From assembly GCF_034555375.1 (NCBI RefSeq), contig NZ_CP140706.1:3897001-3961000 (forward strand): DNA of 64,000 bases, given 5' to 3'. Below, piece after piece: positions 1-64,000 of this stretch; position 1 is the first letter of the stretch, and every line of letters starts with the position of its first letter. The position numbers were made by a program, and so were the translations under genes. Source of the DNA: Pseudomonas sp. B33.4. Lineage in GTDB: Bacteria; Pseudomonadota; Gammaproteobacteria; Pseudomonadales; Pseudomonadaceae. The notes beneath the pieces are model-generated. The model did no database searches. It was not told the DNA's origin and saw only the letters and a program-made list of their open reading frames with translations.

Positions 1-130
1 ACGAAATTGCTCCATGAGACCTCTGCGGACAATCGAAAACGCGAAAAACCCGATTATGGGCGAAAGCGCCGGTTAGACAAAATCCTTTCAGCCTCAAGGG
101 TGTGCTCGTGTTTACGGCTATGCTCGCAAG

Positions 131-1081
131 ATGATCCTATTTCCCGACTTGCTCCAGTTGCCTCACCAATTACGCCACCCGGAAGTGCGCGATCTGGCGT
201 GGGTGATCCTCGCCCCGCCGATGCTCGGCACTACGCCGTGGCCGCAGCGCCATCCGTTGGCCGGCAGTGATTGGGTACACGACCCGCAACGCCTGGAACA
301 CTGGTTGCGCCAGCTCGACCGCGACAGCTATGGCTTGCTGCATTGGTTGTCGCAGGCACGCACGCGACGTCTGGGCCTGTATTACGAACGGCTGTGGCAG
401 TTTGCCGTGGAGCATGCGCCGGGGATTGAGCTGATTGCCGCCAACCTGCCGATCCGCCGCGAGGGCCACACACTTGGCGAGCTGGACATGCTTCTGCGTG
501 ACCGCGACGGCGTGCATCACCTGGAATTGGCGATCAAGCTCTACCTCGGCCCGCAGGATGGCGATGGTCGTGATTCGGCGCAGTGGTTGGGGCCGGGTTG
601 TCATGATCGACTGGACCGTAAACTGGCGCATCTGGCCGAGCATCAATTGCCGATATCGGCGCGCCCGGAAAGCCGCGAAGTGCTGGCGGCGCTGGATATC
701 GAGGTGTTCAGCGCGCAACTGTGGCTCGGTGGTTATTTGCTGTACCCGTGGCCCGGTCATTCCGAATCACCGAATGGCGCGCACCCGCAGCATTTGCGCG
801 GCAGTTGGCTGCATCAGAAGGATTGGCCTGCGTTTGTGGCGCACCGTCCGGCGGGACGCTGGCAGCCGCTGCCCCGGCATGCCTGGCTGGCGCCGGCGCA
901 TTATCCGGCTGATCAGACCTGGTCTCTGGAGCATTTACGGATGTGGCTGGAAGATCTCGAGCCGCTGGCCCCGGCGCAGCTGATGGTGCGCCTGATCGAA
1001 AATGCGCGAGGGGAATGGGAAGAGGCGGAGCGGTTGTTTCTGGTGTCCGATCTTTGGCCGAATGTCCCCGGCCAGGCCTGA
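131..1081 (+). CDS. DUF1853 family protein
   Basis: This 316-residue cytosolic protein has no signal peptide or membrane segment and matches the DUF1853 family, whose function is not established. It starts with ATG at 131; the Shine-Dalgarno is weak. Around residues 115-140 an LGELDMLL strand is followed by [12 protein letters not shown], an acidic/lysine arrangement reminiscent of PD-(D/E)XK nuclease folds, although the spacing is not the textbook E-x-K. It stands alone on the plus strand and runs into a REPIN, with a convergent arsB beyond. The family call is fairly safe; any nuclease role is only inference. Confidence 0.8.
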
Positions 1082-1102
1082 AGTTTTTGTGGCGTTTGTA
1101 CC

Positions 1103-1178
1103 GGCCCCATCGCGAGCAGGCTCACTCCTACAGGGGAACGCATTCCAATGTAGGAGTGAGCCTGCTCGCGATAGGGCC
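1103..1178. repeat. REPIN (paired REP, family A)
   Basis: Two inverted REP halves, reading GTAGGAGTGAGCCTGCTC in the right-hand copy, are separated by an 18-20 base spacer. They lie between the convergent ends of the DUF1853 gene and arsB and can fold into one long hairpin. Confidence 0.9.
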
Positions 1179-1186
1179 GACTCGGT

Positions 1187-2470
<1,284 letters not shown>

Positions 2471-2520
2471 CCGCAACAGCCTTAAATTGAAATGGAGTAT
2501 TTAAGCCGACACAAAAACCT

Positions 2521-2607
2521 GTAGGAGTGAGCCTGCTCGCGATAGCGGTGTGTCAGTCGACTAATCGGCAACTGACAGTCCGCTATCGCGAGCAGGCTCA
2601 CTCCTAC
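2521..2607. repeat. REPIN (family A)
   Basis: Perfect inverted halves (left from GTAGGAGTGAGCC at 2521, right ending CTCCTAC at 2607) enclose a spacer with a secondary CTGACA/TGTCAG hairpin. The element separates chrR from arsB on the minus strand. Confidence 0.92.
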
Positions 2608-2626
2608 ATTTTGTTCCGTGTATGGC

Positions 2627-3184
2627 TTATTTTTTGTGTTGCTCTACGAATTGTCCGTAAGCATTGATGAAGCTTTGCAAGAAAGGTTTCACCGATTCGC
2701 TCAACTTGCCCGCCTCATCAAACGCTGAACCCGCCCCGCCCAGATACGCCTCCGGCTGCTGCATACACGGCACATCGAGAAACACGAACGACTGGCGCAG
2801 ATGCTGATTCGCGCCGAAACCACCGATCGCCCCCGGCGACACGCTGATCACCGCCCCCGGTTTGCCACTCCAGACGGCTTTGCCATAAGGCCGCGAGCCT
2901 ACATCGATCGCATTCTTCAGTGGCGCCGGTACCGAACGGTTGTACTCGGGCGTGACAAACAGCACCGCGTCGGAAGAACCCACTTTTTCCCGGAAAGTGC
3001 TGTAGGCTGCCGGCGGTGAATCACCGTCGATGTCTTCGTTATAAAGTGGCAGATCGCCAATTTCGACAATCTCAAGCTTGAGGTTGGCCGGGGCCAGCTC
3101 TGCCAGTGCCAGAGCGACCTTGCGGTTGATCGATGCTTTGCGCAGGCTACCGACCACTACAGCGACGTTGTAGACATTGCTCAT
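2627..3184 (-). CDS. chrR: NADPH-dependent FMN reductase, ChrR-like
   Basis: This 185-residue cytosolic flavodoxin-fold reductase resembles ChrR of P. putida, which reduces chromate and quinones with NAD(P)H. The visible signatures are VVVGSLRKAS (phosphate loop, about residues 9-18), PEYNRSVP (about 80) and SPGAIGGFGAN (about 115-125), all of which contact FMN. ATG at 3184 is the only sensible start. It lies upstream of arsB on the same strand, with a REPIN between, so a shared transcript is possible but unproven. The family is certain; chromate as a physiological substrate is not. Confidence 0.85.
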   Translation of the reverse strand: MSNVYNVAVVVGSLRKASINRKVALALAELAPANLKLEIVEIGDLPLYNEDIDGDSPPAAYSTFREKVGSSDAVLFVTPEYNRSVPAPLKNAIDVGSRPYGKAVWSGKPGAVISVSPGAIGGFGANQHLRQSFVFLDVPCMQQPEAYLGGAGSAFDEAGKLSESVKPFLQSFINAYGQFVEQHKK

Positions 3185-3368
3185 GGAAGACTCTCGATGG
3201 TCCGTGGGAGGAGCCAGTAGTTATAGATGATCCGGTGACGATTCCACCAGCACCCGATGGGAAAATCCCGCGAGCTGATTATTTTTTTCCTGTAGGAAAA
3301 CTTACAGGCCTTGATGGCGGTCTACCAAGCCGCAAATCAAGCGTTTTATCTCCAGAGGTTCTAAGCAG

Positions 3369-3599
3369 ATGGCAGCAGTACTCGTCGGTCAGTTCCATGC
3401 AAGAGATGCGGAAGGCCGCGTTTATTCCGTGCATGAGTTCCAGGAATCCAATCCGTCGGTCGACGGTTCTACTGGCTCGGAGCCGATTTACAAACTGGCC
3501 ATTGGCGATCGCGTCAATAAGGTCAGTGAGAGCGAGTTTCTTCTGGTTCAGTCAGGTATCACCCTGATCCGCGAACCTGAGACAACCGTCGCTTCATAA
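3369..3599 (+). CDS. Small conserved-looking hypothetical protein
   Basis: This 76-residue acidic protein starts at ATG 3369 with AGAGG about 10 bases upstream. It has no signal peptide, membrane segment or cysteine. It begins VLVGQFHARDAEGRVYSV and ends with a beta-rich stretch (FLLVQSGITLIREPE), suggesting a small beta-barrel or sheet domain. It sits alone on the plus strand between divergent chrR and a LysR gene. Codon use and G+C look like the neighbours, so I treat it as a real gene. I do not recognise a function. Confidence 0.65.
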   Translation: MAAVLVGQFHARDAEGRVYSVHEFQESNPSVDGSTGSEPIYKLAIGDRVNKVSESEFLLVQSGITLIREPETTVAS

Positions 3600-3684
3600 C
3601 TGGCCGTTATGAGCAGAAGTCATATGCGCAGACTTGGGGTAGGATTCAGTCACTGACCCCACCTGCTGAACATGGACTTCACGC

Positions 3685-4578
3685 ATGCGTTTACGTCATA
3701 TCGAAGTGATTCAGGCGCTCTTGCAGACCGGTCACCTGGGCACTGCCGCCGAATGGCTGCAGTTGCCGGTGGCCGAGGTCGAGGAGCGTTTGCGCGAAGC
3801 CGAGAGTCAGTTGGGGTTCATGCTGTTCGCCAGCGTGCGCGGACGCCTGCAATCGACGCCCGAGGCGCGGGCATTGCAGATCGAAATCGCCCATGTCTAT
3901 GAAGCGCTGGAGCCGGTGCAACGTCTGGCCAGCAGCCTCAAGCAATACCTCGCCCCGCCCTTGCGCATCATCGGCACCCCGCCGCTGGCGCAACAATTAC
4001 TCCCGCAAAGTCTCGCCGCCCTGCGCCGACGTCTGCCCGATGCACCGTGCAGCCTGCTCAGTGCGCCTACCCGCGATATCGTCCGCAGCCTGTTGTTGCG
4101 CGAAAGCGATCTGGGCTTGAGCCTGCACGACCCCGAACACCCCGACATTGATTGCCGGCCATTGGCGCAAGGCAAGCTGCAACTGCTCGCGCCCCACGGC
4201 TGGCTGCAACCAAAACAGAAGTACATTTCCCTGCAGGACCTGGCCGGTCAGACCATGGTCGGCCTCGAAGGCCAGGACCCGCTGAGCCCGGCGCTGGAAA
4301 ACAAGCTGCAGGCACTGCGCCCGGCACCGAGCATCCAGACCCGCGTACAAACCCATCAGATGATGCGCAGCATGGTCGAGGCCGGCGAAGGCCTGGCCAT
4401 TGTCGATCCGTTCACCGCATTGGGCGCGCGTTCGGCCGGGCTGGATGTCTGCCCGCTGTCGCCAGCGGTGCCGATCAGCCTGTACGCCCTGACCTTCAAG
4501 CACGCGGCGCCGTCAGCGGCGATTCAGACCTTGCTCGGCATCGTCACGGAACAAGCCGAGGCGATGCTGTCGAGCTGA
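3685..4578 (+). CDS. LysR-family transcriptional regulator
   Basis: This 297-residue regulator has an N-terminal winged helix-turn-helix (about residues 1-60, starting MRLRHIEVIQALLQTGHLG) and a periplasmic-binding-like effector domain (about 90-290). The DNA-binding domain is somewhat degenerate: the usual A..L..SQPAVS core reads AAEWLQLPVAEVEERL, so its DNA recognition may be atypical. It has no obvious divergent target; the GNAT gene downstream is convergent and overlaps its last 35 bases. The effector and regulon cannot be read from the sequence. Confidence 0.85.
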   Translation: MRLRHIEVIQALLQTGHLGTAAEWLQLPVAEVEERLREAESQLGFMLFASVRGRLQSTPEARALQIEIAHVYEALEPVQRLASSLKQYLAPPLRIIGTPPLAQQLLPQSLAALRRRLPDAPCSLLSAPTRDIVRSLLLRESDLGLSLHDPEHPDIDCRPLAQGKLQLLAPHGWLQPKQKYISLQDLAGQTMVGLEGQDPLSPALENKLQALRPAPSIQTRVQTHQMMRSMVEAGEGLAIVDPFTALGARSAGLDVCPLSPAVPISLYALTFKHAAPSAAIQTLLGIVTEQAEAMLSS

Positions 4579-5176
4579 GCGGGTTTTCCAGCGGATTATC
4601 GAACAATCGGTACCAGAACAACGCCACTTCGGCGGTGTTCGGATCAATGCCGCGATAGCGCAACTGGTCAACGCCGCCAATCACATAACCGCAGCGCTCA
4701 TACAGCCGACAGGCGCCAAGGTTGTTGTTCTGGGTTTCGAGCATGATCCCCGGCAACTTTTTTTTGCGGCTCCAGAACTGCGCGACATCCAGCAATGCCT
4801 TGGCCACACCATGCCGGCGAGCCGGCGCGTGCACCGCCAGCTCATCGATATGCGCAAAGCCATTCCAGTTGGTGCTGATCACCAGATGACCGACCGGCTC
4901 ATCGTCGAGATACGCCATGAAAATCGCGCTGTCGGCGGCGTTGTGGAAGCTGCTGAACTCCTCGGGATCGATGCCGTAGCACTTGCGGTAAGGCACGATC
5001 GGTGTGACCCGCCACTGTTCGACAGGCTGGCCGATCACGGCGGCTCCATAGGCCGCGACTTCGAAACTGAAGTCGCTGCCCCAGATATACGGCGCAAAGC
5101 CTTCATCGGCGACACGCACCGACAGCCCTGGGTATTTCGGATTCATGACCGGTTGCATACTCGGGAAAGTCCTCAT
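4544..5176 (-). CDS. GNAT-family N-acetyltransferase
   Basis: This 210-residue protein carries the GNAT acetyl-CoA fold: the AVHAPARRHGVAKALL segment (about residues 120-135) is motif A with the R-x-x-G-x-A pyrophosphate loop, followed by ACRLYERCGYV (motif B). ATG at 5176 is chosen because it overlaps the ldcA stop as ATGA, the usual sign of translational coupling; a longer TTG start at 5188 and shorter ATGs at 5158 and 5146 remain possible. Coupling to ldcA suggests the acceptor may be a polyamine or amino acid product, but that is inference. Its 3' end overlaps the convergent LysR gene by 35 bases. Confidence 0.85.
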   Translation of the reverse strand: MRTFPSMQPVMNPKYPGLSVRVADEGFAPYIWGSDFSFEVAAYGAAVIGQPVEQWRVTPIVPYRKCYGIDPEEFSSFHNAADSAIFMAYLDDEPVGHLVISTNWNGFAHIDELAVHAPARRHGVAKALLDVAQFWSRKKKLPGIMLETQNNNLGACRLYERCGYVIGGVDQLRYRGIDPNTAEVALFWYRLFDNPLENPLSSTASPRLVP

Positions 5177-7428
5177 TCCTTGACGCAATCGACGGTGTAT
5201 TGCCGTCCACTGCCTTCGTCTTCGTGCTGCAATCCATGCACATCCACGACAAAACCGGGGAAGCTGCTATCGAACGTGCGAGCAAATTTCAGGTAATCAA
5301 TGATCGAACGGGTCGATTCGGTGAAGCGCTCGCCGGGCATGATCAACGGAATCCCCGGCGGATACGGCACCAGCATGACGGCGGCAATACGTCCCTCCAG
5401 CTCATCGATCGGCACCGCCTCGACTTCACCGCGTACCAGATGATCGTAGGCGTGGGCGGGTTTCATGGCGATTTCCGGGAGCACGGTGTACATGCGTTTA
5501 AGGTGTTTGGCGGTGGCATTGCTGCGATAACAGGCATGCAACTGATCACACAAATCGCGCAGGCCCATGCCGCGATAACGCGTGGTGTCTTGCTGGGCCA
5601 CGCACGGCAGGCAACAGTCGAGGCGCACATTAGCATCGTAACTGCGTTTGAATTCGAGCAACTCGGTGAGCAGCGTGCTCCATTTGCCTTTGGTGATGCC
5701 CATCGAGAACAGCACCAGGAACGAATACAGCCCGGTTTTTTCCACCACCAGGCCACGTTCCCAGAGGAACTTGCTGACCACCGCCGCCGGAATGCCCTTA
5801 TCGCTCAGCGCACCGCCGGCATTCAGCCCCGGCATCACCAGCGTGACTTTGATCGGATCGAGTAACACGTAATCGTCGCTCACCTCGCCAAAGCCGTGCC
5901 AGTCGGCCTCCGGTTGCAGCAGCCAGTCCTCGGTCTGCACACGGTCGATGCCTTCGACACCCGGCGGCTGCCAGATCGAAAACCACCAGTCATCCGCGGC
6001 AATGTGCTGGCGCAGATTGGCCAGCGCGCGGCGAAAACTCAGCGCTTCATCAAAGGTTTCCTGCAACAGCGAACGCCCGGCCGGGCCTTCCATCATCGCC
6101 GACGCCACGTCCAGCGAAGCGATGATGCTGTACTGCGGCGAGGTCGAGATGTGCATCATGAACGCTTCATTGAAACGGTCGCGATCAAGTTGCCGCGCAC
6201 CGCCATCCTGCACATGAATCATCGACGCCTGACTGAACGCGGCGAGCAGTTTGTGCGTGGAATGGGTGGTGAACACCAGCGGGCTGTCTTCACTGCGCGA
6301 CGTGGCCATGCCGTAGCGCCCGGCGAAAAACTCGTGGAACGCGGCATAGGCGTACCACGCTTCGTCGAAATGCAGGACTTCGACGCTGTTGCCGAGGCTC
6401 TGCTTGATCAGTTCAGCGTTGTAGCAGAGGCCGTCGTAGGTTGAATTGGTGACCACCGCCAGTTTGACTTTCGGTGCGCGGCCCTTGGTCAACGGGCTGG
6501 CATCGATCTTGGCTTGAATCGACTCGCGGCTGAATTCGCTCAGGGGAATTGGGCCGATGATCCCCAGTTCATTGCGCTCCGGGCACAGGTACAACGGAAT
6601 GGCGCCGGTCATGATGATCGCGTGCAACACCGACTTGTGACAGTTGCGATCGACCAGCACCAGATCATCGCGCCCGACCATCGAGTGCCAGACAATCTTG
6701 TTCGCCGTTGAGGTGCCATTGATCACGAAAAAGGTGTGATCGGCGCCGAAATTGCGTGCCGCGCGCGCTTCGGCTTCGGCGAGCGGCCCGGTGTGATCGA
6801 GCAGCGAGCCGAGTTCCGGCACCGACACTGACAAGTCCGAACGCAAGGTATTTTCGCCAAAGAACTGGTGAAACGCCTGCCCCACCGGGCTTTTGTGATA
6901 CGCCACGCCGCCACCATGGCCGGGGGTGTGCCAGGAATAATTGGAATCGGCGGTGTGCTGCACCAGCGCCTTGAAAAACGGTGGCAGCAAACCATCCAGG
7001 TACTTGCGCGCCGCCCGCGCGACTTGCCGGGCCAGAAATGGCACGGTGTCTTCGAACAGATAAAGAATGCCGCGCAGTTGATTAAGCTCGGCCATGGCAT
7101 CGGCCGGGGCATTTTCCAGAGTGACTTGCTCACCGAGGGCGAAGATCGGCAGATCCGGTGCGCGCACCCGCGCCAGTCCGATCAGTTCAGCCATGTTCTG
7201 CAAAAGGTGCGAGTTGGTGCTGGCGTCCTCGGCGGCGATCAGCATGCACGCGAGGCCGTGGTGCGTTGACGCCACCAACCGCCCTTCGGTGTAGTCGATG
7301 GCCGAAACGATATTGAAACCTTCCTGCTCCAACTCCCGGGCGATGCCACGGATACGGTCACCGGCGACCGTGTCGGCCTTGATGTCGCGATGGACGATCA
7401 ACACCGGGAACTTCAAATCTTTGTACAT
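5173..7428 (-). CDS. ldcA: PLP-dependent lysine/arginine decarboxylase LdcA
   Basis: This 751-residue fold-type I decarboxylase equals the length I recall for P. aeruginosa LdcA (PA1818), which makes cadaverine from lysine; related enzymes act on arginine or ornithine. An N-terminal wing domain (about 1-130) precedes the PLP domain, where NSTYDG, HFDEAWYAYA and the STHK Schiff-base lysine (about residue 392) are visible; the C-terminal domain follows. ATG 7428 (protein beginning MYKDLKFPVL) is preferred over upstream non-ATG starts. It is translationally coupled to the downstream GNAT gene. Lysine rests on synteny with the ldcA-dnaQ-rnhA-gloB-mltD block; arginine cannot be excluded. Confidence 0.9.
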   Translation of the reverse strand: MYKDLKFPVLIVHRDIKADTVAGDRIRGIARELEQEGFNIVSAIDYTEGRLVASTHHGLACMLIAAEDASTNSHLLQNMAELIGLARVRAPDLPIFALGEQVTLENAPADAMAELNQLRGILYLFEDTVPFLARQVARAARKYLDGLLPPFFKALVQHTADSNYSWHTPGHGGGVAYHKSPVGQAFHQFFGENTLRSDLSVSVPELGSLLDHTGPLAEAEARAARNFGADHTFFVINGTSTANKIVWHSMVGRDDLVLVDRNCHKSVLHAIIMTGAIPLYLCPERNELGIIGPIPLSEFSRESIQAKIDASPLTKGRAPKVKLAVVTNSTYDGLCYNAELIKQSLGNSVEVLHFDEAWYAYAAFHEFFAGRYGMATSRSEDSPLVFTTHSTHKLLAAFSQASMIHVQDGGARQLDRDRFNEAFMMHISTSPQYSIIASLDVASAMMEGPAGRSLLQETFDEALSFRRALANLRQHIAADDWWFSIWQPPGVEGIDRVQTEDWLLQPEADWHGFGEVSDDYVLLDPIKVTLVMPGLNAGGALSDKGIPAAVVSKFLWERGLVVEKTGLYSFLVLFSMGITKGKWSTLLTELLEFKRSYDANVRLDCCLPCVAQQDTTRYRGMGLRDLCDQLHACYRSNATAKHLKRMYTVLPEIAMKPAHAYDHLVRGEVEAVPIDELEGRIAAVMLVPYPPGIPLIMPGERFTESTRSIIDYLKFARTFDSSFPGFVVDVHGLQHEDEGSGRQYTVDCVKE

Positions 7429-7536
7429 GAGGCTCAGTGTCCTGAGGCGGCAGGTTTGAATCTGCCAATGCACTCAGGGTAGAGGGTTGCAGCGAATGTG
7501 GCGAGGGTGGCCAGTTGGCTTCATGTCTGTAAAAGC

Positions 7537-7612
7537 AAAAGATCGCAGCCTTCGGCAGCTCCTACAGAAGATTACGATCCCCTGTAGGAGCTGCCGAAGG
7601 CTGCGATCTTTT
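7537..7612. repeat. Palindromic repeat, family B
   Basis: Two perfect 31-base inverted arms (7537-7567 and 7582-7612) contain GTAGGAGCTGCCGAAGG and GCTGCGATCTTTT, with a 14-base loop. The same family recurs at 39625 and 49265. It lies in the spacer between dnaQ and ldcA. Confidence 0.9.
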
Positions 7613-7618
7613 GATCTT

Positions 7619-8377
7619 TTAAACCTGCGCGTCAGCTTCGGCGATCTGCGTCCACATCGCCGGCCCGCCGGCAGACTTGGCAATGATTTCCAGCCGCACC
7701 AGATGCGCCGCCAATTCATCCTCAGTCGCGCGAATGATCCGCGCTGGCTGGCGATCCGCCGGCAAACGACGAATCTCGGTTGCCGAGTTGTCCGCGCCAT
7801 CGCCCGTGCCATTGCCGTCAGACGCATTGCCCGCCAGCGACAGACTGGTCTGGCCGCCGGTCATGGTCAGGTAGACGTCGGCGAGAATCTCCGAGTCAAG
7901 CAAGGCGCCGTGCAGTTCACGGCCCGAGTTGTCGACGCCATAACGTTTGCACAACGCATCGAGGCTGTTGCGCTGCCCCGGGTGACGTTCCCGGGCCATC
8001 ATCAAGGTATCGAGGATCGAGCAGTGCTGGGTGATGTCAGCGCGATCGTGCTGGCCCATCAAAGCGAATTCGTTGTTGATGAAGCCAACGTCGAACGCCG
8101 CGTTGTGGATGATCAGCTGCGCGCCCTTGATGAATTCGAAGAACTCATCGGCCACTTCGGCAAACCGTGGTTTGCCAACCAGGAACTCGTTGGTAATACC
8201 GTGAACGCCGATGGCGCCTTCATCACTCTCGCGATCCGGTTGCAGGTAAACGTGAAAATGCCGGCCCGTCAGGCGCCGACCAATCAGTTCGACGCAACCG
8301 ATTTCAATGATCCGGTGACCATCGGTCACCGGCATGCCGGTGGTTTCGGTATCGAGTACAACGGATCTGGTGGCCAT
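7619..8377 (-). CDS. dnaQ: DNA polymerase III epsilon subunit (3'-5' proofreading exonuclease)
   Basis: This 252-residue protein is the proofreading subunit of the replicative polymerase core. It shows the DEDDh exonuclease motifs: DTETTG at about residues 9-14 (ExoI), NAAFDVGF at about 93-100 (ExoII) and HGALLDSEILADVY at about 155-168 (ExoIII with catalytic His and Asp). A flexible Gly/Asn/Asp-rich linker (about 185-200) leads to a C-terminal segment expected to bind the alpha subunit. ATG at 8377 begins MATRSVVLDTETTG. It follows rnhA on the same strand, a neighbourhood common to many proteobacteria, here separated by a REPIN. Confidence 0.97.
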   Translation of the reverse strand: MATRSVVLDTETTGMPVTDGHRIIEIGCVELIGRRLTGRHFHVYLQPDRESDEGAIGVHGITNEFLVGKPRFAEVADEFFEFIKGAQLIIHNAAFDVGFINNEFALMGQHDRADITQHCSILDTLMMARERHPGQRNSLDALCKRYGVDNSGRELHGALLDSEILADVYLTMTGGQTSLSLAGNASDGNGTGDGADNSATEIRRLPADRQPARIIRATEDELAAHLVRLEIIAKSAGGPAMWTQIAEADAQV

Positions 8378-8466
8378 CAGTGTTCAGCTCTCAGCGGGTC
8401 AATCTTGCAAAAAACGCGGATGTTAACACGCTCGGCGGGGTGTTTCAGTCGGACCGTGTCGCCCCA

Positions 8467-8567
8467 TTCGCGAGCAGGCTCGCTCCCACATTGGAATGCA
8501 TTCCAATTCAGGGAAGGGACATCAGATCTGGAATGCATTTCCCTGTGGGAGCGAGCCTGCTCGCGAA
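8467..8567. repeat. REPIN (family A) between rnhA and dnaQ
   Basis: Inverted 24-base halves built on GTGGGAGCGAGCCTGCTC lie at 8467-8490 and 8544-8567. The spacer contains the palindrome GGAATGCATTCC. The element sits between two co-directional essential-type genes. Confidence 0.92.
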
Positions 8568-8593
8568 GGCCGCGCCACGGTGTAACGGCAAAA

Positions 8594-9064
8594 TCAGCTC
8601 TGCTTGTAACCGCGCACTTCGTCGACACCACGGTTAGCCAACTGGTCCGCCCGCTCGTTACCGTGATGACCAATGTGCCCACGCACCCACTTCCAGGTGA
8701 CCTTGTGACGGTTGACCTGCGCGTCCAGCTCTTTCCACAGATCAGCGTTCTTCACCGGTTCCTTCGCGGCAGTTTTCCAGCCGCGCTTCTTCCAGTTGGC
8801 CATCCACTCGTTGATGCCTTTCATCACGTATTGCGAGTCGGTCACCAGCAGCACTTCGCACGGCCGCTTCAAGGCTTCGAGGCCGCGAATCGCGCCGAGC
8901 AGTTCCATACGGTTGTTGGTGGTATTGGCTTCGCCGCCCCACAGTTCCTTTTCGACGCCCTTGCACACCAGCAAGGCGCCCCAGCCGCCCGGGCCGGGGT
9001 TGCCCTTGCAGGCGCCGTCGGTGAACAGCTCTACGGTGTCGACGCTTTCAACGCTTTCGCTCAT
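8594..9064 (-). CDS. rnhA: Ribonuclease HI
   Basis: This 156-residue enzyme cuts the RNA strand of RNA-DNA hybrids. The four catalytic acidic residues are visible in [16 protein letters not shown] (Asp), NRMELLGAI (Glu), VTDSQYV (Asp) and GNERADQLA (Asp), and the basic-protrusion region NWKKRGWKT is present. The length fits the family. ATG 9064 is followed by an acidic leader ([17 protein letters not shown]). It lies downstream of the methyltransferase gene and upstream of dnaQ, as in P. aeruginosa. Confidence 0.97.
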
Positions 9065-9120
9065 GCCACTCTATCCAGAATAAATGCCTGCCTCGCCGAT
9101 CACGGATCGACGATGGCCCG

Positions 9121-9139
9121 GGCCGGGACAAGCCCGGCC
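9121..9139. repeat. Short perfect hairpin after the methyltransferase gene
   Basis: GGCCGGG and CCCGGCC arms flank a 5-base loop (ACAAG). It lies just beyond the stop of the minus-strand methyltransferase gene. There is no T-run, so it is not an obvious intrinsic terminator; it may protect the 3' end of the mRNA. Confidence 0.55.
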
Positions 9140-9155
9140 ACAAATAAAAGAAGGT

Positions 9156-9914
9156 TTACGGTTCGATGCGCCGGCGATTGACCTTGGCCATCGGCAGCGG
9201 AATCAGCTTGCCCATCGGCTCGCGACGTTCCTGACGCAACGGTCGCAGCCCGACCACAATCTTGCGCGCGACCAATAAATAGAAGCCGCCGCCCGACAGC
9301 TGCCAGTCACCCGCCTTGCGTTCCCAGCCGGCCAGACGGGCCTGCCACTTGGCTGACGCGAGCGGCGGACGATAGCACCCGAAGCGGCGTTTCTCCAGCG
9401 CGAAGCCCAGCAGATTGAGCCAGTCGGCGACCCGTGACGGTGATATGCAGCGCGCCTGACGCAAGGCGTCGTGAGCAAAAACATGGCGCAAGCCCCAAGT
9501 GCTCCACGGGTTGATGCCGATGATCAGCAAATGCCCGCCGGGGCGCACGCTGCTTGCCGCTTCACGGAGCAAACCATGGGGTGACAGGCAGAAATCCAGC
9601 CCATGCTGCATCACCACCACGTCGGCGGCGTGCTCGCTCAGCGGCCAGGCCTGCTCTTCGCAGACAATCTCGACACCCGGCAACGGCGCGCCAAGACGCA
9701 CATTGCGCTGCACTTGCGGCGCTGCCGGCGGGGTTTCGGCCGATGGCCCGTAATGCACCAGATAGCCGCCAAAGAAGCGGCCCAACTCGTCTTCGAGCAT
9801 GCGCCGCTCTTCATCGAGCAGAAATTGCCCGAGCGGGCCGGACAGCCATTCACGGGCTGCACCGATCAGGGCCAGCCAGTCAGGATCAGCCTGTGCGAAC
9901 GCTTTATCACTCAT
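9156..9914 (-). CDS. SAM-dependent methyltransferase (PA1814-like)
   Basis: This 252-residue class I methyltransferase keeps a shortened Rossmann core: VEIVCEEQAWPLSEHAADVVVMQHGLDF and PGGHLLIIGINPWSTWGLRH (about residues 85-155) correspond to motifs II-IV, and the SAM-binding motif I is hard to see. ATG 9914 is chosen because GGAG lies 6 bases upstream; the TTG at 9926 is poorer. It is divergent from gloB with 66 bases between the starts. The substrate is unknown. Confidence 0.82.
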   Translation of the reverse strand: MSDKAFAQADPDWLALIGAAREWLSGPLGQFLLDEERRMLEDELGRFFGGYLVHYGPSAETPPAAPQVQRNVRLGAPLPGVEIVCEEQAWPLSEHAADVVVMQHGLDFCLSPHGLLREAASSVRPGGHLLIIGINPWSTWGLRHVFAHDALRQARCISPSRVADWLNLLGFALEKRRFGCYRPPLASAKWQARLAGWERKAGDWQLSGGGFYLLVARKIVVGLRPLRQERREPMGKLIPLPMAKVNRRRIEP

Positions 9915-9980
9915 CGCATTCTCCAAAGCGCCAGGAACTACTAAGATGCGCCAATGTTTTCCGCTTGGCGAATTCCGACG

Positions 9981-10748
9981 ATGATACAGATCAGTGCCCT
10001 GCCCGCGTTCACCGACAACTACATCTGGTTGTTACAGGATCACCGCACCCAGCGCTGCGCGGTGGTCGATCCGGGCGATGCCGCGCCAGTGCAGGCATGG
10101 CTCGAAGCGCATCCAGGCTGGGTGTTGAGCGATATCCTGATCACCCACCACCATCATGATCACGTCGGCGGCGTCGAACGCCTGAAAGCGGCGAGCGGCG
10201 CGACCGTTTACGGCCCGGCCAGCGAAACCATCCCGGCGCGCGACGTGGCGCTCAAGGACAACGACACGGTCAGCGTGCTCGGCTGGGAGTTCGATGTCTA
10301 TGCGGTGCCCGGTCACACCTTGGGCCACATTGCCTATTACCACCATGGCCTGCTGTTCTGCGGCGACACCCTGTTCGCTGCCGGTTGCGGCCGTTTGTTC
10401 GAAGGCACGCCGGAGCAAATGCACCACTCGCTCAACCGCCTCGCCGCTCTACCGGAAGATACGCTGGTCTACTGCACCCATGAATACACCTTGAGCAATC
10501 TGAAGTTTGCCGCCGCGGTCGAGCCGAGCAACCCGGACATCGCCGCCCGTCTGGAAAAAGTCACCCAGCAACGGCAAAACGGCGTAATGACCCTGCCCTC
10601 GACCCTGGCCCTGGAAAAGCTCACAAACCCGTTTTTGCGCACCACTGAAACATTAGTTACACAAAAAGTGGACGAACGGGCAGGCGCTCAAAACCGGGCG
10701 CCGAGTGAGGTTTTTGCGGCTCTGCGGGCATGGAAAGATAAGTTCTAA
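9981..10748 (+). CDS. gloB: Hydroxyacylglutathione hydrolase (glyoxalase II)
   Basis: This 255-residue metallo-beta-lactamase-fold enzyme hydrolyses S-D-lactoylglutathione to lactate and glutathione, finishing methylglyoxal detoxification. The binuclear metal ligands are visible in [11 protein letters not shown] (about residues 53-63), PGHTLGHI (about 110) and [15 protein letters not shown] (about 130). The C-terminal glutathione-binding domain includes [17 protein letters not shown] 9981 is chosen because [13 protein letters not shown] is the conserved N-terminus; upstream in-frame codons overlap the divergent promoter region. Confidence 0.96.
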
Positions 10749-10847
10749 GACCCCCATTGCCTGGTACAAAAATTCTGAATGGTTGACCGCAAGGGGTGCG
10801 CTTTCTAGAATCGCCCGACATTTTTGCCCGGAACTTACTTCCAGCCA

Positions 10848-12311
10848 ATGTCGTCATCCATACGTAAGTCCGTCAATTCAGACGCATTGACCCGCCTGGC
10901 GCAAGCCATCGCGGTGGCTGTGTCCGCCACCTTGGCGGGCTGTTCCAGCCATGCTCCGCAGACTGAAGCGACCCATACGCCGAACATTGCTGCGCGAGCC
11001 AAGCAGAAGCCGATCTGGCTGACCGAAAAGCCCAGCCCACAGGTTCCCCAGGACATCTGGGAACGCATGCGCCAGGGCTTTCAGCTGCAGGAAGGTCTCG
11101 GCGTCAACCCGCGCATCGAGCAACAGCGCCTGTGGTTCGCCAGCAATCCCTCTTTCCTCGAGAACGCCGGTGAACGCGGCAGTCTCTATATTCACTACAT
11201 CGTCGAACGTCTTGAAGAACGCAACATGCCGCTGGAACTGGCCCTGTTGCCAGTGATTGAAAGCGCCTACAACCCAATGGCCTATTCCCGGGCCGATGCT
11301 GTCGGGCTGTGGCAATTCATTCCGTCCACCGGGCGTTACTTCAATCTGCGTCAGACCCGTTTCTATGATGGCCGTCGCGATATCACCGCCTCGACCACCG
11401 CTGCGATGGACTACCTGACCCGTCTGCACGACATGTTCAACGGTGACTGGCTGCTGGCGCTGGCGGCGTACAACGCCGGTGAAGGCACGGTCAGCCGCGC
11501 CATCGAGCGTAACGAAAAGCTCGGCCTGCCCACCGACTACTGGAACCTGCCGCTGCCGGCAGAAACCCAGGCCTACGTGCCGAAGCTGCTGGCACTGTCG
11601 CAAGTGGTCCTGGCGCCGGAAGCCTACGGGGTCAACCTCAACCCGATCGCCAACGAACCGTACTTCCAGGTCGTCGAAATCAACCAGCGCATGGACCTGT
11701 CCAAGGTTGCGGCGGTGGCCAACATCGACGAAGACGAACTGTTCCAGCTCAACCCGGCGTTCAAGCAGCGCACCACCATCGACGGCCCGCAGCATTTGCT
11801 GGTGCCGACGTCGAAGGCGCAGTTGCTGACCGCCAGCCTTCAGACCATGCGGCCGGACGAGCTGATCAGCCCGCGTTCGCTGAAGCCAGTGTTCGAAGGC
11901 GCCGATCCTTCCGAAGTGGCAAAACTCAAGCGTGCCTATCGCGTGAAGCGTGGCGATAACCTCGGTTCCATCGCCAAGGCCAACAAGGTCGAAGTCAAGG
12001 ATCTGCAACGCTGGAACAAGCTGACCGGCAAAAACCTCAAGGTCGGCCAGACGCTAGTCATGCAGGACACCACCAAACGCGCGCCGGCTCGCAAGTCCGG
12101 CCGGGTCAACACGGTGGTTGCAGCCAACAGCAAGACCAAAGGCAAGGACGACAGCACGCAGCAGACTCAGTACAAGGTCAAACGCGGCGACACGCTGTAC
12201 GTGGTGGCCAAGCGATTCAACGTTGAGATGCAGCATCTCAAGCGCTGGAACCCGGGTGCGGGCAAGGCACTCAAGCCTGGGCAGATGCTCACGGTTTATC
12301 AGCCGCACTGA
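10848..12311 (+). CDS. mltD: Membrane-bound lytic murein transglycosylase D
   Basis: This 487-residue lipoprotein cleaves the peptidoglycan glycan strand to 1,6-anhydromuropeptides. A signal peptide ends in the lipobox LAGC (about residues 25-30). The SLT domain contains the catalytic Glu in LPVIESAYNPMAYS, then GLWQFIPSTGRYF and AYNAGEGTV. Two clear LysM domains follow, starting YRVKRGDNLGSIA and YKVKRGDTLYVVA, for glycan binding. ATG 10848 gives the proper short n-region; the upstream TTG at 10824 does not. An intrinsic terminator follows the stop codon by a few bases. Confidence 0.95.
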   Translation: MSSSIRKSVNSDALTRLAQAIAVAVSATLAGCSSHAPQTEATHTPNIAARAKQKPIWLTEKPSPQVPQDIWERMRQGFQLQEGLGVNPRIEQQRLWFASNPSFLENAGERGSLYIHYIVERLEERNMPLELALLPVIESAYNPMAYSRADAVGLWQFIPSTGRYFNLRQTRFYDGRRDITASTTAAMDYLTRLHDMFNGDWLLALAAYNAGEGTVSRAIERNEKLGLPTDYWNLPLPAETQAYVPKLLALSQVVLAPEAYGVNLNPIANEPYFQVVEINQRMDLSKVAAVANIDEDELFQLNPAFKQRTTIDGPQHLLVPTSKAQLLTASLQTMRPDELISPRSLKPVFEGADPSEVAKLKRAYRVKRGDNLGSIAKANKVEVKDLQRWNKLTGKNLKVGQTLVMQDTTKRAPARKSGRVNTVVAANSKTKGKDDSTQQTQYKVKRGDTLYVVAKRFNVEMQHLKRWNPGAGKALKPGQMLTVYQPH

Positions 12312-12317
12312 CAGAAG

Positions 12318-12347
12318 AGCCCCTGAGATTTCGGGGGCTTTTTTTTT
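12318..12347 (+). terminator. Intrinsic terminator of mltD
   Basis: A 6-bp stem (AGCCCC / GGGGCT, loop about 10 bases) runs directly into nine T residues, six bases after the mltD stop codon. Confidence 0.9.
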
Positions 12348-12381
12348 GTTTCGGATTTTGTGGCGTGCTTTAGATCGATCC

Positions 12382-12540
12382 CCCTCACCCCAGCCCTCTC
12401 CCCCACGGGGGGCGAGGGGGAAAGGGAGCCGATCGGGGGCTTTTCAAAACGTGCGTTCGACTCGGTATCGCACGTCGGTGCAGCTCTCCCAAACACCACG
12501 ATCAGTCCCCTCTCCCTCCGGGAGAGGGTTAGGGTGAGGG
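12382..12540. repeat. CCCTCACCC-type terminal-inverted-repeat element, copy 1
   Basis: The left end CCCTCACCCCAGCCCTCTCC and the right end GGAGAGGGTTAGGGTGAGGG are inverted copies about 120 bases apart. The interior differs from the copies at 42318 and 45932. It occupies most of the 337-base spacer between mltD and nppA1; I see no gene there. Confidence 0.8.
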
Positions 12541-12648
12541 CCTCTTCGCGCAAACGATTAACCCCGCATTAACCCGCATCTTTTTCCTGCCCAGACAAGC
12601 TGTTACTGTACGGCCCACAAAGCCCAAGCCGCCTGGATCGGATCTGAC

Positions 12649-14481
12649 TTGAAGCGTCCCCTCCTCCTGCTCCTGATCAGCCTGGCCTTGAGCTCAACCG
12701 CAAGCGCGACGATTACCGAAAGTCACGGTTATGCGCAGTTCGGCACGCTCAAGTACCCGGCCAGATTTACCCACTTCGACTGGGTCAACCCGCAAGCGCC
12801 CAAGGGCGGTACGTTGCGGGTGATGGCGTTCGGCACCTTCGATACGGTCAACCCGTACACGTTCAAGGGCACCAGCCCGGTCACCACAGCGAACTTCCTC
12901 CAGTACGGCATCAATGAGCTGAACGAACCGTTGATGGTCGGCACCGGCCAGTACTCACCGTCTGGCGACGAACCCGCATCGAGCTACGGCTTGATCGCGC
13001 AATCGGTGGAGTACAGCGAAGATCGCAGCTGGGTGGTGTTCAATCTGCGCCCGGAAGCACGTTTTCACGATGGCACGCCAATCACCGCCTACGACGTGGC
13101 GTTCTCCTATCGAACGCTGCTCAAGGACGGCCATCCGCTGTATCGCACCGCGCTGCAGGAAGTGCTGCGGGTCGACATCCTCAACAAACAGCGGATTCGC
13201 TTCGTACTCAAGCGCTCGGGCAATCCGCTGTTGATCCTGCGCCTCGGTGAACTGCCGGTATTGCCGCAGCATTACTGGAAGGACCGCGACTTCAAAGCCA
13301 CTACTTTCGAGCCGCCACTGGGCAGCGGGCCGTATCGCATCACCTCGGTGACGCCGGGCCGGCAGCTGATCTTTGAACGGGTCAAGGATTACTGGGGCAA
13401 GGACCTGCCAGTCAATCGCGGCAAGTACAACTTCGATCGCATGGAAGTCGAGTTCTACCGCGACAGCGATGTCGCCTTCGAAGCGTTCAAGGCTGGCGAA
13501 TTCGACATTTACATCGAGCATCAGGCGAAGAACTGGGCCAACGGCTACAACTTCCCGGCCATCCGCCGTGGCGACGTGATCAAGGCGCAGATTCCGCATC
13601 AGATCCCGACTCAGAGTCAGGGCCTGTTCATGAACACCCGCCGCGCGACCTTCGCCGATGTGAAGACCCGCGAAGCGCTGGGCCTGATGTTCGATTTCGA
13701 GTGGACCAATCGCGCGCTGTTCAGCGATGCCTACAAGCGCACCACCAGTTACTACCCCAACAGTGAATTCACAACCTCCGGCCTGCCGGTCGGGGGTGAG
13801 TGGCTGATGCTCAAGCCGTACAAGGATCAACTACCGGCCAAACTGTTCACCGAGCCGTTCACCCTGCCAAAAACCGACGGTCGCGGCATCCCCCGGGAAA
13901 CCATGCGCAAGGCACTGGCGCTGCTCGCCGAGGCCGGCTGGAAACTCAACGGCCAACGCCTGCAAAACGCTAACGGCCAACCGCTGCGGTTTGAGCTGCT
14001 GCTGGTCAATCCGAACCTTGAGCGCCTCTACCAGCCCTACATCGAGAACCTCAACAGCATCGGCATCGACGCGCGACTGCGCACCGTGGATCGCGCCCAA
14101 TACAAACAGCGCCTCGATCAATTTGATTTCGACATGATCTCGATGACGCTCAACCAGACCCTTAGCCCGGGCCTTGAGCAGTGGCAGTACTTCCACTCCA
14201 GTCAGGTGAACGTCAAGGGCAGCAAGAATTACGCCGGCATCGCCAATCCGGTGGTCGATCACCTGCTCGAACAATTGCTCGCCGCGCGCACCCGCGACGA
14301 ACAGGTCGCCGCCGGCAAGGCGCTCGACCGCGTGCTGCTCTGGCAGCACTACAGCATTCCCAACTGGTACCTCAATTATCACCGTCTGGCCTACCGCAAC
14401 CGGTTGGCCTTCGTCACTACGCCGCCCTACACCCTGGGCCTGAGCGCGTGGTGGCTGAAGTCTTCGGAGAAAGATCAATGA
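12649..14481 (+). CDS. nppA1: Peptide ABC transporter substrate-binding protein NppA1
   Basis: This 610-residue periplasmic protein is an SBP_bac_5 (DppA/OppA/YejA-like) receptor. A signal peptide ends near SSTASAT (about residue 22). The mature part has the family motifs HFDWVNPQAPKGG, FHDGTPITAYDV and GSGPYRITSVTPG. The start is TTG at 12649, with GGA 6 bases upstream; no ATG gives a signal peptide. Its stop overlaps nppA2 as ATGA. In P. aeruginosa the syntenic NppA1A2BCD takes up peptidyl-nucleoside antibiotics and microcin C analogues; the natural substrate is presumably a peptide. Confidence 0.88.
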   Translation: MKRPLLLLLISLALSSTASATITESHGYAQFGTLKYPARFTHFDWVNPQAPKGGTLRVMAFGTFDTVNPYTFKGTSPVTTANFLQYGINELNEPLMVGTGQYSPSGDEPASSYGLIAQSVEYSEDRSWVVFNLRPEARFHDGTPITAYDVAFSYRTLLKDGHPLYRTALQEVLRVDILNKQRIRFVLKRSGNPLLILRLGELPVLPQHYWKDRDFKATTFEPPLGSGPYRITSVTPGRQLIFERVKDYWGKDLPVNRGKYNFDRMEVEFYRDSDVAFEAFKAGEFDIYIEHQAKNWANGYNFPAIRRGDVIKAQIPHQIPTQSQGLFMNTRRATFADVKTREALGLMFDFEWTNRALFSDAYKRTTSYYPNSEFTTSGLPVGGEWLMLKPYKDQLPAKLFTEPFTLPKTDGRGIPRETMRKALALLAEAGWKLNGQRLQNANGQPLRFELLLVNPNLERLYQPYIENLNSIGIDARLRTVDRAQYKQRLDQFDFDMISMTLNQTLSPGLEQWQYFHSSQVNVKGSKNYAGIANPVVDHLLEQLLAARTRDEQVAAGKALDRVLLWQHYSIPNWYLNYHRLAYRNRLAFVTTPPYTLGLSAWWLKSSEKDQ

Positions 14482-16319
14482 AACCGATCCGCGCCCTGCT
14501 CGTCCAGGCCAGCGGCTTGTTGTTCGCCGGGCTGGCCTGTGCCGCCCCGCAACACGCCGTGACCCTGTACAACGAGCCGCCGAAATACCCGGCCGATTTC
14601 AAGCATTTTGATTATGTGGATCCCGACGCGCCCAAGGGTGGCGTGTTCCGTCAGGCCGGGTTCGGCGGCTTCGACAGCCTCAACCCGTTTATCAGCAAAG
14701 GCGTGCCGGCCGATGATGTCGGGCAGATCTACGACACCCTGACCAAACACAGCCTCGACGAGCCGTTCACCGAATACGGCCTGATCGCCGGCAAAATCGA
14801 AAAAGCCCCGGACAACAGCTGGGTGCGCTTCTACCTGCGCCCCGAAGCGCGCTTCCATGACGGTCACCCGGTGCGCGCCGACGACGTGGTGTTCAGCTTC
14901 AACACGCTGACCAAGGAAGGCTCGCCGATGTTTCGCGGCTACTACAGCGACGTCTCCGAAGTGATCGCCGAAGACCCGCTGAAAGTGCTGTTCAAGTTCA
15001 AGCACAGCAACAATCGCGAACTGCCGTTGATCCTTGGCCAATTGCCGGTGCTGCCGAAACACTGGTGGGCCGATCGCGATTTCAACAAAGGCAACCTGGA
15101 AATTCCGCTCGGTAGCGGCCCGTACAAGGTCGCCGAAGTAAAGGCCGGGCGCTCGGTGCGCTACGAGCGGGTCAAGGATTACTGGGGCAAGGACTTGCCG
15201 GTCAACCGTGGCTTCTACAATTTCGACACGATGACCACCGATTACTACCGCGACAACACCGTCGCCCTCGAAGCCTTGAAGGCCGGGCAGTTCGATTACT
15301 GGCTGGAGATGACTGCAAAGAACTGGGCCAACGCCTACAACATCCCGGCAGTCACCGAGGGCCGACTGATCAAGGAACAGATCGCCAACAGCAACCCGAC
15401 CGGCATGCAGGGTTTCGTCTTCAACCTGCGCCGCCCGGTGTTTCAGGATGTGCGCGTGCGTCAGGCGCTCGGGCTGCTGTTCGATTTCGAATGGACCAAC
15501 AAACAACTGTTCAACGGTGCCTACTTCCGCACCCGCAGCTATTTCGAGAACTCGGAAATGGCCGCCACCGGTCTGCCCGACGCCGATCAACGGGCGATCC
15601 TCGAGCCGTTTCGCAGCAAGTTGCCGGCGCAAGTGTTCAGCGAAGCCTTCGAAAATCCCAAGACCGACGCCAGCGGCATGATCCGCACCCAGCAACGCGA
15701 GGCCTACCAACTGCTGCAAGAGGCCGGCTGGAAGATCGTCGACGACAAAATGGTCGACTCTACGGGCAAACCGGTGGTCATCGAGTTCCTCCTCGCGCAG
15801 ACCGAATTCGAACGGGTTCTGCTGCCGTTCAAGCGCAACCTCAGCGATCTCGGCATCGATCTGGTAATCCGCCGCGTCGACGTTTCGCAATACATCAACC
15901 GCGTGCGTTCGCGGGATTTCGACATGATGGTCGGCAGTTTCCCGCAGTCCAACTCGCCGGGTAACGAGCAGCGCGAATACTGGATGAGCGCTGCCGCCGA
16001 CAAGGCCAGCAGTCGTAACACCATGGGCCTGAAGGACCCGATCGTCGATCAATTGGTGGAAAACCTGATCAATGCCGATTCGCGCATAAGCCTGGTGGCC
16101 CACGCCCGTGCGCTGGATCGCGTATTGCAGTGGGGCTTTTACGTGGTCCCCAACTGGCACATCAAGACCTGGCGCGTGGCTTACTGGAATCACATCGGCC
16201 ATCCAAAGGTCTCACCGAAATACGACATCGGCATCAACACCTGGTGGGTCAAGCCTGACGCGAAACCTGCGGTAGAAGTCGAAACCAAACTGCAAGCCGA
16301 CCCTGCGGGCACGGAGTAA
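14478..16319 (+). CDS. nppA2: Peptide ABC transporter substrate-binding protein NppA2
   Basis: This 613-residue paralogue of NppA1 shares [38 protein letters not shown] and the [15 protein letters not shown] segment almost word for word, so the pair is an old tandem duplication. A signal peptide ends near GLACAAP (about residue 23). ATG 14478 overlaps the nppA1 stop codon by four bases, indicating translational coupling. The two receptors probably feed the same permease with different ligands. It extends past the nppA1 C-terminus with a charged tail (ending LQADPAGTE). Confidence 0.9.
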
Positions 16320-16323
16320 TCAG

Positions 16324-17397
16324 ATGCTGGCGTATATTTTTCGGCGACTGCTGCTGATCATCCCGACCCTGTTCGGCATTCTGCTGATCAACTTCGTGAT
16401 CATCCAGGCCGCACCCGGCGGCCCGGTGGAGCAGATGATCGCCAAGCTCGAAGGCTTCGAAGGCGCCACCAGCCGCATTGCCGGCGGCGGTGCCGAGGTG
16501 TCGGTGGCCGGTTCATCGTATCGCGGCGCGCAGGGTCTGGATCCGGCGCTGATCAAGGAAATCGAGCACATGTACGGGTTCGACAAATCGGCCCCGGAAC
16601 GTCTGTGGATCATGGTCAAGAACTACGCGACGCTGGATTTCGGCGACAGTTTTTTCCGCGACGCCAAGGTCATCGACCTGATCAAGGAAAAGATGCCGGT
16701 GTCGATCTCGCTGGGGCTGTGGAGCACGCTGATCATGTACCTGGTGTCGATCCCGCTGGGGATCGCCAAGGCCACGCGGCACGGCAGCCACTTCGACGTC
16801 TGGACCAGTTCAGCGATCATCGTCGGCTATGCGATCCCGGCGTTTCTCTTTGCGATCCTGCTGATCGTGGTGTTTGCCGGTGGCAGTTATCTCGACTGGT
16901 TCCCGTTGCGCGGGCTGACCTCGAACAACTTCGATGAGCTGAGTTTCGGCGGCAAGATCCTCGATTACTTCTGGCACCTCGCGCTGCCGGTGACCGCACT
17001 GGTGATCGGCAATTTCGCGACCATGACCCTGCTGACCAAAAACAGCTTCCTCGACGAAATCAACAAACAATACGTGGTTACCGCCAAAGCCAAAGGCCTG
17101 ACCCGCCATCGCGTGCTCTACGGCCACGTGTTCCGCAACGCCATGCTGCTGGTGATTGCCGGTTTCCCGTCGGCGTTCATCGGCATCTTCTTCACAGGAT
17201 CCTTGCTGGTGGAAGTGATCTTCTCCCTCGACGGCCTCGGCCTGATGAGTTTCGAGGCGGCGATCAACCGCGATTACCCGGTGGTGTTCGGCACCCTGTT
17301 CATCTTCACCCTGCTCGGGCTGGTGGTGAAGCTGATCGGCGACCTCACCTACACCCTGGTCGATCCGCGCATCGACTTCGAAAGCCGGGAGCATTGA
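16324..17397 (+). CDS. nppB: Peptide ABC transporter permease NppB (YejB-like)
   Basis: This 357-residue inner-membrane permease has an N-terminal membrane anchor ([20 protein letters not shown]), a long periplasmic loop (about residues 30-130) and a BPD_transp_1 domain with an EAA loop ([26 protein letters not shown]). It begins 4 bases after nppA2. The extended loop is typical of YejB relative to DppB. With NppC it forms the channel for substrates delivered by NppA1 or NppA2. Confidence 0.92.
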
Positions 17398-17398
17398 G

Positions 17399-18418
17399 AT
17401 GAACCTGTCCCCTCTCAACCGCCGCCGCTTCGAACTGTTCAAGGCCAACAAGCGTGGCTGGTGGTCGCTGTGGCTGTTTCTGATCCTGTTCGGCGCCAGC
17501 CTCGGCGCCGAGCTGATCGCCAACGACAAGCCGCTGGTCGTGCATTACGACAACAACTGGTACTTCCCGGCGATCAAGCGCTACCCGGAAACCGCCTTCG
17601 GCGGCGAATTCCCGCTCGAAGCCAACTACAAGAGCCCGTACATCCGCGAACTGCTCAAGGCCAAGGATGCGTGGGTGTTGTGGGCGCCGATTCCTTACAG
17701 CTACCAAAGCATCAACTACGACCTGAAAGTCCCGGCGCCGGCGCCACCGTCGGCGGACAATTTGCTCGGGACTGACGATCAGGGCCGCGATGTGCTGGCG
17801 CGGGTGATTTACGGCTTCCGCATTTCCGTGCTGTTCGCGCTGACGCTGACCATGTTGAGTTCCATCATCGGTGTGATTGCCGGTGCTTTGCAGGGTTTCT
17901 ATGGCGGCTGGGTCGATCTGGCCGGGCAGCGTTTCCTGGAAATCTGGTCGGGTTTGCCAGTGCTGTACCTGCTGATCATTCTCGCCAGTTTCGTCCAGCC
18001 GAATTTCTGGTGGCTGCTGGGGATCATGCTGCTGTTCTCGTGGATGAGCCTGGTCGACGTGGTGCGCGCCGAGTTCCTCCGTGGCCGCAACCTCGAATAC
18101 GTACGCGCGGCGCGGGCGCTGGGCATGCAGAACGGCGCGATCATGTTTCGCCACATCCTGCCCAACGCGATGGTCTCGACCATGACCTTCATGCCGTTCA
18201 TCCTCACCGGCGCCATCGGCACCCTCACCGCTTTGGACTTCCTCGGTTTCGGCTTGCCGGCCGGCAGTCCATCGCTGGGTGAACTGGTCGCCCAGGGCAA
18301 ATCCAACCTGCAAGCGCCGTGGCTGGGCATGAGTGCCTTCGCCGTGCTGGCGTTGATGTTGAGTTTGCTGGTGTTTATCGGCGAGTCCGCTCGCGATGCC
18401 TTCGACCCGAGGAAGTGA
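17399..18418 (+). CDS. nppC: Peptide ABC transporter permease NppC (YejE-like)
   Basis: This 339-residue permease has a first membrane segment at about 20-42, a long periplasmic loop, then a BPD_transp_1 domain with LGTDDQGRDVLARVIYG before it and an EAA motif LEYVRAARALGMQNGAIMFRH. It begins one base after nppB and ends one base before nppD, so the operon is tightly packed. It pairs with NppB in the membrane. Confidence 0.92.
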   Translation: MNLSPLNRRRFELFKANKRGWWSLWLFLILFGASLGAELIANDKPLVVHYDNNWYFPAIKRYPETAFGGEFPLEANYKSPYIRELLKAKDAWVLWAPIPYSYQSINYDLKVPAPAPPSADNLLGTDDQGRDVLARVIYGFRISVLFALTLTMLSSIIGVIAGALQGFYGGWVDLAGQRFLEIWSGLPVLYLLIILASFVQPNFWWLLGIMLLFSWMSLVDVVRAEFLRGRNLEYVRAARALGMQNGAIMFRHILPNAMVSTMTFMPFILTGAIGTLTALDFLGFGLPAGSPSLGELVAQGKSNLQAPWLGMSAFAVLALMLSLLVFIGESARDAFDPRK

Positions 18419-18419
18419 A

Positions 18420-20030
18420 ATGAATCAGGACAATCTGATCGAAGTGCGTGACCTCGCCGTCGAATTCGGTTTCGGCGAGCGCGTGCACCGGGTCGTCGAA
18501 GGCGTGAGTTTCGACATCAAGCGCGGCGAAACCCTGGCGCTGGTCGGCGAATCCGGTTCGGGCAAATCGGTGACTGCGCACTCAATCCTGCGCCTGCTGC
18601 CCTACCCGATGGCCCGCCATCCGGCCGGCAGCATCAACTATGCCGGGCAAAACCTGCTGGGCCTGAGTGAAAAAACCATCCGCCATATTCGTGGCAACCG
18701 CATCGCGATGATCTTTCAGGAGCCGATGACCTCGCTGAACCCGCTGCACTCAATCGAGAAGCAGATCAACGAAGTGCTCGGCATCCACAAGGGCCTGACC
18801 GGCAAAGTCGCGACCAAACGCACGCTGGAACTGCTGGAAATGGTTGGCATCCCCGAGCCGCACAAGCGCCTCAAGGCCCTGCCCCACGAACTCTCTGGCG
18901 GCCAGCGCCAACGGGTGATGATCGCCATGGCCCTGGCCAACGAGCCGGAATTGTTGATTGCCGATGAGCCGACCACCGCTTTGGATGTGACCGTTCAGCT
19001 GAAAATCCTCGATTTGCTCAAGGAATTACAGGCCAGATTGGGCATGTCGCTGTTACTGATCAGTCACGATTTGAACCTGGTGCGAAGAATTGCGCATCGC
19101 GTATGTGTCATGCAGCGCGGTTGCATCGTCGAACAGGCATCGTGCGAAGAGCTGTTCCGTTCGCCGCAGCATCCGTACACTCGGGAATTGCTCGGCGCGG
19201 AGCCCAGCGGAGGCCCGGCGAGCAATAAAATCGGCGCGCCGCTGCTTGAGGTCGAGGACCTGAAAGTCTGGTTCCCGATCAAGAAAGGCCTGCTCAAACG
19301 CACGGTGGATCACGTCAAGGCAGTGGACGGCATCAATTTCAGCCTGCCTCAGGGTCAGACGCTGGGGATTGTCGGGGAAAGTGGTTCCGGCAAATCCACG
19401 CTGGGTCTGGCGATTTTGCGGCTGATCGGCAGCAAAGGCGCGATCCGCTTTGAAGGCAAGCAGCTAGACTGCCTGACGCAGAACGAGGTTCGCCCGTTGC
19501 GACGGGAGATGCAGGTGGTGTTTCAGGACCCGTTTGGCAGCCTGAGCCCGCGCATGTGTGTCAGCGACATCGTTGGCGAAGGCCTGCGGATTCACAAGAT
19601 GGGCACCGCTGAGGAGCAACAGGCGGCGATTATTGCGGCATTGAAGGAGGTAGGTCTGGATCCGGAAACCCGGCACCGCTACCCCCACGAATTTTCCGGT
19701 GGGCAACGGCAGCGAATCGCCATTGCCCGGGCTTTGGTGCTGAAACCGGCGCTGATCCTGCTGGACGAGCCGACTTCAGCGCTCGACCGGACGGTGCAGC
19801 GGCAAGTGGTGGAGCTGTTGCGTTCACTGCAAGCCAAGTACAACCTGACGTATTTGTTTATCAGCCATGACCTGGCTGTCGTCAAAGCGCTGAGCCACCA
19901 GTTGATGGTGGTCAAGCATGGCCAAGTGGTCGAACAGGGAGACGCGCAAAGTATTTTTGCCGCCCCCCAACATCCGTATACACAGCAGTTGCTGGAAGCC
20001 GCTTTTTTGGCACCAGCCACTGCGCAATAA
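18420..20030 (+). CDS. nppD: Peptide ABC transporter ATP-binding protein NppD (YejF-like, tandem ATPase)
   Basis: This 536-residue protein contains two ABC ATPase domains in one chain. The Walker A motifs are [13 protein letters not shown] (about residue 42) and [13 protein letters not shown] (about 320); the signatures are [14 protein letters not shown] and [14 protein letters not shown]. Each half ends with the oligopeptide-transporter C-terminal segment ([22 protein letters not shown]). ATG 18420 is used because it sits one base after the nppC stop. It powers uptake through NppBC. fabI follows after only 19 bases and may be co-transcribed. Confidence 0.94.
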
Positions 20031-20049
20031 CCTGAAAGAGGAGCAACAC

Positions 20050-20844
20050 ATGGGTTTTCTCGCCGGTAAGCGCGTACTGATCGTCGGTGTCGCCAGCAAG
20101 CTGTCCATCGCATCCGGCATCGCTGCCGCCATGCATCGCGAGGGCGCTGAGCTTGCCTTCACTTATCAGAACGACAAACTGAAAGGTCGTGTTGAAGAAT
20201 TCGCCCAAGGCTGGGGTTCGAGCCCTGAGCTGTGCTTCCCGTGCGACGTGGCCAGCGATGAAGAAATCGCCAAGGTCTTCGAAGCACTGAGCAAGAAGTG
20301 GGACGGCCTGGATTGCATCGTCCACTCCGTTGGTTTCGCCCCGGGCGACCAACTGGACGGCGACTTCACCGAAGCCACCACCCGTGACGGTTTCCGCATC
20401 GCTCACGACATCAGCGCCTACAGCTTCGTGGCCCTGGCCAAAGCCGGCCGCGAAATGATGAAAGGCCGTAACGGCAGCCTGCTGACCCTGTCGTACCTGG
20501 GCGCCGAGCGCACCATGCCTAACTACAACGTGATGGGCATGGCCAAGGCTTCGCTGGAAGCTGGCGTGCGTTACCTGGCCGGCTCCCTGGGCCCGGACGG
20601 CACCCGCGTCAACTGCGTATCGGCTGGCCCGATCCGTACCTTGGCAGCGTCGGGCATCAAGAACTTCCGCAAGATGCTGGCCGCCAACGAAGCGCAAACC
20701 CCGCTGCGTCGCAACGTCACCATCGACGAAGTCGGCAACGCCGGCGCCTTCCTGTGCTCCGACCTGGCGTCGGGCATCAGCGGCGAAATCATGTACGTCG
20801 ACGGCGGCTTCAACACCACCGCCATGGGCAACATCGAAGAGTGA
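20050..20844 (+). CDS. fabI: Enoyl-[acyl-carrier-protein] reductase (NADH), FabI
   Basis: This 264-residue short-chain dehydrogenase catalyses the last reductive step of type II fatty-acid elongation and is the triclosan target. It shows the FabI-type cofactor loop [14 protein letters not shown] (about residues 13-26) and the catalytic Tyr/Lys pair in [14 protein letters not shown] followed by [16 protein letters not shown] precedes ATG 20050. It follows nppD by 19 bases, as in P. aeruginosa, and ends in a strong terminator. Confidence 0.97.
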
Positions 20845-20863
20845 TCTTCGCTTAGCCGATAAA

Positions 20864-20889
20864 AACCCGCCGATCCGGCGGGTTTTTTT
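20864..20889 (+). terminator. Intrinsic terminator of fabI
   Basis: An 8-bp stem (AACCCGCC / GGCGGGTT) with a 5-base loop leads into a T7 tract, 20 bases after the fabI stop codon. Confidence 0.95.
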
Positions 20890-20910
20890 ATGCCTGCAAC
20901 GCTGTTCCCT

Positions 20911-21223
20911 GTGGGAGCGAGCCTGCTCGCGAAAGCGGTGTGTCAGTCACCGGAGATAATGCCTGTGCCGGCCTCTTCGCGAGCAAGCTCGCTCCCACAT
21001 GGATTTGTGGTGAACCGGGATTTTGAGGACACCCGCCCCCCCCCTGTAGGAGTGAGCCTGCTCGCGATAGCGCTGGGTCAGCCAATGAAGATGTTGAATG
21101 GCCGGACGCCATCGCTGGCAAGCCAGCTCCCACAGGGATCTGCAGTGAACCGGGACTTTGTGAACACCCGAGAAACCTGTGGGAGCTGCGGTGCGACGAT
21201 TCGACTTGCCAGCGATGAGGCCC
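20911..21223. repeat. REP cluster: one family A REPIN plus mixed singlets
   Basis: A REPIN lies at 20911-20999 (halves GTGGGAGCGAGCCTGCTC). It is followed by a GTAGGAGTGAGCC half at 21046 and inverted halves of family C (CATCGCTGGCAAGCCAGC) from 21109. A degraded end GTGGGAGCTGCGG is near 21179. This fills the 382-base spacer between fabI and the convergent GGDEF gene; I see no gene in it. Confidence 0.85.
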
Positions 21224-21226
21224 GAA

Positions 21227-22192
21227 CTAACAACGCTTCAGGGCCTGCTTGTGCGCATACATCGCGCCATCGGCATCCGCCAACAGTCGATCCACGGTCT
21301 CATGGCGTTTGGCGTCGTATTCAATCTGCCCGACGCTGAAGCGAATCGCATACCCCCGGTGCAACGTGGCATTGCGCTCTTCGAGAATTTCCTTGAGCCG
21401 CGCCATGATTGCCGTGGTTTCGATGTGGCTTGAGCCGGTCAACAGCGCGACAAATTCATCGCCGCCCAAGCGTCCGACCACATCGCTTTCGCGAAAGGCA
21501 ATGCGCAGCACATCGGCGAAGGTCTTCAGCGCACTGTCGCCCTCGGCATGGCCATAAAGATCGTTGATCTGCTTGAAGTCATTCAGATCAAAAAACAGCA
21601 AGGTTGCCGGGCGCTCCAGCCGTGCGCACGCATCGAGTGCATGCTGGGCCAGTTGTTTGAAGCCGCGACGGTTGGACAGCAGCGTCAGCTCGTCCATGCT
21701 CGCCATCTGCACGGCCGTCAGCTCTTGCTCGGCCATTTCCGCCAGATCGCGCAACAGCGCGCGCTCTTCATCATCGAGATCACGGGGTTTGGTGTCGATC
21801 AGGCACAGCGTGCCCATCTTGTTGCCGTTGGGCACGGTCAAAGGGTAGCCGGCATAGAAGCGGATATTTGGCGCGCCGGTGACCAGCGGATTGTCATGAA
21901 AACGTACGTCCTCCCTGGCGTCGGGCACCAGCAGCAGGTCGTTCTGAAGTATCGCGTGGCCGCAGAACGAAACATCCCTCGGCGTTTCAGTGGCATCAAG
22001 GCCCACACAGGACTTGAACCACTGCCGATCCTTATCGACCAGTGTCACCAGTGCAATCGGCACGTTGAACAGGCGCTTGGCCAACCGCGTCAGCCGATCG
22101 AAACGTTCCTCCGGTGCCGAATCGAGAAGATCGAGGCCGTGCAACACCTGAATCCGCGCAGCTTCATTGGCGGGTTTTCCTGGAACCAGCAT
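21227..22192 (-). CDS. GAF-GGDEF diguanylate cyclase
   Basis: This 321-residue cytosolic protein has an N-terminal GAF domain (about residues 20-155) and a C-terminal GGDEF domain (about 165-320) that should make cyclic di-GMP from two GTP. The active-site motif is intact (GRLGGDEFVALL), and RESD five residues upstream is a canonical inhibitory I-site for product feedback. ATG 22192 is preferred because GGAG lies 7 bases upstream; the GTG at 22198 is too close to it. No membrane segments are seen. The GAF ligand is unknown. Confidence 0.9.
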   Translation of the reverse strand: MLVPGKPANEAARIQVLHGLDLLDSAPEERFDRLTRLAKRLFNVPIALVTLVDKDRQWFKSCVGLDATETPRDVSFCGHAILQNDLLLVPDAREDVRFHDNPLVTGAPNIRFYAGYPLTVPNGNKMGTLCLIDTKPRDLDDEERALLRDLAEMAEQELTAVQMASMDELTLLSNRRGFKQLAQHALDACARLERPATLLFFDLNDFKQINDLYGHAEGDSALKTFADVLRIAFRESDVVGRLGGDEFVALLTGSSHIETTAIMARLKEILEERNATLHRGYAIRFSVGQIEYDAKRHETVDRLLADADGAMYAHKQALKRC

Positions 22193-22254
22193 TCGCACAC
22201 TCCATTGTCATCAATGCACTTGAGCGTAGCGCAAATCAGCGAGGCTTCACCCCG

Positions 22255-22833
22255 TCAGATCCCCGCCACCGGACACGGCCCGCCGGCATCGGCCCACAGC
22301 TTGAACTGCGCGACAAAAATATCGTGCGGCACTGGCACCGGCGCGCGCCCTGCCCCGGGGTTCCAGCCCCAGAGCACCAGTTTGTCTTCGCTGACGTGTT
22401 TGAGCAGTGCGGCAAAGTCGCGATCGCCGTTGCTGGAGCGGTCCTTGATCATCGCGCAGAGCTTGTCCGGCGGCAGGCCGATCCAGGCCATTTTGTGTGA
22501 CGCCGGCGGCAGGCTCCAGTGCGGCGCCCCCGGTGGCGCATGCGGGCCGTAACTGGCAGGTGGATTGTTTTCGGCGTGACAGGTGGCGCAGGGCAAACCG
22601 GCGGCGCCCTTGCCGTCCATGCCGCGCACCACGTTCATGGCGTGGGGAACGCCGGCGTCGAACTGCAACGGTGAATCGCCGGGAATGTGGCAGTTCTGGC
22701 AGCGCGGGCTCTGGAACACTTTCTGTACCGTGCCGAACGCCTTCAGCGCTTCCTGATCATCGGCGAAAAGGTCCGAGGCATAACCGCCCAGCCCCAACAG
22801 AATCACGGTGCCCAACACTAGATGTCGTTTCAT
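22255..22833 (-). CDS. Two-haem cytochrome c subunit of a molybdenum hydroxylase
   Basis: This 192-residue exported protein has an N-terminal signal peptide (ending near SDLFA) and two haem-binding CXXCH sites, CQNCH at about residue 46 and CATCH at about 83. It starts one base after the stop of the Mo-subunit gene, so it belongs to the same operon. In related isoquinoline-oxidoreductase-like enzymes, c-type cytochromes take electrons from the 2Fe-2S subunit towards the respiratory chain; that role is inferred here from context. It is not a standard three-haem alcohol-dehydrogenase cytochrome. Confidence 0.82.
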   Translation of the reverse strand: MKRHLVLGTVILLGLGGYASDLFADDQEALKAFGTVQKVFQSPRCQNCHIPGDSPLQFDAGVPHAMNVVRGMDGKGAAGLPCATCHAENNPPASYGPHAPPGAPHWSLPPASHKMAWIGLPPDKLCAMIKDRSSNGDRDFAALLKHVSEDKLVLWGWNPGAGRAPVPVPHDIFVAQFKLWADAGGPCPVAGI

Positions 22834-22834
22834 C

Positions 22835-24997
22835 TCACACCCCCGACAGTTGCAACGGCAATTCGCGCAGGCGTTGCCCGGTCAGGGCGAACACCGCGTT
22901 GGCCACCGCCGGCGCGGTCGGCGGCACACCGGCCTCGCCGATACCACCGGGCTTGTCGCTGCTCGGCACGATGTGCACCTCGACCACCGGCATCTCGTTG
23001 AGCCGCAACACCTGATAATCGTGATAGTTGGACTGCACCACCGCGCCGTTCTTGAGCGTCAGTTTGCTGTGCAGCGCCATGCCCAGACCGAAAGTGATGC
23101 ACGACTCCATCTGCGCGGCGATGCTTTGCGGATTCACCGCAATCCCGCAATCCACGGCGCAAACCACGCGGTGCACGCGAATCTTCAGATTGTCCTGTGA
23201 CACCTCGGCGACCTGCGCCACGTAACTGCCGAATGACTCATGCACCGCCACGCCCAGCGCATGGCCGTCCGGCAACGGGGCTTTCCAATTGGCCTTTTCC
23301 ACCGCCAGATTGAGCACACCGAGATGCCGAGGATGATCCTTGAGCAAGGTTCGTCGGTATTCGACCGGATCCTTGCCCGCCGCCGTGGCCATTTCATCGA
23401 TCAGCGATTCCATGACAAAACCGGTGTGACTATGGCCCACCGAGCGCAGCCACAACACATTGATGCCGGTTTGCGGCGAATGCAGATCGACTTGGTGATT
23501 GGCCAGGCCCTCGATGTAAGGGCTGTCGGAGACACCTTCGACCGACGTTGCGTCAACGCCGTTCTTGACCATGGTTTTTTCCAGCATCGTCCCGGCCATG
23601 ATCGACTGTCCGACCAGCACGTGTTGCCAGCTCGACGGCATACCATCGGCGCCCAGACCGATCTTCGCTTGATGCAGGAACATCGAACGGTAATAACCGC
23701 CACGGATATCGTCTTCGCGCGACCACACGGTTTTCACCGGCATCGCAGCGGCTTTCGCCACTTGCACCGCTTCGGCGACAAAGTCAGAAGTCGGATTGGC
23801 CCGGCGACCAAATCCACCGCCCAAAAACTCAGTGTGGATTTCGACCTGCTCGGGTTTCAGCCCGGTGATCTTTCCCGCGACCATTTGATCGAGCGTCTGG
23901 AATTGGGTGCCGGTCCAGATCTCGCATTTTTCCGCGCTGATCTTCACCGTACAGTTGAGCGGTTCCATCGGCGCGTGGGCCAGATACGGCACGCTGTATT
24001 CAACGTCGATTTTCTTCGTCGCCTTGCCGAAACTGCCCTTGGCATCGCCGGCCTGACTCGCTGATATACCTTGTGTCGCGGCCAGTTTGCGGAAGCTCGC
24101 CAACAGTTGTTCGCTGCTCAAGTCCGCATGCGGGCCAAGATCCCAATCAATCTTCAGCACATCGCGGCCCAGCTTCGCCGCCCAATAATGATCGGCAATC
24201 ACCGCCACGCCGGTCGGCACTTGCACCACCTTGTGCACGCCCGGCACCGCCAACGCTTCAGCGCCTTCGAAGGATTTAACGCTGGCGCCGAATACCGGTG
24301 GGCGCGCGACCATCGCGGTCATCAAGCCTTCAAACTGCACGTCCATGCCGAACCTGGCGCGACCGGTGATTTTCTCCGGGGTATCGAGGCGTTTGGTCGG
24401 TTTGCCAATGACTTTCCAGTCCTTGGCTTCCTTGAACGTAATCGACTTCGGATCCGGTACCGGCAGTTGCCCGGCGGCATCCGCCAACTCGCCGTAAGTC
24501 GCACGTTTATCGCCAGCAATCACCACACCGGATTCGGTGCGAATCGCCGATGGCGCCACTTCAAAGCGTTTCGCCGCCGCCTCCACCAGCATCTGCCGAG
24601 CGGTCGCGCCGGCCAGGCGATAACGGTCAAACTCCATCCACGTCGACGTCGAACCACCGGTAATCTGCATGCCGCCAAACCCCGGCATGCCGTAATCCGC
24701 CGCCGACGCTGGCGAGTGCTCGACGCGGATCTTCGACCAGTCCGCGTCCAGTTCCTCGGCGATCAACATGGTCAGCCCGGTCCAGATGCCCTGGCCCATC
24801 TCTGAATGGCCGAGCAACACGGTGACGCTGTTGTCTGCCGCAATGCGCAAGAACGCATTCGGCGCGAAAACCTTGCCTTCATTTTCCGCTGCATAGGCAA
24901 ACTTGTGGCCGCCGGGGACGACAAACGCCACCACCAGGCCGCCGCCCAACACGGCACTGCCCTTGAGAAAACCCCGACGCGATACAGGACTGTTCAT
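22835..24997 (-). CDS. Molybdopterin-binding subunit of an isoquinoline 1-oxidoreductase-like dehydrogenase
   Basis: This 720-residue protein is the large subunit of a xanthine-oxidase-family Mo hydroxylase of the IorB type. It starts with a twin-arginine signal (SRRGFLKGSAVLGGG), placing the enzyme in the periplasm. The duplicated Ald_Xan_dh_C2 domains carry GHSEMGQGIWTGL, EFLGGGFGRRANP and GGIGEAGVPPTAPAVANA, which bind the cofactor and hold the catalytic Glu. It lies between the 2Fe-2S and cytochrome genes. The substrate (an N-heterocycle or aldehyde) cannot be assigned. Confidence 0.9.
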   Translation of the reverse strand: MNSPVSRRGFLKGSAVLGGGLVVAFVVPGGHKFAYAAENEGKVFAPNAFLRIAADNSVTVLLGHSEMGQGIWTGLTMLIAEELDADWSKIRVEHSPASAADYGMPGFGGMQITGGSTSTWMEFDRYRLAGATARQMLVEAAAKRFEVAPSAIRTESGVVIAGDKRATYGELADAAGQLPVPDPKSITFKEAKDWKVIGKPTKRLDTPEKITGRARFGMDVQFEGLMTAMVARPPVFGASVKSFEGAEALAVPGVHKVVQVPTGVAVIADHYWAAKLGRDVLKIDWDLGPHADLSSEQLLASFRKLAATQGISASQAGDAKGSFGKATKKIDVEYSVPYLAHAPMEPLNCTVKISAEKCEIWTGTQFQTLDQMVAGKITGLKPEQVEIHTEFLGGGFGRRANPTSDFVAEAVQVAKAAAMPVKTVWSREDDIRGGYYRSMFLHQAKIGLGADGMPSSWQHVLVGQSIMAGTMLEKTMVKNGVDATSVEGVSDSPYIEGLANHQVDLHSPQTGINVLWLRSVGHSHTGFVMESLIDEMATAAGKDPVEYRRTLLKDHPRHLGVLNLAVEKANWKAPLPDGHALGVAVHESFGSYVAQVAEVSQDNLKIRVHRVVCAVDCGIAVNPQSIAAQMESCITFGLGMALHSKLTLKNGAVVQSNYHDYQVLRLNEMPVVEVHIVPSSDKPGGIGEAGVPPTAPAVANAVFALTGQRLRELPLQLSGV

Positions 24998-25016
24998 CGT
25001 CTATCTCCCCGCAAAA

Positions 25017-25472
25017 TCAGCCGATTTCCGAAGCACGCTTCACCGCTGCGCGAATTCGCGGATAGGTGCCGCAACGGCAGATATTGCCGGAAAGCGCCTG
25101 ATCGATATCGCTGTCGGTGGGTTTGGGGATTTTTGCCAGCAAGGCGGCGGCCGACATGATCTGCCCCGACTGGCAGTAACCGCATTGCACCACGTCGAGT
25201 TCGGCCCAGGCTTGTTGCACCGGGTGCGAACCGTCGGTGGACAGGCCTTCGATGGTGAGGATTTTCTGGCCGTGGGCCACGGCGGTTGCGGGCGTGATGC
25301 AGGCGCGGAGCGGCGCGCCGTCAACGTGCACGGTGCAGGCCCCGCACTGGGCCATGCCGCAGCCGAATTTGGTACCGGTCAGGTGCGCGACATCGCGCAG
25401 GACCCAGAGCAACGGCATGTCCGCAGGGACATCGAGCTCCTGATCCTTGCCATTGATATTCAAGGTCAGCAT
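25017..25472 (-). CDS. (2Fe-2S) subunit of the same Mo hydroxylase (IorA-like)
   Basis: This 151-residue protein carries a plant-type ferredoxin cluster ([16 protein letters not shown] plus a later Cys, about residues 40-65) and the second, molybdopterin-proximal cluster (CGYCQSGQ and [10 protein letters not shown], about 100-140). It passes electrons from the Mo centre to the cytochrome. It is the first gene of the minus-strand operon, 19 bases upstream of the Mo subunit. It has no signal peptide of its own, so it probably rides through the Tat system with the large subunit. Confidence 0.92.
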
Positions 25473-25737
25473 CGGGGAAATTCCTCAGACTCACGGTGTT
25501 CTGAAGGGGCGCCGCTGTGGCCATCAATGCCTACGCGCGCCTCGGCTTATCCCTTTCAGCAAAGCCTAATTTGCGCGTGAAGCCAGACGTTGCGACCACC
25601 GGTCATGCAGATGTCGACTTTAATCCTACAGTTGATAACGGCTCGCACTGAGCCTGCGCAGCAGAAATCCATCATGAGCAAAACCGGTCCGCGCCTGCCG
25701 CGCGGGTTACCTATCACATTGGTCTGGAGTCGCGAAC

Positions 25738-26568
25738 ATGGGATTTGTCACCACCAAAGACGGCGTCGAGATTTTCTACAAAGACTGGGGCCCGAAAGAC
25801 GCGCCGGTGATCCACTTCCACCACGGCTGGCCGCTCAGTTCGGACGATTGGGATGCGCAGATGCTGTTCTTCCTCGGCAAGGGCTTTCGGGTGATTGCCC
25901 ATGATCGGCGTGGGCACGGGCGTTCGAGCCAGGTCTGGGACGGGCACGATATGGACCATTACGCCGACGATGCGCTGGCGGTGGTCAATCATTTGGGCTT
26001 GAAGAATGTCGTGCACGTCGGCCACTCGACCGGGGGCGGTGAGGTCATTCATTACATCGCCCGGCATGGCCAGGACAACGTCGCCAAAGGTGTGCTGATC
26101 AGCGCGGTGCCGCCGCTGATGGTGCAGACCGAGAGCAATCCGGGCGGGCTGCCGAAGTCGGTGTTCGATGATTTTCAGGCGCAACTGGCGGCGAATCGCG
26201 CGCAGTTTTATCGGGATATTCCGACCGGGCCGTTTTATGGCTACAACCGGCCGGGTGCCACGCCATCGGAAGGGATCATTGCCAACTGGTGGCGTCAGGG
26301 CATGATCGGTGGGGCGAAGGCGCATTACGACGGGATCGTGGCGTTTTCGCAGACGGATTTTACTGAGGATTTGAAGAAGGTCACCGTGCCGGTGCTGGTG
26401 ATGCACGGCGAAGATGATCAGATTGTGCCGTATGCGGATTCGGGGCCGTTGTCGGCCAAGTTGCTGCCTAATGGCACGTTGAAATCGTATCCGGGGTTTC
26501 CGCATGGGATGCCTACGACGGAGGCCGAAACGATTAACGCGGATCTGTTGGCCTTTATTCGCGGCTGA
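25738..26568 (+). CDS. Alpha/beta hydrolase, non-haem chloroperoxidase-like
   Basis: This 276-residue cytosolic alpha/beta hydrolase resembles cofactor-free haloperoxidases/esterases. The nucleophile elbow is GHSTGGG (Ser at about residue 98), the acid lies in HGEDDQIVP and the catalytic His in PGFPHGMP near the C-terminus; the oxyanion-side motif is HHGWPLSSDDWD. GGAG lies 8 bases before ATG 25738. It is divergent from the Mo hydroxylase operon (265 bases between) and convergent with the GFA gene. The physiological substrate is unknown. Confidence 0.9.
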   Translation: MGFVTTKDGVEIFYKDWGPKDAPVIHFHHGWPLSSDDWDAQMLFFLGKGFRVIAHDRRGHGRSSQVWDGHDMDHYADDALAVVNHLGLKNVVHVGHSTGGGEVIHYIARHGQDNVAKGVLISAVPPLMVQTESNPGGLPKSVFDDFQAQLAANRAQFYRDIPTGPFYGYNRPGATPSEGIIANWWRQGMIGGAKAHYDGIVAFSQTDFTEDLKKVTVPVLVMHGEDDQIVPYADSGPLSAKLLPNGTLKSYPGFPHGMPTTEAETINADLLAFIRG

Positions 26569-26597
26569 GATCATTGGCAGCCGTACACATCCCCCCT

Positions 26598-26684
26598 GTG
26601 GGAGCGAGCCTGCTCGCGAATGCGATCTGTCAGTTGAACTTGAGCTGAATGACCCACCGCTTTCGCGAGCAGGCTCGCTCCCAC
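26598..26684. repeat. REPIN (family A)
   Basis: Inverted halves GTGGGAGCGAGCC...CTCGCGAA lie between the convergent ends of the alpha/beta hydrolase and GFA genes. Confidence 0.92.
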
Positions 26685-26712
26685 AAGGGGGATGTGATTG
26701 GGCTCACGTCCA

Positions 26713-27105
26713 TCATTCCTCTGTGCGTCCCGTGCTTTCACGATCACGCTCGTAGTGGTGAGCCAGTGGAAGCACCGGCAGCCACGCCTCGCGGCGAATG
26801 GTCCAGAGTTCGTAGGTGGGTTTGAACTGATTCGGCTCATCGAGTGACCCGACGTTGACCTCCACTTCATCTGCCGAATGCGTGAAAACCGGTGAGCCGC
26901 AGCGCGGACAGAAAAAGCGCCCGTTGTAGTCGCGGGTTTCGCCAGTGACCTCCAACGCATCCTCAGGAAATATGGCCGAGGTACCGAACAGCGCGCCGTG
27001 GCGTTTGCGACAGTCGAGGCAGTGGCAGATGCCGACTCGGTAGGGCTGGCCTGTCACTTCGAAACGGACATCGCCGCACAGGCAGCCGCCAGTCAATCGA
27101 TTCAT
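26713..27105 (-). CDS. GFA-family (glutathione-dependent formaldehyde-activating enzyme-like) protein
   Basis: This 130-residue protein has the zinc-binding cysteine pattern of the GFA/CENP-V fold: GCLCGDVRFE (about residues 7-16), CHCLDCRK (about 28-35) and FCPRCGSPVF (about 65-74). The family includes glutathione-formaldehyde lyases and many proteins of unknown role; the substrate here is undetermined. A strong GAGGAGG Shine-Dalgarno precedes ATG 27105. Its tail after about residue 120 is hydrophilic. Confidence 0.88.
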   Translation of the reverse strand: MNRLTGGCLCGDVRFEVTGQPYRVGICHCLDCRKRHGALFGTSAIFPEDALEVTGETRDYNGRFFCPRCGSPVFTHSADEVEVNVGSLDEPNQFKPTYELWTIRREAWLPVLPLAHHYERDRESTGRTEE

Positions 27106-27132
27106 ATGACACCTCCTCTGCTCGACTGCAAA

Positions 27133-27552
27133 TTACAGATCGTCCAAATCGGAAAAGGCAATCCTGCCCAGCGTCCAAGGCTCAACAATCTGGCAATGCA
27201 CATTGCGCAGGAATGAGCCCCACTCGCTTCGGTTATGGGCATCCGGGCCGGTGACCGTCAGTAACAGATATTCATCCCGAAACGCGTCATAGGCATAGAT
27301 CAGCCAAAAGTCATTATCAGCGTCGTCAACCAATACAGTGCGGTAATACTGACGATTTATTTTTGCCCATCGAGCTTGCAGTGACGAAGTACTGGCAAGG
27401 TGGATATGGTGCATATCGGTCAGATCGAGTCGTTCGTCACGCCCGAAAATCCCGGGTAATTCACCGCACACCTTGTAGTTATAAAAATGTGCAGCGAAGT
27501 TTTGCCAGTTAGTGATTTTTTCAAAAAGCGCAGAAATCTTGATGGCTGGCAT
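27133..27552 (-). CDS. YafO-family toxin of a type II toxin-antitoxin system
   Basis: This 139-residue protein matches E. coli YafO in its core: HFYNYKVCGELPGIFGRD followed by HIHLA parallels the YafO segment with FGRD and HIHLA at the same spacing. YafO is a ribosome-dependent mRNA interferase. The rest (WLIYAYD, LLLTVTGPDAHNR) also fits the toxin's sheet and C-terminal region. It starts 6 bases after a tiny upstream gene on the same strand, the usual antitoxin position. G+C is visibly lower than in the neighbours, hinting at acquisition. The toxin call is good; activity is untested. Confidence 0.78.
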   Translation of the reverse strand: MPAIKISALFEKITNWQNFAAHFYNYKVCGELPGIFGRDERLDLTDMHHIHLASTSSLQARWAKINRQYYRTVLVDDADNDFWLIYAYDAFRDEYLLLTVTGPDAHNRSEWGSFLRNVHCQIVEPWTLGRIAFSDLDDL

Positions 27553-27558
27553 TCAGGC

Positions 27559-27705
27559 CTACTTTGTAATAGGTAGCCTGCCAGTGATCACAAATTTATC
27601 GAACACTTTCTGCCCATCACGCGCGGCTTGCCGAACATCAAGGAATGTCAGCTCATCACGAACTTCCTTTTTGTCAGGTTTGTCGGTCTTTCTGGTGGTG
27701 GCCAT
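27559..27705 (-). CDS. Candidate small antitoxin partner of the YafO-like toxin
   Basis: This open frame encodes 48 residues from ATG 27705, which has GGAGG five bases upstream; an in-frame ATG at 27732 would give 57 residues but has no good ribosome site. The product is highly charged, starting MATTRKTDKPDKKEVRDE and ending DKFVITGRLPITK. It ends 6 bases before the toxin start. It is about half the size of E. coli YafN (97 residues, Phd/YefM type) and shows none of that family's N-terminal pattern. The assignment rests on position, spacing and charge. Confidence 0.6.
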   Translation of the reverse strand: MATTRKTDKPDKKEVRDELTFLDVRQAARDGQKVFDKFVITGRLPITK

Positions 27706-27741
27706 CGGAGCCTCCGAAGGATGTGTATTCATGCTGACCAG

Positions 27742-27755
27742 CTTAAGTGATTAAG
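27742..27755. promoter_or_regulatory. Palindrome upstream of the toxin-antitoxin pair (possible operator)
   Basis: CTTAA and TTAAG arms flank a 4-base spacer (GTGA), 37 bases upstream of the short antitoxin start. Type II modules usually autorepress at such a palindrome. No convincing -35/-10 pair was found, so this is tentative. Confidence 0.4.
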
Positions 27756-27998
27756 TTTTGACCGGCAAACGATAGGATCTTGTTTCAAGGCAGACAAGTC
27801 GGCGGATTCTTGCAGATATGTAGGTCATTACACCCAAAATTGTAGTCCGTAAAACTCCTGAATTTAGATCTCATTGCTCGGCAATGCCCATTGGTAAACA
27901 TCATCCGGTTATCACGTTTAAAGCACACAAACCGTTACGCCATCCTCCCTACAACACCTTGCGCCGTTACCTACGCGTACGCCAGAATCCGCCGGCTT

Positions 27999-28249
27999 AC
28001 ACGGCTATGGGCCGGGCTATATCGTTTGCCTGTCACTGCAAAACAGTGATCGGGTTTGGTAGCCCGTCTGTAATAGCCGTGTGACAACATCCTGTGCTGT
28101 CTCTTTGTGGAGCTCAGTTCAATGGTAGTCATGCGTGGGGCTCACTCGTGAGCGCCGGGTTCCTATTGCAGCCGGTCTACCAACCCGCGTATGGCCACCA
28201 CCCACTCGTTTGGTAGCGAGAGTGATGGCTCCTTAAACTGCGATAGGAG
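27999..28249 (+). ncRNA. Candidate structured leader RNA of the DUF6124 gene
   Basis: The 525 bases from 27733 to 28257 hold no convincing gene but dense pairing. A perfect 10-bp stem (27999-28008 with 28073-28082) encloses two hairpins: TCACTG/CAGTGA (28033-28049) and CGGG/CCCG (28051-28066). A second domain is closed by 28130-28135 with 28188-28193 (one G-U) and contains GCTCA/TGAGC (28140-28153) and CGGGTT/AACCCG (28156-28187). A third hairpin CTCG/CGAG (28205-28220) has the same 8-base loop, TTTGGTAG, as the 28051 hairpin. CTACCAA at 28177-28183 is complementary to that loop. Finally CTCCT (28229-28233) can pair with the Shine-Dalgarno AGGAG (28245-28249). Confidence 0.6.
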
Positions 28250-28257
28250 TTTCATCC

Positions 28258-28623
28258 ATGTTCAAAATCACGCCCAACCCACCGATCACCGATCCAATCC
28301 CTCACGACCCCGCGCTTAACCCGCAAAAGGTCAAAGAAGCCACCGACCGCGCCCTCGACTACTACCTGCGACCCGAAGCACTGGGCGCTCCACCAAGCTC
28401 GCCCCCGTTTCGCCCGGTCTATCTGGTCGACCCCACGCTGGATGAAGAAACCCTGTTGGTCGAAGCCTGTGAGTCGCTTTCCTACGCCCACTCCATGGCC
28501 GGTAACATCGCCAACTCGATAGGCGGCCCGGAGCGCAAACCGCTGCTGGCGCTGCAACAGGTGATCATGCTGAACGAGCTGTTGGTCAACCGACTGCTGG
28601 ACAAGCTGCGCATCCCGCAGTAG
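28258..28623 (+). CDS. DUF6124 family protein
   Basis: This 121-residue cytosolic protein belongs to a family that I know mainly from Pseudomonas (DUF6124), function unknown. The N-terminal third is proline-rich and presumably disordered (ITPNPPITDPIPHDP); the C-terminal part (about residues 60-118) is alpha-helical, with LLVEACESLSYAHSMAGNIA and LLALQQVIMLNELLVNRLL, and may dimerise. AGGAG lies 8 bases before ATG 28258 and can be masked by an upstream CTCCT, suggesting translational control by the leader. A terminator-like hairpin follows the stop. Confidence 0.75.
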   Translation: MFKITPNPPITDPIPHDPALNPQKVKEATDRALDYYLRPEALGAPPSSPPFRPVYLVDPTLDEETLLVEACESLSYAHSMAGNIANSIGGPERKPLLALQQVIMLNELLVNRLLDKLRIPQ

Positions 28624-28638
28624 TCAACAGACGGACTG

Positions 28639-28668
28639 AGTGAGGGGTCACACCCTCACTTTCGCTTT
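28639..28668 (+). terminator. Probable terminator after the DUF6124 gene
   Basis: An 8-bp stem AGTGAGGG / CCCTCACT with a 6-base loop lies 16 bases past the stop. The T-tract is broken (TTTCGCTTT), so termination may be partial. Confidence 0.6.
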
Positions 28669-28750
28669 GCCGCCTCCCGCAGATTGATGAGCAGAACTCA
28701 TCAAGCCATCCCGATTTATCCGTCTAGTCCCCACCAGTCACCTCGCTTAG

Positions 28751-29692
<942 letters not shown>

Positions 29693-29822
29693 CCTGAAAA
29701 TGGACCTGATATCGATGTCTTAAAGAAAATCGGCGTTCGGGGTTGTGGTGAATGCGCTGATCTACAAGCCCTCGCCCGCGTTCAGCGTCCATACTGTGGT
29801 TTTCAAAAGTCGGGACACCGCC

Positions 29823-30491
29823 ATGCCCTCCCCCGAATCCAGCCTATTGCAGAGCTGGCATGCCAACGCTGATGCCTGGATCGAAGCGATCCGCAGCGGC
29901 GCCATTGAAAGCCGTCAGCAGGTTACGGATCAGGCCATCCTGTTGGCGATCATGGGCCGCCAGCCGCAGCGCGTGCTGGATCTGGGGTGTGGCGAAGGCT
30001 GGTTGTTGCGGGCGCTGGCGGATCGGGGGATTGAAGCTGTCGGTGTTGATGGCGATGCGCGGCTTATTGAAGCGGCGCGTTTGGCGGGGGCGGCGCGGGT
30101 GCATGTCGCCTCTTATGAAATCCTGGTCGATGGCAAGATCGACATCGGTCGCGACTATGACCTGATCTGCGCCAATTTTTCATTGCTGCATCAGGACATC
30201 ATTCCGTTGCTTGCGGCGATGAATACGCTGCTTGTTCCCGGCGGGGTTTTAGTCATTCAGACACTGCATCCGTGGGCTGTGGCGGCTGGGGATTATCAGG
30301 ATGGCTGGCGCGAAGAATCGTTCGCCGGGTTCAAAGGCCAGTGGCAGCCGATGCCGTGGTATTTACGCACGTTGTCGAGCTGGCTGAATGCGCTGGACAT
30401 GGCCGAGTTCCAACTGGCCAGCCTGCAAGAACCACAACACCCGCAAAATCCGCTGCCGCAGTCGTTGCTGATGGTGGCTGAGCGCCGCTGA
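29823..30491 (+). CDS. Class I SAM-dependent methyltransferase
   Basis: This 222-residue methyltransferase shows motif I VLDLGCGEGWLLRAL (about residues 50-64), an acidic motif II end (VGVDGDARLI) and motif IV YDLICANFSLLHQ. ATG 29823 is chosen because the chain then begins at the conserved SLLQSWHANADAW segment; the upstream start at 29745 adds 26 poorly structured residues. The substrate is unknown. It stands alone, followed by a family C REPIN. Confidence 0.87.
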   Translation: MPSPESSLLQSWHANADAWIEAIRSGAIESRQQVTDQAILLAIMGRQPQRVLDLGCGEGWLLRALADRGIEAVGVDGDARLIEAARLAGAARVHVASYEILVDGKIDIGRDYDLICANFSLLHQDIIPLLAAMNTLLVPGGVLVIQTLHPWAVAAGDYQDGWREESFAGFKGQWQPMPWYLRTLSSWLNALDMAEFQLASLQEPQHPQNPLPQSLLMVAERR

Positions 30492-30516
30492 AATTTTAGA
30501 AACACCACCCATCATT

Positions 30517-30603
30517 GTGGGAGCTGGCTTGCCAGCGATGAGGCCGTAACTTCAACATCAATGTTGCCAGACCCACCGCCATCGCTGGCAAGCCAGCTCC
30601 CAC
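30517..30603. repeat. REPIN, family C
   Basis: Perfect 24-base inverted arms GTGGGAGCTGGCTTGCC... (30517-30540) and their complement (30580-30603) are separated by a 39-base spacer. Halves of this family also occur near 21109. Confidence 0.9.
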
Positions 30604-30655
30604 AGTGATTTCAGTTGTTCCCGGAATTTGTGGGCACCACAGAAACCTGTGGGAT

Positions 30656-30907
30656 CTATGCAGTTTGCCGGATCATCTGCGGACCACGGATGCGGTATTG
30701 CGACAGCAGGCGCATGACGTAGCCGATCTTGATCAGGGTCGGGCCGAGGATGGTCAGCGAATGCATCGTCACCAGCAGCGCAATCGGCATGTGGCCGTTG
30801 TAGAGATACGCACCGTAGATGCCGGCCAGCAACATGAGCAGACCAGCGATGAGGATTTTGCTCGACAGGTGCAGAACGTTCAGCGGGCTATCAAAGAAAG
30901 TGAGCAT
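30656..30907 (-). CDS. Small two-helix membrane protein, possibly PpyR-like
   Basis: This 83-residue protein has two predicted membrane helices: ILIAGLLMLLAGIYGAYLY (about residues 18-36) and PIALLVTMHSLTILGPTLI (about 40-58), then a basic tail (MRLLSQYRIRGPQMIRQ). ATG 30907 is clear. It resembles the small Pseudomonas proteins annotated as PpyR (regulator of psl and pyoverdine operons), but I base this only on size and helix pattern and cannot confirm it. It is monocistronic. Confidence 0.55.
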   Translation of the reverse strand: MLTFFDSPLNVLHLSSKILIAGLLMLLAGIYGAYLYNGHMPIALLVTMHSLTILGPTLIKIGYVMRLLSQYRIRGPQMIRQTA

Positions 30908-31220
30908 GGTGGCGTACTCCTGAGCGGTTCCTTTAGGTAAGTTGAGTCCATCAAGTCTCGTGCCAGATTTTCAATTGAATAGAATCAGTTAGTTGCACGA
31001 TAACGAGTCCATTTGACACAAGCCGGACGCAGTCAATTCGACCAGAAACCTTGTCATTAGGACTACAGCAAGGCACGAAAGGAAAAGCCGGTCTGCGGCT
31101 CGGTGTCTTCGTCGTCGGGATTTCCAATGCTCGGCAATTGTCGATCTACGGCACCGGCAATCGACCAAGGACTGACTACGCTGTAAATCCTGCGTGTCTA
31201 ACCTGCCGAGGATGACTGCC
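30908..31220. other. Spacer without recognised features
   Basis: About 313 bases lie between the divergent small membrane protein gene and the VOC gene. I see no gene, REP or clear hairpin; it presumably holds both promoters. Confidence 0.6.
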
Positions 31221-31724
31221 ATGCAACGCTTTCAAAAACTCACGCCCTGCCTGTGGTTCGACGATCAGGCCGAAGCCGCCGCGAAGTTTTACTGTTCGAT
31301 CTTCGATCACTCGAAAATCACCGGCCTGACCCACTACAGCAAGGTCGGCCAGGAATTTCACGGCAAGCCGGAAGGTGCGGTGATGACCGTCAGTTTCGAG
31401 CTCGATGGCCAGACTTTTACCGGGCTCAACGGTGGGCCGATGTTCAAATTCAGCGAGGCGATTTCGTTTCAGGTCAATTGCCAGAACCAGGAAGAAGTCG
31501 ACCATTTCTGGGGCCATCTGTCCGAGGGCGGCCCCGTCGAAGCCCAGCAATGCGGCTGGCTCAAGGACAAGTTCGGCGTGTCGTGGCAGATCGTGCCAGT
31601 GGCCTTTATGCACATGATGCTGGACCCGGACACCACCAAGTCACAGCGGGCGATGCAGGCGATGTTCCAGATGAAAAAACTCGACATTGCCGAACTCGAA
31701 CGGGCCTTTGCCGGCCAGAGCTAA
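31221..31724 (+). CDS. VOC-superfamily protein (PhnB / 3-demethylubiquinone methyltransferase-like fold)
   Basis: This 167-residue protein has paired beta-alpha-beta-beta-beta units typical of PhnB-like VOC proteins: LTPCLWFDDQAEAAAKFYCS at the N-terminus, VMTVSFELDGQTFTGLNGGP mid-chain, and QEEVDHFWGHLSEGG, KDKFGVSWQIVP. The family is often labelled 3-demethylubiquinone-9 3-methyltransferase, but most members have no known reaction. ATG 31221 is preferred over ATG 31212 because GAGG lies 9 bases before it. An AraC gene follows after 34 bases. Confidence 0.85.
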   Translation: MQRFQKLTPCLWFDDQAEAAAKFYCSIFDHSKITGLTHYSKVGQEFHGKPEGAVMTVSFELDGQTFTGLNGGPMFKFSEAISFQVNCQNQEEVDHFWGHLSEGGPVEAQQCGWLKDKFGVSWQIVPVAFMHMMLDPDTTKSQRAMQAMFQMKKLDIAELERAFAGQS

Positions 31725-31758
31725 TAAACTGGCGCGCTGGCCTGCCGGGAATACAACA

Positions 31759-32592
31759 ATGAAACACGTTGCCGCCAAAAACCCTGAAAAAGCCCCGCGC
31801 TTCTGGCGCGACGCGGCGCTGCCATTCATTGAAGCGCGGGCCATCGCCGATGGTCGCGAGGTCTGCTATGCGCGGCATTCCCATGCGCACTTTTCCATAG
31901 GCGCAATCACCGCCGGGCGCAGCACGTATGTGCACGAGCAGGCGCAGTTCGAGGTCGCGGCGGGCACCGTGGTGCTGATGAACCCCGGCGATGTGCATGC
32001 GTGCAATCCGATCGATGATCAGCCCTGGTCGTATGTGATGCTGTATGTCGAGACGCCATGGCTGACGGATTTGCAGCATCAGTTGGGGTTCAGTGCCGAG
32101 CTCGAGTTTCGGCGGTTTTCCGACACGCATCTGCAGGAGGCAGGATTGTTTCGCGACCTGATCGCGCTATACGACGTACTGGTCGACGAGCAACAGGATG
32201 TCTTGCGCAAGCAAAGCGCGGCGGTGGAATTCTTCAGCGACCTGCAACTGCGCCTCAACCCTGCCGGCCCGTCGTTGCGCCAGCCGAATTTCAAACTTGA
32301 ACGCGCGGCCGATTTCATCCGCGAGCACTGCACCGGGGTGCTGAATCTCGACGACATCTGCGCGGCGGCACAACTGTCGCCGTCGTACCTGATCCGCGCC
32401 TTCAAACAGCATTACGGCATGACGCCCCACGCGTTTGTGGTCAACCAGCGCATCCAGTTTGCCCGCGAGCGTTTGCGCGGCGGGCAGTTGATTGCCGATG
32501 TAGCACTTGAGGCAGGGTTTGCCGATCAGGCGCATTTTCAGCGGGCGTTCAAGCAGCATCTGGCGGCGACGCCCGGCCAATATCGCGGCTGA
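31759..32592 (+). CDS. AraC-family transcriptional regulator
   Basis: This 277-residue regulator has an N-terminal cupin-like effector domain (about residues 15-150, with HSHAHFSIGAITAGR and MNPGDVHACNP) and a C-terminal double helix-turn-helix (about 180-275, with LDDICAAAQLSPSYLIRAFKQHYGMTPHAF and VALEAGFADQAHFQRAFK). This layout is common in regulators of LysE-type exporters and metabolic genes. It probably shares a transcript with the VOC gene upstream. The ligand is unknown. Confidence 0.9.
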   Translation: MKHVAAKNPEKAPRFWRDAALPFIEARAIADGREVCYARHSHAHFSIGAITAGRSTYVHEQAQFEVAAGTVVLMNPGDVHACNPIDDQPWSYVMLYVETPWLTDLQHQLGFSAELEFRRFSDTHLQEAGLFRDLIALYDVLVDEQQDVLRKQSAAVEFFSDLQLRLNPAGPSLRQPNFKLERAADFIREHCTGVLNLDDICAAAQLSPSYLIRAFKQHYGMTPHAFVVNQRIQFARERLRGGQLIADVALEAGFADQAHFQRAFKQHLAATPGQYRG

Positions 32593-32640
32593 CACTTCAT
32601 CTGAAACTCAACACTTTCCCCCGTGGGAGCGAGCTTGTTT

Positions 32641-32751
32641 GATCGTTCCCACGCTCTGCGTGGAAACGCAGCCCGGGACGCTCCGCGTCCCTTCCAGAGC
32701 CGAACGCAGAGCGTCCGTTGAGGCATTCCCACGCGGAGCGTGGGAACGATC
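32641..32751. repeat. 111-bp palindromic element, copy 1
   Basis: The element starts GATCGTTCCCACGCTC and ends with the inverted copy GAGCGTGGGAACGATC. It has internal inverted pairs (GGGACGCTCCGCGTCCC, and CGCAGAGCGTCC facing them). It is nearly identical to the copy at 35285. A truncated REP half (GTGGGAGCGAGCTTG, 32623) abuts its left edge. Confidence 0.9.
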
Positions 32752-32781
32752 AATCGCTGGCCATCACATTCAGATATTGAC

Positions 32782-32801
32782 ATATCGGTAAATTCCGATA
32801 T
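32782..32801. promoter_or_regulatory. ArsR-type operator, site 1
   Basis: ATATCG-N8-CGATAT, a 20-bp imperfect palindrome (arms extend to 7 bp with a 6-base centre), ends 9 bases before the ArsR start codon. It matches a second site at 33128 in arm sequence and spacing, which indicates autoregulation. Confidence 0.75.
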
Positions 32802-32810
32802 CGTCGCGGC

Positions 32811-33113
32811 ATGGAACTACTCGAAATCTTCAAAGCCCTCTCGAACCGCACACGCCTGGAAATCCTCAAAGGCCTGAAGGATCCCGAGAAACACTTCCCT
32901 CCCCAGGATGAAGGGGACGTGCACACGGTGGGCGTTTGCGTCAGCAGTATTCAGGAAGGCGTCGGGCTGTCGCAGTCGACGGTGTCCGATTATCTGGCGA
33001 CGCTGCAACGCGCCGGCCTGGTCGAGGTCAGGCGCATTGGGCAGTGGACCTATTACAAACGTAACGAAGCAGCGATCAGTGCGCTGGCCGAGATCATCGG
33101 CAGCGAGCTGTAA
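32811..33113 (+). CDS. ArsR-family repressor
   Basis: This 100-residue winged-helix protein begins with the ArsR hallmark [20 protein letters not shown], then a recognition region [37 protein letters not shown]. It lacks the CxCxxC metal site of ArsR/CadC; a single Cys (HTVGVCVSS, about residue 44) precedes the recognition helices, so a thiol-, quinone- or electrophile-sensing mechanism is conceivable. A palindrome overlaps its promoter and the same palindrome precedes the quinone-oxidoreductase gene downstream. Confidence 0.88.
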
Positions 33114-33127
33114 TTTTTTGCCCCACG

Positions 33128-33147
33128 ATATCGATAATTCCCGATAT
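33128..33147. promoter_or_regulatory. ArsR-type operator, site 2
   Basis: ATATCG-N8-CGATAT has the same arms and spacing as the site at 32782, 27 bases before the oxidoreductase start codon and 14 bases after the arsR stop. It suggests an internal regulated promoter. Confidence 0.75.
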
Positions 33148-33174
33148 CCCTTTTTACCGAAACGAGGAAATGCA

Positions 33175-34158
33175 ATGAAAGCGATGATCCTTACTTCATT
33201 TGGCGGCGCACAATCGTTCGAACTTTGTGAAGTGCCCAAACCAGTGCCACACGCGGGAGAAGTGCTGGTGCGGGTGCACGCCACCGCCATCAATCCGCTG
33301 GATTATCAGGTGCGCCGTGGCGACTATGCCGATCTGGTGCCCCTCCCCGCCATTACCGGGCACGACGTTTCTGGCGTTGTCGAAGCCGTCGGGCCGGGGG
33401 TGACGGCGTTCGTGCCGGGTGACGAAGTCTGGTACACCCCGCAGATTTTCGGCGGGCCGGGCAGCTATGCCGAGTACCACGTTGCGGCCGAAAATATTAT
33501 CGGCAAGAAACCGCCCGCACTGAGCCATCTAGAAGCGGCGAGCCTGAGCCTGGTTGGCGGCACGGCGTGGGAGGCGCTGGTCGTGCGGGCGGCGCTCAGA
33601 GTCGGCGAGAGCATTCTGATCCACGGCGGCGCGGGCGGCGTCGGCCATGTTGCGATCCAGCTGGCCAAAGCCATCGGTGCGAAGGTCTTCACCACCGTGC
33701 GCGAAGGCAATTTCGAGTTCGCACGGCGCATGGGCGCCGATGTGCTGATCGACTATGAAAAGGAGGATTACGTCGACGCGATCCTGCGCGAAACCGAGGG
33801 TCGCGGCGTCGATGTGGTGTTCGACACTATCGGCGGCGACACCCTGTCGCGCAGTCCCGATGCCCTCGCACAGCTTGGCCGCGTGGTGTCGATTGTCGAC
33901 CTTGCCCGACCACAAAACCTGATTCAGGCCTGGGGCAAAAACGCCAGCTTTCACTTCGTTTTCACCCGACAGAATCGCGGCAAGCTCGATGAACTGAGCG
34001 CCTTGATCGCTCGCGGTCAGTTACGGCCGCACGTTGGCGCCGTCTATTCGCTGGCCGACATCGGGCTCGCCCATGCCTTGCTGGAAACGCCCAACAACGG
34101 CGTCCAAGGGAAGATCGCGATTGCTGTCGTGCCGTCGCCAGAACTCGCCAATCGCTGA
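33175..34158 (+). CDS. Zinc-independent quinone oxidoreductase, MDR family
   Basis: This 327-residue medium-chain dehydrogenase/reductase has the GroES-like N-terminal domain ([20 protein letters not shown]) and the NADPH-binding Rossmann motif [20 protein letters not shown] (about residues 145-164). The catalytic and structural zinc ligands of alcohol dehydrogenases are absent, as in QOR/zeta-crystallin. ATG 33175 follows GAGGA by about 6 bases. It is preceded by an ArsR-type operator and followed by a monooxygenase-fold gene after 21 bases. A role in quinone or enone detoxification is inferred. Confidence 0.88.
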
Positions 34159-34179
34159 ACTCAGTGCAAGGAGAACACC

Positions 34180-34488
34180 ATGATTTATGAGATCGCTTTA
34201 CTGCCCGTTCACACTGGGAAAACCGAAGCTTTCCAGCAGGCATTTGCCGAGGTCGAGCCGTTGCTCAGCCGCGCCAAGGGTTACGGCGGACACCTGCTCG
34301 CGCAAGGGATCGAAACGCCGGAGGTTTTCAATCTGATCGTGCGCTGGCAATCACTCGTGGATCACACGCCGGGGTTTGAAGCGAGTGAAGACCATCGGCT
34401 GTTCATGCTGGGTCTGGAAGAATATTTTTCGGAGGAACCGAAGGTTTATCACATTGAGGGCGGTGCCTTTCAGCAGCCGTTCGGCTAA
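34180..34488 (+). CDS. Antibiotic-biosynthesis-monooxygenase (ABM) fold protein
   Basis: This 102-residue ferredoxin-like alpha/beta protein fits the dimeric ABM fold: YEIALLPVHTGKTEAFQQAF at the start, then GYGGHLLAQGIETPEVFNLI and RWQSLVDHTPGFEASEDH. AAGGAG precedes ATG 34180. It follows the oxidoreductase by 21 bases and is probably in the same ArsR-controlled transcript. Members act on quinols, haem or polyketides; the reaction here is unknown. Confidence 0.8.
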   Translation: MIYEIALLPVHTGKTEAFQQAFAEVEPLLSRAKGYGGHLLAQGIETPEVFNLIVRWQSLVDHTPGFEASEDHRLFMLGLEEYFSEEPKVYHIEGGAFQQPFG

Positions 34489-34515
34489 TAATCTCTCGGC
34501 TACCCGCGATCCATT

Positions 34516-34604
34516 GTAGGAGTGAGCCTGCTCGCGATAGCGGTCTATCATTCGACATTTTATATTGACCGATAGACCGCTATCGCGAGCAGGCTCACTC
34601 CTAC
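34516..34604. repeat. REPIN (family A) with extended arms
   Basis: Perfect 34-base inverted arms (34516-34549 and 34571-34604) begin GTAGGAGTGAGCCTG and extend beyond the REP core to GGTCTATC. The loop is 21 bases. It is one of the longest uninterrupted inverted repeats in the window. Confidence 0.95.
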
Positions 34605-34609
34605 AGGGT

Positions 34610-35197
34610 TTACGGTAGCAGCAGGTATATCGCGCTGACGGCCAACAATGCTGCCATCACCCGATTGAACCAGCGCATCGCCGCCGCGTTGCCCAGATAC
34701 CCGCGCAAACACGTCCCGGCATACGCCCAGCAGCCGACCGACAGATAACAGATCACCAGATACACCGCCGCAAACTGCCACACAAAGCGCGCCTCGCCAT
34801 CGGCGACAAACGCGCCCATGCCCGCGACGCAGGCCAGCCAGGCTTTCGGGTTGAGCCATTGCATCACCGCGCCGTACAGCATCGACGGCGCCCGTCCGGA
34901 ATCACCGGCATTCAATTGCCCGTCATCCACGGCCAGTTTCCACGCCATGAACAGCAGAAACGCCACGCCGGCCAGTTGCACCACCCGGGTCATGAACGGC
35001 CAAAGCTTGAGCACCTCATGCAAGCCCAGCCCCATCAGCACCAGCAGCAACACAAACCCCAACGTGGCCCCGGCAACATGCCGCTGACTGGCGCGAAAAC
35101 CGAACTGCGCCCCGGAACTCAACGCCACAATATTCACCGGCCCCGGCGTGATGGACGCCGCCAGCGCAAACGCCGCCATCGAAACAATCAGACTCAT
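34610..35197 (-). CDS. LysE-family amino acid exporter
   Basis: This 195-residue membrane protein of the LysE/RhtB family has about six helices and the family motif ASITPGPVNIVALSSG near residue 14. A later conserved segment is MLYGAVMQWLNPKAWL. It should export amino acids or derivatives from the cytosol. Its stop lies 5 bases from a REPIN. No LysR or AraC regulator is directly divergent. Confidence 0.9.
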   Translation of the reverse strand: MSLIVSMAAFALAASITPGPVNIVALSSGAQFGFRASQRHVAGATLGFVLLLVLMGLGLHEVLKLWPFMTRVVQLAGVAFLLFMAWKLAVDDGQLNAGDSGRAPSMLYGAVMQWLNPKAWLACVAGMGAFVADGEARFVWQFAAVYLVICYLSVGCWAYAGTCLRGYLGNAAAMRWFNRVMAALLAVSAIYLLLP

Positions 35198-35284
35198 CGC
35201 ACACCTGCTTCAAATCGAGGAACAAGGTGCTCACGGTAGCGAGCACCCGGTCCTCGGTATTGAAGAAAATGCCCCTGTGATCCT

Positions 35285-35395
35285 GATCGTTCCCACGCTC
35301 TGCGTGGGAATGTAGCCTGGGACGCTCCGCGTCCCCTTCAGAGCCGAACGCAGAGCGTCCGTTGAGGTATTCCCACGCGGAGCGTGGGAACGATC
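35285..35395. repeat. 111-bp palindromic element, copy 2, next to a REP half
   Basis: This copy has the same length and ends as the one at 32641 (GATCGTTCCCACGCTC at its left end), with few differences. A family A REP half (TTCGCGAGCAGGCTCGC) follows at 35411-35433. Together they fill the spacer between bphP and the divergent LysE gene. Confidence 0.9.
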
Positions 35396-35447
35396 ACATG
35401 ACCCACCGCTTTCGCGAGCAGGCTCGCTCCCACATTAAAATCTACGC

Positions 35448-37685
35448 TCAGTCCAGACGCGGCACGGTAAAGCGGAACTCGCTGCCCTGCCCCGGCTCGC
35501 TCTCGGCGAAGATCCGCCCGCCGTGGGCTTCGACAATGCCCTGGGTGATGTACAAACCCAGCCCCGTGCCGGTCGGGTTGCCCTCTTTCACCGTCCAGTA
35601 ACGATCGAACACATGCGGCAAATGCTCTTTGGGAATGCCTTCGCCGCTGTCGCGCACGGTGAAGACGATGTCAGCGCCGACGGAGGTGGCAAGCACGCCC
35701 ACCGTGCCCAAGCGCGGCGTGAACTTGATCGCGTTGCCGACCAGATTCGACAGCACCTGGAACAGCCGCTCCGGGTCGGCGTGAATGCGCAAATCAGGAT
35801 CGGCCGCGAAGGAAATGCTGATGTCCTTGTCCAGCGCCAGTGGCGCGAGCAGTGCCTGCGCCTCTTCGAACATCTGCCCGACGTCGAGTTTCTGCGGGGT
35901 GATGGAATAGCGCCCGGCGTCGATTTTCGAGGTATCGAGCAAATCCTCCAGCAGTGTATTCATGCGTCCGGCAGCCTGTTGCATGGTGTCGATGGCGGTC
36001 GAGATCCGGCGCGAAGTGTGCGGGCCGTCCGAGCTGAAGGCCTTCTGCATCATGCCGCAGAGCATTGAAATCACGGTCATCGGGTTACGCAGATCGTGCG
36101 ACACCACGGCTACCAACTCATCGCGGGCGCGCACCGCTTCCTGCTCGCGACGCACTTGCCGGGCCAGATCGTTTTCCAGTGCCGAACGCCGCAAATCATT
36201 GGCGGCGAACAGATCACCGTGGCTCCACTTGGTGGAGATCCCGGCCATCTCGACTTTCCAGATCTCGAACGAGGTACGCGGGCGCAAACGCAGGCCGGCG
36301 TCGGAGTTTTCCAGGTCCAGCGGCTTACGCGGATCGCCGCTCCAATTGATGTTTTCCTTGACCTCTGGACGGAACCAGAACACGCCGTTGTCCACCGGTT
36401 TCGGCAGGCTCATGGCGAGCACACCGCTGGCCACCTGCTGATACTGCGCGGCCGGCGGGTAGGCACTGGCCAGGTTATGGCTGGCAAACACCGCTTCGCC
36501 GCTGTCCTGCAGCCACTTGTGCAAAGCGCGGATTTCTTCTGGCTCCGGGCAATTGCCGTAGCGGTGCAGTTGTTTGTCTTCGATGATTGCGATGCCGCCA
36601 GCGTTGGTGAGCGCCATCAAGGTCTGCGGCTGATTGGCCAGACCGTCGAAGACATTCTGCGGCGAGTCGATCATCGCTTGATTGAGCAGCGCCAACGCTT
36701 CGACTTTCTCTTCACGCTGGCGGCTGATCTCCAGCGCCTCCATGGCGCTGATCTGCAGCGACAGCACTTGGCCGATGGTCTGGCAGGCGGCGCGCAGCTC
36801 GTGCGGCACGTGCAACGGCTGGCGATTGCCGCAACTGATCAAGCCCCAGAGTTTGTCGCCCTTGAGCAGGGAAATGCTCATCGAGGACAGCACGCCCATA
36901 TTCTTCATGTACTGGCAGTGGATCGGCGACACGCTGCGCAGTGTGGCGAAACTCAGGTCCAGCGGCGTGTCGGTGTCCGGGCGCAACTTCGGTAGCAGCG
37001 GCACCGGTTGGTAGTCGGCATTGGGAATGATCCGCAGCCAGTTGGTGCGATACAGCTCGCGCGCCTGTTCGGGAATGTCCGAGGCCGGGAAAAACAGGCC
37101 ATTGAACACTTCCATCGACGGATCAGAGGCCTCGGCGATGACCTGACCGTGGCCCTCCTCCTCGAAACGATAGATCAGCACCCGGTCGTAACCGGTCATG
37201 GCCTGGATTTCCTTGACGCTGATGTCGTACAGCGCCTGTAGCGTGGTGGCCGCTTGCAGACGCTGGAGCATGCGCCCCAGATGCGTCTGGTTGCCGGCGA
37301 CGTTGCGCGGCTGGAAGTTTTCGACGTGGATTTCCAGCTCCAGAATCAGCACGCCCTGATGGCGATGCAGCAAGCCCTCGAACGCGGTGCCATTGAGCCG
37401 CAAGTGCAGCGGCGGCGCGTCGGACAGTGACGGTTGCTGCAAGGCTTCGCGCACTTGCGCCGCCTCAGTGTCGCCCAACAGACTTTCCAGCGGCTGACCG
37501 ATCAGGCTTTGCGGCGCCCGCGCCAGCAAGGTTTCAACGTTGGCGCTGACCTGAATGATCGCAAGTTCAGGCTCACTCAACGTCAGCAGCAAACCGTGGG
37601 GCTGGATCGCGCCGGGGAAGCGAATAGGCTCATCGGCACAGTTGGCCAGCAGTTCTTCAAAGGCTTCTTTGTCTTGCGCAGTCAT
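35448..37685 (-). CDS. bphP: Bacteriophytochrome histidine kinase BphP
   Basis: This 745-residue red/far-red photoreceptor kinase has PAS (about 20-110), GAF (140-300), PHY (320-490), HisKA (510-580) and HATPase_c (620-740) regions. Biliverdin would attach at Cys16 (NCADEPIRFPGAIQPHG), and the GAF PASDIP motif is intact. The phospho-acceptor lies in VSHDLRNPMTVIS and the ATP site in GNAIKFTP and GTGLGLYI. It overlaps bphO by ATGA, so chromophore synthesis and apoprotein are made together. No response regulator is adjacent and no receiver domain is fused. Confidence 0.95.
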   Translation of the reverse strand: MTAQDKEAFEELLANCADEPIRFPGAIQPHGLLLTLSEPELAIIQVSANVETLLARAPQSLIGQPLESLLGDTEAAQVREALQQPSLSDAPPLHLRLNGTAFEGLLHRHQGVLILELEIHVENFQPRNVAGNQTHLGRMLQRLQAATTLQALYDISVKEIQAMTGYDRVLIYRFEEEGHGQVIAEASDPSMEVFNGLFFPASDIPEQARELYRTNWLRIIPNADYQPVPLLPKLRPDTDTPLDLSFATLRSVSPIHCQYMKNMGVLSSMSISLLKGDKLWGLISCGNRQPLHVPHELRAACQTIGQVLSLQISAMEALEISRQREEKVEALALLNQAMIDSPQNVFDGLANQPQTLMALTNAGGIAIIEDKQLHRYGNCPEPEEIRALHKWLQDSGEAVFASHNLASAYPPAAQYQQVASGVLAMSLPKPVDNGVFWFRPEVKENINWSGDPRKPLDLENSDAGLRLRPRTSFEIWKVEMAGISTKWSHGDLFAANDLRRSALENDLARQVRREQEAVRARDELVAVVSHDLRNPMTVISMLCGMMQKAFSSDGPHTSRRISTAIDTMQQAAGRMNTLLEDLLDTSKIDAGRYSITPQKLDVGQMFEEAQALLAPLALDKDISISFAADPDLRIHADPERLFQVLSNLVGNAIKFTPRLGTVGVLATSVGADIVFTVRDSGEGIPKEHLPHVFDRYWTVKEGNPTGTGLGLYITQGIVEAHGGRIFAESEPGQGSEFRFTVPRLD

Positions 37686-38296
37686 GCCAGTACCTCCCGG
37701 CTTTCGAGCCAGCGCTCGAAACAGCTGAATGTGGTTTGTGCCGCTGTGACGACGGCGGTGCGTTCGTCGGCGCTGATCGGGCGATTGCCCAGATATTCGA
37801 TGAAATCGCGCCAGCGGCGCCCGGTGGCGGCGCCGTAGATATCAAGAAAGGCTGCGCCGTTGTCGGCTTCCAGGCCTAACCGTGCAGAAATTTCCCGGCG
37901 CAGAATCTGCCCGCCGAGCGTTGCGCCCTCGAGGACGTAGAGCACGCCAAGGCAGGCAGCGCTGGAGTCGATCACCGGCAACTGCTCACACTGCGGCAGA
38001 CCTTGCAGCGCTTCGGCAGATACGCCCAGCGCGTGCAGATCAATGCGCAAGGTTGGCGCTTTGAGTCGAGGCGTCAGATCAAAATCGGCAGGAATTGCAT
38101 CACTGCGGACCAAGGCGCTTTCCAACGGCAGATAGAAACCGTAATAGGCCTGCATCAGCTGCACAAAGGCCCGTGTATCGAGGGCATCGGAGAAAAAGGG
38201 AAGGCGTTTTTCCAGTGCGATGTGCAGCTCGGCAGTGCCGGCTCGCAGATCTTGCAGCACCGGTGGCACATAAACTTCACGGGCCTTTGCTTGCAT
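37682..38296 (-). CDS. bphO: Biliverdin-producing haem oxygenase BphO
   Basis: This 204-residue haem oxygenase opens haem to biliverdin, the BphP chromophore. The proximal haem ligand is His25 in GTAELHIALEK, and the distal helix is the segment CLGVLYVLEGATLGGQIL with its Gly-rich kink. ATG 38296 is clear. The stop codon overlaps the bphP start by four bases. A short leader (about 276 bases back to the divergent LysE gene) has no visible regulator site. Confidence 0.94.
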   Translation of the reverse strand: MQAKAREVYVPPVLQDLRAGTAELHIALEKRLPFFSDALDTRAFVQLMQAYYGFYLPLESALVRSDAIPADFDLTPRLKAPTLRIDLHALGVSAEALQGLPQCEQLPVIDSSAACLGVLYVLEGATLGGQILRREISARLGLEADNGAAFLDIYGAATGRRWRDFIEYLGNRPISADERTAVVTAAQTTFSCFERWLESREVLA

Positions 38297-38572
38297 GTAG
38301 ATCGCTCTTGGTGGGGCCGCCTGGGGCCAGACTGGATGAGTAAAACATAGGGCGAAATCTTACACGGCAAACGCCTTTTCTGACCGCATGGATAGTTTTT
38401 CCTGCCGAATCCATCCTTCTCTGATTCATTCAGAGTAAAGGCGTCAGCGAAAAGTTCGACCGCGTTACCCAACGGCGCCGGGCGCTGTACCGCGACAGCG
38501 CGGCGTGACTGTATGGGTCTGGGCGCGTTGGGGCTGTGATAAAAATATCGCTCTCGCTATTGGAGTACCGTC

Positions 38573-39193
38573 ATGGATCTCGCCACCCTCACCCTGTTTC
38601 TTCCGGCCTGTTTTGCCCTGAACATGGCCCCCGGGCCGAACAATCTGCTGTCGGTCAGCAACGCCACGCGCTATGGCTTTCGCCGCGCCTGCACGGCGGG
38701 CATCGGGCGGATTCTGGCGTTCGCCGGGATGATTGCGCTGGCCGGCGCGGGTCTGTCGGTGGTGTTGCAGACCTCGGAATGGCTGTTCCATGCGATCAAG
38801 ATCGTCGGCGCGGCTTATCTGTTGTACCTGGCCTGGCAGTTGTGGCGGGCCAATCCCGAGGCCGAGCAGCAGGTAACGGGCGCGACCGTTGGTTTCTTTG
38901 CATTGGCGCGGCAGGAGTTTCTGGTAGCAGCGGGCAATCCGAAAGCGATCCTGTTGTTTACCGCGTTTCTGCCGCAGTTCGTCGACCCGGCGCGCCCGGT
39001 CCCAGCGCAATTCGCTGTGCTCGGCGTGCTGTTCCTGTTACTGGAATGGATCGCCATCAGCGCCTACGCCTGGATGGGCCTGCACATGCGCCGCTGGTTC
39101 GCCGAGCCGCGCGGCAAGCGGATATTCAATCGTTGCTGCGCAGGCTTGCTGTCGGCGGCGGCTTCGGTGTTGTTAATGGCGAAGCGCGCTTAA
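38573..39193 (+). CDS. LysE-family exporter
   Basis: This 206-residue transporter has the LysE motif ALNMAPGPNNLLSVSNATRYG (residues about 15-35, split here by the first helix) and about six helices, with FLVAAGNPKAILLFTAFLP mid-chain. GGAG lies 7 bases before ATG 38573. It is unrelated in regulation to the exporter at 34610 and shares little sequence with it. Its stop codon overlaps that of the convergent VOC gene. Confidence 0.9.
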   Translation: MDLATLTLFLPACFALNMAPGPNNLLSVSNATRYGFRRACTAGIGRILAFAGMIALAGAGLSVVLQTSEWLFHAIKIVGAAYLLYLAWQLWRANPEAEQQVTGATVGFFALARQEFLVAAGNPKAILLFTAFLPQFVDPARPVPAQFAVLGVLFLLLEWIAISAYAWMGLHMRRWFAEPRGKRIFNRCCAGLLSAAASVLLMAKRA

Positions 39194-39604
39194 ACCTCGG
39201 ACGGACCTTTGAGCTCGACCTGATTGCCGTCCGGGTCAAAGCAGTACAGTGACAAGCCTTTGCCCTCGGCGCCGAAGCGTGACTCGGCTTTTGCCACGCT
39301 CAGGCCGAAGGATTGCAGGTGTGCGCTTAGCGTTTCTTCGTCGAACGGTTCGATGCGCAGGCAGAAGTGATCGACGTTACGCCGCTCCGGCCCCGGCCGC
39401 CCCGCCGCCCTTGCGGCCGAGCTCGCCTTGCAGGTCGACGAGGTCGATCATCGAAGTGCCGGCGCGCAGGTGGATCAGGCCCAGCGGTTCGTTGCGCTTG
39501 ACCACTTCGGCGCCGAACACCTGGCCGTAGAAGTCGATGCTGCGTTGCAGATCGGCGACGCGCAGGACGATGTGATCAATGTGTCGAATGGAAAACGGAT
39601 GCAT
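39190..39604 (-). pseudogene. Frameshifted VOC/glyoxalase-family gene
   Basis: From ATG 39604 (GAGG 8 bases upstream) the frame reads a normal VOC start (IRHIDHIVLRVADLQRSIDF) to GELGRKGG. It then runs out of frame at a C4 run on the plus strand (39400-39403) and stops about nine codons later. In the next frame the family continues (NVDHFCLRIEPFDEETL, then LYCFDPDGNQVELKGPS) to TAA at 39190. Total length is 415 bases, one more than a multiple of three. Removing one base restores a 137-residue protein. A sequencing error is possible. Confidence 0.85.
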
Positions 39605-39624
39605 CGGGTACACCTCAACAAACG

Positions 39625-39707
39625 GTAGGAGCTGCCGCAGGCTGCGATCTTTTGATCTTGTTTTTGAGGATCAACGTCAAAAGATCGCAGCCTGCGGCAG
39701 CTCCTAC
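39625..39707. repeat. Palindromic repeat, family B
   Basis: Perfect 31-base arms (39625-39655, 39677-39707) read GTAGGAGCTGCCGCAGG and GCTGCGATCTTTTGA, with a 21-base loop. It lies between the divergent VOC pseudogene and ada. Confidence 0.92.
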
Positions 39708-39785
39708 ACGGTAGTTCAGGGGATTTGAAAATTCACTGTCGATTTTTCGGTGGAGCCATCGAGAATCTGGTTTTACTCTCCAGCC

Positions 39786-40868
39786 ATGAACATACAAACC
39801 GCTGTCCTGCCGCCCCACGCCGAGATGGTTCGCGCCATGCTCGAGCGCGACACTGCCTATGAAGGTGTGTTCTTCACGGCCGTGAAAACCACCGGAATCT
39901 TCTGCCGCCCCAGTTGCACGGCGCGCAAGCCGAAACCGGAGAACGTCGAGTTTTTCGCCCATGCCGACGAATGCATGTCAGCCGGCTATCGCGCCTGCCT
40001 GCGCTGCAAACCGCTGGACGCCGCTGCCATTGCGCCGGACTGGGTGCAGCGGTTGCTCAAAGCCGTGGAGACCGACCCGGAGCTGCGCTGGAGCGATGCG
40101 CAATTGCTCGCCGAAGGTATTGAGCCGCTGAAGCTGCGGCGCTGGTTCAAGCAGCATTTCGGCATGACCTTCCACGCCTGGTTGCGCACGCGCCGGCTGG
40201 GCATGGCACTGGGCGGGATCAAGCAAGGCACGTCAATTGATCACGCTGCGTTCGATTCGGGTTATGAGTCGCTCAGCGGTTTTCGCGATGCCTTTCAGAA
40301 GTCTTTTCACATCACGCCCGGCCGCGTCGCGCAGAGTGAACCGCTGCTGTTCACCCGGCTGACAACACCGCTGGGGCCGATGATCGCCATGGCCGAACGC
40401 CGGGGGCTGGTGTTGCTGGAGTTTCTTGATCGGCCGGCGCTGACCCGCGAAGTCGAAGAACTGCAGCAGCGTTACGGCTACGCGGTCGCGCCGGGGCACA
40501 ACGCGCATTTGCAGCAGATCGAGCAGCAACTGATGGCGTATTTCGCCGGCAAACTCAGCGAGTTCAGCGTGCCCCTGCACTTGCCCGGCAGCGAGTTTGC
40601 CCGGCAGGTCTGGGCGGCGCTGCTGCTGATCCCTTACGGCCACACCAGCACCTACGGCGCCATCGCCGCCGGTTTGGGCAAACCTGGCGCCAGTCGTGCG
40701 GTCGGTCTGGCCAACGGGCACAATCGGCTGTCGATTGTGGTGCCCTGCCATCGGGTGATCGGCGCGGACGGCTCGCTGACCGGCTATGGTGGTGGGCAGC
40801 CGCGCAAGGCGTTTCTGCTGAGGCTGGAAAACGCCGCCGTGCAGCTCACCCAACCCCTGGCATTCTGA
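39786..40868 (+). CDS. ada: Ada: methylation-sensing activator and O6-methylguanine-DNA methyltransferase
   Basis: This 360-residue protein combines an Ada zinc domain (Cys40 in GIFCRPSC is the methylphosphotriester acceptor, with Cys44 and CLRCKP completing the zinc site), an AraC-like helix-turn-helix (about residues 105-185) and an O6-methylguanine methyltransferase domain (about 190-355) with the acceptor Cys in VPCHRVIG. ATG 39786 begins MNIQTAVLPPH. It leads a three-gene cluster with a PEP-mutase-like gene and alkA. I found no clear Ada box upstream. Confidence 0.95.
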   Translation: MNIQTAVLPPHAEMVRAMLERDTAYEGVFFTAVKTTGIFCRPSCTARKPKPENVEFFAHADECMSAGYRACLRCKPLDAAAIAPDWVQRLLKAVETDPELRWSDAQLLAEGIEPLKLRRWFKQHFGMTFHAWLRTRRLGMALGGIKQGTSIDHAAFDSGYESLSGFRDAFQKSFHITPGRVAQSEPLLFTRLTTPLGPMIAMAERRGLVLLEFLDRPALTREVEELQQRYGYAVAPGHNAHLQQIEQQLMAYFAGKLSEFSVPLHLPGSEFARQVWAALLLIPYGHTSTYGAIAAGLGKPGASRAVGLANGHNRLSIVVPCHRVIGADGSLTGYGGGQPRKAFLLRLENAAVQLTQPLAF

Positions 40869-40900
40869 CCAACCCCATCAACTGACAAGAAGGATTTTTG

Positions 40901-41698
40901 ATGAACGCGCTCGCTACGCAGTTTCACCAGTTGCACCAGCAAGGCCTGTTGATGCTGACCAACGTCGCCGACGCCACCGGTGCGCGACTGGTCGAGCATC
41001 TGGGCGGCAAAGCCGTGGCCACCAGCAGTGCGGCGGTGGCCTGGGCCCACGGTTATCCGGACGGCAACACCCTGCCCCTTGAACGGCTGGTGTCGACGGT
41101 GGAGTCGATCGCGCGGGTGATCAGTATTCCGTTGACCGTGGACGTCGAGGCCGGTTACTCCGATGACCTCGGGCGCGTGGCCGAAGTGCTGGATGCGGTG
41201 ATTGCGGCGGGTGCCGTGGGGATCAATATCGAGGACGGTTCTGCCGATCCTGAATTGCTCGCGCGCAAGATCGAAGTGGCACGACAGGTCGCCGGCAAGC
41301 GCGATGTGCAGCTGTTCATCAATGCGCGCACCGATGTCTATCTGAAAAGCCTGGTGCCGGCCGAGGATCGCGTCGCCGAAACCCTGCGCCGCGCGGCGCT
41401 GTATCAAGCGGCCGGCGCCGATGGTTTGTTCGCGGCGGGCGTCACGTCGGCCTATGAAATCGAGGCCATCTGCAAGGGCTCTGCGCTGCCGGTCAACGTG
41501 CTTGGCTTTGCTTGCCTGCCTTCGCCGCAAGAGCTGCAAGCGCTGGGTGTACGCCGCTTGAGTGCGGGTTCCGGCATTGCCGAATTCCTCTATGGCGCGA
41601 TGGGTGGGCTGGTGAAAAGCTTTCTCGCCAGCGGCAAACTCGACACCCATGACCTCAAGGCCTTCAGCTACGGCGAAGTCAACGGCCTGCTGAAATAA
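40901..41698 (+). CDS. Isocitrate lyase / PEP mutase superfamily protein
   Basis: This 265-residue TIM-barrel protein belongs to the ICL/PEPM family. Metal-site segments are visible: PLTVDVEAGYSDD (about residues 80-92) and GINIEDGSADPE (about 107-118), then LFINARTDVYL. The K-K-C-G-H motif of true isocitrate lyases is absent, so it is more like an oxaloacetate decarboxylase or PEP-mutase relative. AAGAAGG precedes ATG 40901. It lies 32 bases after ada and one base before alkA, so it is probably co-transcribed with both. Its role in an alkylation operon is unclear. Confidence 0.85.
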   Translation: MNALATQFHQLHQQGLLMLTNVADATGARLVEHLGGKAVATSSAAVAWAHGYPDGNTLPLERLVSTVESIARVISIPLTVDVEAGYSDDLGRVAEVLDAVIAAGAVGINIEDGSADPELLARKIEVARQVAGKRDVQLFINARTDVYLKSLVPAEDRVAETLRRAALYQAAGADGLFAAGVTSAYEIEAICKGSALPVNVLGFACLPSPQELQALGVRRLSAGSGIAEFLYGAMGGLVKSFLASGKLDTHDLKAFSYGEVNGLLK

Positions 41699-41699
41699 C

Positions 41700-42329
41700 A
41701 TGGCCGACGCTTATCAGGCGGCCAGCGCGTTTCTGGCCGCGCTCGATCCGCACTGGCAGCGCCATGTCGCAGCGGTCGGCCCGTGCCTGCATCAACCGCA
41801 TCCGGCGCGTGATCCGTACGAGTCGCTGGTGCGGGCGATTGCTTATCAGCAACTGCATGCCAAGGCCGGGGATGCGATTGTAGGGCGGTTGGTGGGGTTG
41901 TTTCCCGGTCAGGCGTTTCCGCGACCGGAGCAGATTCTTGCGACTGATTTTGAGCGCATGCGCGGTTGCGGGTTTTCGGCGAGCAAGATTGCGACGATTC
42001 AAGGGATTGCTCAGGCGACGCTGGCGGGTGTGGTGCCGGATTACGCTACGGCGCTGGCGATGGATGATGAGGCGCTGATTGAGCGTTTGGTCAGTTTGCG
42101 CGGGGTCGGTCGCTGGACGGTGGAGATGTTGCTGATCTACAGCCTGGAGCGCATGGATATTTTGCCGGCGGATGACTTTGGTGTGCGTGAGGGTTATCGG
42201 CGGTTGAAGGGGCTGGAGGTGCAGCCAACGCGCAGGCAGATGGTTGAGATCGGGTTGGCGTGGAGTCCTTTTCGGACGGTGGCGGCTTGGTATTTGTGGC
42301 GGGTGCCTAAACCGTTGCCCTCACCCTAG
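41700..42329 (+). CDS. alkA: DNA-3-methyladenine glycosylase II (AlkA-like)
   Basis: This 209-residue helix-hairpin-helix glycosylase removes alkylated purines. The HhH is LRGVGRWTVEMLLIYSL (about residues 137-153), followed by the catalytic Asp in ILPADDFGVREGY. It lacks the N-terminal domain of E. coli AlkA, as in the shorter AlkA/Mag1 type. ATG 41700 follows the upstream stop by one base. The last three codons and TAG come from the start of the CCCTCACCC repeat, so the C-terminus was shaped by that element. Confidence 0.92.
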   Translation: MADAYQAASAFLAALDPHWQRHVAAVGPCLHQPHPARDPYESLVRAIAYQQLHAKAGDAIVGRLVGLFPGQAFPRPEQILATDFERMRGCGFSASKIATIQGIAQATLAGVVPDYATALAMDDEALIERLVSLRGVGRWTVEMLLIYSLERMDILPADDFGVREGYRRLKGLEVQPTRRQMVEIGLAWSPFRTVAAWYLWRVPKPLPSP

Positions 42330-42655
42330 CCCTCTCCCCGAGGGAGAGGGGACTGATTGGGGGAGATTGGAGATCTACACCGACTTGAAATAACGTCTTT
42401 GAATCCATGAACGCCAAGACTTCTCAATTCCATAATCGACCGCCCTCACCCTAGCCCTCCCGAAACGTCGGACCGCCCGGATGGAGAGGGGACTGATTGG
42501 GGGAGATTGGAGATCTACACCGACTTGAAATAGCGTCTGTGAATCCATGAACGCCAAGACTTAGATCCATAATCGACTCGGTTTTTCAGGTCGATGTATA
42601 ACGCAAGACACCTCGGTCGGCTCCCTCTCCCTCCGGGAGAGGGCTGGGGTGAGGG
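42318..42655. repeat. CCCTCACCC-type element, copy 2, with internal tandem duplication
   Basis: The ends are CCCTCACCCTAGCCCTCTCC and its inverted partner ending at 42655. A stretch of about 72 bases (42351-42422) is repeated at 42491-42562 with few changes, giving a period of 140 bases. The second left end is interrupted by about 15 extra bases. It fills the 334-base spacer and the end of alkA; there is no gene in it. Confidence 0.85.
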
Positions 42656-42663
42656 TCAGCTTT

Positions 42664-43761
42664 TCAAAGCCCGGATTTCAACCGGCTGAACGCCCGGATC
42701 AACGCCCGATTGAACGCCTTGCCATTGTCATTCTTGCTATACAACGAAGCCCTGACCTGCTCGGACGGGTACGTCCCCGGATCATTGCGAATCGACGCGT
42801 CCACCAAACCATCCGCCGCCGTGATCGCATTGGCGTAGTGAATGGTGTCGGTGATCGGCGCAATCACTTCCGGCGTCATCAGATAATCCATCAGCGCCAA
42901 CCCGGCCTGCGGATGCGGCGCGTCCTTGGGCACGACCATGGCATCGAACCAGATCAACGTGCCCTCCTTCGGAATCCGGTAACTCAGCGTGAACGGTTTC
43001 TTCGCCGCCTCAGCCTGCCCCGCCGCGATCGCCACATTGCCGTTCCACGACATCGCCACGCAAGTATTGCCGTTGGCCAGGTCGCTGATATTCAGGTCAT
43101 TGTCGAAGTAGCGAATGTACGGCCGGATCTTCGCCAGTTGCTGCTCGGCGAGTTTCAAGTCATCGAGGTTCTGCCGGTTGATGTCCAGCCCCATGTATTT
43201 CATGACAGCGGCGAATACTTCGTTGGGATCGTTGAGCAGACTCACCCCGCAGTCAGCGAATTTCGAAACCACTGCCGGATCGAACAACATCGCCCAACTG
43301 TCCGTCGGTGCATCGGGCAAACGCTGCTTGATCGCCTGTTCCTGATAGCCGACGCCGGTGGTGCCCCAGGCGTAAATCCCGGCGTAGCGATTGCCCGGAT
43401 CGAACACCGCCATGTGTTGGCGAAACTCCTCGCCAACCCCGGCAAAGTGCGGGACCCGGGCCTTGTCCAGCGGCTGGATCGCGCCGCTTTCGATGGCCCG
43501 CGACAGGTGCTGGCCGGCGGTCAGCACCAGGTCGTATCCACTGCGCCCGGTGAGCAGTTTGGTCTCGACGGTTTCCAGCGAATCAAAGTGATCGGCGACC
43601 ACATGAATGCCGGTTTTCGCCTCGAAATTCTTCAGCGTATCCGGCGCCAGGTACTCGCCCCAGATATACAGATTAACCACCGGTTTCGCGCTGTCGGCAG
43701 CCTGCACACACAAGGGTGCAAGCACCAGCAATAACGCTTGAGTCAGTTTGTGCAGGCGCAT
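42664..43761 (-). CDS. Polyamine-type ABC transporter substrate-binding protein (PotF/SpuD-like)
   Basis: This 365-residue periplasmic binding protein has a signal peptide (ALLLVLAPLCVQAA, cleaved near residue 22) and the PotF/SpuD start VVNLYIWGEYLAPDTLKNFE. The ligand pocket residues follow the putrescine/spermidine receptor pattern (YAWGTTGVGY, MSWNGNVAIA). AAAGGAG precedes ATG 43761. It begins two bases after the aguA stop. No permease or ATPase adjoins, so it either uses a transporter encoded elsewhere or serves as a sensor. Agmatine is an attractive ligand, by context only. Confidence 0.87.
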   Translation of the reverse strand: MRLHKLTQALLLVLAPLCVQAADSAKPVVNLYIWGEYLAPDTLKNFEAKTGIHVVADHFDSLETVETKLLTGRSGYDLVLTAGQHLSRAIESGAIQPLDKARVPHFAGVGEEFRQHMAVFDPGNRYAGIYAWGTTGVGYQEQAIKQRLPDAPTDSWAMLFDPAVVSKFADCGVSLLNDPNEVFAAVMKYMGLDINRQNLDDLKLAEQQLAKIRPYIRYFDNDLNISDLANGNTCVAMSWNGNVAIAAGQAEAAKKPFTLSYRIPKEGTLIWFDAMVVPKDAPHPQAGLALMDYLMTPEVIAPITDTIHYANAITAADGLVDASIRNDPGTYPSEQVRASLYSKNDNGKAFNRALIRAFSRLKSGL

Positions 43762-43763
43762 GC

Positions 43764-44879
43764 TCAGGCTCCTTTTTTCAGGCCGGCGTATTGCGGCATG
43801 GTGATGCACGCGACGTTGCCGCCGCCAAGGAGGATTTCCCGGGAGTTTTCGATGCCGACGATTTTGTGCTGCGGGAACAGCTCGGCCAGCGTCGCCATCG
43901 CCACTTGATCGTTGCGATCACCGAACAGCGGCACGACGATCGAGCTATTACCGGCGTAGTAGTTGATGTACGACGCGCAGATTTTCGTGCCGGCCTGACG
44001 GGTGTGGGTGCTGTCCTGCTGATCGAGGCCTTCGGCTTCTTCGGCGGTCCACTCCAGTACGTCCGGTTGCGGCAGTTTGTGCACGATCAATTCACGACCA
44101 CGGCTGTCGCGGGTGCTGCGCAGGATGTCGTAGGCTTCCTGATAAATCTCCCACTGCGGATCGTCGCGGTTGTCGGTCCATTGCAACACCACTTCGCCCG
44201 GACGGATGAAGCAAGCGAGGTCGTCGACATGGCCGTCGGTTTCGTCGAACTTGCAGCCGCGTGGCAGCCAGATCACTTGCTCGGCGCCGAGGTAATCCGT
44301 CAGTCGTCGGGTCACTTCGTCCTTGCCCAGATGCTGGTTGCGATTGCGGTTGAGCAGGCATTGTTCGGTGGTGAGGATGCTGCCCTGACCATCACTCTGG
44401 ATGCCGCCCAGTTCGGCAATCAGCGGCGCGCGGTAGCGGTCGAAACGCTCGATCTCGAGGATCTTGCTGGCGATCTGGTCGTCCTTGTCCCACGGGTAAT
44501 AGAGGCCGCCGTCGAGCCCGCCATAGGCGTTGAACTCAAAATCCACGCCGCGCACGTCACCGCTCTGATCATTGACCACAAAGCATGGGCCGCTGTCGCG
44601 GAACCAGGTGTCGTTGCAGGTCATCTCGACCACGCGCACTTGCGGCGGCAACTGCCGACGCGCCGTGGCGAACTGCGCGGCCGATGCGCAGACAGTGACC
44701 GGTTCACTGTGGGAGATGGCGGTGACGATCTGCACCCAGACTTTCTGCGCCGGTTTGGCGCCGTTGCGCCAGACGTCGGTGCGTTCCGGCCAGCCGAGCC
44801 AGCAACCGGATTTGGCTTCGAATTCGCCGGGCAGACGGAAGCCGTCGTGTTTGGGGGTGGAGTCGAGCAAACGTGCCAT
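43764..44879 (-). CDS. aguA: Agmatine deiminase
   Basis: This 371-residue enzyme of the guanidino-group-modifying family converts agmatine to N-carbamoylputrescine and ammonia. Motifs seen include WFRDSGPCFVVND, KFDETDGHVDDLACFI (catalytic His/Asp) and the nucleophilic Cys in GGGNVACITMPQY near the C-terminus. ATG 44879 gives the family N-terminus (TPKHDGFRLPGEFE). In P. aeruginosa aguA adjoins aguB; here aguB is absent and a polyamine-type receptor follows instead. Confidence 0.95.
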   Translation of the reverse strand: MARLLDSTPKHDGFRLPGEFEAKSGCWLGWPERTDVWRNGAKPAQKVWVQIVTAISHSEPVTVCASAAQFATARRQLPPQVRVVEMTCNDTWFRDSGPCFVVNDQSGDVRGVDFEFNAYGGLDGGLYYPWDKDDQIASKILEIERFDRYRAPLIAELGGIQSDGQGSILTTEQCLLNRNRNQHLGKDEVTRRLTDYLGAEQVIWLPRGCKFDETDGHVDDLACFIRPGEVVLQWTDNRDDPQWEIYQEAYDILRSTRDSRGRELIVHKLPQPDVLEWTAEEAEGLDQQDSTHTRQAGTKICASYINYYAGNSSIVVPLFGDRNDQVAMATLAELFPQHKIVGIENSREILLGGGNVACITMPQYAGLKKGA

Positions 44880-44983
44880 GGTCAAACCTCGTCTTCGCGA
44901 TGGGATGGGAATGACCACAGGCTAAGGGCGCACGCAGCACGCCCGCCAACGATGATTATTACGGAACAGTTGAATTCAACTCA

Positions 44984-45868
44984 TCAATCCACTAGTTGAT
45001 CGTTGAACCATTCGAGCATCTGCGCCACCGCCGGACGCTCCAGCCGCAGCCGTTCACAGACCAGCGCGTATTGGCCAAGGGCGGTCATGCTCGATGCGAA
45101 GGGACGCACCAGTCGACCACTTTGCAGATCTTCCTGCGCAGTGAGGTTGTCGCCCATGGCCACGCCCTGCCCTTGCGCTGCGGCTTCCAGCGCCAGACCG
45201 GCATGGGCGAAATACAACTGACGTTGCGGGCGTTGATCGCCGGCGTGACTGGTCAACCAGGCGGTCCAGGTCTTGCCGTCCTGATCGTCGTGCAGCAGGC
45301 AGTGGCGAGCCAGATCCTTCGGCGTTTTCAATGTGCCCTGGTTGAACAGGCCGGGGCTGCATACCGGGAAGAACTGCAGGGCTGGCAACGGCCGGACGAA
45401 GTAGGCGCTGCTGTCCACCGGGCCGGTGCCGTAAGTGATTGCCAGGTCGATGTCTTCGCCCGGCGCACTGGCGTCGATCGGTTGTTCGTAGAGGTGCAAG
45501 GTGATGTGCGGATAGCGCGCGTAGAAATCGGTAAGGCGACTCATCAACCATTTCTGCGCGAGTTCGGCGGTGACGGCCAGTCTGAGCACGGCGAGCGACG
45601 AGGGGTCGCGCAACTCATCGCAGGCATCGCCGATCAGTTCGAAGGCCTGTTGCAGGCTTTGCATCAGGCGCCCGGCGGCGATGGTCGGGCGGATTTGTCG
45701 TCCTTCGCGGATGAACAGCGGCACGCCGAGTTGCTCTTCGAGCTGGCGGATCTGATGGCTGACGGCACTGTCGGTGACGCAGAGTTCGGCCGCTGCCCGG
45801 CCGAAATGCGCGTGGCGGGCGGCGCATTCGAAGGTGCGCAGGGCGGCCAGTGAGGGGAGTCGTCGCAT
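44984..45868 (-). CDS. LysR-family regulator, GcvA-like
   Basis: This 294-residue regulator has a classic N-terminal DNA-binding domain (SLAALRTFECAARHAHFGRA, then LCVTDSAVSHQIRQLEEQL) and an effector domain (about 90-290). It resembles the GcvA/AmpR type. It lies 104 bases upstream of aguA on the same strand, so it probably controls aguA and the binding-protein gene in response to agmatine or a related compound; that is inference. Confidence 0.88.
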   Translation of the reverse strand: MRRLPSLAALRTFECAARHAHFGRAAAELCVTDSAVSHQIRQLEEQLGVPLFIREGRQIRPTIAAGRLMQSLQQAFELIGDACDELRDPSSLAVLRLAVTAELAQKWLMSRLTDFYARYPHITLHLYEQPIDASAPGEDIDLAITYGTGPVDSSAYFVRPLPALQFFPVCSPGLFNQGTLKTPKDLARHCLLHDDQDGKTWTAWLTSHAGDQRPQRQLYFAHAGLALEAAAQGQGVAMGDNLTAQEDLQSGRLVRPFASSMTALGQYALVCERLRLERPAVAQMLEWFNDQLVD

Positions 45869-45931
45869 GGGGGGTGGTCCGTTTTTTTTGCCATGCTGAC
45901 TGGGCCGTGGGTCTGCGTCCAGCCCTGTTGC

Positions 45932-46107
45932 CCCTCACCCCAGCCCTCTCCCAAAGGGAGAGGGGGCCGATCGGGGGATATTGAGGATGTACGCCGACCT
46001 GAACGTGCTTCGGTGAATCCATAATCGACCGGATTTCTCAGGTCGATGGATGACGCAAGACAACTCGGTCAGTCCCCTCTCCCCCCGGGAGAGGGTTAGG
46101 GTGAGGG
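45932..46107. repeat. CCCTCACCC-type element, copy 3
   Basis: The ends CCCTCACCCCAGCCCTCTCC and GGAGAGGGTTAGGGTGAGGG are inverted copies. The interior shares ATCCATAATCGAC, CAGGTCGATG and ACGCAAGACA with the copy at 42318. It occupies most of the 379-base spacer between the LysR gene and the DoxX gene. Confidence 0.85.
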
Positions 46108-46247
46108 GCTTTTGCCTGTATCGCACTGTATACCCGGAAGCCGCAGACACACCAAACGCACAATCCCCCACCCCGCCGACACATCCCCGATACACCCCGA
46201 CGCTGAAATGCCCCGGTCGATTTCACTCAACTCAGCGGAGCTGCACC

Positions 46248-46763
46248 ATGACCACCACCCTTTCCACCGCCGTCAAACACCTGCACCTGAACCTCGACCG
46301 CGCCGGCAGCTGGCTTGCCCCGCTGACACTGCGCCTGTTCATCGCCTGGGAATTCTTCGAATCCGGGCTGGAGAAATTCAACGGGCAGAACTGGTTCGAA
46401 GACATTCAGGAGCGATTCCCCTTCCCCTTCGATCAATTGCCGGCAACGCTGAACTGGGAACTGTCGATGTGGGCCGAGCTGATCTGCGCGCTGGCGATTC
46501 TGGTGGGTTTCGGTACACGGATCTCAGCGATTTCGCTGATGGTGGTAACGGTCGTCGCCACCGCCGCCGTGCACTGGCCGGCCGACTGGTCGTCGTTGAG
46601 TGAATTGGCACAGGGTTATGCGATCACCAACAAAGGCTTCGGCAACTTCAAGCTGCCGGCAATTTACCTGGTCGCGTTGCTGCCGCTGGTGTTCGCCGGG
46701 GCTGGCAAGTTGAGTGTCGATGCCTGGCTGGCGCGGGTGTTCTGGAACAGAAGCACCCGCTGA
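46248..46763 (+). CDS. DoxX-family membrane protein
   Basis: This 171-residue inner-membrane protein has four predicted helices ([66 protein letters not shown]), typical of DoxX/DoxD relatives. CGGAG precedes ATG 46248. DoxX proteins are linked to redox homeostasis, but most members, including this one, have no proven function. It is convergent with the L,D-transpeptidase gene, three bases away. Confidence 0.85.
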
Positions 46764-46766
46764 GGC

Positions 46767-48383
46767 TCAGTGCGCCCGGTCGAGTCCGGCGAGCAAGGCG
46801 CTGTCACGGCTGTAGATGTCCGGCGCGTAACGCACCCGGCCACTGCTGTCGACCTGCGCCGTCCAGTACGTCATCAGGATCGGCACCGGCGCCGACAGGC
46901 GAAATTCGTGGGTGGTGCCGGTGGCCAGCAAGGTTTCGGTGCGGGCCTTTTCCGCCGGGGTCAGGAGCAGATCGCGCAGTTGCATCGGATGCTCGACCCG
47001 CACGCAGCCCGAACTGAAAGCACGCGGGCCTTTTTCGAACAGCGCCTTGCTCGGTGTGTCGTGCAGGTACACCGAGAACGGGTTGGGGAAGCGGATGACC
47101 ATTTGCCCCAACGGATTGCGCGGCCCGGCGTCCTGGCGCAGAAGAATATTGCCGGGGTTGTCCCAGTCGATATCCGCTGCTGCCAGCGGCTGCCCGTTGG
47201 CGTCGAGCACTTGCAGGTTCTGCCGGCTGAGGAAGGTCTGGTCCTTGCGGATTTCCGGCAGTTTGTCTTCTTTCCAGATGGTCGGCGGCACGGTCCAGGT
47301 CGGGTTCAGGGTCAGGCGCGTCACTCGGGATTTCAGCAATGGCGTCTGGCGTTCCGCACGACCGACCTGGGTGCGGGTCTGCCACACCGGCACGCCGCCC
47401 TGATACAGCGTCAACTCAGCGGCGGCGACGTTGACCAGCAGGCCATTGGGCTCCATGTCCTGAGCCATCCAGCGGAAACGTTCAAGGTTGACGCGCAACT
47501 GTTCGCGGCGGGTCAGCGGGCTGATGTTGAGTTCGGCAATCGTCCCCGGCCCGACCACGCCGTCGGCCTGCAACGAATGATTGGCCTGAAAACTCTTCAC
47601 GGCGTCGACCAGCACGCCGTCATAGGCGTTGCCCGGTGTGCCGATGGCGTGAGCCAGATAGCCCTCGCTGTACAAGCGCTGGGCCAGTTCCGGTACGCGC
47701 TTGTCTTCCATGGCCGGGCGCAACAGCGGCCCGCTACCGACTGATTGCCATTGCGGCAAAGCCTTGAGCCGTTGCGCCGCGTACAGCTGACGCAAGTCCT
47801 GATATTGCGCCAGGCGCGGACGCGCCAGGTCGAACGCGGCAGGAATGTCGTGCATGCCCGGTACGGCGATGGCCAACAATTCCGCTTGACGGTCACGCGG
47901 GGTGTCGTCGGAATGCCACAGCGGTTCGAAGTGCGATTGCAGCAGGCGACCGTAATGCAAATCCTGCAGCGCTTGCAGGTAGTAGCGACTGATGTCGATG
48001 TCAGCGCATAACTCGCCATCCTGCGGCGCTGTGAGTGCGACCGGATAGCGCTTCGGATTCAGACCATCGTCCGCCAACATCTGCAATTGGCCGTGTAACG
48101 TCTGCAATCGTGCGGTTTCTCTGGCCCATACCGGCATCCAGTCCTGCTGTTCATAGAACGCCTGCAACTGCGTCAGCGCCGGGCCGTTGAGCTGTGCGGC
48201 GATCGCCGGGCATGACTGCGGCAGGCTGATCAACACAGCCTGCAACGGGCTTTGCGGCTCGACCGGCATTTCCGCCGGTGGCGTTGGCAATGTCTCCAGC
48301 GGCGGCAGCGGCTCATCGGCACAAGCGACAAACGGCGCAGCGAGCAAACAAATGCTCAAGTAGCATGCGTACTTTTTGAACAA
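46767..48383 (-). CDS. YcbB/LdtD-type L,D-transpeptidase
   Basis: This 538-residue exported enzyme forms 3-3 peptidoglycan crosslinks. It has a signal peptide (LSICLLAAPFVACA), a scaffold domain, a peptidoglycan-binding motif (VDAVKSFQANHSLQADGVVG, about residues 265-285) and a YkuD catalytic domain with the nucleophile Cys in FSSGCVRVEHP. The start is TTG 48383, supported by GGAG 8 bases upstream and by the signal peptide; no ATG gives one. It faces away from a second transpeptidase-type gene at 48535. Confidence 0.92.
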   Translation of the reverse strand: MFKKYACYLSICLLAAPFVACADEPLPPLETLPTPPAEMPVEPQSPLQAVLISLPQSCPAIAAQLNGPALTQLQAFYEQQDWMPVWARETARLQTLHGQLQMLADDGLNPKRYPVALTAPQDGELCADIDISRYYLQALQDLHYGRLLQSHFEPLWHSDDTPRDRQAELLAIAVPGMHDIPAAFDLARPRLAQYQDLRQLYAAQRLKALPQWQSVGSGPLLRPAMEDKRVPELAQRLYSEGYLAHAIGTPGNAYDGVLVDAVKSFQANHSLQADGVVGPGTIAELNISPLTRREQLRVNLERFRWMAQDMEPNGLLVNVAAAELTLYQGGVPVWQTRTQVGRAERQTPLLKSRVTRLTLNPTWTVPPTIWKEDKLPEIRKDQTFLSRQNLQVLDANGQPLAAADIDWDNPGNILLRQDAGPRNPLGQMVIRFPNPFSVYLHDTPSKALFEKGPRAFSSGCVRVEHPMQLRDLLLTPAEKARTETLLATGTTHEFRLSAPVPILMTYWTAQVDSSGRVRYAPDIYSRDSALLAGLDRAH

Positions 48384-48534
48384 CTGCTTTACTCCAATCC
48401 ATGGCCGTCTAGATGATGGCCAACCTTACATCAGGTGCGCTGAACAGTCAGGCTCGATCGACGGGCTTGCAGGTATTGACTGGACGTCAGGAGCCAAAGT
48501 GCCAAATAAGTAGCAAGTGAGGACACTTTATAAA

Positions 48535-49248
48535 ATGTTGACGTTTTTGCGCCGACTTCTGTTGACCACCGCGACCCTTGTCGCCGTGTCCAGTCCCGTT
48601 TTTGCCGCCGGCAAACCATCGCCGGTTCTCTACAACAGCCTCGCGCACGCCGCGCCAGAACTCAATCCCCAGGCGCTGAAAGGTGCCCTGAACGCCATGC
48701 AATGCGCGGTCAACAGCGGTGCGAAACCGTCCCGCCATCTGGCGATCATCGATTATTCGCAACCGTCCACCGAACGCCGCCTATGGATTTTCGACCTGAG
48801 CAAACGGAAATTGGTGCTGCGCGATCTGGTCGCCCACGGCTCCAACTCCGGGGAAAATTTCGCCACGCAGTTCTCCAATGTCGAAGGCAGCTACCAGTCC
48901 AGCCTCGGCCTGTTCCGCACGCAGGAAAGCTACAGCGGCACCCACGGTTATTCACTGCGCATGGACGGTCTGGAGCCGGGCTTCAATGACATGGCCCGCG
49001 ATCGCGCGATCGTCATTCACGCCGCCAGTTATGTGAATCCGTTGTGGAGCAAGAAACAGGGGCGCATCGGCCGCAGTCAGGGTTGCCCGGCGGTTCGGCC
49101 ACAGATTGCCAAGCAGGTGATCGACCGGTTGAAGAATGGCCAGTTCATGTTTTCGTGGTACCCGGATCAGCGCTGGTTGAAGTCTTCGCCGTATCTCAAC
49201 TGCCAGCCGCAGCAGGTGGCGAGCATCCTCAATACCCACGCGAGCTGA
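48535..49248 (+). CDS. Murein L,D-transpeptidase catalytic-domain protein
   Basis: This 237-residue exported protein has a signal peptide (LLLTTATLVAVSSPVFAA) and the catalytic-domain signature of the second L,D-transpeptidase family: AIVIHAASYVNP followed by GRIGRSQGCPAVRP, where the Cys is the likely nucleophile. It is shorter than and distinct from the YcbB protein on the other side of a 151-base divergent spacer. ATG 48535 is preferred; a GTG at 48517 would add six residues. Confidence 0.85.
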   Translation: MLTFLRRLLLTTATLVAVSSPVFAAGKPSPVLYNSLAHAAPELNPQALKGALNAMQCAVNSGAKPSRHLAIIDYSQPSTERRLWIFDLSKRKLVLRDLVAHGSNSGENFATQFSNVEGSYQSSLGLFRTQESYSGTHGYSLRMDGLEPGFNDMARDRAIVIHAASYVNPLWSKKQGRIGRSQGCPAVRPQIAKQVIDRLKNGQFMFSWYPDQRWLKSSPYLNCQPQQVASILNTHAS

Positions 49249-49264
49249 CCGACCACCACAAATC

Positions 49265-49355
49265 CCCTGTAGGAGCTGCCGAAGGCTGCGATCTTTTGAC
49301 TTTGACTTTTAGAAGCAAGATCAAAAGATCGCAGCCTTCGGCAGCTCCTACAGGG
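49265..49355. repeat. Palindromic repeat, family B
   Basis: Perfect 35-base inverted arms (49265-49299, 49321-49355) contain GTAGGAGCTGCCGAAGG, with a 21-base loop, between the transpeptidase and DUF2790 genes. Confidence 0.93.
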
Positions 49356-49373
49356 AGATTCGCAGTCACTTTC

Positions 49374-49389
49374 ATTACAACTTTGTCAT
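49374..49389. promoter_or_regulatory. CusR/CopR-like box
   Basis: ATTACAA-CT-TTGTCAT differs at one base from the E. coli CusR core ATGACAA-N2-TTGTCAT. It lies 91-106 bases upstream of the DUF2790 start and the response-regulator operon, consistent with copper-responsive autoregulation. Confidence 0.65.
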
Positions 49390-49479
49390 TCAGCTGTCGG
49401 TTTGCCGTGCGGATCGCTCGGTAGCCTGAAGTTGTCCCGGCGCCAATGCCGATCAACTTTGACCACTGAGTGACTGACC

Positions 49480-49737
49480 ATGAAAACCCTCCTGCTCGCC
49501 TTCACCGCCCTCCTCGCCACCGGTTCCGCGTTCGCCGCGAACATGCCCGACACCGCCGTGATTCATGACAAATCCGGTTTCTACGTCAATCTGGATGTCG
49601 ACAAAGTCCTGTCCAGCACCGATATTTCACAAGCGTGCGGCGTGGTCCCGGCGCAATTGAATTACCTCGACCATCAGGGCCGCGAGCATGTGCTGAACTA
49701 TGACGTACAAGGCAGCGGCTGCATCAATGACCATTGA
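49480..49737 (+). CDS. DUF2790 small exported protein
   Basis: This 85-residue protein has a signal peptide (LLLAFTALLATGSAFAA) and a mature part of about 65 residues with two cysteines (ISQACGVVPAQ and GSGCINDH), which could form a disulphide or bind metal. DUF2790 proteins are Pseudomonas-typical, and some sit next to copper-regulated two-component systems. Here it lies 9 bases before the response regulator, downstream of a CusR/CopR-like box. Function unknown. Confidence 0.8.
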   Translation: MKTLLLAFTALLATGSAFAANMPDTAVIHDKSGFYVNLDVDKVLSSTDISQACGVVPAQLNYLDHQGREHVLNYDVQGSGCINDH

Positions 49738-49746
49738 GACTGATCG

Positions 49747-50418
49747 ATGAATATTCTGGTTGTCGAAGACGAACCCAAGGCCGGCAATTACCTGCTCAAT
49801 GGCTTGCAGGAACTGGGTTACAGCGTCAGCCTCGCCCGCGACGGTGCCGACGGCTTGCACCTGGCGCTGGAACACAGCTTCGACGTGATTGTGCTCGATG
49901 TGATGATGCCCAGGATGGATGGCTGGGAAGTCCTGCGCCGGTTGCGCAAGGAAGCTGACACGCCGGTGCTGTTCCTCACCGCCCGCGATGACATCGCCGA
50001 CCGCGTCAAAGGCCTCGAACTGGGCGCCGATGATTACCTGATCAAGCCGTTTTCCTTCGCCGAACTGGTGGCGCGTCTGCGCACCCTGACCCGACGCGGG
50101 CCGATTCATGAAGACGAACAATTGCAAGTCGCCGATCTGCAGATTGACGTGCTGAAACGCCGCGTGAGCCGCGCCGGTGTGCGCATCACCCTGACCAACA
50201 AGGAGTTCGCGTTACTGCAATTGTTCGCCAGCCACACCGGGCAGGTGCTGGCCCGTTCGCTGATTGCTTCGCGGGTCTGGGACATGAACTTCGACAGCGA
50301 CACCAATGTGGTCGATGTCGCCGTGCGCCGTTTGCGGGCGAAGATCGATGACCCGTTCCAGCTCAAGCTGATCCACAGCGTGCGCGGCATCGGCTATCGC
50401 TTCGATACGCAGCCATGA
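49747..50418 (+). CDS. OmpR-family response regulator, heavy-metal (CopR/CusR) type
   Basis: This 223-residue regulator has a receiver domain (about 1-115) with the acidic pocket (VVEDEP), phospho-acceptor Asp in [16 protein letters not shown], Thr in FLTARD and Lys in LIKPF, and a C-terminal winged helix (about 125-220). The closest family is CusR/CopR/IrlR. It overlaps the kinase gene by ATGA. Copper is the likely signal, based on the upstream box, but zinc, silver or cadmium systems look similar. Confidence 0.9.
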
Positions 50419-51830
50419 ACAGCCCTCGCCCGTATTCCCTGACCTTGCGCCTGGCGCTGGCCTTCGCCCTGCTCGCCTTCGCTTCGCTGGCCGGCCTCGG
50501 CGCGGCGCTGTATGGCGAACTGGAAGATCAACTGACCCGCCGCGACGACATCTCACTGGTCAGCCGCGTCGACCAACTGCGCACGTTCCTCAACGACAGC
50601 AACACCCTGGAGCTGATCAAGAACAAACCGGCGCTGTTCCAGAACATGCTCGGCAACCGCGAAGCGCTACTGACCATCGGCACGCCGGGGCAACCGCCGC
50701 TGCTGGTGGTCAACCCGGGCAATCTGAAAACGCCGACGTTGCCGGCGGTGCCCATCGACCAGGCGATGACGCTCAAAGATGTGCAGCATCTGCCGAGCGT
50801 CGACGGTGTGCCGTTTTCGGCGGTGGCGGCGAGTATCGACTCCGGCGAACTGGGCAATCTGCGAGTCACCACCGGGCGCCTGATGAGCGAGCGCACGGCG
50901 ATGCTCGCCAACTACCGTTTGAGTGTTTATGGCCTCGCCTCGCTGGCAGCGCTGGTGCTGGCGGTGGTCGGCTGCCTGCTGGTGTATCGCGGGTTGCTGC
51001 CGTTACGGCGACTGGCGAAACACGCTCATGGCATCGGCGTCGGCAACCTTGGCGAACGCCTTGCCAGCAGCGGTGCGCCGCGAGAATTGCAGCCAATGAT
51101 CGAAGCCTTTAATGCCATGCTTGATCGACTCGCCAAGGGCTTTGCGCAGTTGAGTCAGGTGTCCACCGACATGGCCCACGAGTTGCGCACGCCGATCAAC
51201 AATCTGCTCGGCGAAACCCAGGTCGCGCTGCAGCAGAATCGCAGCAGCGAGGCGTATCAACAGTTGCTCGCCTCCAACGTCGAAGAGCTCGAACGGCTGA
51301 CGCGAATGCTCGACAACATGCTGTTTCTGGCCCGCACCGATCCGGCCAGCGCCTTGAGCCAGCGCCAGGAGCTGGACGCGGCGGATGAAATGCAGCGCAT
51401 TGCCGATTACTTTGAAGGCCTCGCGGCTGATGTAGGGGTGAGTATCGAGGCGCGCGGCAGCGGTGTGATCTGGGCCGAGCCGATGCTGCTGCGCCGCGCG
51501 CTGGCCAACCTGTGCGCCAATGCGATCAAGTACGGCGCGGCGGATTCGACGGTGCAGGTGGAGGCGATTGCCGAGCCGGATGGCAGCTATGTGCGGGTGC
51601 GTAACCACGGCACAACCATTGCCCCTGAACACTTGGCGCGGCTGTTCGAACGTTTCTACCGTGTCGATCAGTCCCGTGAGCGTTCGTCACAATCCAATGG
51701 TTTGGGCCTGTCGATCGTGGCAACCATCATGCAGTTGCATCAGGGCCGCTACAGCGTCAGCAGTGTAGATGGCATCACCTGCTTCGAACTGTTTTTCCCC
51801 GCCCGGCAAGACAGCACAAATCCCTTGTAG
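50415..51830 (+). CDS. Heavy-metal sensor histidine kinase
   Basis: This 471-residue kinase has two membrane helices (about 12-34 and 165-190) around a periplasmic sensor loop, then HAMP, HisKA (phospho-acceptor in [13 protein letters not shown]) and HATPase_c ([21 protein letters not shown]). It belongs to the CopS/CusS/IrlS group. Translation is coupled to the regulator gene. The stop TAG at 51828-51830 is part of the GTAGG start of a REPIN, so the C-terminus ends where the repeat begins. Confidence 0.9.
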
Positions 51831-51914
51831 GAGTGAGCCTGCTCGCGATAGCGGTGGGTCAGCCCACATCTTTATTGACTGATACACCGCTATCGCGAGC
51901 AGGCTCACTCCTAC
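51827..51914. repeat. REPIN (family A) overlapping two gene ends
   Basis: Perfect 30-base arms (51827-51856, 51885-51914) begin GTAGGAGTGAGCCTG. The left edge supplies the stop of the plus-strand kinase gene. On the minus strand the right half is read as the C-terminal tail of the MFS gene. Confidence 0.93.
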
Positions 51915-53271
51915 AGTTGAACTGCGCTCGGCTGATGATCAACGCCATGAGCATCAACGCCACCGCGACGCCAAAAGTGATGTGCAATCCGCTGGCAATC
52001 GCCGTTGCAGGCGCTTGTGTCGGATCCCCCGCTGCCAGCGCAAACACCGCGCCCATCACTGCCGCGCCGGTGATCAACCCAAGGTTGCGCGCCAGCCCGA
52101 GCATCGCCGAGACCACACCACGCTGCTCCTGACGAACACCCGCCATCAACCCGGTGTTGTTCGCCGCCTGAAACAACGCGTAACTGGCGGCAATCACCAT
52201 GATCGGCATTACGTACGCGGGCAACCCCAGACTCATCGGCAACAGTGCCAACAGGCCGCAACCGCCGGCCATCCCGAGCAACGCGCCCGGCACGATCCGT
52301 CGCGCGCCGAAGCGATCCACCAAACGTCCCGCCGGTACCCCACTCAGCGCCGACAACAATGGTCCGATCGATAACGCCACTCCGACCATTGTGCTGCTGA
52401 GGCCCAAACCCCGATGCAGATAAAACGGGCCGACCACCAGCGTGGTCATCATCACCGTCGTCACCAGCAACGTCAGCGCCAGACTGCTGCTCAGTCGCAC
52501 GTCGCTAAACAGCGACAAACGAATCAGCGGCGATTTGGCCTTCATCTCGACCACGATGAACAATCCTGCGCCGCACAGGCTGGCCAGCAGCAATGGCAAC
52601 ATCAAACCTTCAAGCGTCATTGCCAGCGCATAGGCCGCCAGCGTCAGCACCAACACTGCGCTGCCAGAATAATCGAACGCTGCACGCGGCCCTGTTGCCC
52701 GATCCGCTGGCAAAAAGCGGTACACCAGCCAAATATTGAGCAAGCCCAATGGCACGTTGAGTAAAAATATCGCCTGCCAGCCGGCATGCGTCATCAACAG
52801 CCCGCCCAGCGACGGCCCAAGACTGGTGCCAGTCGCCGACATCGTTGCCAGCAACCCCATCGCGCTGCCCGCCCGCGATTTGGGCACGGCTTCTGACACC
52901 AGCGCCACCGTCAAGGCGAACATGATCGCCGCGCCAACGCCTTGCACTGCCCGCGCGCCGATCAGCCAGCCCAGTCCCGGAGCCAACGCGCAAGCCAACG
53001 AGGCGCTGGTGAAAATGCCGATCCCGATCAGCAGCAATCGCCGCCGACCAAAACCATCGCCCAGACGCCCGACGCTGACAATCAACGTGGTGATCGCCAG
53101 CAAATACGCCAGAACGATCCACTGCACCTGCTGAAACGTCGCGGCAAACGCCGACGCCAGAATCGGCAACCCGGCATTGGCGATGCTGGTGTCCAGTGAC
53201 GGCATCAACATCGACAAGGCCAGACTGGTCAGCGCCCAGCGGGCAGGTGTGCTCAGGGATTCTTGGGACAT
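51859..53271 (-). CDS. MFS drug/metabolite efflux transporter (DHA2-like, 14 helices)
   Basis: This 470-residue transporter shows the DHA2/EmrB pattern: LDTSIANAGLPILASAF with QQVQWIVLAYLLA, then GRLGDGFGRRRLL (motif A) and GPSLGGLLMTHAGW (motif C-like). ATG 53271 is used; upstream codons belong to the promoter shared with the divergent LysR gene 103 bases away. The last 18 or so residues (from about [11 protein letters not shown]) are encoded by a REPIN, so the native C-terminus has probably been replaced or extended. The substrate is unknown. Confidence 0.88.
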   Translation of the reverse strand: MSQESLSTPARWALTSLALSMLMPSLDTSIANAGLPILASAFAATFQQVQWIVLAYLLAITTLIVSVGRLGDGFGRRRLLLIGIGIFTSASLACALAPGLGWLIGARAVQGVGAAIMFALTVALVSEAVPKSRAGSAMGLLATMSATGTSLGPSLGGLLMTHAGWQAIFLLNVPLGLLNIWLVYRFLPADRATGPRAAFDYSGSAVLVLTLAAYALAMTLEGLMLPLLLASLCGAGLFIVVEMKAKSPLIRLSLFSDVRLSSSLALTLLVTTVMMTTLVVGPFYLHRGLGLSSTMVGVALSIGPLLSALSGVPAGRLVDRFGARRIVPGALLGMAGGCGLLALLPMSLGLPAYVMPIMVIAASYALFQAANNTGLMAGVRQEQRGVVSAMLGLARNLGLITGAAVMGAVFALAAGDPTQAPATAIASGLHITFGVAVALMLMALIISRAQFNCRSEPARDSGVSVNKDVG

Positions 53272-53374
53272 GGCGGGCTCACAATGCAAAGGTGACCCGC
53301 CATAGCCTGAGCCTCGACAAGACACGGCGCAAGACGCATGCTTTGCACTCAATACCTGCACGGAACGCCATGTC

Positions 53375-54262
53375 ATGACTGCGCCGGACCTGAACCTGCT
53401 GATCACCCTCGACGTCTTGCTGCGCGAAGGCAGCGTCGCCCGCGCCGCCAAATGTCTGCGGCTGAGCCCGTCGGCCATGAGTCGCGCCCTCGCCCGTTTG
53501 CGCGAAACCACGGGCGATCCGTTATTGGTGCGAGCGGGTCGAGGTTTGGTGCCAACGCCGCGCGCATTGGAACTGCGCGAACGGGTCAGTCACCTGGTGC
53601 AGGACGCCGAGGCGGTTTTGCGACCTGCCGAAGTGCTTGATCCCGGCCGCTTGCAACGCACCTTCACCCTGCGCAACACCGATGGTTTTGTCGAAACCTT
53701 CGCCGCCGCCCTGCTCGCGCGCATCGCTGAAGAGGCGCCCGGCGTGCGCCTGCGCTTTGTGCAGAAGGCCGACAAGGACAGCACGCCGCTGCGCGAAGGC
53801 CGTGTCGATCTGGAAACCGGCGTGGTCGATGACAGCACCGACCCGACGCTGCACAGCCGCATCCTGTTTCAGGATCAGTGGATTGGTGTGGTGCGTGAGG
53901 GGCATGCCTTGAGCACGGGAAAAATCACCAGCAGGCGCTTTGCCGGCGGCGAGCACATTCTTATTTCACGACGCGGGCGCAGCAGCGGCCCGGTCGACGA
54001 AGCGCTACTCACGCTCGGCCTGACGCGGGATATCGTCACCTCATTCGGCGGATTCTCGGCAGCCCTGACGCTGGTCCGCGAATCCGACCTGATCGCCACG
54101 GTCCCGCAGCGTCATACCAGCAAACTGCGCACCGGCCTGCACAGTTTTACCCTGCCCTTCGCGATGCCGGACATCAGCGTGTCGATGCTCTGGCACCCGC
54201 GCATGGACGCCGATCCGGCGCATCGCTGGCTGCGCGATTGTGTGCGGCAAGTCTGCGCCTAG
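53375..54262 (+). CDS. LysR-family regulator (NodD/LeuO-like)
   Basis: This 295-residue regulator has an N-terminal winged helix (DLNLLITLDVLLREGSVARA, then LRLSPSAMSRALARLRETTG) of the NodD/NahR subgroup and a substrate-binding-like domain (about 90-290). It is divergent from the MFS pump, so it is the likely regulator of that pump. Its end overlaps the convergent SleB-type gene by four bases. Confidence 0.89.
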   Translation: MTAPDLNLLITLDVLLREGSVARAAKCLRLSPSAMSRALARLRETTGDPLLVRAGRGLVPTPRALELRERVSHLVQDAEAVLRPAEVLDPGRLQRTFTLRNTDGFVETFAAALLARIAEEAPGVRLRFVQKADKDSTPLREGRVDLETGVVDDSTDPTLHSRILFQDQWIGVVREGHALSTGKITSRRFAGGEHILISRRGRSSGPVDEALLTLGLTRDIVTSFGGFSAALTLVRESDLIATVPQRHTSKLRTGLHSFTLPFAMPDISVSMLWHPRMDADPAHRWLRDCVRQVCA

Positions 54263-54879
54263 CGCGCGTCGCCACCGGCCGGTTTGTAGAAGAGGAATTT
54301 TTTCGTTTCGGCAGTCTTGCGGTACTCCCTGGCCCAGCTCGGATGCACGTTGCGGTCGTGGAAATACAGCGCGCCGTTGGTGCGATCCTTGAGCTGGCGG
54401 TTCAGCGCTTTGCGGGCGATATCCTTGGCCAGCGTGTATTCGGCATCTTCCTTGACCTGATCCGGTTTGCCGTCACACCACCAGGAAAACTGGCAACTCT
54501 TGGTTTCCGAACCTTGTTTGACGACAGCACACACCGTGTCGGGAAAGCCCTCGTGACCGAGGCGATTCATCACCACACTGGCCACGGCTTCCATTTCCGG
54601 GGTGTCTTTGCCTTTGGCTTCCCAATAGATACTGCGCGCCAGACAGGTAATCGGATCGTCCAGTGGTGCGGCGCCGGCCGGGTCGACCGCTTGCACTTCG
54701 GTCGGGGTGATCGCTTCGGTTTTCGGCGCCGGCGCGGCGCTGACTTTGTCCGCCGCTTTCTCTTCCAGCACTTGGGCTTTCTCTTCGGCCTTCGCTTTGA
54801 TCGGGGCCTGATCGGTGGCCCATGCAGAGCCTGCCAACAGGGTAAATACGAGACAACCCGCCCAGCCTTTCAATCCCAT
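54259..54879 (-). CDS. SleB-type cell-wall hydrolase
   Basis: This 206-residue exported protein has a signal peptide (GCLVFTLLAGSAWA), an Ala/Lys/Glu-rich linker (about residues 25-70) and a Hydrolase_2 domain (about 80-195) with ITCLARSIYWEAKGKDTPEM (catalytic Glu), ASVVMNRLGHEGFPDTVC and GALYFHDRNVHPSW. Such enzymes are lytic transglycosylases or amidases on peptidoglycan. It is monocistronic and convergent with the LysR gene. Confidence 0.9.
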   Translation of the reverse strand: MGLKGWAGCLVFTLLAGSAWATDQAPIKAKAEEKAQVLEEKAADKVSAAPAPKTEAITPTEVQAVDPAGAAPLDDPITCLARSIYWEAKGKDTPEMEAVASVVMNRLGHEGFPDTVCAVVKQGSETKSCQFSWWCDGKPDQVKEDAEYTLAKDIARKALNRQLKDRTNGALYFHDRNVHPSWAREYRKTAETKKFLFYKPAGGDAR

Positions 54880-55077
54880 GTCAGTTCATCCGGCAGCGCC
54901 CGATACGGGCAAGGTGTTACGTCGGGGAGACACCCGGTTTCCGGGGTCTTCGGTGAGTGTAGACGGCAAATCCATCGGCAAAGTTGCGCCAAAAAAACCT
55001 GAATGAAGAAAAAAGACATTGCACTCACCGGGGGCCTTTCGCGCATCATGGGCGCATTCAGCTCAAGGGAGATTTCC

Positions 55078-55929
55078 ATGCGCTTCATGCCATCCGTTTT
55101 GCGTCTTGCCGCGTTGTCCGTGGGCGTCATGTTGGCCATCCCGGCGCTGGCCGGCGATGAGTCGCAATTGATCGAGTCGATCAACAGCTACCGCAGCCAA
55201 CCGCAGCGTTGCGGGTCGCAGGCGTCGAATGAATTGCCACCGTTGTCGGCTGATCCACGGCTGAGATTACGCGCCACCGGTGCCGTCGATCTGCAGCAAG
55301 CCATGGCCAGCGCCAGTTATCCGATGGTCAATGTGCAGGCGATCACCCTCAACGGCCCGCGTGATGCGGCGTCGGCGATGAAGGCCATTCAGGAGAGTTT
55401 CTGTCAGGTAGTGCTTGATCCGCAGTTTGTCGATGTCGGTATCAGCCGTGATGACCGTGACTGGCGCATCGTGCTGGCGCGGCCGCTGCTGTCGGCCAAG
55501 TTGGGCGATGCGCAAAGTGAGGGGCAGAAATTGCTCAGTGAACTCAACGTCGCCCGCAGCCAGGCGCGTCAGTGTGGCGGCCAGGCTTTCGCCGCCGCCG
55601 CACCGTTGGCCTGGAATGCGACACTGGGCACGATCGCCCAGGATCACAGCCGCGATATGGCCAACAACAATTACTTCGACCACAAGGACCGCGACGGCCG
55701 CACCCCCGGCGATCGCGCGGAACTGGCCGGTTACAGTGGCCAACAGGTCGGCGAAAACATCGCCGCCGGGCAAGACACCGTGCACAAAGTCGTCGAAGGC
55801 TGGCTCGCCAGCCCCGGCCATTGCGCCAACCTGATGAACCCGCAATACCAGGAACTCGGCGCCGCCTACGCGACCGACCCGAAAAGCAGTGCCGGCATTT
55901 ACTGGACCGCCATGTTCGGCGCCCAGTAA
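55078..55929 (+). CDS. Exported CAP/SCP-domain protein
   Basis: This 283-residue protein has a signal peptide (VLRLAALSVGVMLAIPALAG) and a C-terminal CAP domain (about residues 165-283) with DHSRDMANNNYFDHKDRDG, GENIAAGQ and GWLASPGHCANLM, the usual His/Glu cleft. The N-terminal half also resembles a degenerate CAP repeat (INSYRSQPQRCGSQ), so the gene may be an internal duplication. ATG 55078 follows AAGGGAG; an ATG at 55003 would add 25 residues before the signal. Function unknown. Confidence 0.85.
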   Translation: MRFMPSVLRLAALSVGVMLAIPALAGDESQLIESINSYRSQPQRCGSQASNELPPLSADPRLRLRATGAVDLQQAMASASYPMVNVQAITLNGPRDAASAMKAIQESFCQVVLDPQFVDVGISRDDRDWRIVLARPLLSAKLGDAQSEGQKLLSELNVARSQARQCGGQAFAAAAPLAWNATLGTIAQDHSRDMANNNYFDHKDRDGRTPGDRAELAGYSGQQVGENIAAGQDTVHKVVEGWLASPGHCANLMNPQYQELGAAYATDPKSSAGIYWTAMFGAQ

Positions 55930-55957
55930 GCCCAATCGCAAAAACACCACAACACCT

Positions 55958-56311
55958 GTGGGAGCGAGCCTGCTCGCGAAGAGGCCTTTACAGTCAACAT
56001 CAATGTGTCTGACCTGAAGCCTTCGCGAGCAGGCTCGCTCCACCGGGGATTGAGTTGATCAGTCGATCTTCGGCCGAACCCAGATCAAATGTGGGAGCGA
56101 GCCTGCTCGCGAAGAGGCCATTACATTCAACATCAATGTTGTCTGACCTGCCGCCTTCGCGAGCAGGCTCGCTCCCACAGTGTCCGGCGGTATTTACATA
56201 TTCTCCAGCTACCACAAATCCTTGTAGGAGTGAGCCTGCTCGCGATGAGGCCGGCACAGTCAATATCTCCATTGACTGATCCACCGCCATCGCGAGCAGG
56301 CGAAGGCCTAC
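55958..56311. repeat. Cluster of three REPINs (family A)
   Basis: REPINs lie at 55958-56043, 56091-56178 and 56223-56311, all with cores related to GTGGGAGCGAGCCTGCTC. The third right arm is damaged (GCAGGCGAAGGCCTAC). They fill the 451-base spacer between the CAP gene and the cio operon terminator; there is no gene in it. Confidence 0.92.
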
Positions 56312-56350
56312 AGGGGGTAGTCAGTGACCTCAAGATCGGCGGCAATAAAA

Positions 56351-56376
56351 AACCGGAGCCAGGCTCCGGTTTTTTT
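56351..56376. terminator. Bidirectional intrinsic terminator
   Basis: An 8-bp stem (AACCGGAG / CTCCGGTT) with loop CCAGG has a T-run on one side and an A-run on the other. It lies 5 bases past the DUF2474 stop and serves the minus-strand cio operon; it would also stop plus-strand reads. Confidence 0.88.
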
Positions 56377-56380
56377 GGGG

Positions 56381-56536
56381 TCAATGGGTTCTCATCCCCG
56401 CGGCGTACATCGCCAGTTTCAGCAGACTGGCCACCACCGCCAGCGACACCACGCTGCCCAGCCAGATCAACAACAGCCAGCCCAAACGCTTGTACCAGCG
56501 GCTGGATTTCACTTCGCGCGAATCAATGGTAGCCAT
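56381..56536 (-). CDS. DUF2474 family small subunit of the cio oxidase
   Basis: This 51-residue protein, read from ATG 56536, has one membrane helix (LGWLLLIWLGSVVSLAVVAS) after a basic N-terminus and ends MYAAGMRTH. Small single-helix proteins of the DUF2474 type accompany cyanide-insensitive bd-type oxidases, as CydX does for cytochrome bd. It overlaps the cioB stop by 14 bases in another frame, so it is translationally linked. A terminator follows at once. Confidence 0.82.
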   Translation of the reverse strand: MATIDSREVKSSRWYKRLGWLLLIWLGSVVSLAVVASLLKLAMYAAGMRTH

Positions 56537-57539
56537 CGCCAATCCTCACTTTGCCGCGGAATACGTAGTAGCTCCAGAAGGTGTACATCAGGATCACCGG
56601 CAGGATGAACAGTGCGCCGATCAGCGCGAACAACTGGCTCGACGGCGGTGATGCGGCAGCCCAGATGCTCACCGACGGCGGAATGATGTTCGGCCAGATG
56701 CTCAGCGCCAGACCGATGTAACCGAGCAACATCAACACCAGGGTGAACACGAACGGCCAGTGCGTATGCCGCTGACGCAACGTGCGCAACAGCCCGAACA
56801 TCGCCAGCAACGCCAACACCACCAACCCGGCAAACACCTGCAGATGCCCGTGCGTCGACCAACGCGTCGCCAGCTCCGGATGCAGCTGCAGGGTCCACAC
56901 GCCAATCACCAGCACCATCGCCATCAACAGCAAGGCCAGCGGGCGGGTGAACAGGCGCATCCGCGACTCAAGCATGCCCTCAGTCTTGACCAGCAACCAC
57001 GTGCTGCCGAGCAACGCGTAGGCGATCACCAGCCCCACGCCACACACCAGCGGAAACGGTGCCAACCAGTCCAGACCGCCACCGGCAAACTGCCGATCGA
57101 CCACCGGAATCCCGGACACATACGCGCCGATCACCACGCCTTGGGAGAACGTCGCCAGCAGCGAACCACCGATAAACGCCTTGTCCCACCAATGGCGTTT
57201 TTGCGGCGACGACTTGAAGCGAAACTCGAACGCCACGCCGCGGAAAATCAAACCGCAAAGCATGAGGATCAGCGGCAGATACAACGCCTCGAGAATCACC
57301 CCGTACGCCAGCGGAAACGCGCCGTACAACGCCGCCCCACCCAACACCAGCCAGGTCTCGTTACCGTCCCACACCGGCGCGACGGTGTTCATCATCACAT
57401 CGCGTTCCTGCTCATCCGGGATCAGCGGAAACAGGATCCCCAGCCCCAGATCGAAGCCGTCCATGATCACGTACATCATCACCCCGAAGGCGATGATCAC
57501 TCCCCAGATCAACGAGAGATCGATACCTTGAATACCCAT
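56523..57539 (-). CDS. cioB: Cyanide-insensitive terminal oxidase subunit II
   Basis: This 338-residue membrane protein is the CydB-like subunit of the bd-type quinol oxidase CioAB. It shows the family start IWGVIIAFGVMMYVIMDGFD and APVWDGNETWLVLGGAALYG, with about eight helices. It starts three bases after cioA. Together with CioA it reduces oxygen with ubiquinol and tolerates cyanide. Confidence 0.95.
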   Translation of the reverse strand: MGIQGIDLSLIWGVIIAFGVMMYVIMDGFDLGLGILFPLIPDEQERDVMMNTVAPVWDGNETWLVLGGAALYGAFPLAYGVILEALYLPLILMLCGLIFRGVAFEFRFKSSPQKRHWWDKAFIGGSLLATFSQGVVIGAYVSGIPVVDRQFAGGGLDWLAPFPLVCGVGLVIAYALLGSTWLLVKTEGMLESRMRLFTRPLALLLMAMVLVIGVWTLQLHPELATRWSTHGHLQVFAGLVVLALLAMFGLLRTLRQRHTHWPFVFTLVLMLLGYIGLALSIWPNIIPPSVSIWAAASPPSSQLFALIGALFILPVILMYTFWSYYVFRGKVRIGDGYH

Positions 57540-57542
57540 GAC

Positions 57543-58946
57543 TCAATGCTCCTTCATAGGGGCGGTAGCCGCCGAAAGCGGTCGGCGCGGCGTCTGCAAT
57601 TCATCACCCGCAGGCGGGTGCTCGTGGTGAGGCTGCGGGCCTTTTTTCACCAGTTTCATCATGTAGCCGATGCCCACGCTGAACACGGTGAAATAGATCA
57701 CCACGAACAGCGCCAGCGACGTGCTCATCTGCGCCACCGAGTGATGCGACGCCGCGTCATGGGTGCGCAGCAAACCGTAAACCACCCACGGCTGGCGCCC
57801 GACTTCCGTGGTGATCCACCCGGCCAACAGCGCAATCAAGCCGCTCGGCCCCATCACCAGCACCAGACGCTGGAAGCCGCGATGAGCGTAGAGCTTGCCG
57901 CCACGGCGCAACGCCAGACCGAGCAAACCGACGAGGATCATCAACATCCCCAGCCCGGCCATGACGCGGAAACTCCAGAAAATCACGGTTGAATTCGGCC
58001 GGTCTTCTTTCGGGAAGCTCTTCAACGCAGGGATCTGCTTGTCGAGGCTGTGGGTGAGGATCAGGCTGCCGAGGTACGGGATTTCCAGTGCGTACCTGGT
58101 TTTCTCCGCCTGCATATCAGGAATGCCGAACAGCACCAGCGGCGTCGGCCCGTTGTCGGCGTTTTCCCAGTGGCCTTCGATGGCAGCGATCTTCGCCGGT
58201 TGATGCTCCAGCGTGTTCAAGCCGTGGGCGTCACCGACCACTGCCTGAATCGGCGCAACAATCAGCGCCATCCACAGCGCCATGGAAAACATCTTGCGCA
58301 CCGGCGCCGTGTTGTTGCCGCGCAGCAAATGCCAGGCAGCGGACGCACCGACGAAGAACGACGTCGCCACAAACGCGGCAATCGCCATGTGCGCCAGACG
58401 GAACGGGAACGACGGGTTGAACACAATCGCCAGCCAGTCCAGTGGCATCACCCGACCGTCGACGATTTCAAAGCCCTGCGGGGTTTGCATCCAGCTGTTG
58501 GACGCGAGAATCCAGAAGGTCGAAATCAACGTACCTATCGCGACCATCACCGTGGCAAAGAAGTGCAAGCCACGGCCAACGCGGTTCCAGCCGAACAGCA
58601 TCACCCCGAGGAACCCGGCCTCAAGGAAGAACGCCGTCAGCACTTCATAGGTCAGCAGCGGCCCGGTGATACTCCCGGCAAAGTCGGAAAACCCGCTCCA
58701 GTTGGTACCGAACTGGTACGCCATGACCAGTCCGGAAACCACGCCCATGCCAAAGTTGACCGCGAAAATTTTCGACCAGAAATGGTAGAGATCGCGGTAC
58801 GTGTCGTTATGGGTTTTCAGCCACAGACCTTCGAGCACCGCAAGGAAACTCGCCAGGCCAATGGTGATCGCCGGGAAAATAATGTGGAACGAAACCGTGA
58901 ACGCGAATTGGATTCGCGCCAGGTCCAGTGCCTCCAGATTGAACAT
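57543..58946 (-). CDS. cioA: Cyanide-insensitive terminal oxidase subunit I
   Basis: This 467-residue CydA-type subunit binds the haems. It shows LARIQFAFTVSFHIIFPAIT (haem-ligand His), MGVVSGLVMAYQFGTNW and a short quinol loop between LVLFGIPDMQ and the next helix, typical of the cyanide-insensitive CIO type. GAGGA lies 7 bases before ATG 58946. An FdhF/YdeP-like gene lies 106 bases upstream on the same strand. Confidence 0.95.
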   Translation of the reverse strand: MFNLEALDLARIQFAFTVSFHIIFPAITIGLASFLAVLEGLWLKTHNDTYRDLYHFWSKIFAVNFGMGVVSGLVMAYQFGTNWSGFSDFAGSITGPLLTYEVLTAFFLEAGFLGVMLFGWNRVGRGLHFFATVMVAIGTLISTFWILASNSWMQTPQGFEIVDGRVMPLDWLAIVFNPSFPFRLAHMAIAAFVATSFFVGASAAWHLLRGNNTAPVRKMFSMALWMALIVAPIQAVVGDAHGLNTLEHQPAKIAAIEGHWENADNGPTPLVLFGIPDMQAEKTRYALEIPYLGSLILTHSLDKQIPALKSFPKEDRPNSTVIFWSFRVMAGLGMLMILVGLLGLALRRGGKLYAHRGFQRLVLVMGPSGLIALLAGWITTEVGRQPWVVYGLLRTHDAASHHSVAQMSTSLALFVVIYFTVFSVGIGYMMKLVKKGPQPHHEHPPAGDELQTPRRPLSAATAPMKEH

Positions 58947-59052
58947 GATGATGTCCTCATCCAGGCTGAAAAGCGGCAGCACGAACCCGGGCCACCGCCA
59001 GACGTGAACGCCTGCAGCCAGTAAAGTTTCCAGTGTTTTTATGAGTGGCGGG

Positions 59053-61377
59053 TTACGCCACCGACGACGGAATCAGGTTGCTGACCTTCGCGGCTTCGAG
59101 GCGGATCGCCACAAATTTGGAAGTCGGCGTGTAGGTCCGGTCGCCGTAGCTTTCCAGCGGCACCAAAGGGTTAGTCTCCGGGTAATACGCCGCTGCCTGC
59201 CCTGCCGGAATGTCGTAAGCGATCAGGGTGAAACCGCTGACCCGACGTTCACGTTCGTCATCCCACAGCGCCACCAGATCGACCTTCTGCCCCGGTTCGA
59301 AACCGAGACGCTGGATGTCCTGTTGGTTGGCAAAGATCACATCGCGCATGCCGTAAACCCCGCGATACCGATCATCGAGGCCGTACAGCGTGGTGTTGTA
59401 CTGATCGTGGGAACGCATGGTCTGCAGGATCAGATGCGGTTTCACCGGCAGGTTGCGCACACCTTCGTTGATCAAGTGCTCCGGCAGCACACACGGGGTG
59501 AACTGGGCCTTGCCGCTTTCGGTATTCCAGACCCGATCCGAGGCGTCGTTGCCGAGGTGGAAGCCACCCGGAATCAACAGTTTTTCATTGAAGTTTTCGA
59601 AGCCCGGAATCACATCGGCAATCAGGTTGCGGATGCGCCCGTAGTCGCCCACGACCCACTCCCAATCGATCGGGTGCTTGCCCAGCGTCGCGGCGGCGAT
59701 CCCGGCAATGATCGCCGGCTCGGATTTCAAATGTGCCGATTTCGGCTTCAACTGACCGAATGACAAATGCACCATGCTAAAGGTGTCTTCGACGGTCACG
59801 CCTTGCGGGCCTTCGGCCTGGATGTCAATGTCGGTACGCCCGAGGCATGGCAGGATCAGCGCGTCGCGACCGGTGACCAAATGGCTGCGGTTGAGCTTGG
59901 TCGCGATATGCACGGTCAGATCGAGTTTACGCATGGCGGCGTGGGTGCGCGGGGTGTCCGGCGTGGCTTGGGCGAAGTTGCCGCCCAGACCGATGAACAC
60001 CTTGGCTTCGCCACGTTCCATGGCGCCGATCGCCATCACCGTGTTGTGCCCATGCATGCGCGGCACGTCGAAGTTGAAGCGTTTTTCCAGCGCGTCCATC
60101 AGGTCTTTCGGCGCCAGTTCGTTGATGCCCATGGTGCGGTCACCCTGCACGTTACTGTGCCCGCGCACCGGGGAAAGCCCGGCGCCCGGGCGGCCGACGT
60201 TGCCGCGCAGCAGTTGCAGGTTGATGACCTCCTGCAAGGTCGCCACCGAATGCACGTGTTGGGTCAGGCCCATGGCCCAGCACATGATCACGCTTTTGGC
60301 GCGGCCATACATGCGCGCGGCCAGTTCAATGTCATGCAGCGGCACGCCGGACTGCTCGAGAATATGCTCCCAGCTTGTTGCCTCGACTTCAGCCAGATAG
60401 CTGTCCAGACCCGTAGTGTGCTCGGCGATGAAGGCGTGATCGAACACTGGTTCGCCGCCAGTCGCTTGCGCTTCGCGCTCCCACTGCAACAGGAATTTGA
60501 CCATGCCGCGAATCATCGCCATGTCGCCGCCCAGCGCCGGGCGGAAGTACGCGGTGTTGGTCGCTTCCCAGCCGTTGCTGAGCATTTCCAGCGGGTTCTG
60601 CGGGTTCTGGAAACGCTCCAGGCCACGCTCTTTCAGCGGATTGATACACACAACCTGCGCGCCACGCTTCACCGCTTCACGCAGCGGTTCGAGCATGCGC
60701 GGGTGGTTGGTGCCGGGGTTTTGGCCGATGACGAAAATCGCGTCGGCGTGGTGCAGATCCTCGTAAACCACGGTGCCTTTGCCGACGCCGAGTGTCTCGT
60801 TCATGCTCACCGCACTGGCTTCGTGGCACATGTTCGAGCAGTCGGGGAAGTTATTGGTGCCGAACGCACGGACGAACAATTGATAGAGAAACGCCGCTTC
60901 GTTGCTGGCGCGACCCGAGGTGTAGAACTCGGCTTCGTGCGGCGATTTGAGGTTTTTCAGATGATCAGCAATCAGCGCAAAAGCGTCTGTCCAGCTGATT
61001 TCCACATAGCGGTCGACCCGCGCGTCGTAGCGCATCGGGTGGGTCAGGCGGCCCTGATATTCCAGCCAGTAGTCGCTCTGTTCGGCCAGGCTCGACACCG
61101 TGTACTTGTTGAAGAACGCCGGGTCGACCAAGCGCCCGGTCGCTTCCCAGTTCACCGCTTTCGCGCCGTTCTCGCAGAACTTCAACATACTCGCGCCCGG
61201 TGCTTCACCCCAGGCACAACCCGGGCAGTCGAAGCCGCCGTTCTGGTTGGTCTTGAGCATGGCACGGATGTTTTTCAGGGCGTTTTCACTGCCCAGCCAG
61301 CTCTTGGTCAGGCTGATGACAGCGCCCCAACCGGCAGCGGCGCCTTTGTAGGGTTTGTAACGGTCGACTTGTGACAT
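59053..61377 (-). CDS. FdhF/YdeP-family molybdopterin oxidoreductase
   Basis: This 774-residue protein is a formate-dehydrogenase-like molybdoenzyme of the YdeP group. The N-terminal cysteines (GGFDCPGCAWGEAP, about residues 48-61) form the usual iron-sulphur motif but with altered spacing. Molybdopterin-binding segments include FVIGQNPGTNHPRML, RGNVGRPGAGLSPVRGHSNVQG and MRSHDQYNTTLYGLDD. There is no Tat signal, so it is probably cytosolic. GGAG precedes ATG 61377. YdeP contributes to acid resistance in E. coli, but the reaction is unknown. It is divergent from moaA. Confidence 0.9.
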   Translation of the reverse strand: MSQVDRYKPYKGAAAGWGAVISLTKSWLGSENALKNIRAMLKTNQNGGFDCPGCAWGEAPGASMLKFCENGAKAVNWEATGRLVDPAFFNKYTVSSLAEQSDYWLEYQGRLTHPMRYDARVDRYVEISWTDAFALIADHLKNLKSPHEAEFYTSGRASNEAAFLYQLFVRAFGTNNFPDCSNMCHEASAVSMNETLGVGKGTVVYEDLHHADAIFVIGQNPGTNHPRMLEPLREAVKRGAQVVCINPLKERGLERFQNPQNPLEMLSNGWEATNTAYFRPALGGDMAMIRGMVKFLLQWEREAQATGGEPVFDHAFIAEHTTGLDSYLAEVEATSWEHILEQSGVPLHDIELAARMYGRAKSVIMCWAMGLTQHVHSVATLQEVINLQLLRGNVGRPGAGLSPVRGHSNVQGDRTMGINELAPKDLMDALEKRFNFDVPRMHGHNTVMAIGAMERGEAKVFIGLGGNFAQATPDTPRTHAAMRKLDLTVHIATKLNRSHLVTGRDALILPCLGRTDIDIQAEGPQGVTVEDTFSMVHLSFGQLKPKSAHLKSEPAIIAGIAAATLGKHPIDWEWVVGDYGRIRNLIADVIPGFENFNEKLLIPGGFHLGNDASDRVWNTESGKAQFTPCVLPEHLINEGVRNLPVKPHLILQTMRSHDQYNTTLYGLDDRYRGVYGMRDVIFANQQDIQRLGFEPGQKVDLVALWDDERERRVSGFTLIAYDIPAGQAAAYYPETNPLVPLESYGDRTYTPTSKFVAIRLEAAKVSNLIPSSVA

Positions 61378-61731
61378 GGGACTCTCCATGACGATGTACA
61401 CAGGCATGAACCTGATTCGGTTAAACAGCGACGGCCGACTTTAAAGGTTGAAAAGTGGTCGTTGGGTTTGCCGGGGCAAGGATATGAACCGTTACAAAAC
61501 ATTGTCTAATCGCTATTAATGACCGTCTTATCGAAAGCATCTATCACGGATTAAAACCCCTTATTTACGGGGCCTTGCGAAACTAACGGAGCAACTTTCG
61601 GCGAAAAATAATTCATCATCGACGGCATCAATCAGCTGTTCATTAACAGTGATTGGACGGCACTTAAAGTTAGCCATAACCTGCGCTGACCAAACTCCTT
61701 CAACCGGGGTTTTCATTCCTGCGAGGCTGTC
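61378..61731. other. Divergent spacer between the ydeP-like gene and moaA
   Basis: This 354-base AT-richer spacer holds a small hairpin (CCCC / GGGG with an 8-base loop, 61556-61571) but no gene. I looked for an ANR box (TTGAT-N4-ATCAA) and a Moco riboswitch and could not support either. Confidence 0.55.
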
Positions 61732-62730
61732 ATGTCAGAGCGTGTCTTGATCGATGGTTACAACCGCCGCGTCGACTATCTGCGCATGTCGGTGACCGAC
61801 CGCTGCGACTTCCGCTGCGTCTATTGCATGGCCGAAGACATGCAGTTTCTGCCGCGCCAGCAAGTGCTGACGCTGGAAGAGATCTATCAACTGGCACAGA
61901 GCTTTGTGGCGTTGGGGACGCGCAAGATTCGCCTCACCGGTGGCGAGCCGCTGATCCGTCCGGGCGTGGTCAAGTTGTGCGAGCAGATCGCCGCCCTGCC
62001 CGGCCTGCGCGAGTTGTGCATGACCACCAACGGCTCGCAACTGGGCAAACTCGCCGCTCCACTGTTCGATGCCGGGGTCAAACGCCTGAACATCAGCCTC
62101 GACAGCCTTGATCCGCAGCGCTTCAAACAGATGACCCGCACCGGCGATCTGGCGCAGGTGATCAACGGCATCGATGCCGCGCGCAAGGCCGGTTTTACCC
62201 GCACTAAACTCAATGTCGTGGTGATGCAGGGCCGTAATGATCAAGAGATCAACGATCTGGTGAGCTTCGCGATCGACCGTCAGCTCGACGTCTCTTTCAT
62301 CGAAGAGATGCCGCTGGGGATCATCAGCGAACACAGCCGTGCCGAGTCATTTTTCTCCAGCGCACAGGTGCGCGAAAAGATTGCCGAGCGCTACACCCTG
62401 ATTGACTCTGCCGAGTCGACGCAAGGCCCGTCACGCTACTGGCGGCTGGCCGAGGCGCCGGAGATTCGCCTGGGCTTTATCTCGCCGCACAGCCACAACT
62501 TTTGTGGCACATGCAACCGTGTGCGCCTCACCGTCGAAGGGCGCCTGCTACTGTGTCTGGGTAACGAGCATGCGGTGGATCTGAAAGCGGTGCTGCGTGC
62601 GCATCCGGGGCAACCGCAGCGGCTGGAGAAAGCCATCATCGAGGCGATGAAACTCAAGCCGTATCGACATAATTTCGAAGTGAACGATGATGTTCAGGTC
62701 GTGCGCTTCATGAACATGACGGGCGGCTAG
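61732..62730 (+). CDS. moaA: GTP 3',8-cyclase MoaA (molybdenum cofactor synthesis)
   Basis: This 332-residue radical-SAM enzyme makes the first pterin intermediate of molybdopterin with MoaC. The SAM cluster motif is CDFRCVYC (about residues 27-34), the second cluster lies in [11 protein letters not shown] with a later Cys, and the conserved C-terminal Gly-Gly (MTGG) is present. GAGG lies 5 bases before ATG 61732. Its divergent neighbour is a molybdoenzyme, and a Mo hydroxylase operon lies elsewhere in the window. This is not necessarily the only moaA of the genome. Confidence 0.95.
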
Positions 62731-62765
62731 ACCGCCCCTTCCAAGGGTTATCGGAACCGCACAGC

Positions 62766-63662
62766 ATGATCATCAGACCCAAGGTCAACCAGTTCGCCAT
62801 TCTCTTCACCCTCAAGGGTTCGATCGCCAAGCGCATCGCCATGCGCACGTTGATGGTCACCCTGCTCGCTTCGGCTATCGTGCTGGTGGAAATCCTCCAT
62901 CCAAGCAACTTCACCAAGGTCAACGCCACGCCGTTTACGCTGCTCGGTTTGTCGCTGTCGATCTTCATGAATTTTCGCAACAACGCCTGCTATGACCGCT
63001 GGTACGAAGCGCGCAAAGCCTGGGGCGAAGTGATCGTGCACATTCGCTCGGTGATTCGTGAAACCCATGTCATTCGTGAGTCGGCTGAGCGCAAGCCGTT
63101 GTTGCTCAATCTGTGCGGCTTTGCCCATGCGCTGAACGCGCGATTACGCAAGGAAAGCGAGGCCGATGCGAGCAGCCAATGGATCATGCCGAAACCCGAT
63201 CCGCAGACACCGGATTACAGCGGGCGCATCCTGCAAACGGTCGGCCAGCAGTGTTCCGATCTGCATCAGAACGGTGAGCTGACTGAGTGGCGTTACATGT
63301 TGCTGGCCAACCATTTGACCAGCCTGACCCAAGCGCAAGCGGTGTGTGAGCGGATCAAAACCACGCCACTGCCGTTTCCTTACACGCTGTTGTTGCACCG
63401 GACGATTTATCTGTTCTGCATCCTGCTGCCGTTTGCCATGGCTGAACCGCTGGGCTGGCTGACACCGTTGTTCACGGCGATTGTCAGCTACACGTTCTTT
63501 GGCCTGGATGCGATTGCCGATGAACTGGAAGACCCCTTCGGCCGCGACGAAAACGACCTGCCCACCGATGCACTGGTGCGCACCATCGAACGCGATATCC
63601 TCAGCGAACTGCGCGCAGACGTACCGCCGGCGCTGAAACCGGTGGACTATGTGCTGAGCTGA
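62766..63662 (+). CDS. Bestrophin-family membrane protein
   Basis: This 298-residue protein belongs to the bacterial bestrophin family (PF01062), pentameric anion or sodium channels. Visible motifs are LGLSLSIFMNFRNNACYDRWYEARKAWGE (about residues 60-88, shown here in parts) and the C-terminal GLDAIADELEDPFGRDENDLP. It has about four helices. ATG 62766 is 35 bases past moaA; the two may be co-transcribed. The transported ion is unknown. Confidence 0.9.
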   Translation: MIIRPKVNQFAILFTLKGSIAKRIAMRTLMVTLLASAIVLVEILHPSNFTKVNATPFTLLGLSLSIFMNFRNNACYDRWYEARKAWGEVIVHIRSVIRETHVIRESAERKPLLLNLCGFAHALNARLRKESEADASSQWIMPKPDPQTPDYSGRILQTVGQQCSDLHQNGELTEWRYMLLANHLTSLTQAQAVCERIKTTPLPFPYTLLLHRTIYLFCILLPFAMAEPLGWLTPLFTAIVSYTFFGLDAIADELEDPFGRDENDLPTDALVRTIERDILSELRADVPPALKPVDYVLS

Positions 63663-63690
63663 TCCTTCTCTCCAGACACCCCGAAACCCT

Positions 63691-64000
63691 GTGGGAGCGA
63701 GCCTGCTCGCGATAGCGCCGGCCCAGTCAACATCTTCGTCGACTGACCCTCCGCCATCGCGAGCAGGCTCACTCCTACAGGTTTTGCATTCACACCCGGA
63801 TATTGATGAGCGCCATAAAGCCATTGTGGGAGCGAGCCTGCTCGCGAAGGGGCCCTATCAGCCAAAATCAATGTTGACTGACACTTCGCATTCGCGAGCA
63901 GGCTCGCTCCCACAGGTTTTGCGTACACCGCGGATATTGTTGAGCACCACAAAACCATTGTAGGAGTGAGCCTGCTCGCGATAGCGGTTGACCAGCCAAC
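63691..64000. repeat. Tandem REPIN cluster (family A), running off the window
   Basis: REPINs lie at 63691-63778 and 63826-63913, and a third starts at 63960 and is cut by the window end. The two spacers between them (63779-63825 and 63914-63959) are homologous (both with GTTTTGC, GGATATTG and TGAGC), giving a tandem unit of about 134 bases. There is no gene in these 338 bases. Confidence 0.9.

Follow-up and report, generated by a model that had tools for sequence, protein, structure and literature searches.

In Pseudomonas sp. B33.4, the leader of a DUF6124 gene is very probably a complete C4 antisense module of the P1/P7 kind, which would repress the DUF6124 gene on its own transcript and which is one of about 40 cassettes in this genome, each with a code of its own. 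C4 is best known from phages P1 and P7, where it serves as an antisense RNA. The stretch of 64,000 nucleotides that was analysed as a whole (the window) belongs to a 6.6-Mb genome in one contig. A search of the entire window against Rfam at the curated cut-offs, as proposed in a sequence-only reading of the leader, returned two matches, C4 and its target element c4-a1b1, both in the DUF6124 leader (Table 1), and settles most of the question. Read against this family, the twin loops that had drawn attention to the leader are a1 and a2 of the known C4 machinery and CTACCAA is its a' arm. The two hairpins, CTACCAA, CTCCT and AGGAG all lie where they had been described.

Table 1. Features of the DUF6124 leader and its surroundings (positions in the window)
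Feature	Position	Strand	Details
YafO-type toxin gene	27133-27552	-	PF13957, 35.2 bits, cut-off 25
Predicted sigma-70-like promoter	27997-28025	+	-35 TTACAC 27997-28002, 17-nt spacer, -10 TATCGT 28020-28025
c4-a1b1 target element (RF03163)	28019-28070	+	50.1 bits, gathering cut-off 46.7
a1 hairpin CGGG-TTTGGTAG-CCCG	28051-28066	+	loop TTTGGTAG 28055-28062, complement of a'
b1	28068-28076	+	complement of b', 9 pairs including one G-U
C4 antisense RNA (RF01695)	28118-28205	+	73.2 bits, gathering cut-off 45, E 2.2e-12
Mature C4, putative ends	~28124-28202	+	begins at GGT; placed by P1 annotation and alignment
b' arm of C4 (TTCCTATTGCAG)	28160-28171	+	pairs with b2 and b1
a' arm of C4 (CTACCAA)	28177-28183	+	pairs with a1 and a2 loops
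a2 hairpin CTCG-TTTGGTAG-CGAG	28205-28220	+	loop TTTGGTAG 28209-28216, complement of a'
CTCCT	28229-28233	+	possible weak cis hairpin with Shine-Dalgarno
b2 (CTGCGATAGGAG)	28238-28249	+	includes Shine-Dalgarno AGGAG 28245-28249
DUF6124 protein gene, 121 aa	28258-28623	+	PF19619, 60.1 bits, cut-off 27

The b' arm forms a 12-pair duplex with b2 (-17.6 kcal/mol), which lies over the Shine-Dalgarno of the DUF6124 gene; the b'-b1 duplex of the window amounts to -9.8 kcal/mol. The sequence-only reading had proposed a ribosome site masked by CTCCT. Masking itself stands, but CTCCT is a weak candidate, and the Shine-Dalgarno is covered best by b'-b2, which had been missed. Over 153 leaders, the CTCCT/AGGAG helix averages 5.9 pairs within a leader versus 5.5 across leaders and reaches at least 5 in 131 leaders versus 74% of cross-leader pairings, which points to a hairpin that is above chance, weakly.

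Alignment of 42 of the 43 leaders in the genome (L063, whose C4 is broken, was left out) bears out the suggestion that CTACCAA can pair with either loop. All seven a'-a1 pairs and all seven a'-a2 pairs are changed on both sides, with 94.9% and 89.1% of cells paired, respectively. The covarying pairs that were to be sought in other copies are thus found in both loops, and the whole-structure score was reached by none of 500 shuffles. Together with the folding of positions 27990-28260 (z = -4.29; none of 200 dinucleotide shuffles equally stable), this confirms a structured leader under selection. The P1 stem of the C4 scaffold is 97.6% paired across the aligned leaders, and the GG of the P1/P7 processing site is retained in the window C4 (GGT at 28124).

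The 43 copies hold 26 distinct a' strings, which a1 and a2 track. With a G-U pair counted as half, the best a'-a1 score is 7 or more in 38 of the 43 leaders versus 11.5% of mismatched pairs (the best a1 places of L045 and L049 fall off the usual spot), and the best a'-a2 score in 33 of 43 versus 7.8%. When the C4s of all 43 cassettes were reassigned over the leaders and duplex energies compared in 20,000 permutations, none equalled the true assignment for any contact (z -14.7 for a'-a1, -13.3 for a'-a2, -9.8 for b'-b1 and -14.7 for b'-b2); with 123 cassettes z ranged from -15 to -28, with 0 of 10,000 permutations for each of the four. On this evidence the leader is best read as a C4-type antisense repressor that acts on the gene behind it and has multiplied into dozens of copies, largely independent of one another, and the earlier proposal that it regulates the DUF6124 gene is very likely correct.

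The genome as a whole contains 43 C4 matches (42 above the cut-off), 41 a1b1 matches (20 above the cut-off) and 39 DUF6124 genes, and 14 control genomes gave zero matches to all three. C4 lies no more than 600 nt upstream of 34 of the 39 DUF6124 genes; conversely, 33 of the 43 C4s have a DUF6124 gene no more than 600 nt downstream and 40 have an a1b1 match upstream. Within the genus, C4 was found in 110 of 119 sampled genomes (at least 33 per genome at the upper end) and DUF6124 in 95, with up to 43 copies, whereas across the class C4 occurred in 24 of 369 genomes and DUF6124 only in the window's own. Among named genomes, 79 DUF6124 loci were recovered, all from Pseudomonas and, being drawn from the best 80 of 552 relatives, biased to close ones. 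In this best 80 of 552, C4 lies upstream in 79 of 79 named Pseudomonas loci and in one phage record, at a C4-to-gene distance of 46-59 nt in 79 of the 80 and of 134 nt in one. Among viral contigs (80 of 116 kept, of which three were too short), C4 is present at 77 of 77 judgeable DUF6124 loci, as it is at 19 of 23 DUF3077 loci. In two viral contigs of the DUF6124/DUF3077 type, neighbouring ORFs resemble tail-assembly genes by eye. Tandem cassettes or genes, two each, occur in L075, L078, L080 and L226.

Ten C4s of the genome are without DUF6124. They include copies before clear DUF3077 genes (L022, L025 and L041), before a sub-threshold one (L034) and before small ORFs that have no Pfam name (L021, L028, L058 and L062, with L061 resembling L058 by eye); at L057, C4 precedes an apparently truncated DUF6124 gene. 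The L021 C4 has the top score in the genome (89.5 bits) and is followed by a 52-aa ORF, with the terminator retained; a look-alike of this ORF stands behind C4 in another genus (L210). The DUF6124 gene of L064, which has no C4, adjoins a PrrF small RNA (158.4 bits; 993-1178 and 1250-1397).

The DUF6124 protein itself is predicted to be helical. Sequence search gave no solved relative, structure comparison gave generic fold matches only, and profile comparison with Icd gave a probability of 0.1%, that is, no detectable similarity. Three of 20 C4 modules fetched from other genera stand before genes of the antirepressor type (AntA, Rha, Bro-N), from which an antirepressor-like role for DUF6124 may be guessed by analogy. 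The gene that follows DUF6124 in the window is of the carboxymuconolactone decarboxylase family; a relative (L182 1334-1501, compared with window 27853-29788) has neither the cassette nor this gene at the corresponding site. On the other side of the leader, a small ORF at about 27560-27705 on the minus strand, read by eye just upstream of the YafO-type gene, may be an antitoxin. In L076, L083 and L084 the YafO segment is on the opposite side of the cassette.

The diversity of the C4 arms is best described as a set of codes. Nine copies in the genome have one a' in common, TCTACCAA, and within these nine b' still finds its own b2 (z -6.6, 0 of 20,000), which is its best target in eight of nine, and less sharply its own b1 (z -3.0, 44 of 20,000; best target in four of nine), so that the code of a cassette is made up of a' plus b'. 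By this definition all 43 codes of the genome are different, as are 29 of the 30 fetched from a second genome (36 found), where the exception is a tandem pair whose second gene is a fragment. When targets are ranked by duplex energy only, b'-b2 places the cognate leader first in 19 of 43 cases, a'-a2 in 17, a'-a1 in 16 and b'-b1 in 11. With thresholds of 6 for the a-helix and 8 for the b-helix, 32 of 42 cognate pairs pass, as do 50 of 1722 non-cognate pairs. The privacy of the codes thus appears good but not perfect, and inside the cell the codes would be private. Cross-reaction with the leader in the window is conceivable for the code of L021, which gives an a-helix of 7 and a b-helix of 13.

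The locus of the window cassette itself can be followed into named genomes by flanks that match on both sides (L069, L074 and L079), on one side (L070, L072 and L073) or weakly (L071). In L070 the gene is identical to that of the window at 348 of 363 positions and the block from promoter to a1 at 64 of 64, whereas b' is identical at only 5 of 12 positions and b2 at 5 of 13. L071, L073 and L074 resemble L070 in this replacement, the b' of L074 being that of the paralogue L037 in the window's genome, whereas L069 and L072 retain the window code. The new b' arms favour their own b2 over that of the window, at -19.8 versus -8.7 kcal/mol in L070, -11.4 versus -6.6 in L071 and L073, and -14.8 versus -12.3 in L074; L079 is an exception, with -9.1 on its own b2 versus -11.8 on that of L070. 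As judged from these sequences, b' and b2 are exchanged together at one syntenic locus while the genes stay near-identical. The b1 element has also changed and clearly matches the new b' in L070 only (-13.4 versus -9.2). For L071, L073, L074 and L079, duplex energies give no clear sign that b1 tracks b', the own b1 region of L071 and L073 scoring worse than that of the window; these energies come from regions at a fixed distance, which may miss a b1 behind a longer spacer. Among 11 pairs of own and named cassettes with proteins 95-100% identical, b' is common to 45%. At least 11 own-named pairs whose proteins are no more than 50-73% identical have almost identical codes, which indicates that codes have been reassorted.

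Such diversity need not reflect selection. There is a substantial, though less than even, chance that it is neutral, with gene conversion homogenising the genes while the leaders drift, an explanation that is compatible with C4 as a repressor. The L023/L027 pair, 4 kb apart with genes 98% identical and C4s 65% identical, fits it. Against it stand the reassortment described above and the fact that several sites change together each time. Furthermore, among proteins at least 80% identical, none of 48 pairs within genomes has a common code versus 47 of 274 pairs drawn from different genomes (p 0.0005, or 0.004 if the fragment pair, which is under the length limit, is counted). This contrast is suggestive only, since the pairs are non-independent and the between-genome set includes orthologues, in which identical codes are expected by descent. 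The same pattern of near-identical proteins with different codes is seen outside Pseudomonas, where L200 and L201, from another genus, have near-identical proteins of about 92 aa behind C4 modules whose a' and b' codes differ.

The presence of about 40 modules, most of which a distinct pairing code links to their own gene, hints at a large home-grown regulatory system with features of immunity. Tentatively, and we consider this unlikely, C4-DUF6124/DUF3077 cassettes would form a multi-locus immunity-like system in Pseudomonas in which each cassette is silenced mainly by the C4 of its own code. If true, a transferred cassette would be active as soon as it arrived if its code were new, and silent if that code were already present; recombination would shuffle codes among loci, no genome would retain a second intact cassette with a code that it already has, and DUF6124 would act as an effector through which gain and loss of the cassette are rewarded or punished.

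As to how a single cassette works, transcription would begin at about 28032, as judged from the predicted promoter. A -35/-10 pair with 17-nt spacing is present 5' of the a1 stem in 41 of the 43 own-genome cassettes, those that could be anchored, with conserved columns at -35 (T 0.93), -12 (T 0.80), -11 (A 0.90) and -7 (T 0.83); a generic scan of the window reported no promoter here. A sub-threshold isrK match begins at the same place as the predicted start (28032-28106, 36.6 bits versus a gathering cut-off of 50). Upstream of the promoter, one cassette class has a long conserved block, at about 27930-27996 in the window (CCTACAAC.CCTTGCGCC...CTACGCCAGAATCCGCCGGCTT), and a second class a different one (CCTTCCCACAAGGTTTTCAGGTTGTCCGTCGGACGT); these blocks are possible regulator sites.

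The 10-bp outer stem thought to close the first domain (27999-28008 with 28073-28082) is present in the window, but the exact stem is not conserved and is confined to the closest copies: a helix of at least 10 pairs was found in only three of 14 compared leaders, the window and its two nearest orthologues. Its 5' arm shares positions with the predicted -35 box and lies ahead of the predicted start, so that with a start at about 28032 the stem would begin inside the promoter. Over 153 leaders, the mean longest helix between the outer-stem regions is 7.2 within leaders versus 6.4 with the regions of other leaders, and 82 of the 153 leaders have a helix of at least 7, compared with 42% of cross-leader pairings, which suggests some local pairing tendency.

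The transcript would carry a1-b1, C4, a2-b2 with the ribosome site and then DUF6124. By analogy with P1, where RNase P does so, C4 would be freed from this transcript and, once free, would place a' on the a2 loop and b' on b2, covering the Shine-Dalgarno and blocking DUF6124 translation in trans. In the uncut transcript, the upstream a1-b1 would pair the same C4 arms in cis and mask C4, giving the transcript a second fold. Caution is warranted over the direction of this switch: in Gifsy-1 the IsrK leader gives, as described in PMC4825925, a translationally inactive read-through mRNA activated in trans by short IsrK, so a1b1 may act in the opposite sense.

This precedent also lends some support to a purely cis-acting riboregulator, in which C4 is never released and CTACCAA toggles between a1 and a2 of a single transcript, so that the ribosome site is either hidden or exposed. 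So do the energy models, in which an RNA beginning at the predicted start adopts a structure that pairs a1b1 in cis with b'-a'. Across the 42 own leaders, a1-a' is part of the best fold in 15 and the C4 stem in 24, the two folds differing by a mean of 1.3 kcal/mol (by no more than 5 in 30 of 42), model values whose errors likely exceed the differences between the two states. At the level of the energy model, the two competing folds of the sequence-only reading are therefore upheld. We nevertheless judge a cis-only mode of action improbable: the C4 scaffold is conserved, the GG of the processing site is retained, C4-like RNAs of Acinetobacter are described as abundant and apparently processed in RNA-seq, and C4 of P1 targets the ant mRNA (PMC5320573, PMC12197685). 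Of the cis-acting riboregulator proposed earlier, the regulatory RNA stands, but the element in its middle belongs to the C4 antisense RNAs; in P1, C4 is excised and acts on a target mRNA.

That the leader is a decayed, functionless prophage remnant is highly improbable, since several sites changing in concert across dozens of copies contradict neutral decay of the family, even though C4 is a phage RNA family with antirepressor-type neighbours in other genera, some own copies look dead (the broken C4 of L063, the apparently truncated or frameshifted genes of L057 and L033) and the window copy, taken by itself, might be silent.

The C4 machine is itself known, and its occurrence in Pseudomonadales has been published (PMC5320573, citing Weinberg 2010). 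What is new is the setting, that is, the coupling to DUF6124, the copy number and the distinct codes. In a search of open-licence papers, none was found on the DUF6124 coupling, the Pseudomonas copy number or the distinct codes, and DUF6124 was named nowhere. An antisense machine of P1 and P7 occurs here in many copies on a bacterial chromosome, tied to little-known small proteins. With dozens of naturally occurring antisense-target pairs that match each other on a common scaffold, the family offers a ready set for learning the rules of RNA specificity, and the swapped codes at one locus make the reason for code differences directly testable.

In type I toxin-antitoxin systems, a small protein is held down by an antisense RNA of the same locus, as the DUF6124 protein would be; there the antisense RNA overlaps on the opposite strand, whereas C4 here lies upstream on the same strand. 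IsrK (RF01394) of the Salmonella Gifsy-1 prophage is also a leader RNA before a small ORF, but a terminator ends the short IsrK RNA, the window has none and the payload differs. According to Table 3 of PMC4603805, isrK (with terminator) and C4 lie in one transcription unit in Burkholderia cenocepacia. Acinetobacter baumannii Group 1 is described as having many chromosomal C4-like sRNAs with a variable a' loop, for which RNA-seq suggests processing at GGW (PMC5320573). As far as that account goes, the chromosomal abundance is alike, and in the window's genome the C4s sit on leaders with their own matching targets. The closest parallel is the icd-ant system of P1 and P7, in which RNase P cuts the C4 precursor and C4 blocks ant mRNA translation near the ribosome site, as described in PMC5320573 and PMC12197685. 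The same Rfam search of an 8-kb piece of P1 gave C4 at 68.8 bits and a1b1 at 51.0 bits, and the P1 record is annotated in the order a1, b1, C4, a2, b2, icd. The window is thus alike in family scores, order of parts, b' over the ribosome site and a' as specificity arm, and the distance from C4 match to start codon is 47 nt in P1 and 52 nt here. The terminator between a1b1 and C4 in P1 is absent from the window. When terminator-like sites were sought within 60 nt before C4 (shuffled rates 5-10%), P1 had one, as did 15 of 20 C4 modules of other genera, versus 8 of the 43 own copies, 9 of 30 in genome G010 and 16 of 79 named loci; in the window none was found in those last 60 nt, nor by a generic scan. 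Finally, this genome has 43 chromosomal copies, and the window C4 precedes DUF6124 in place of icd and ant.
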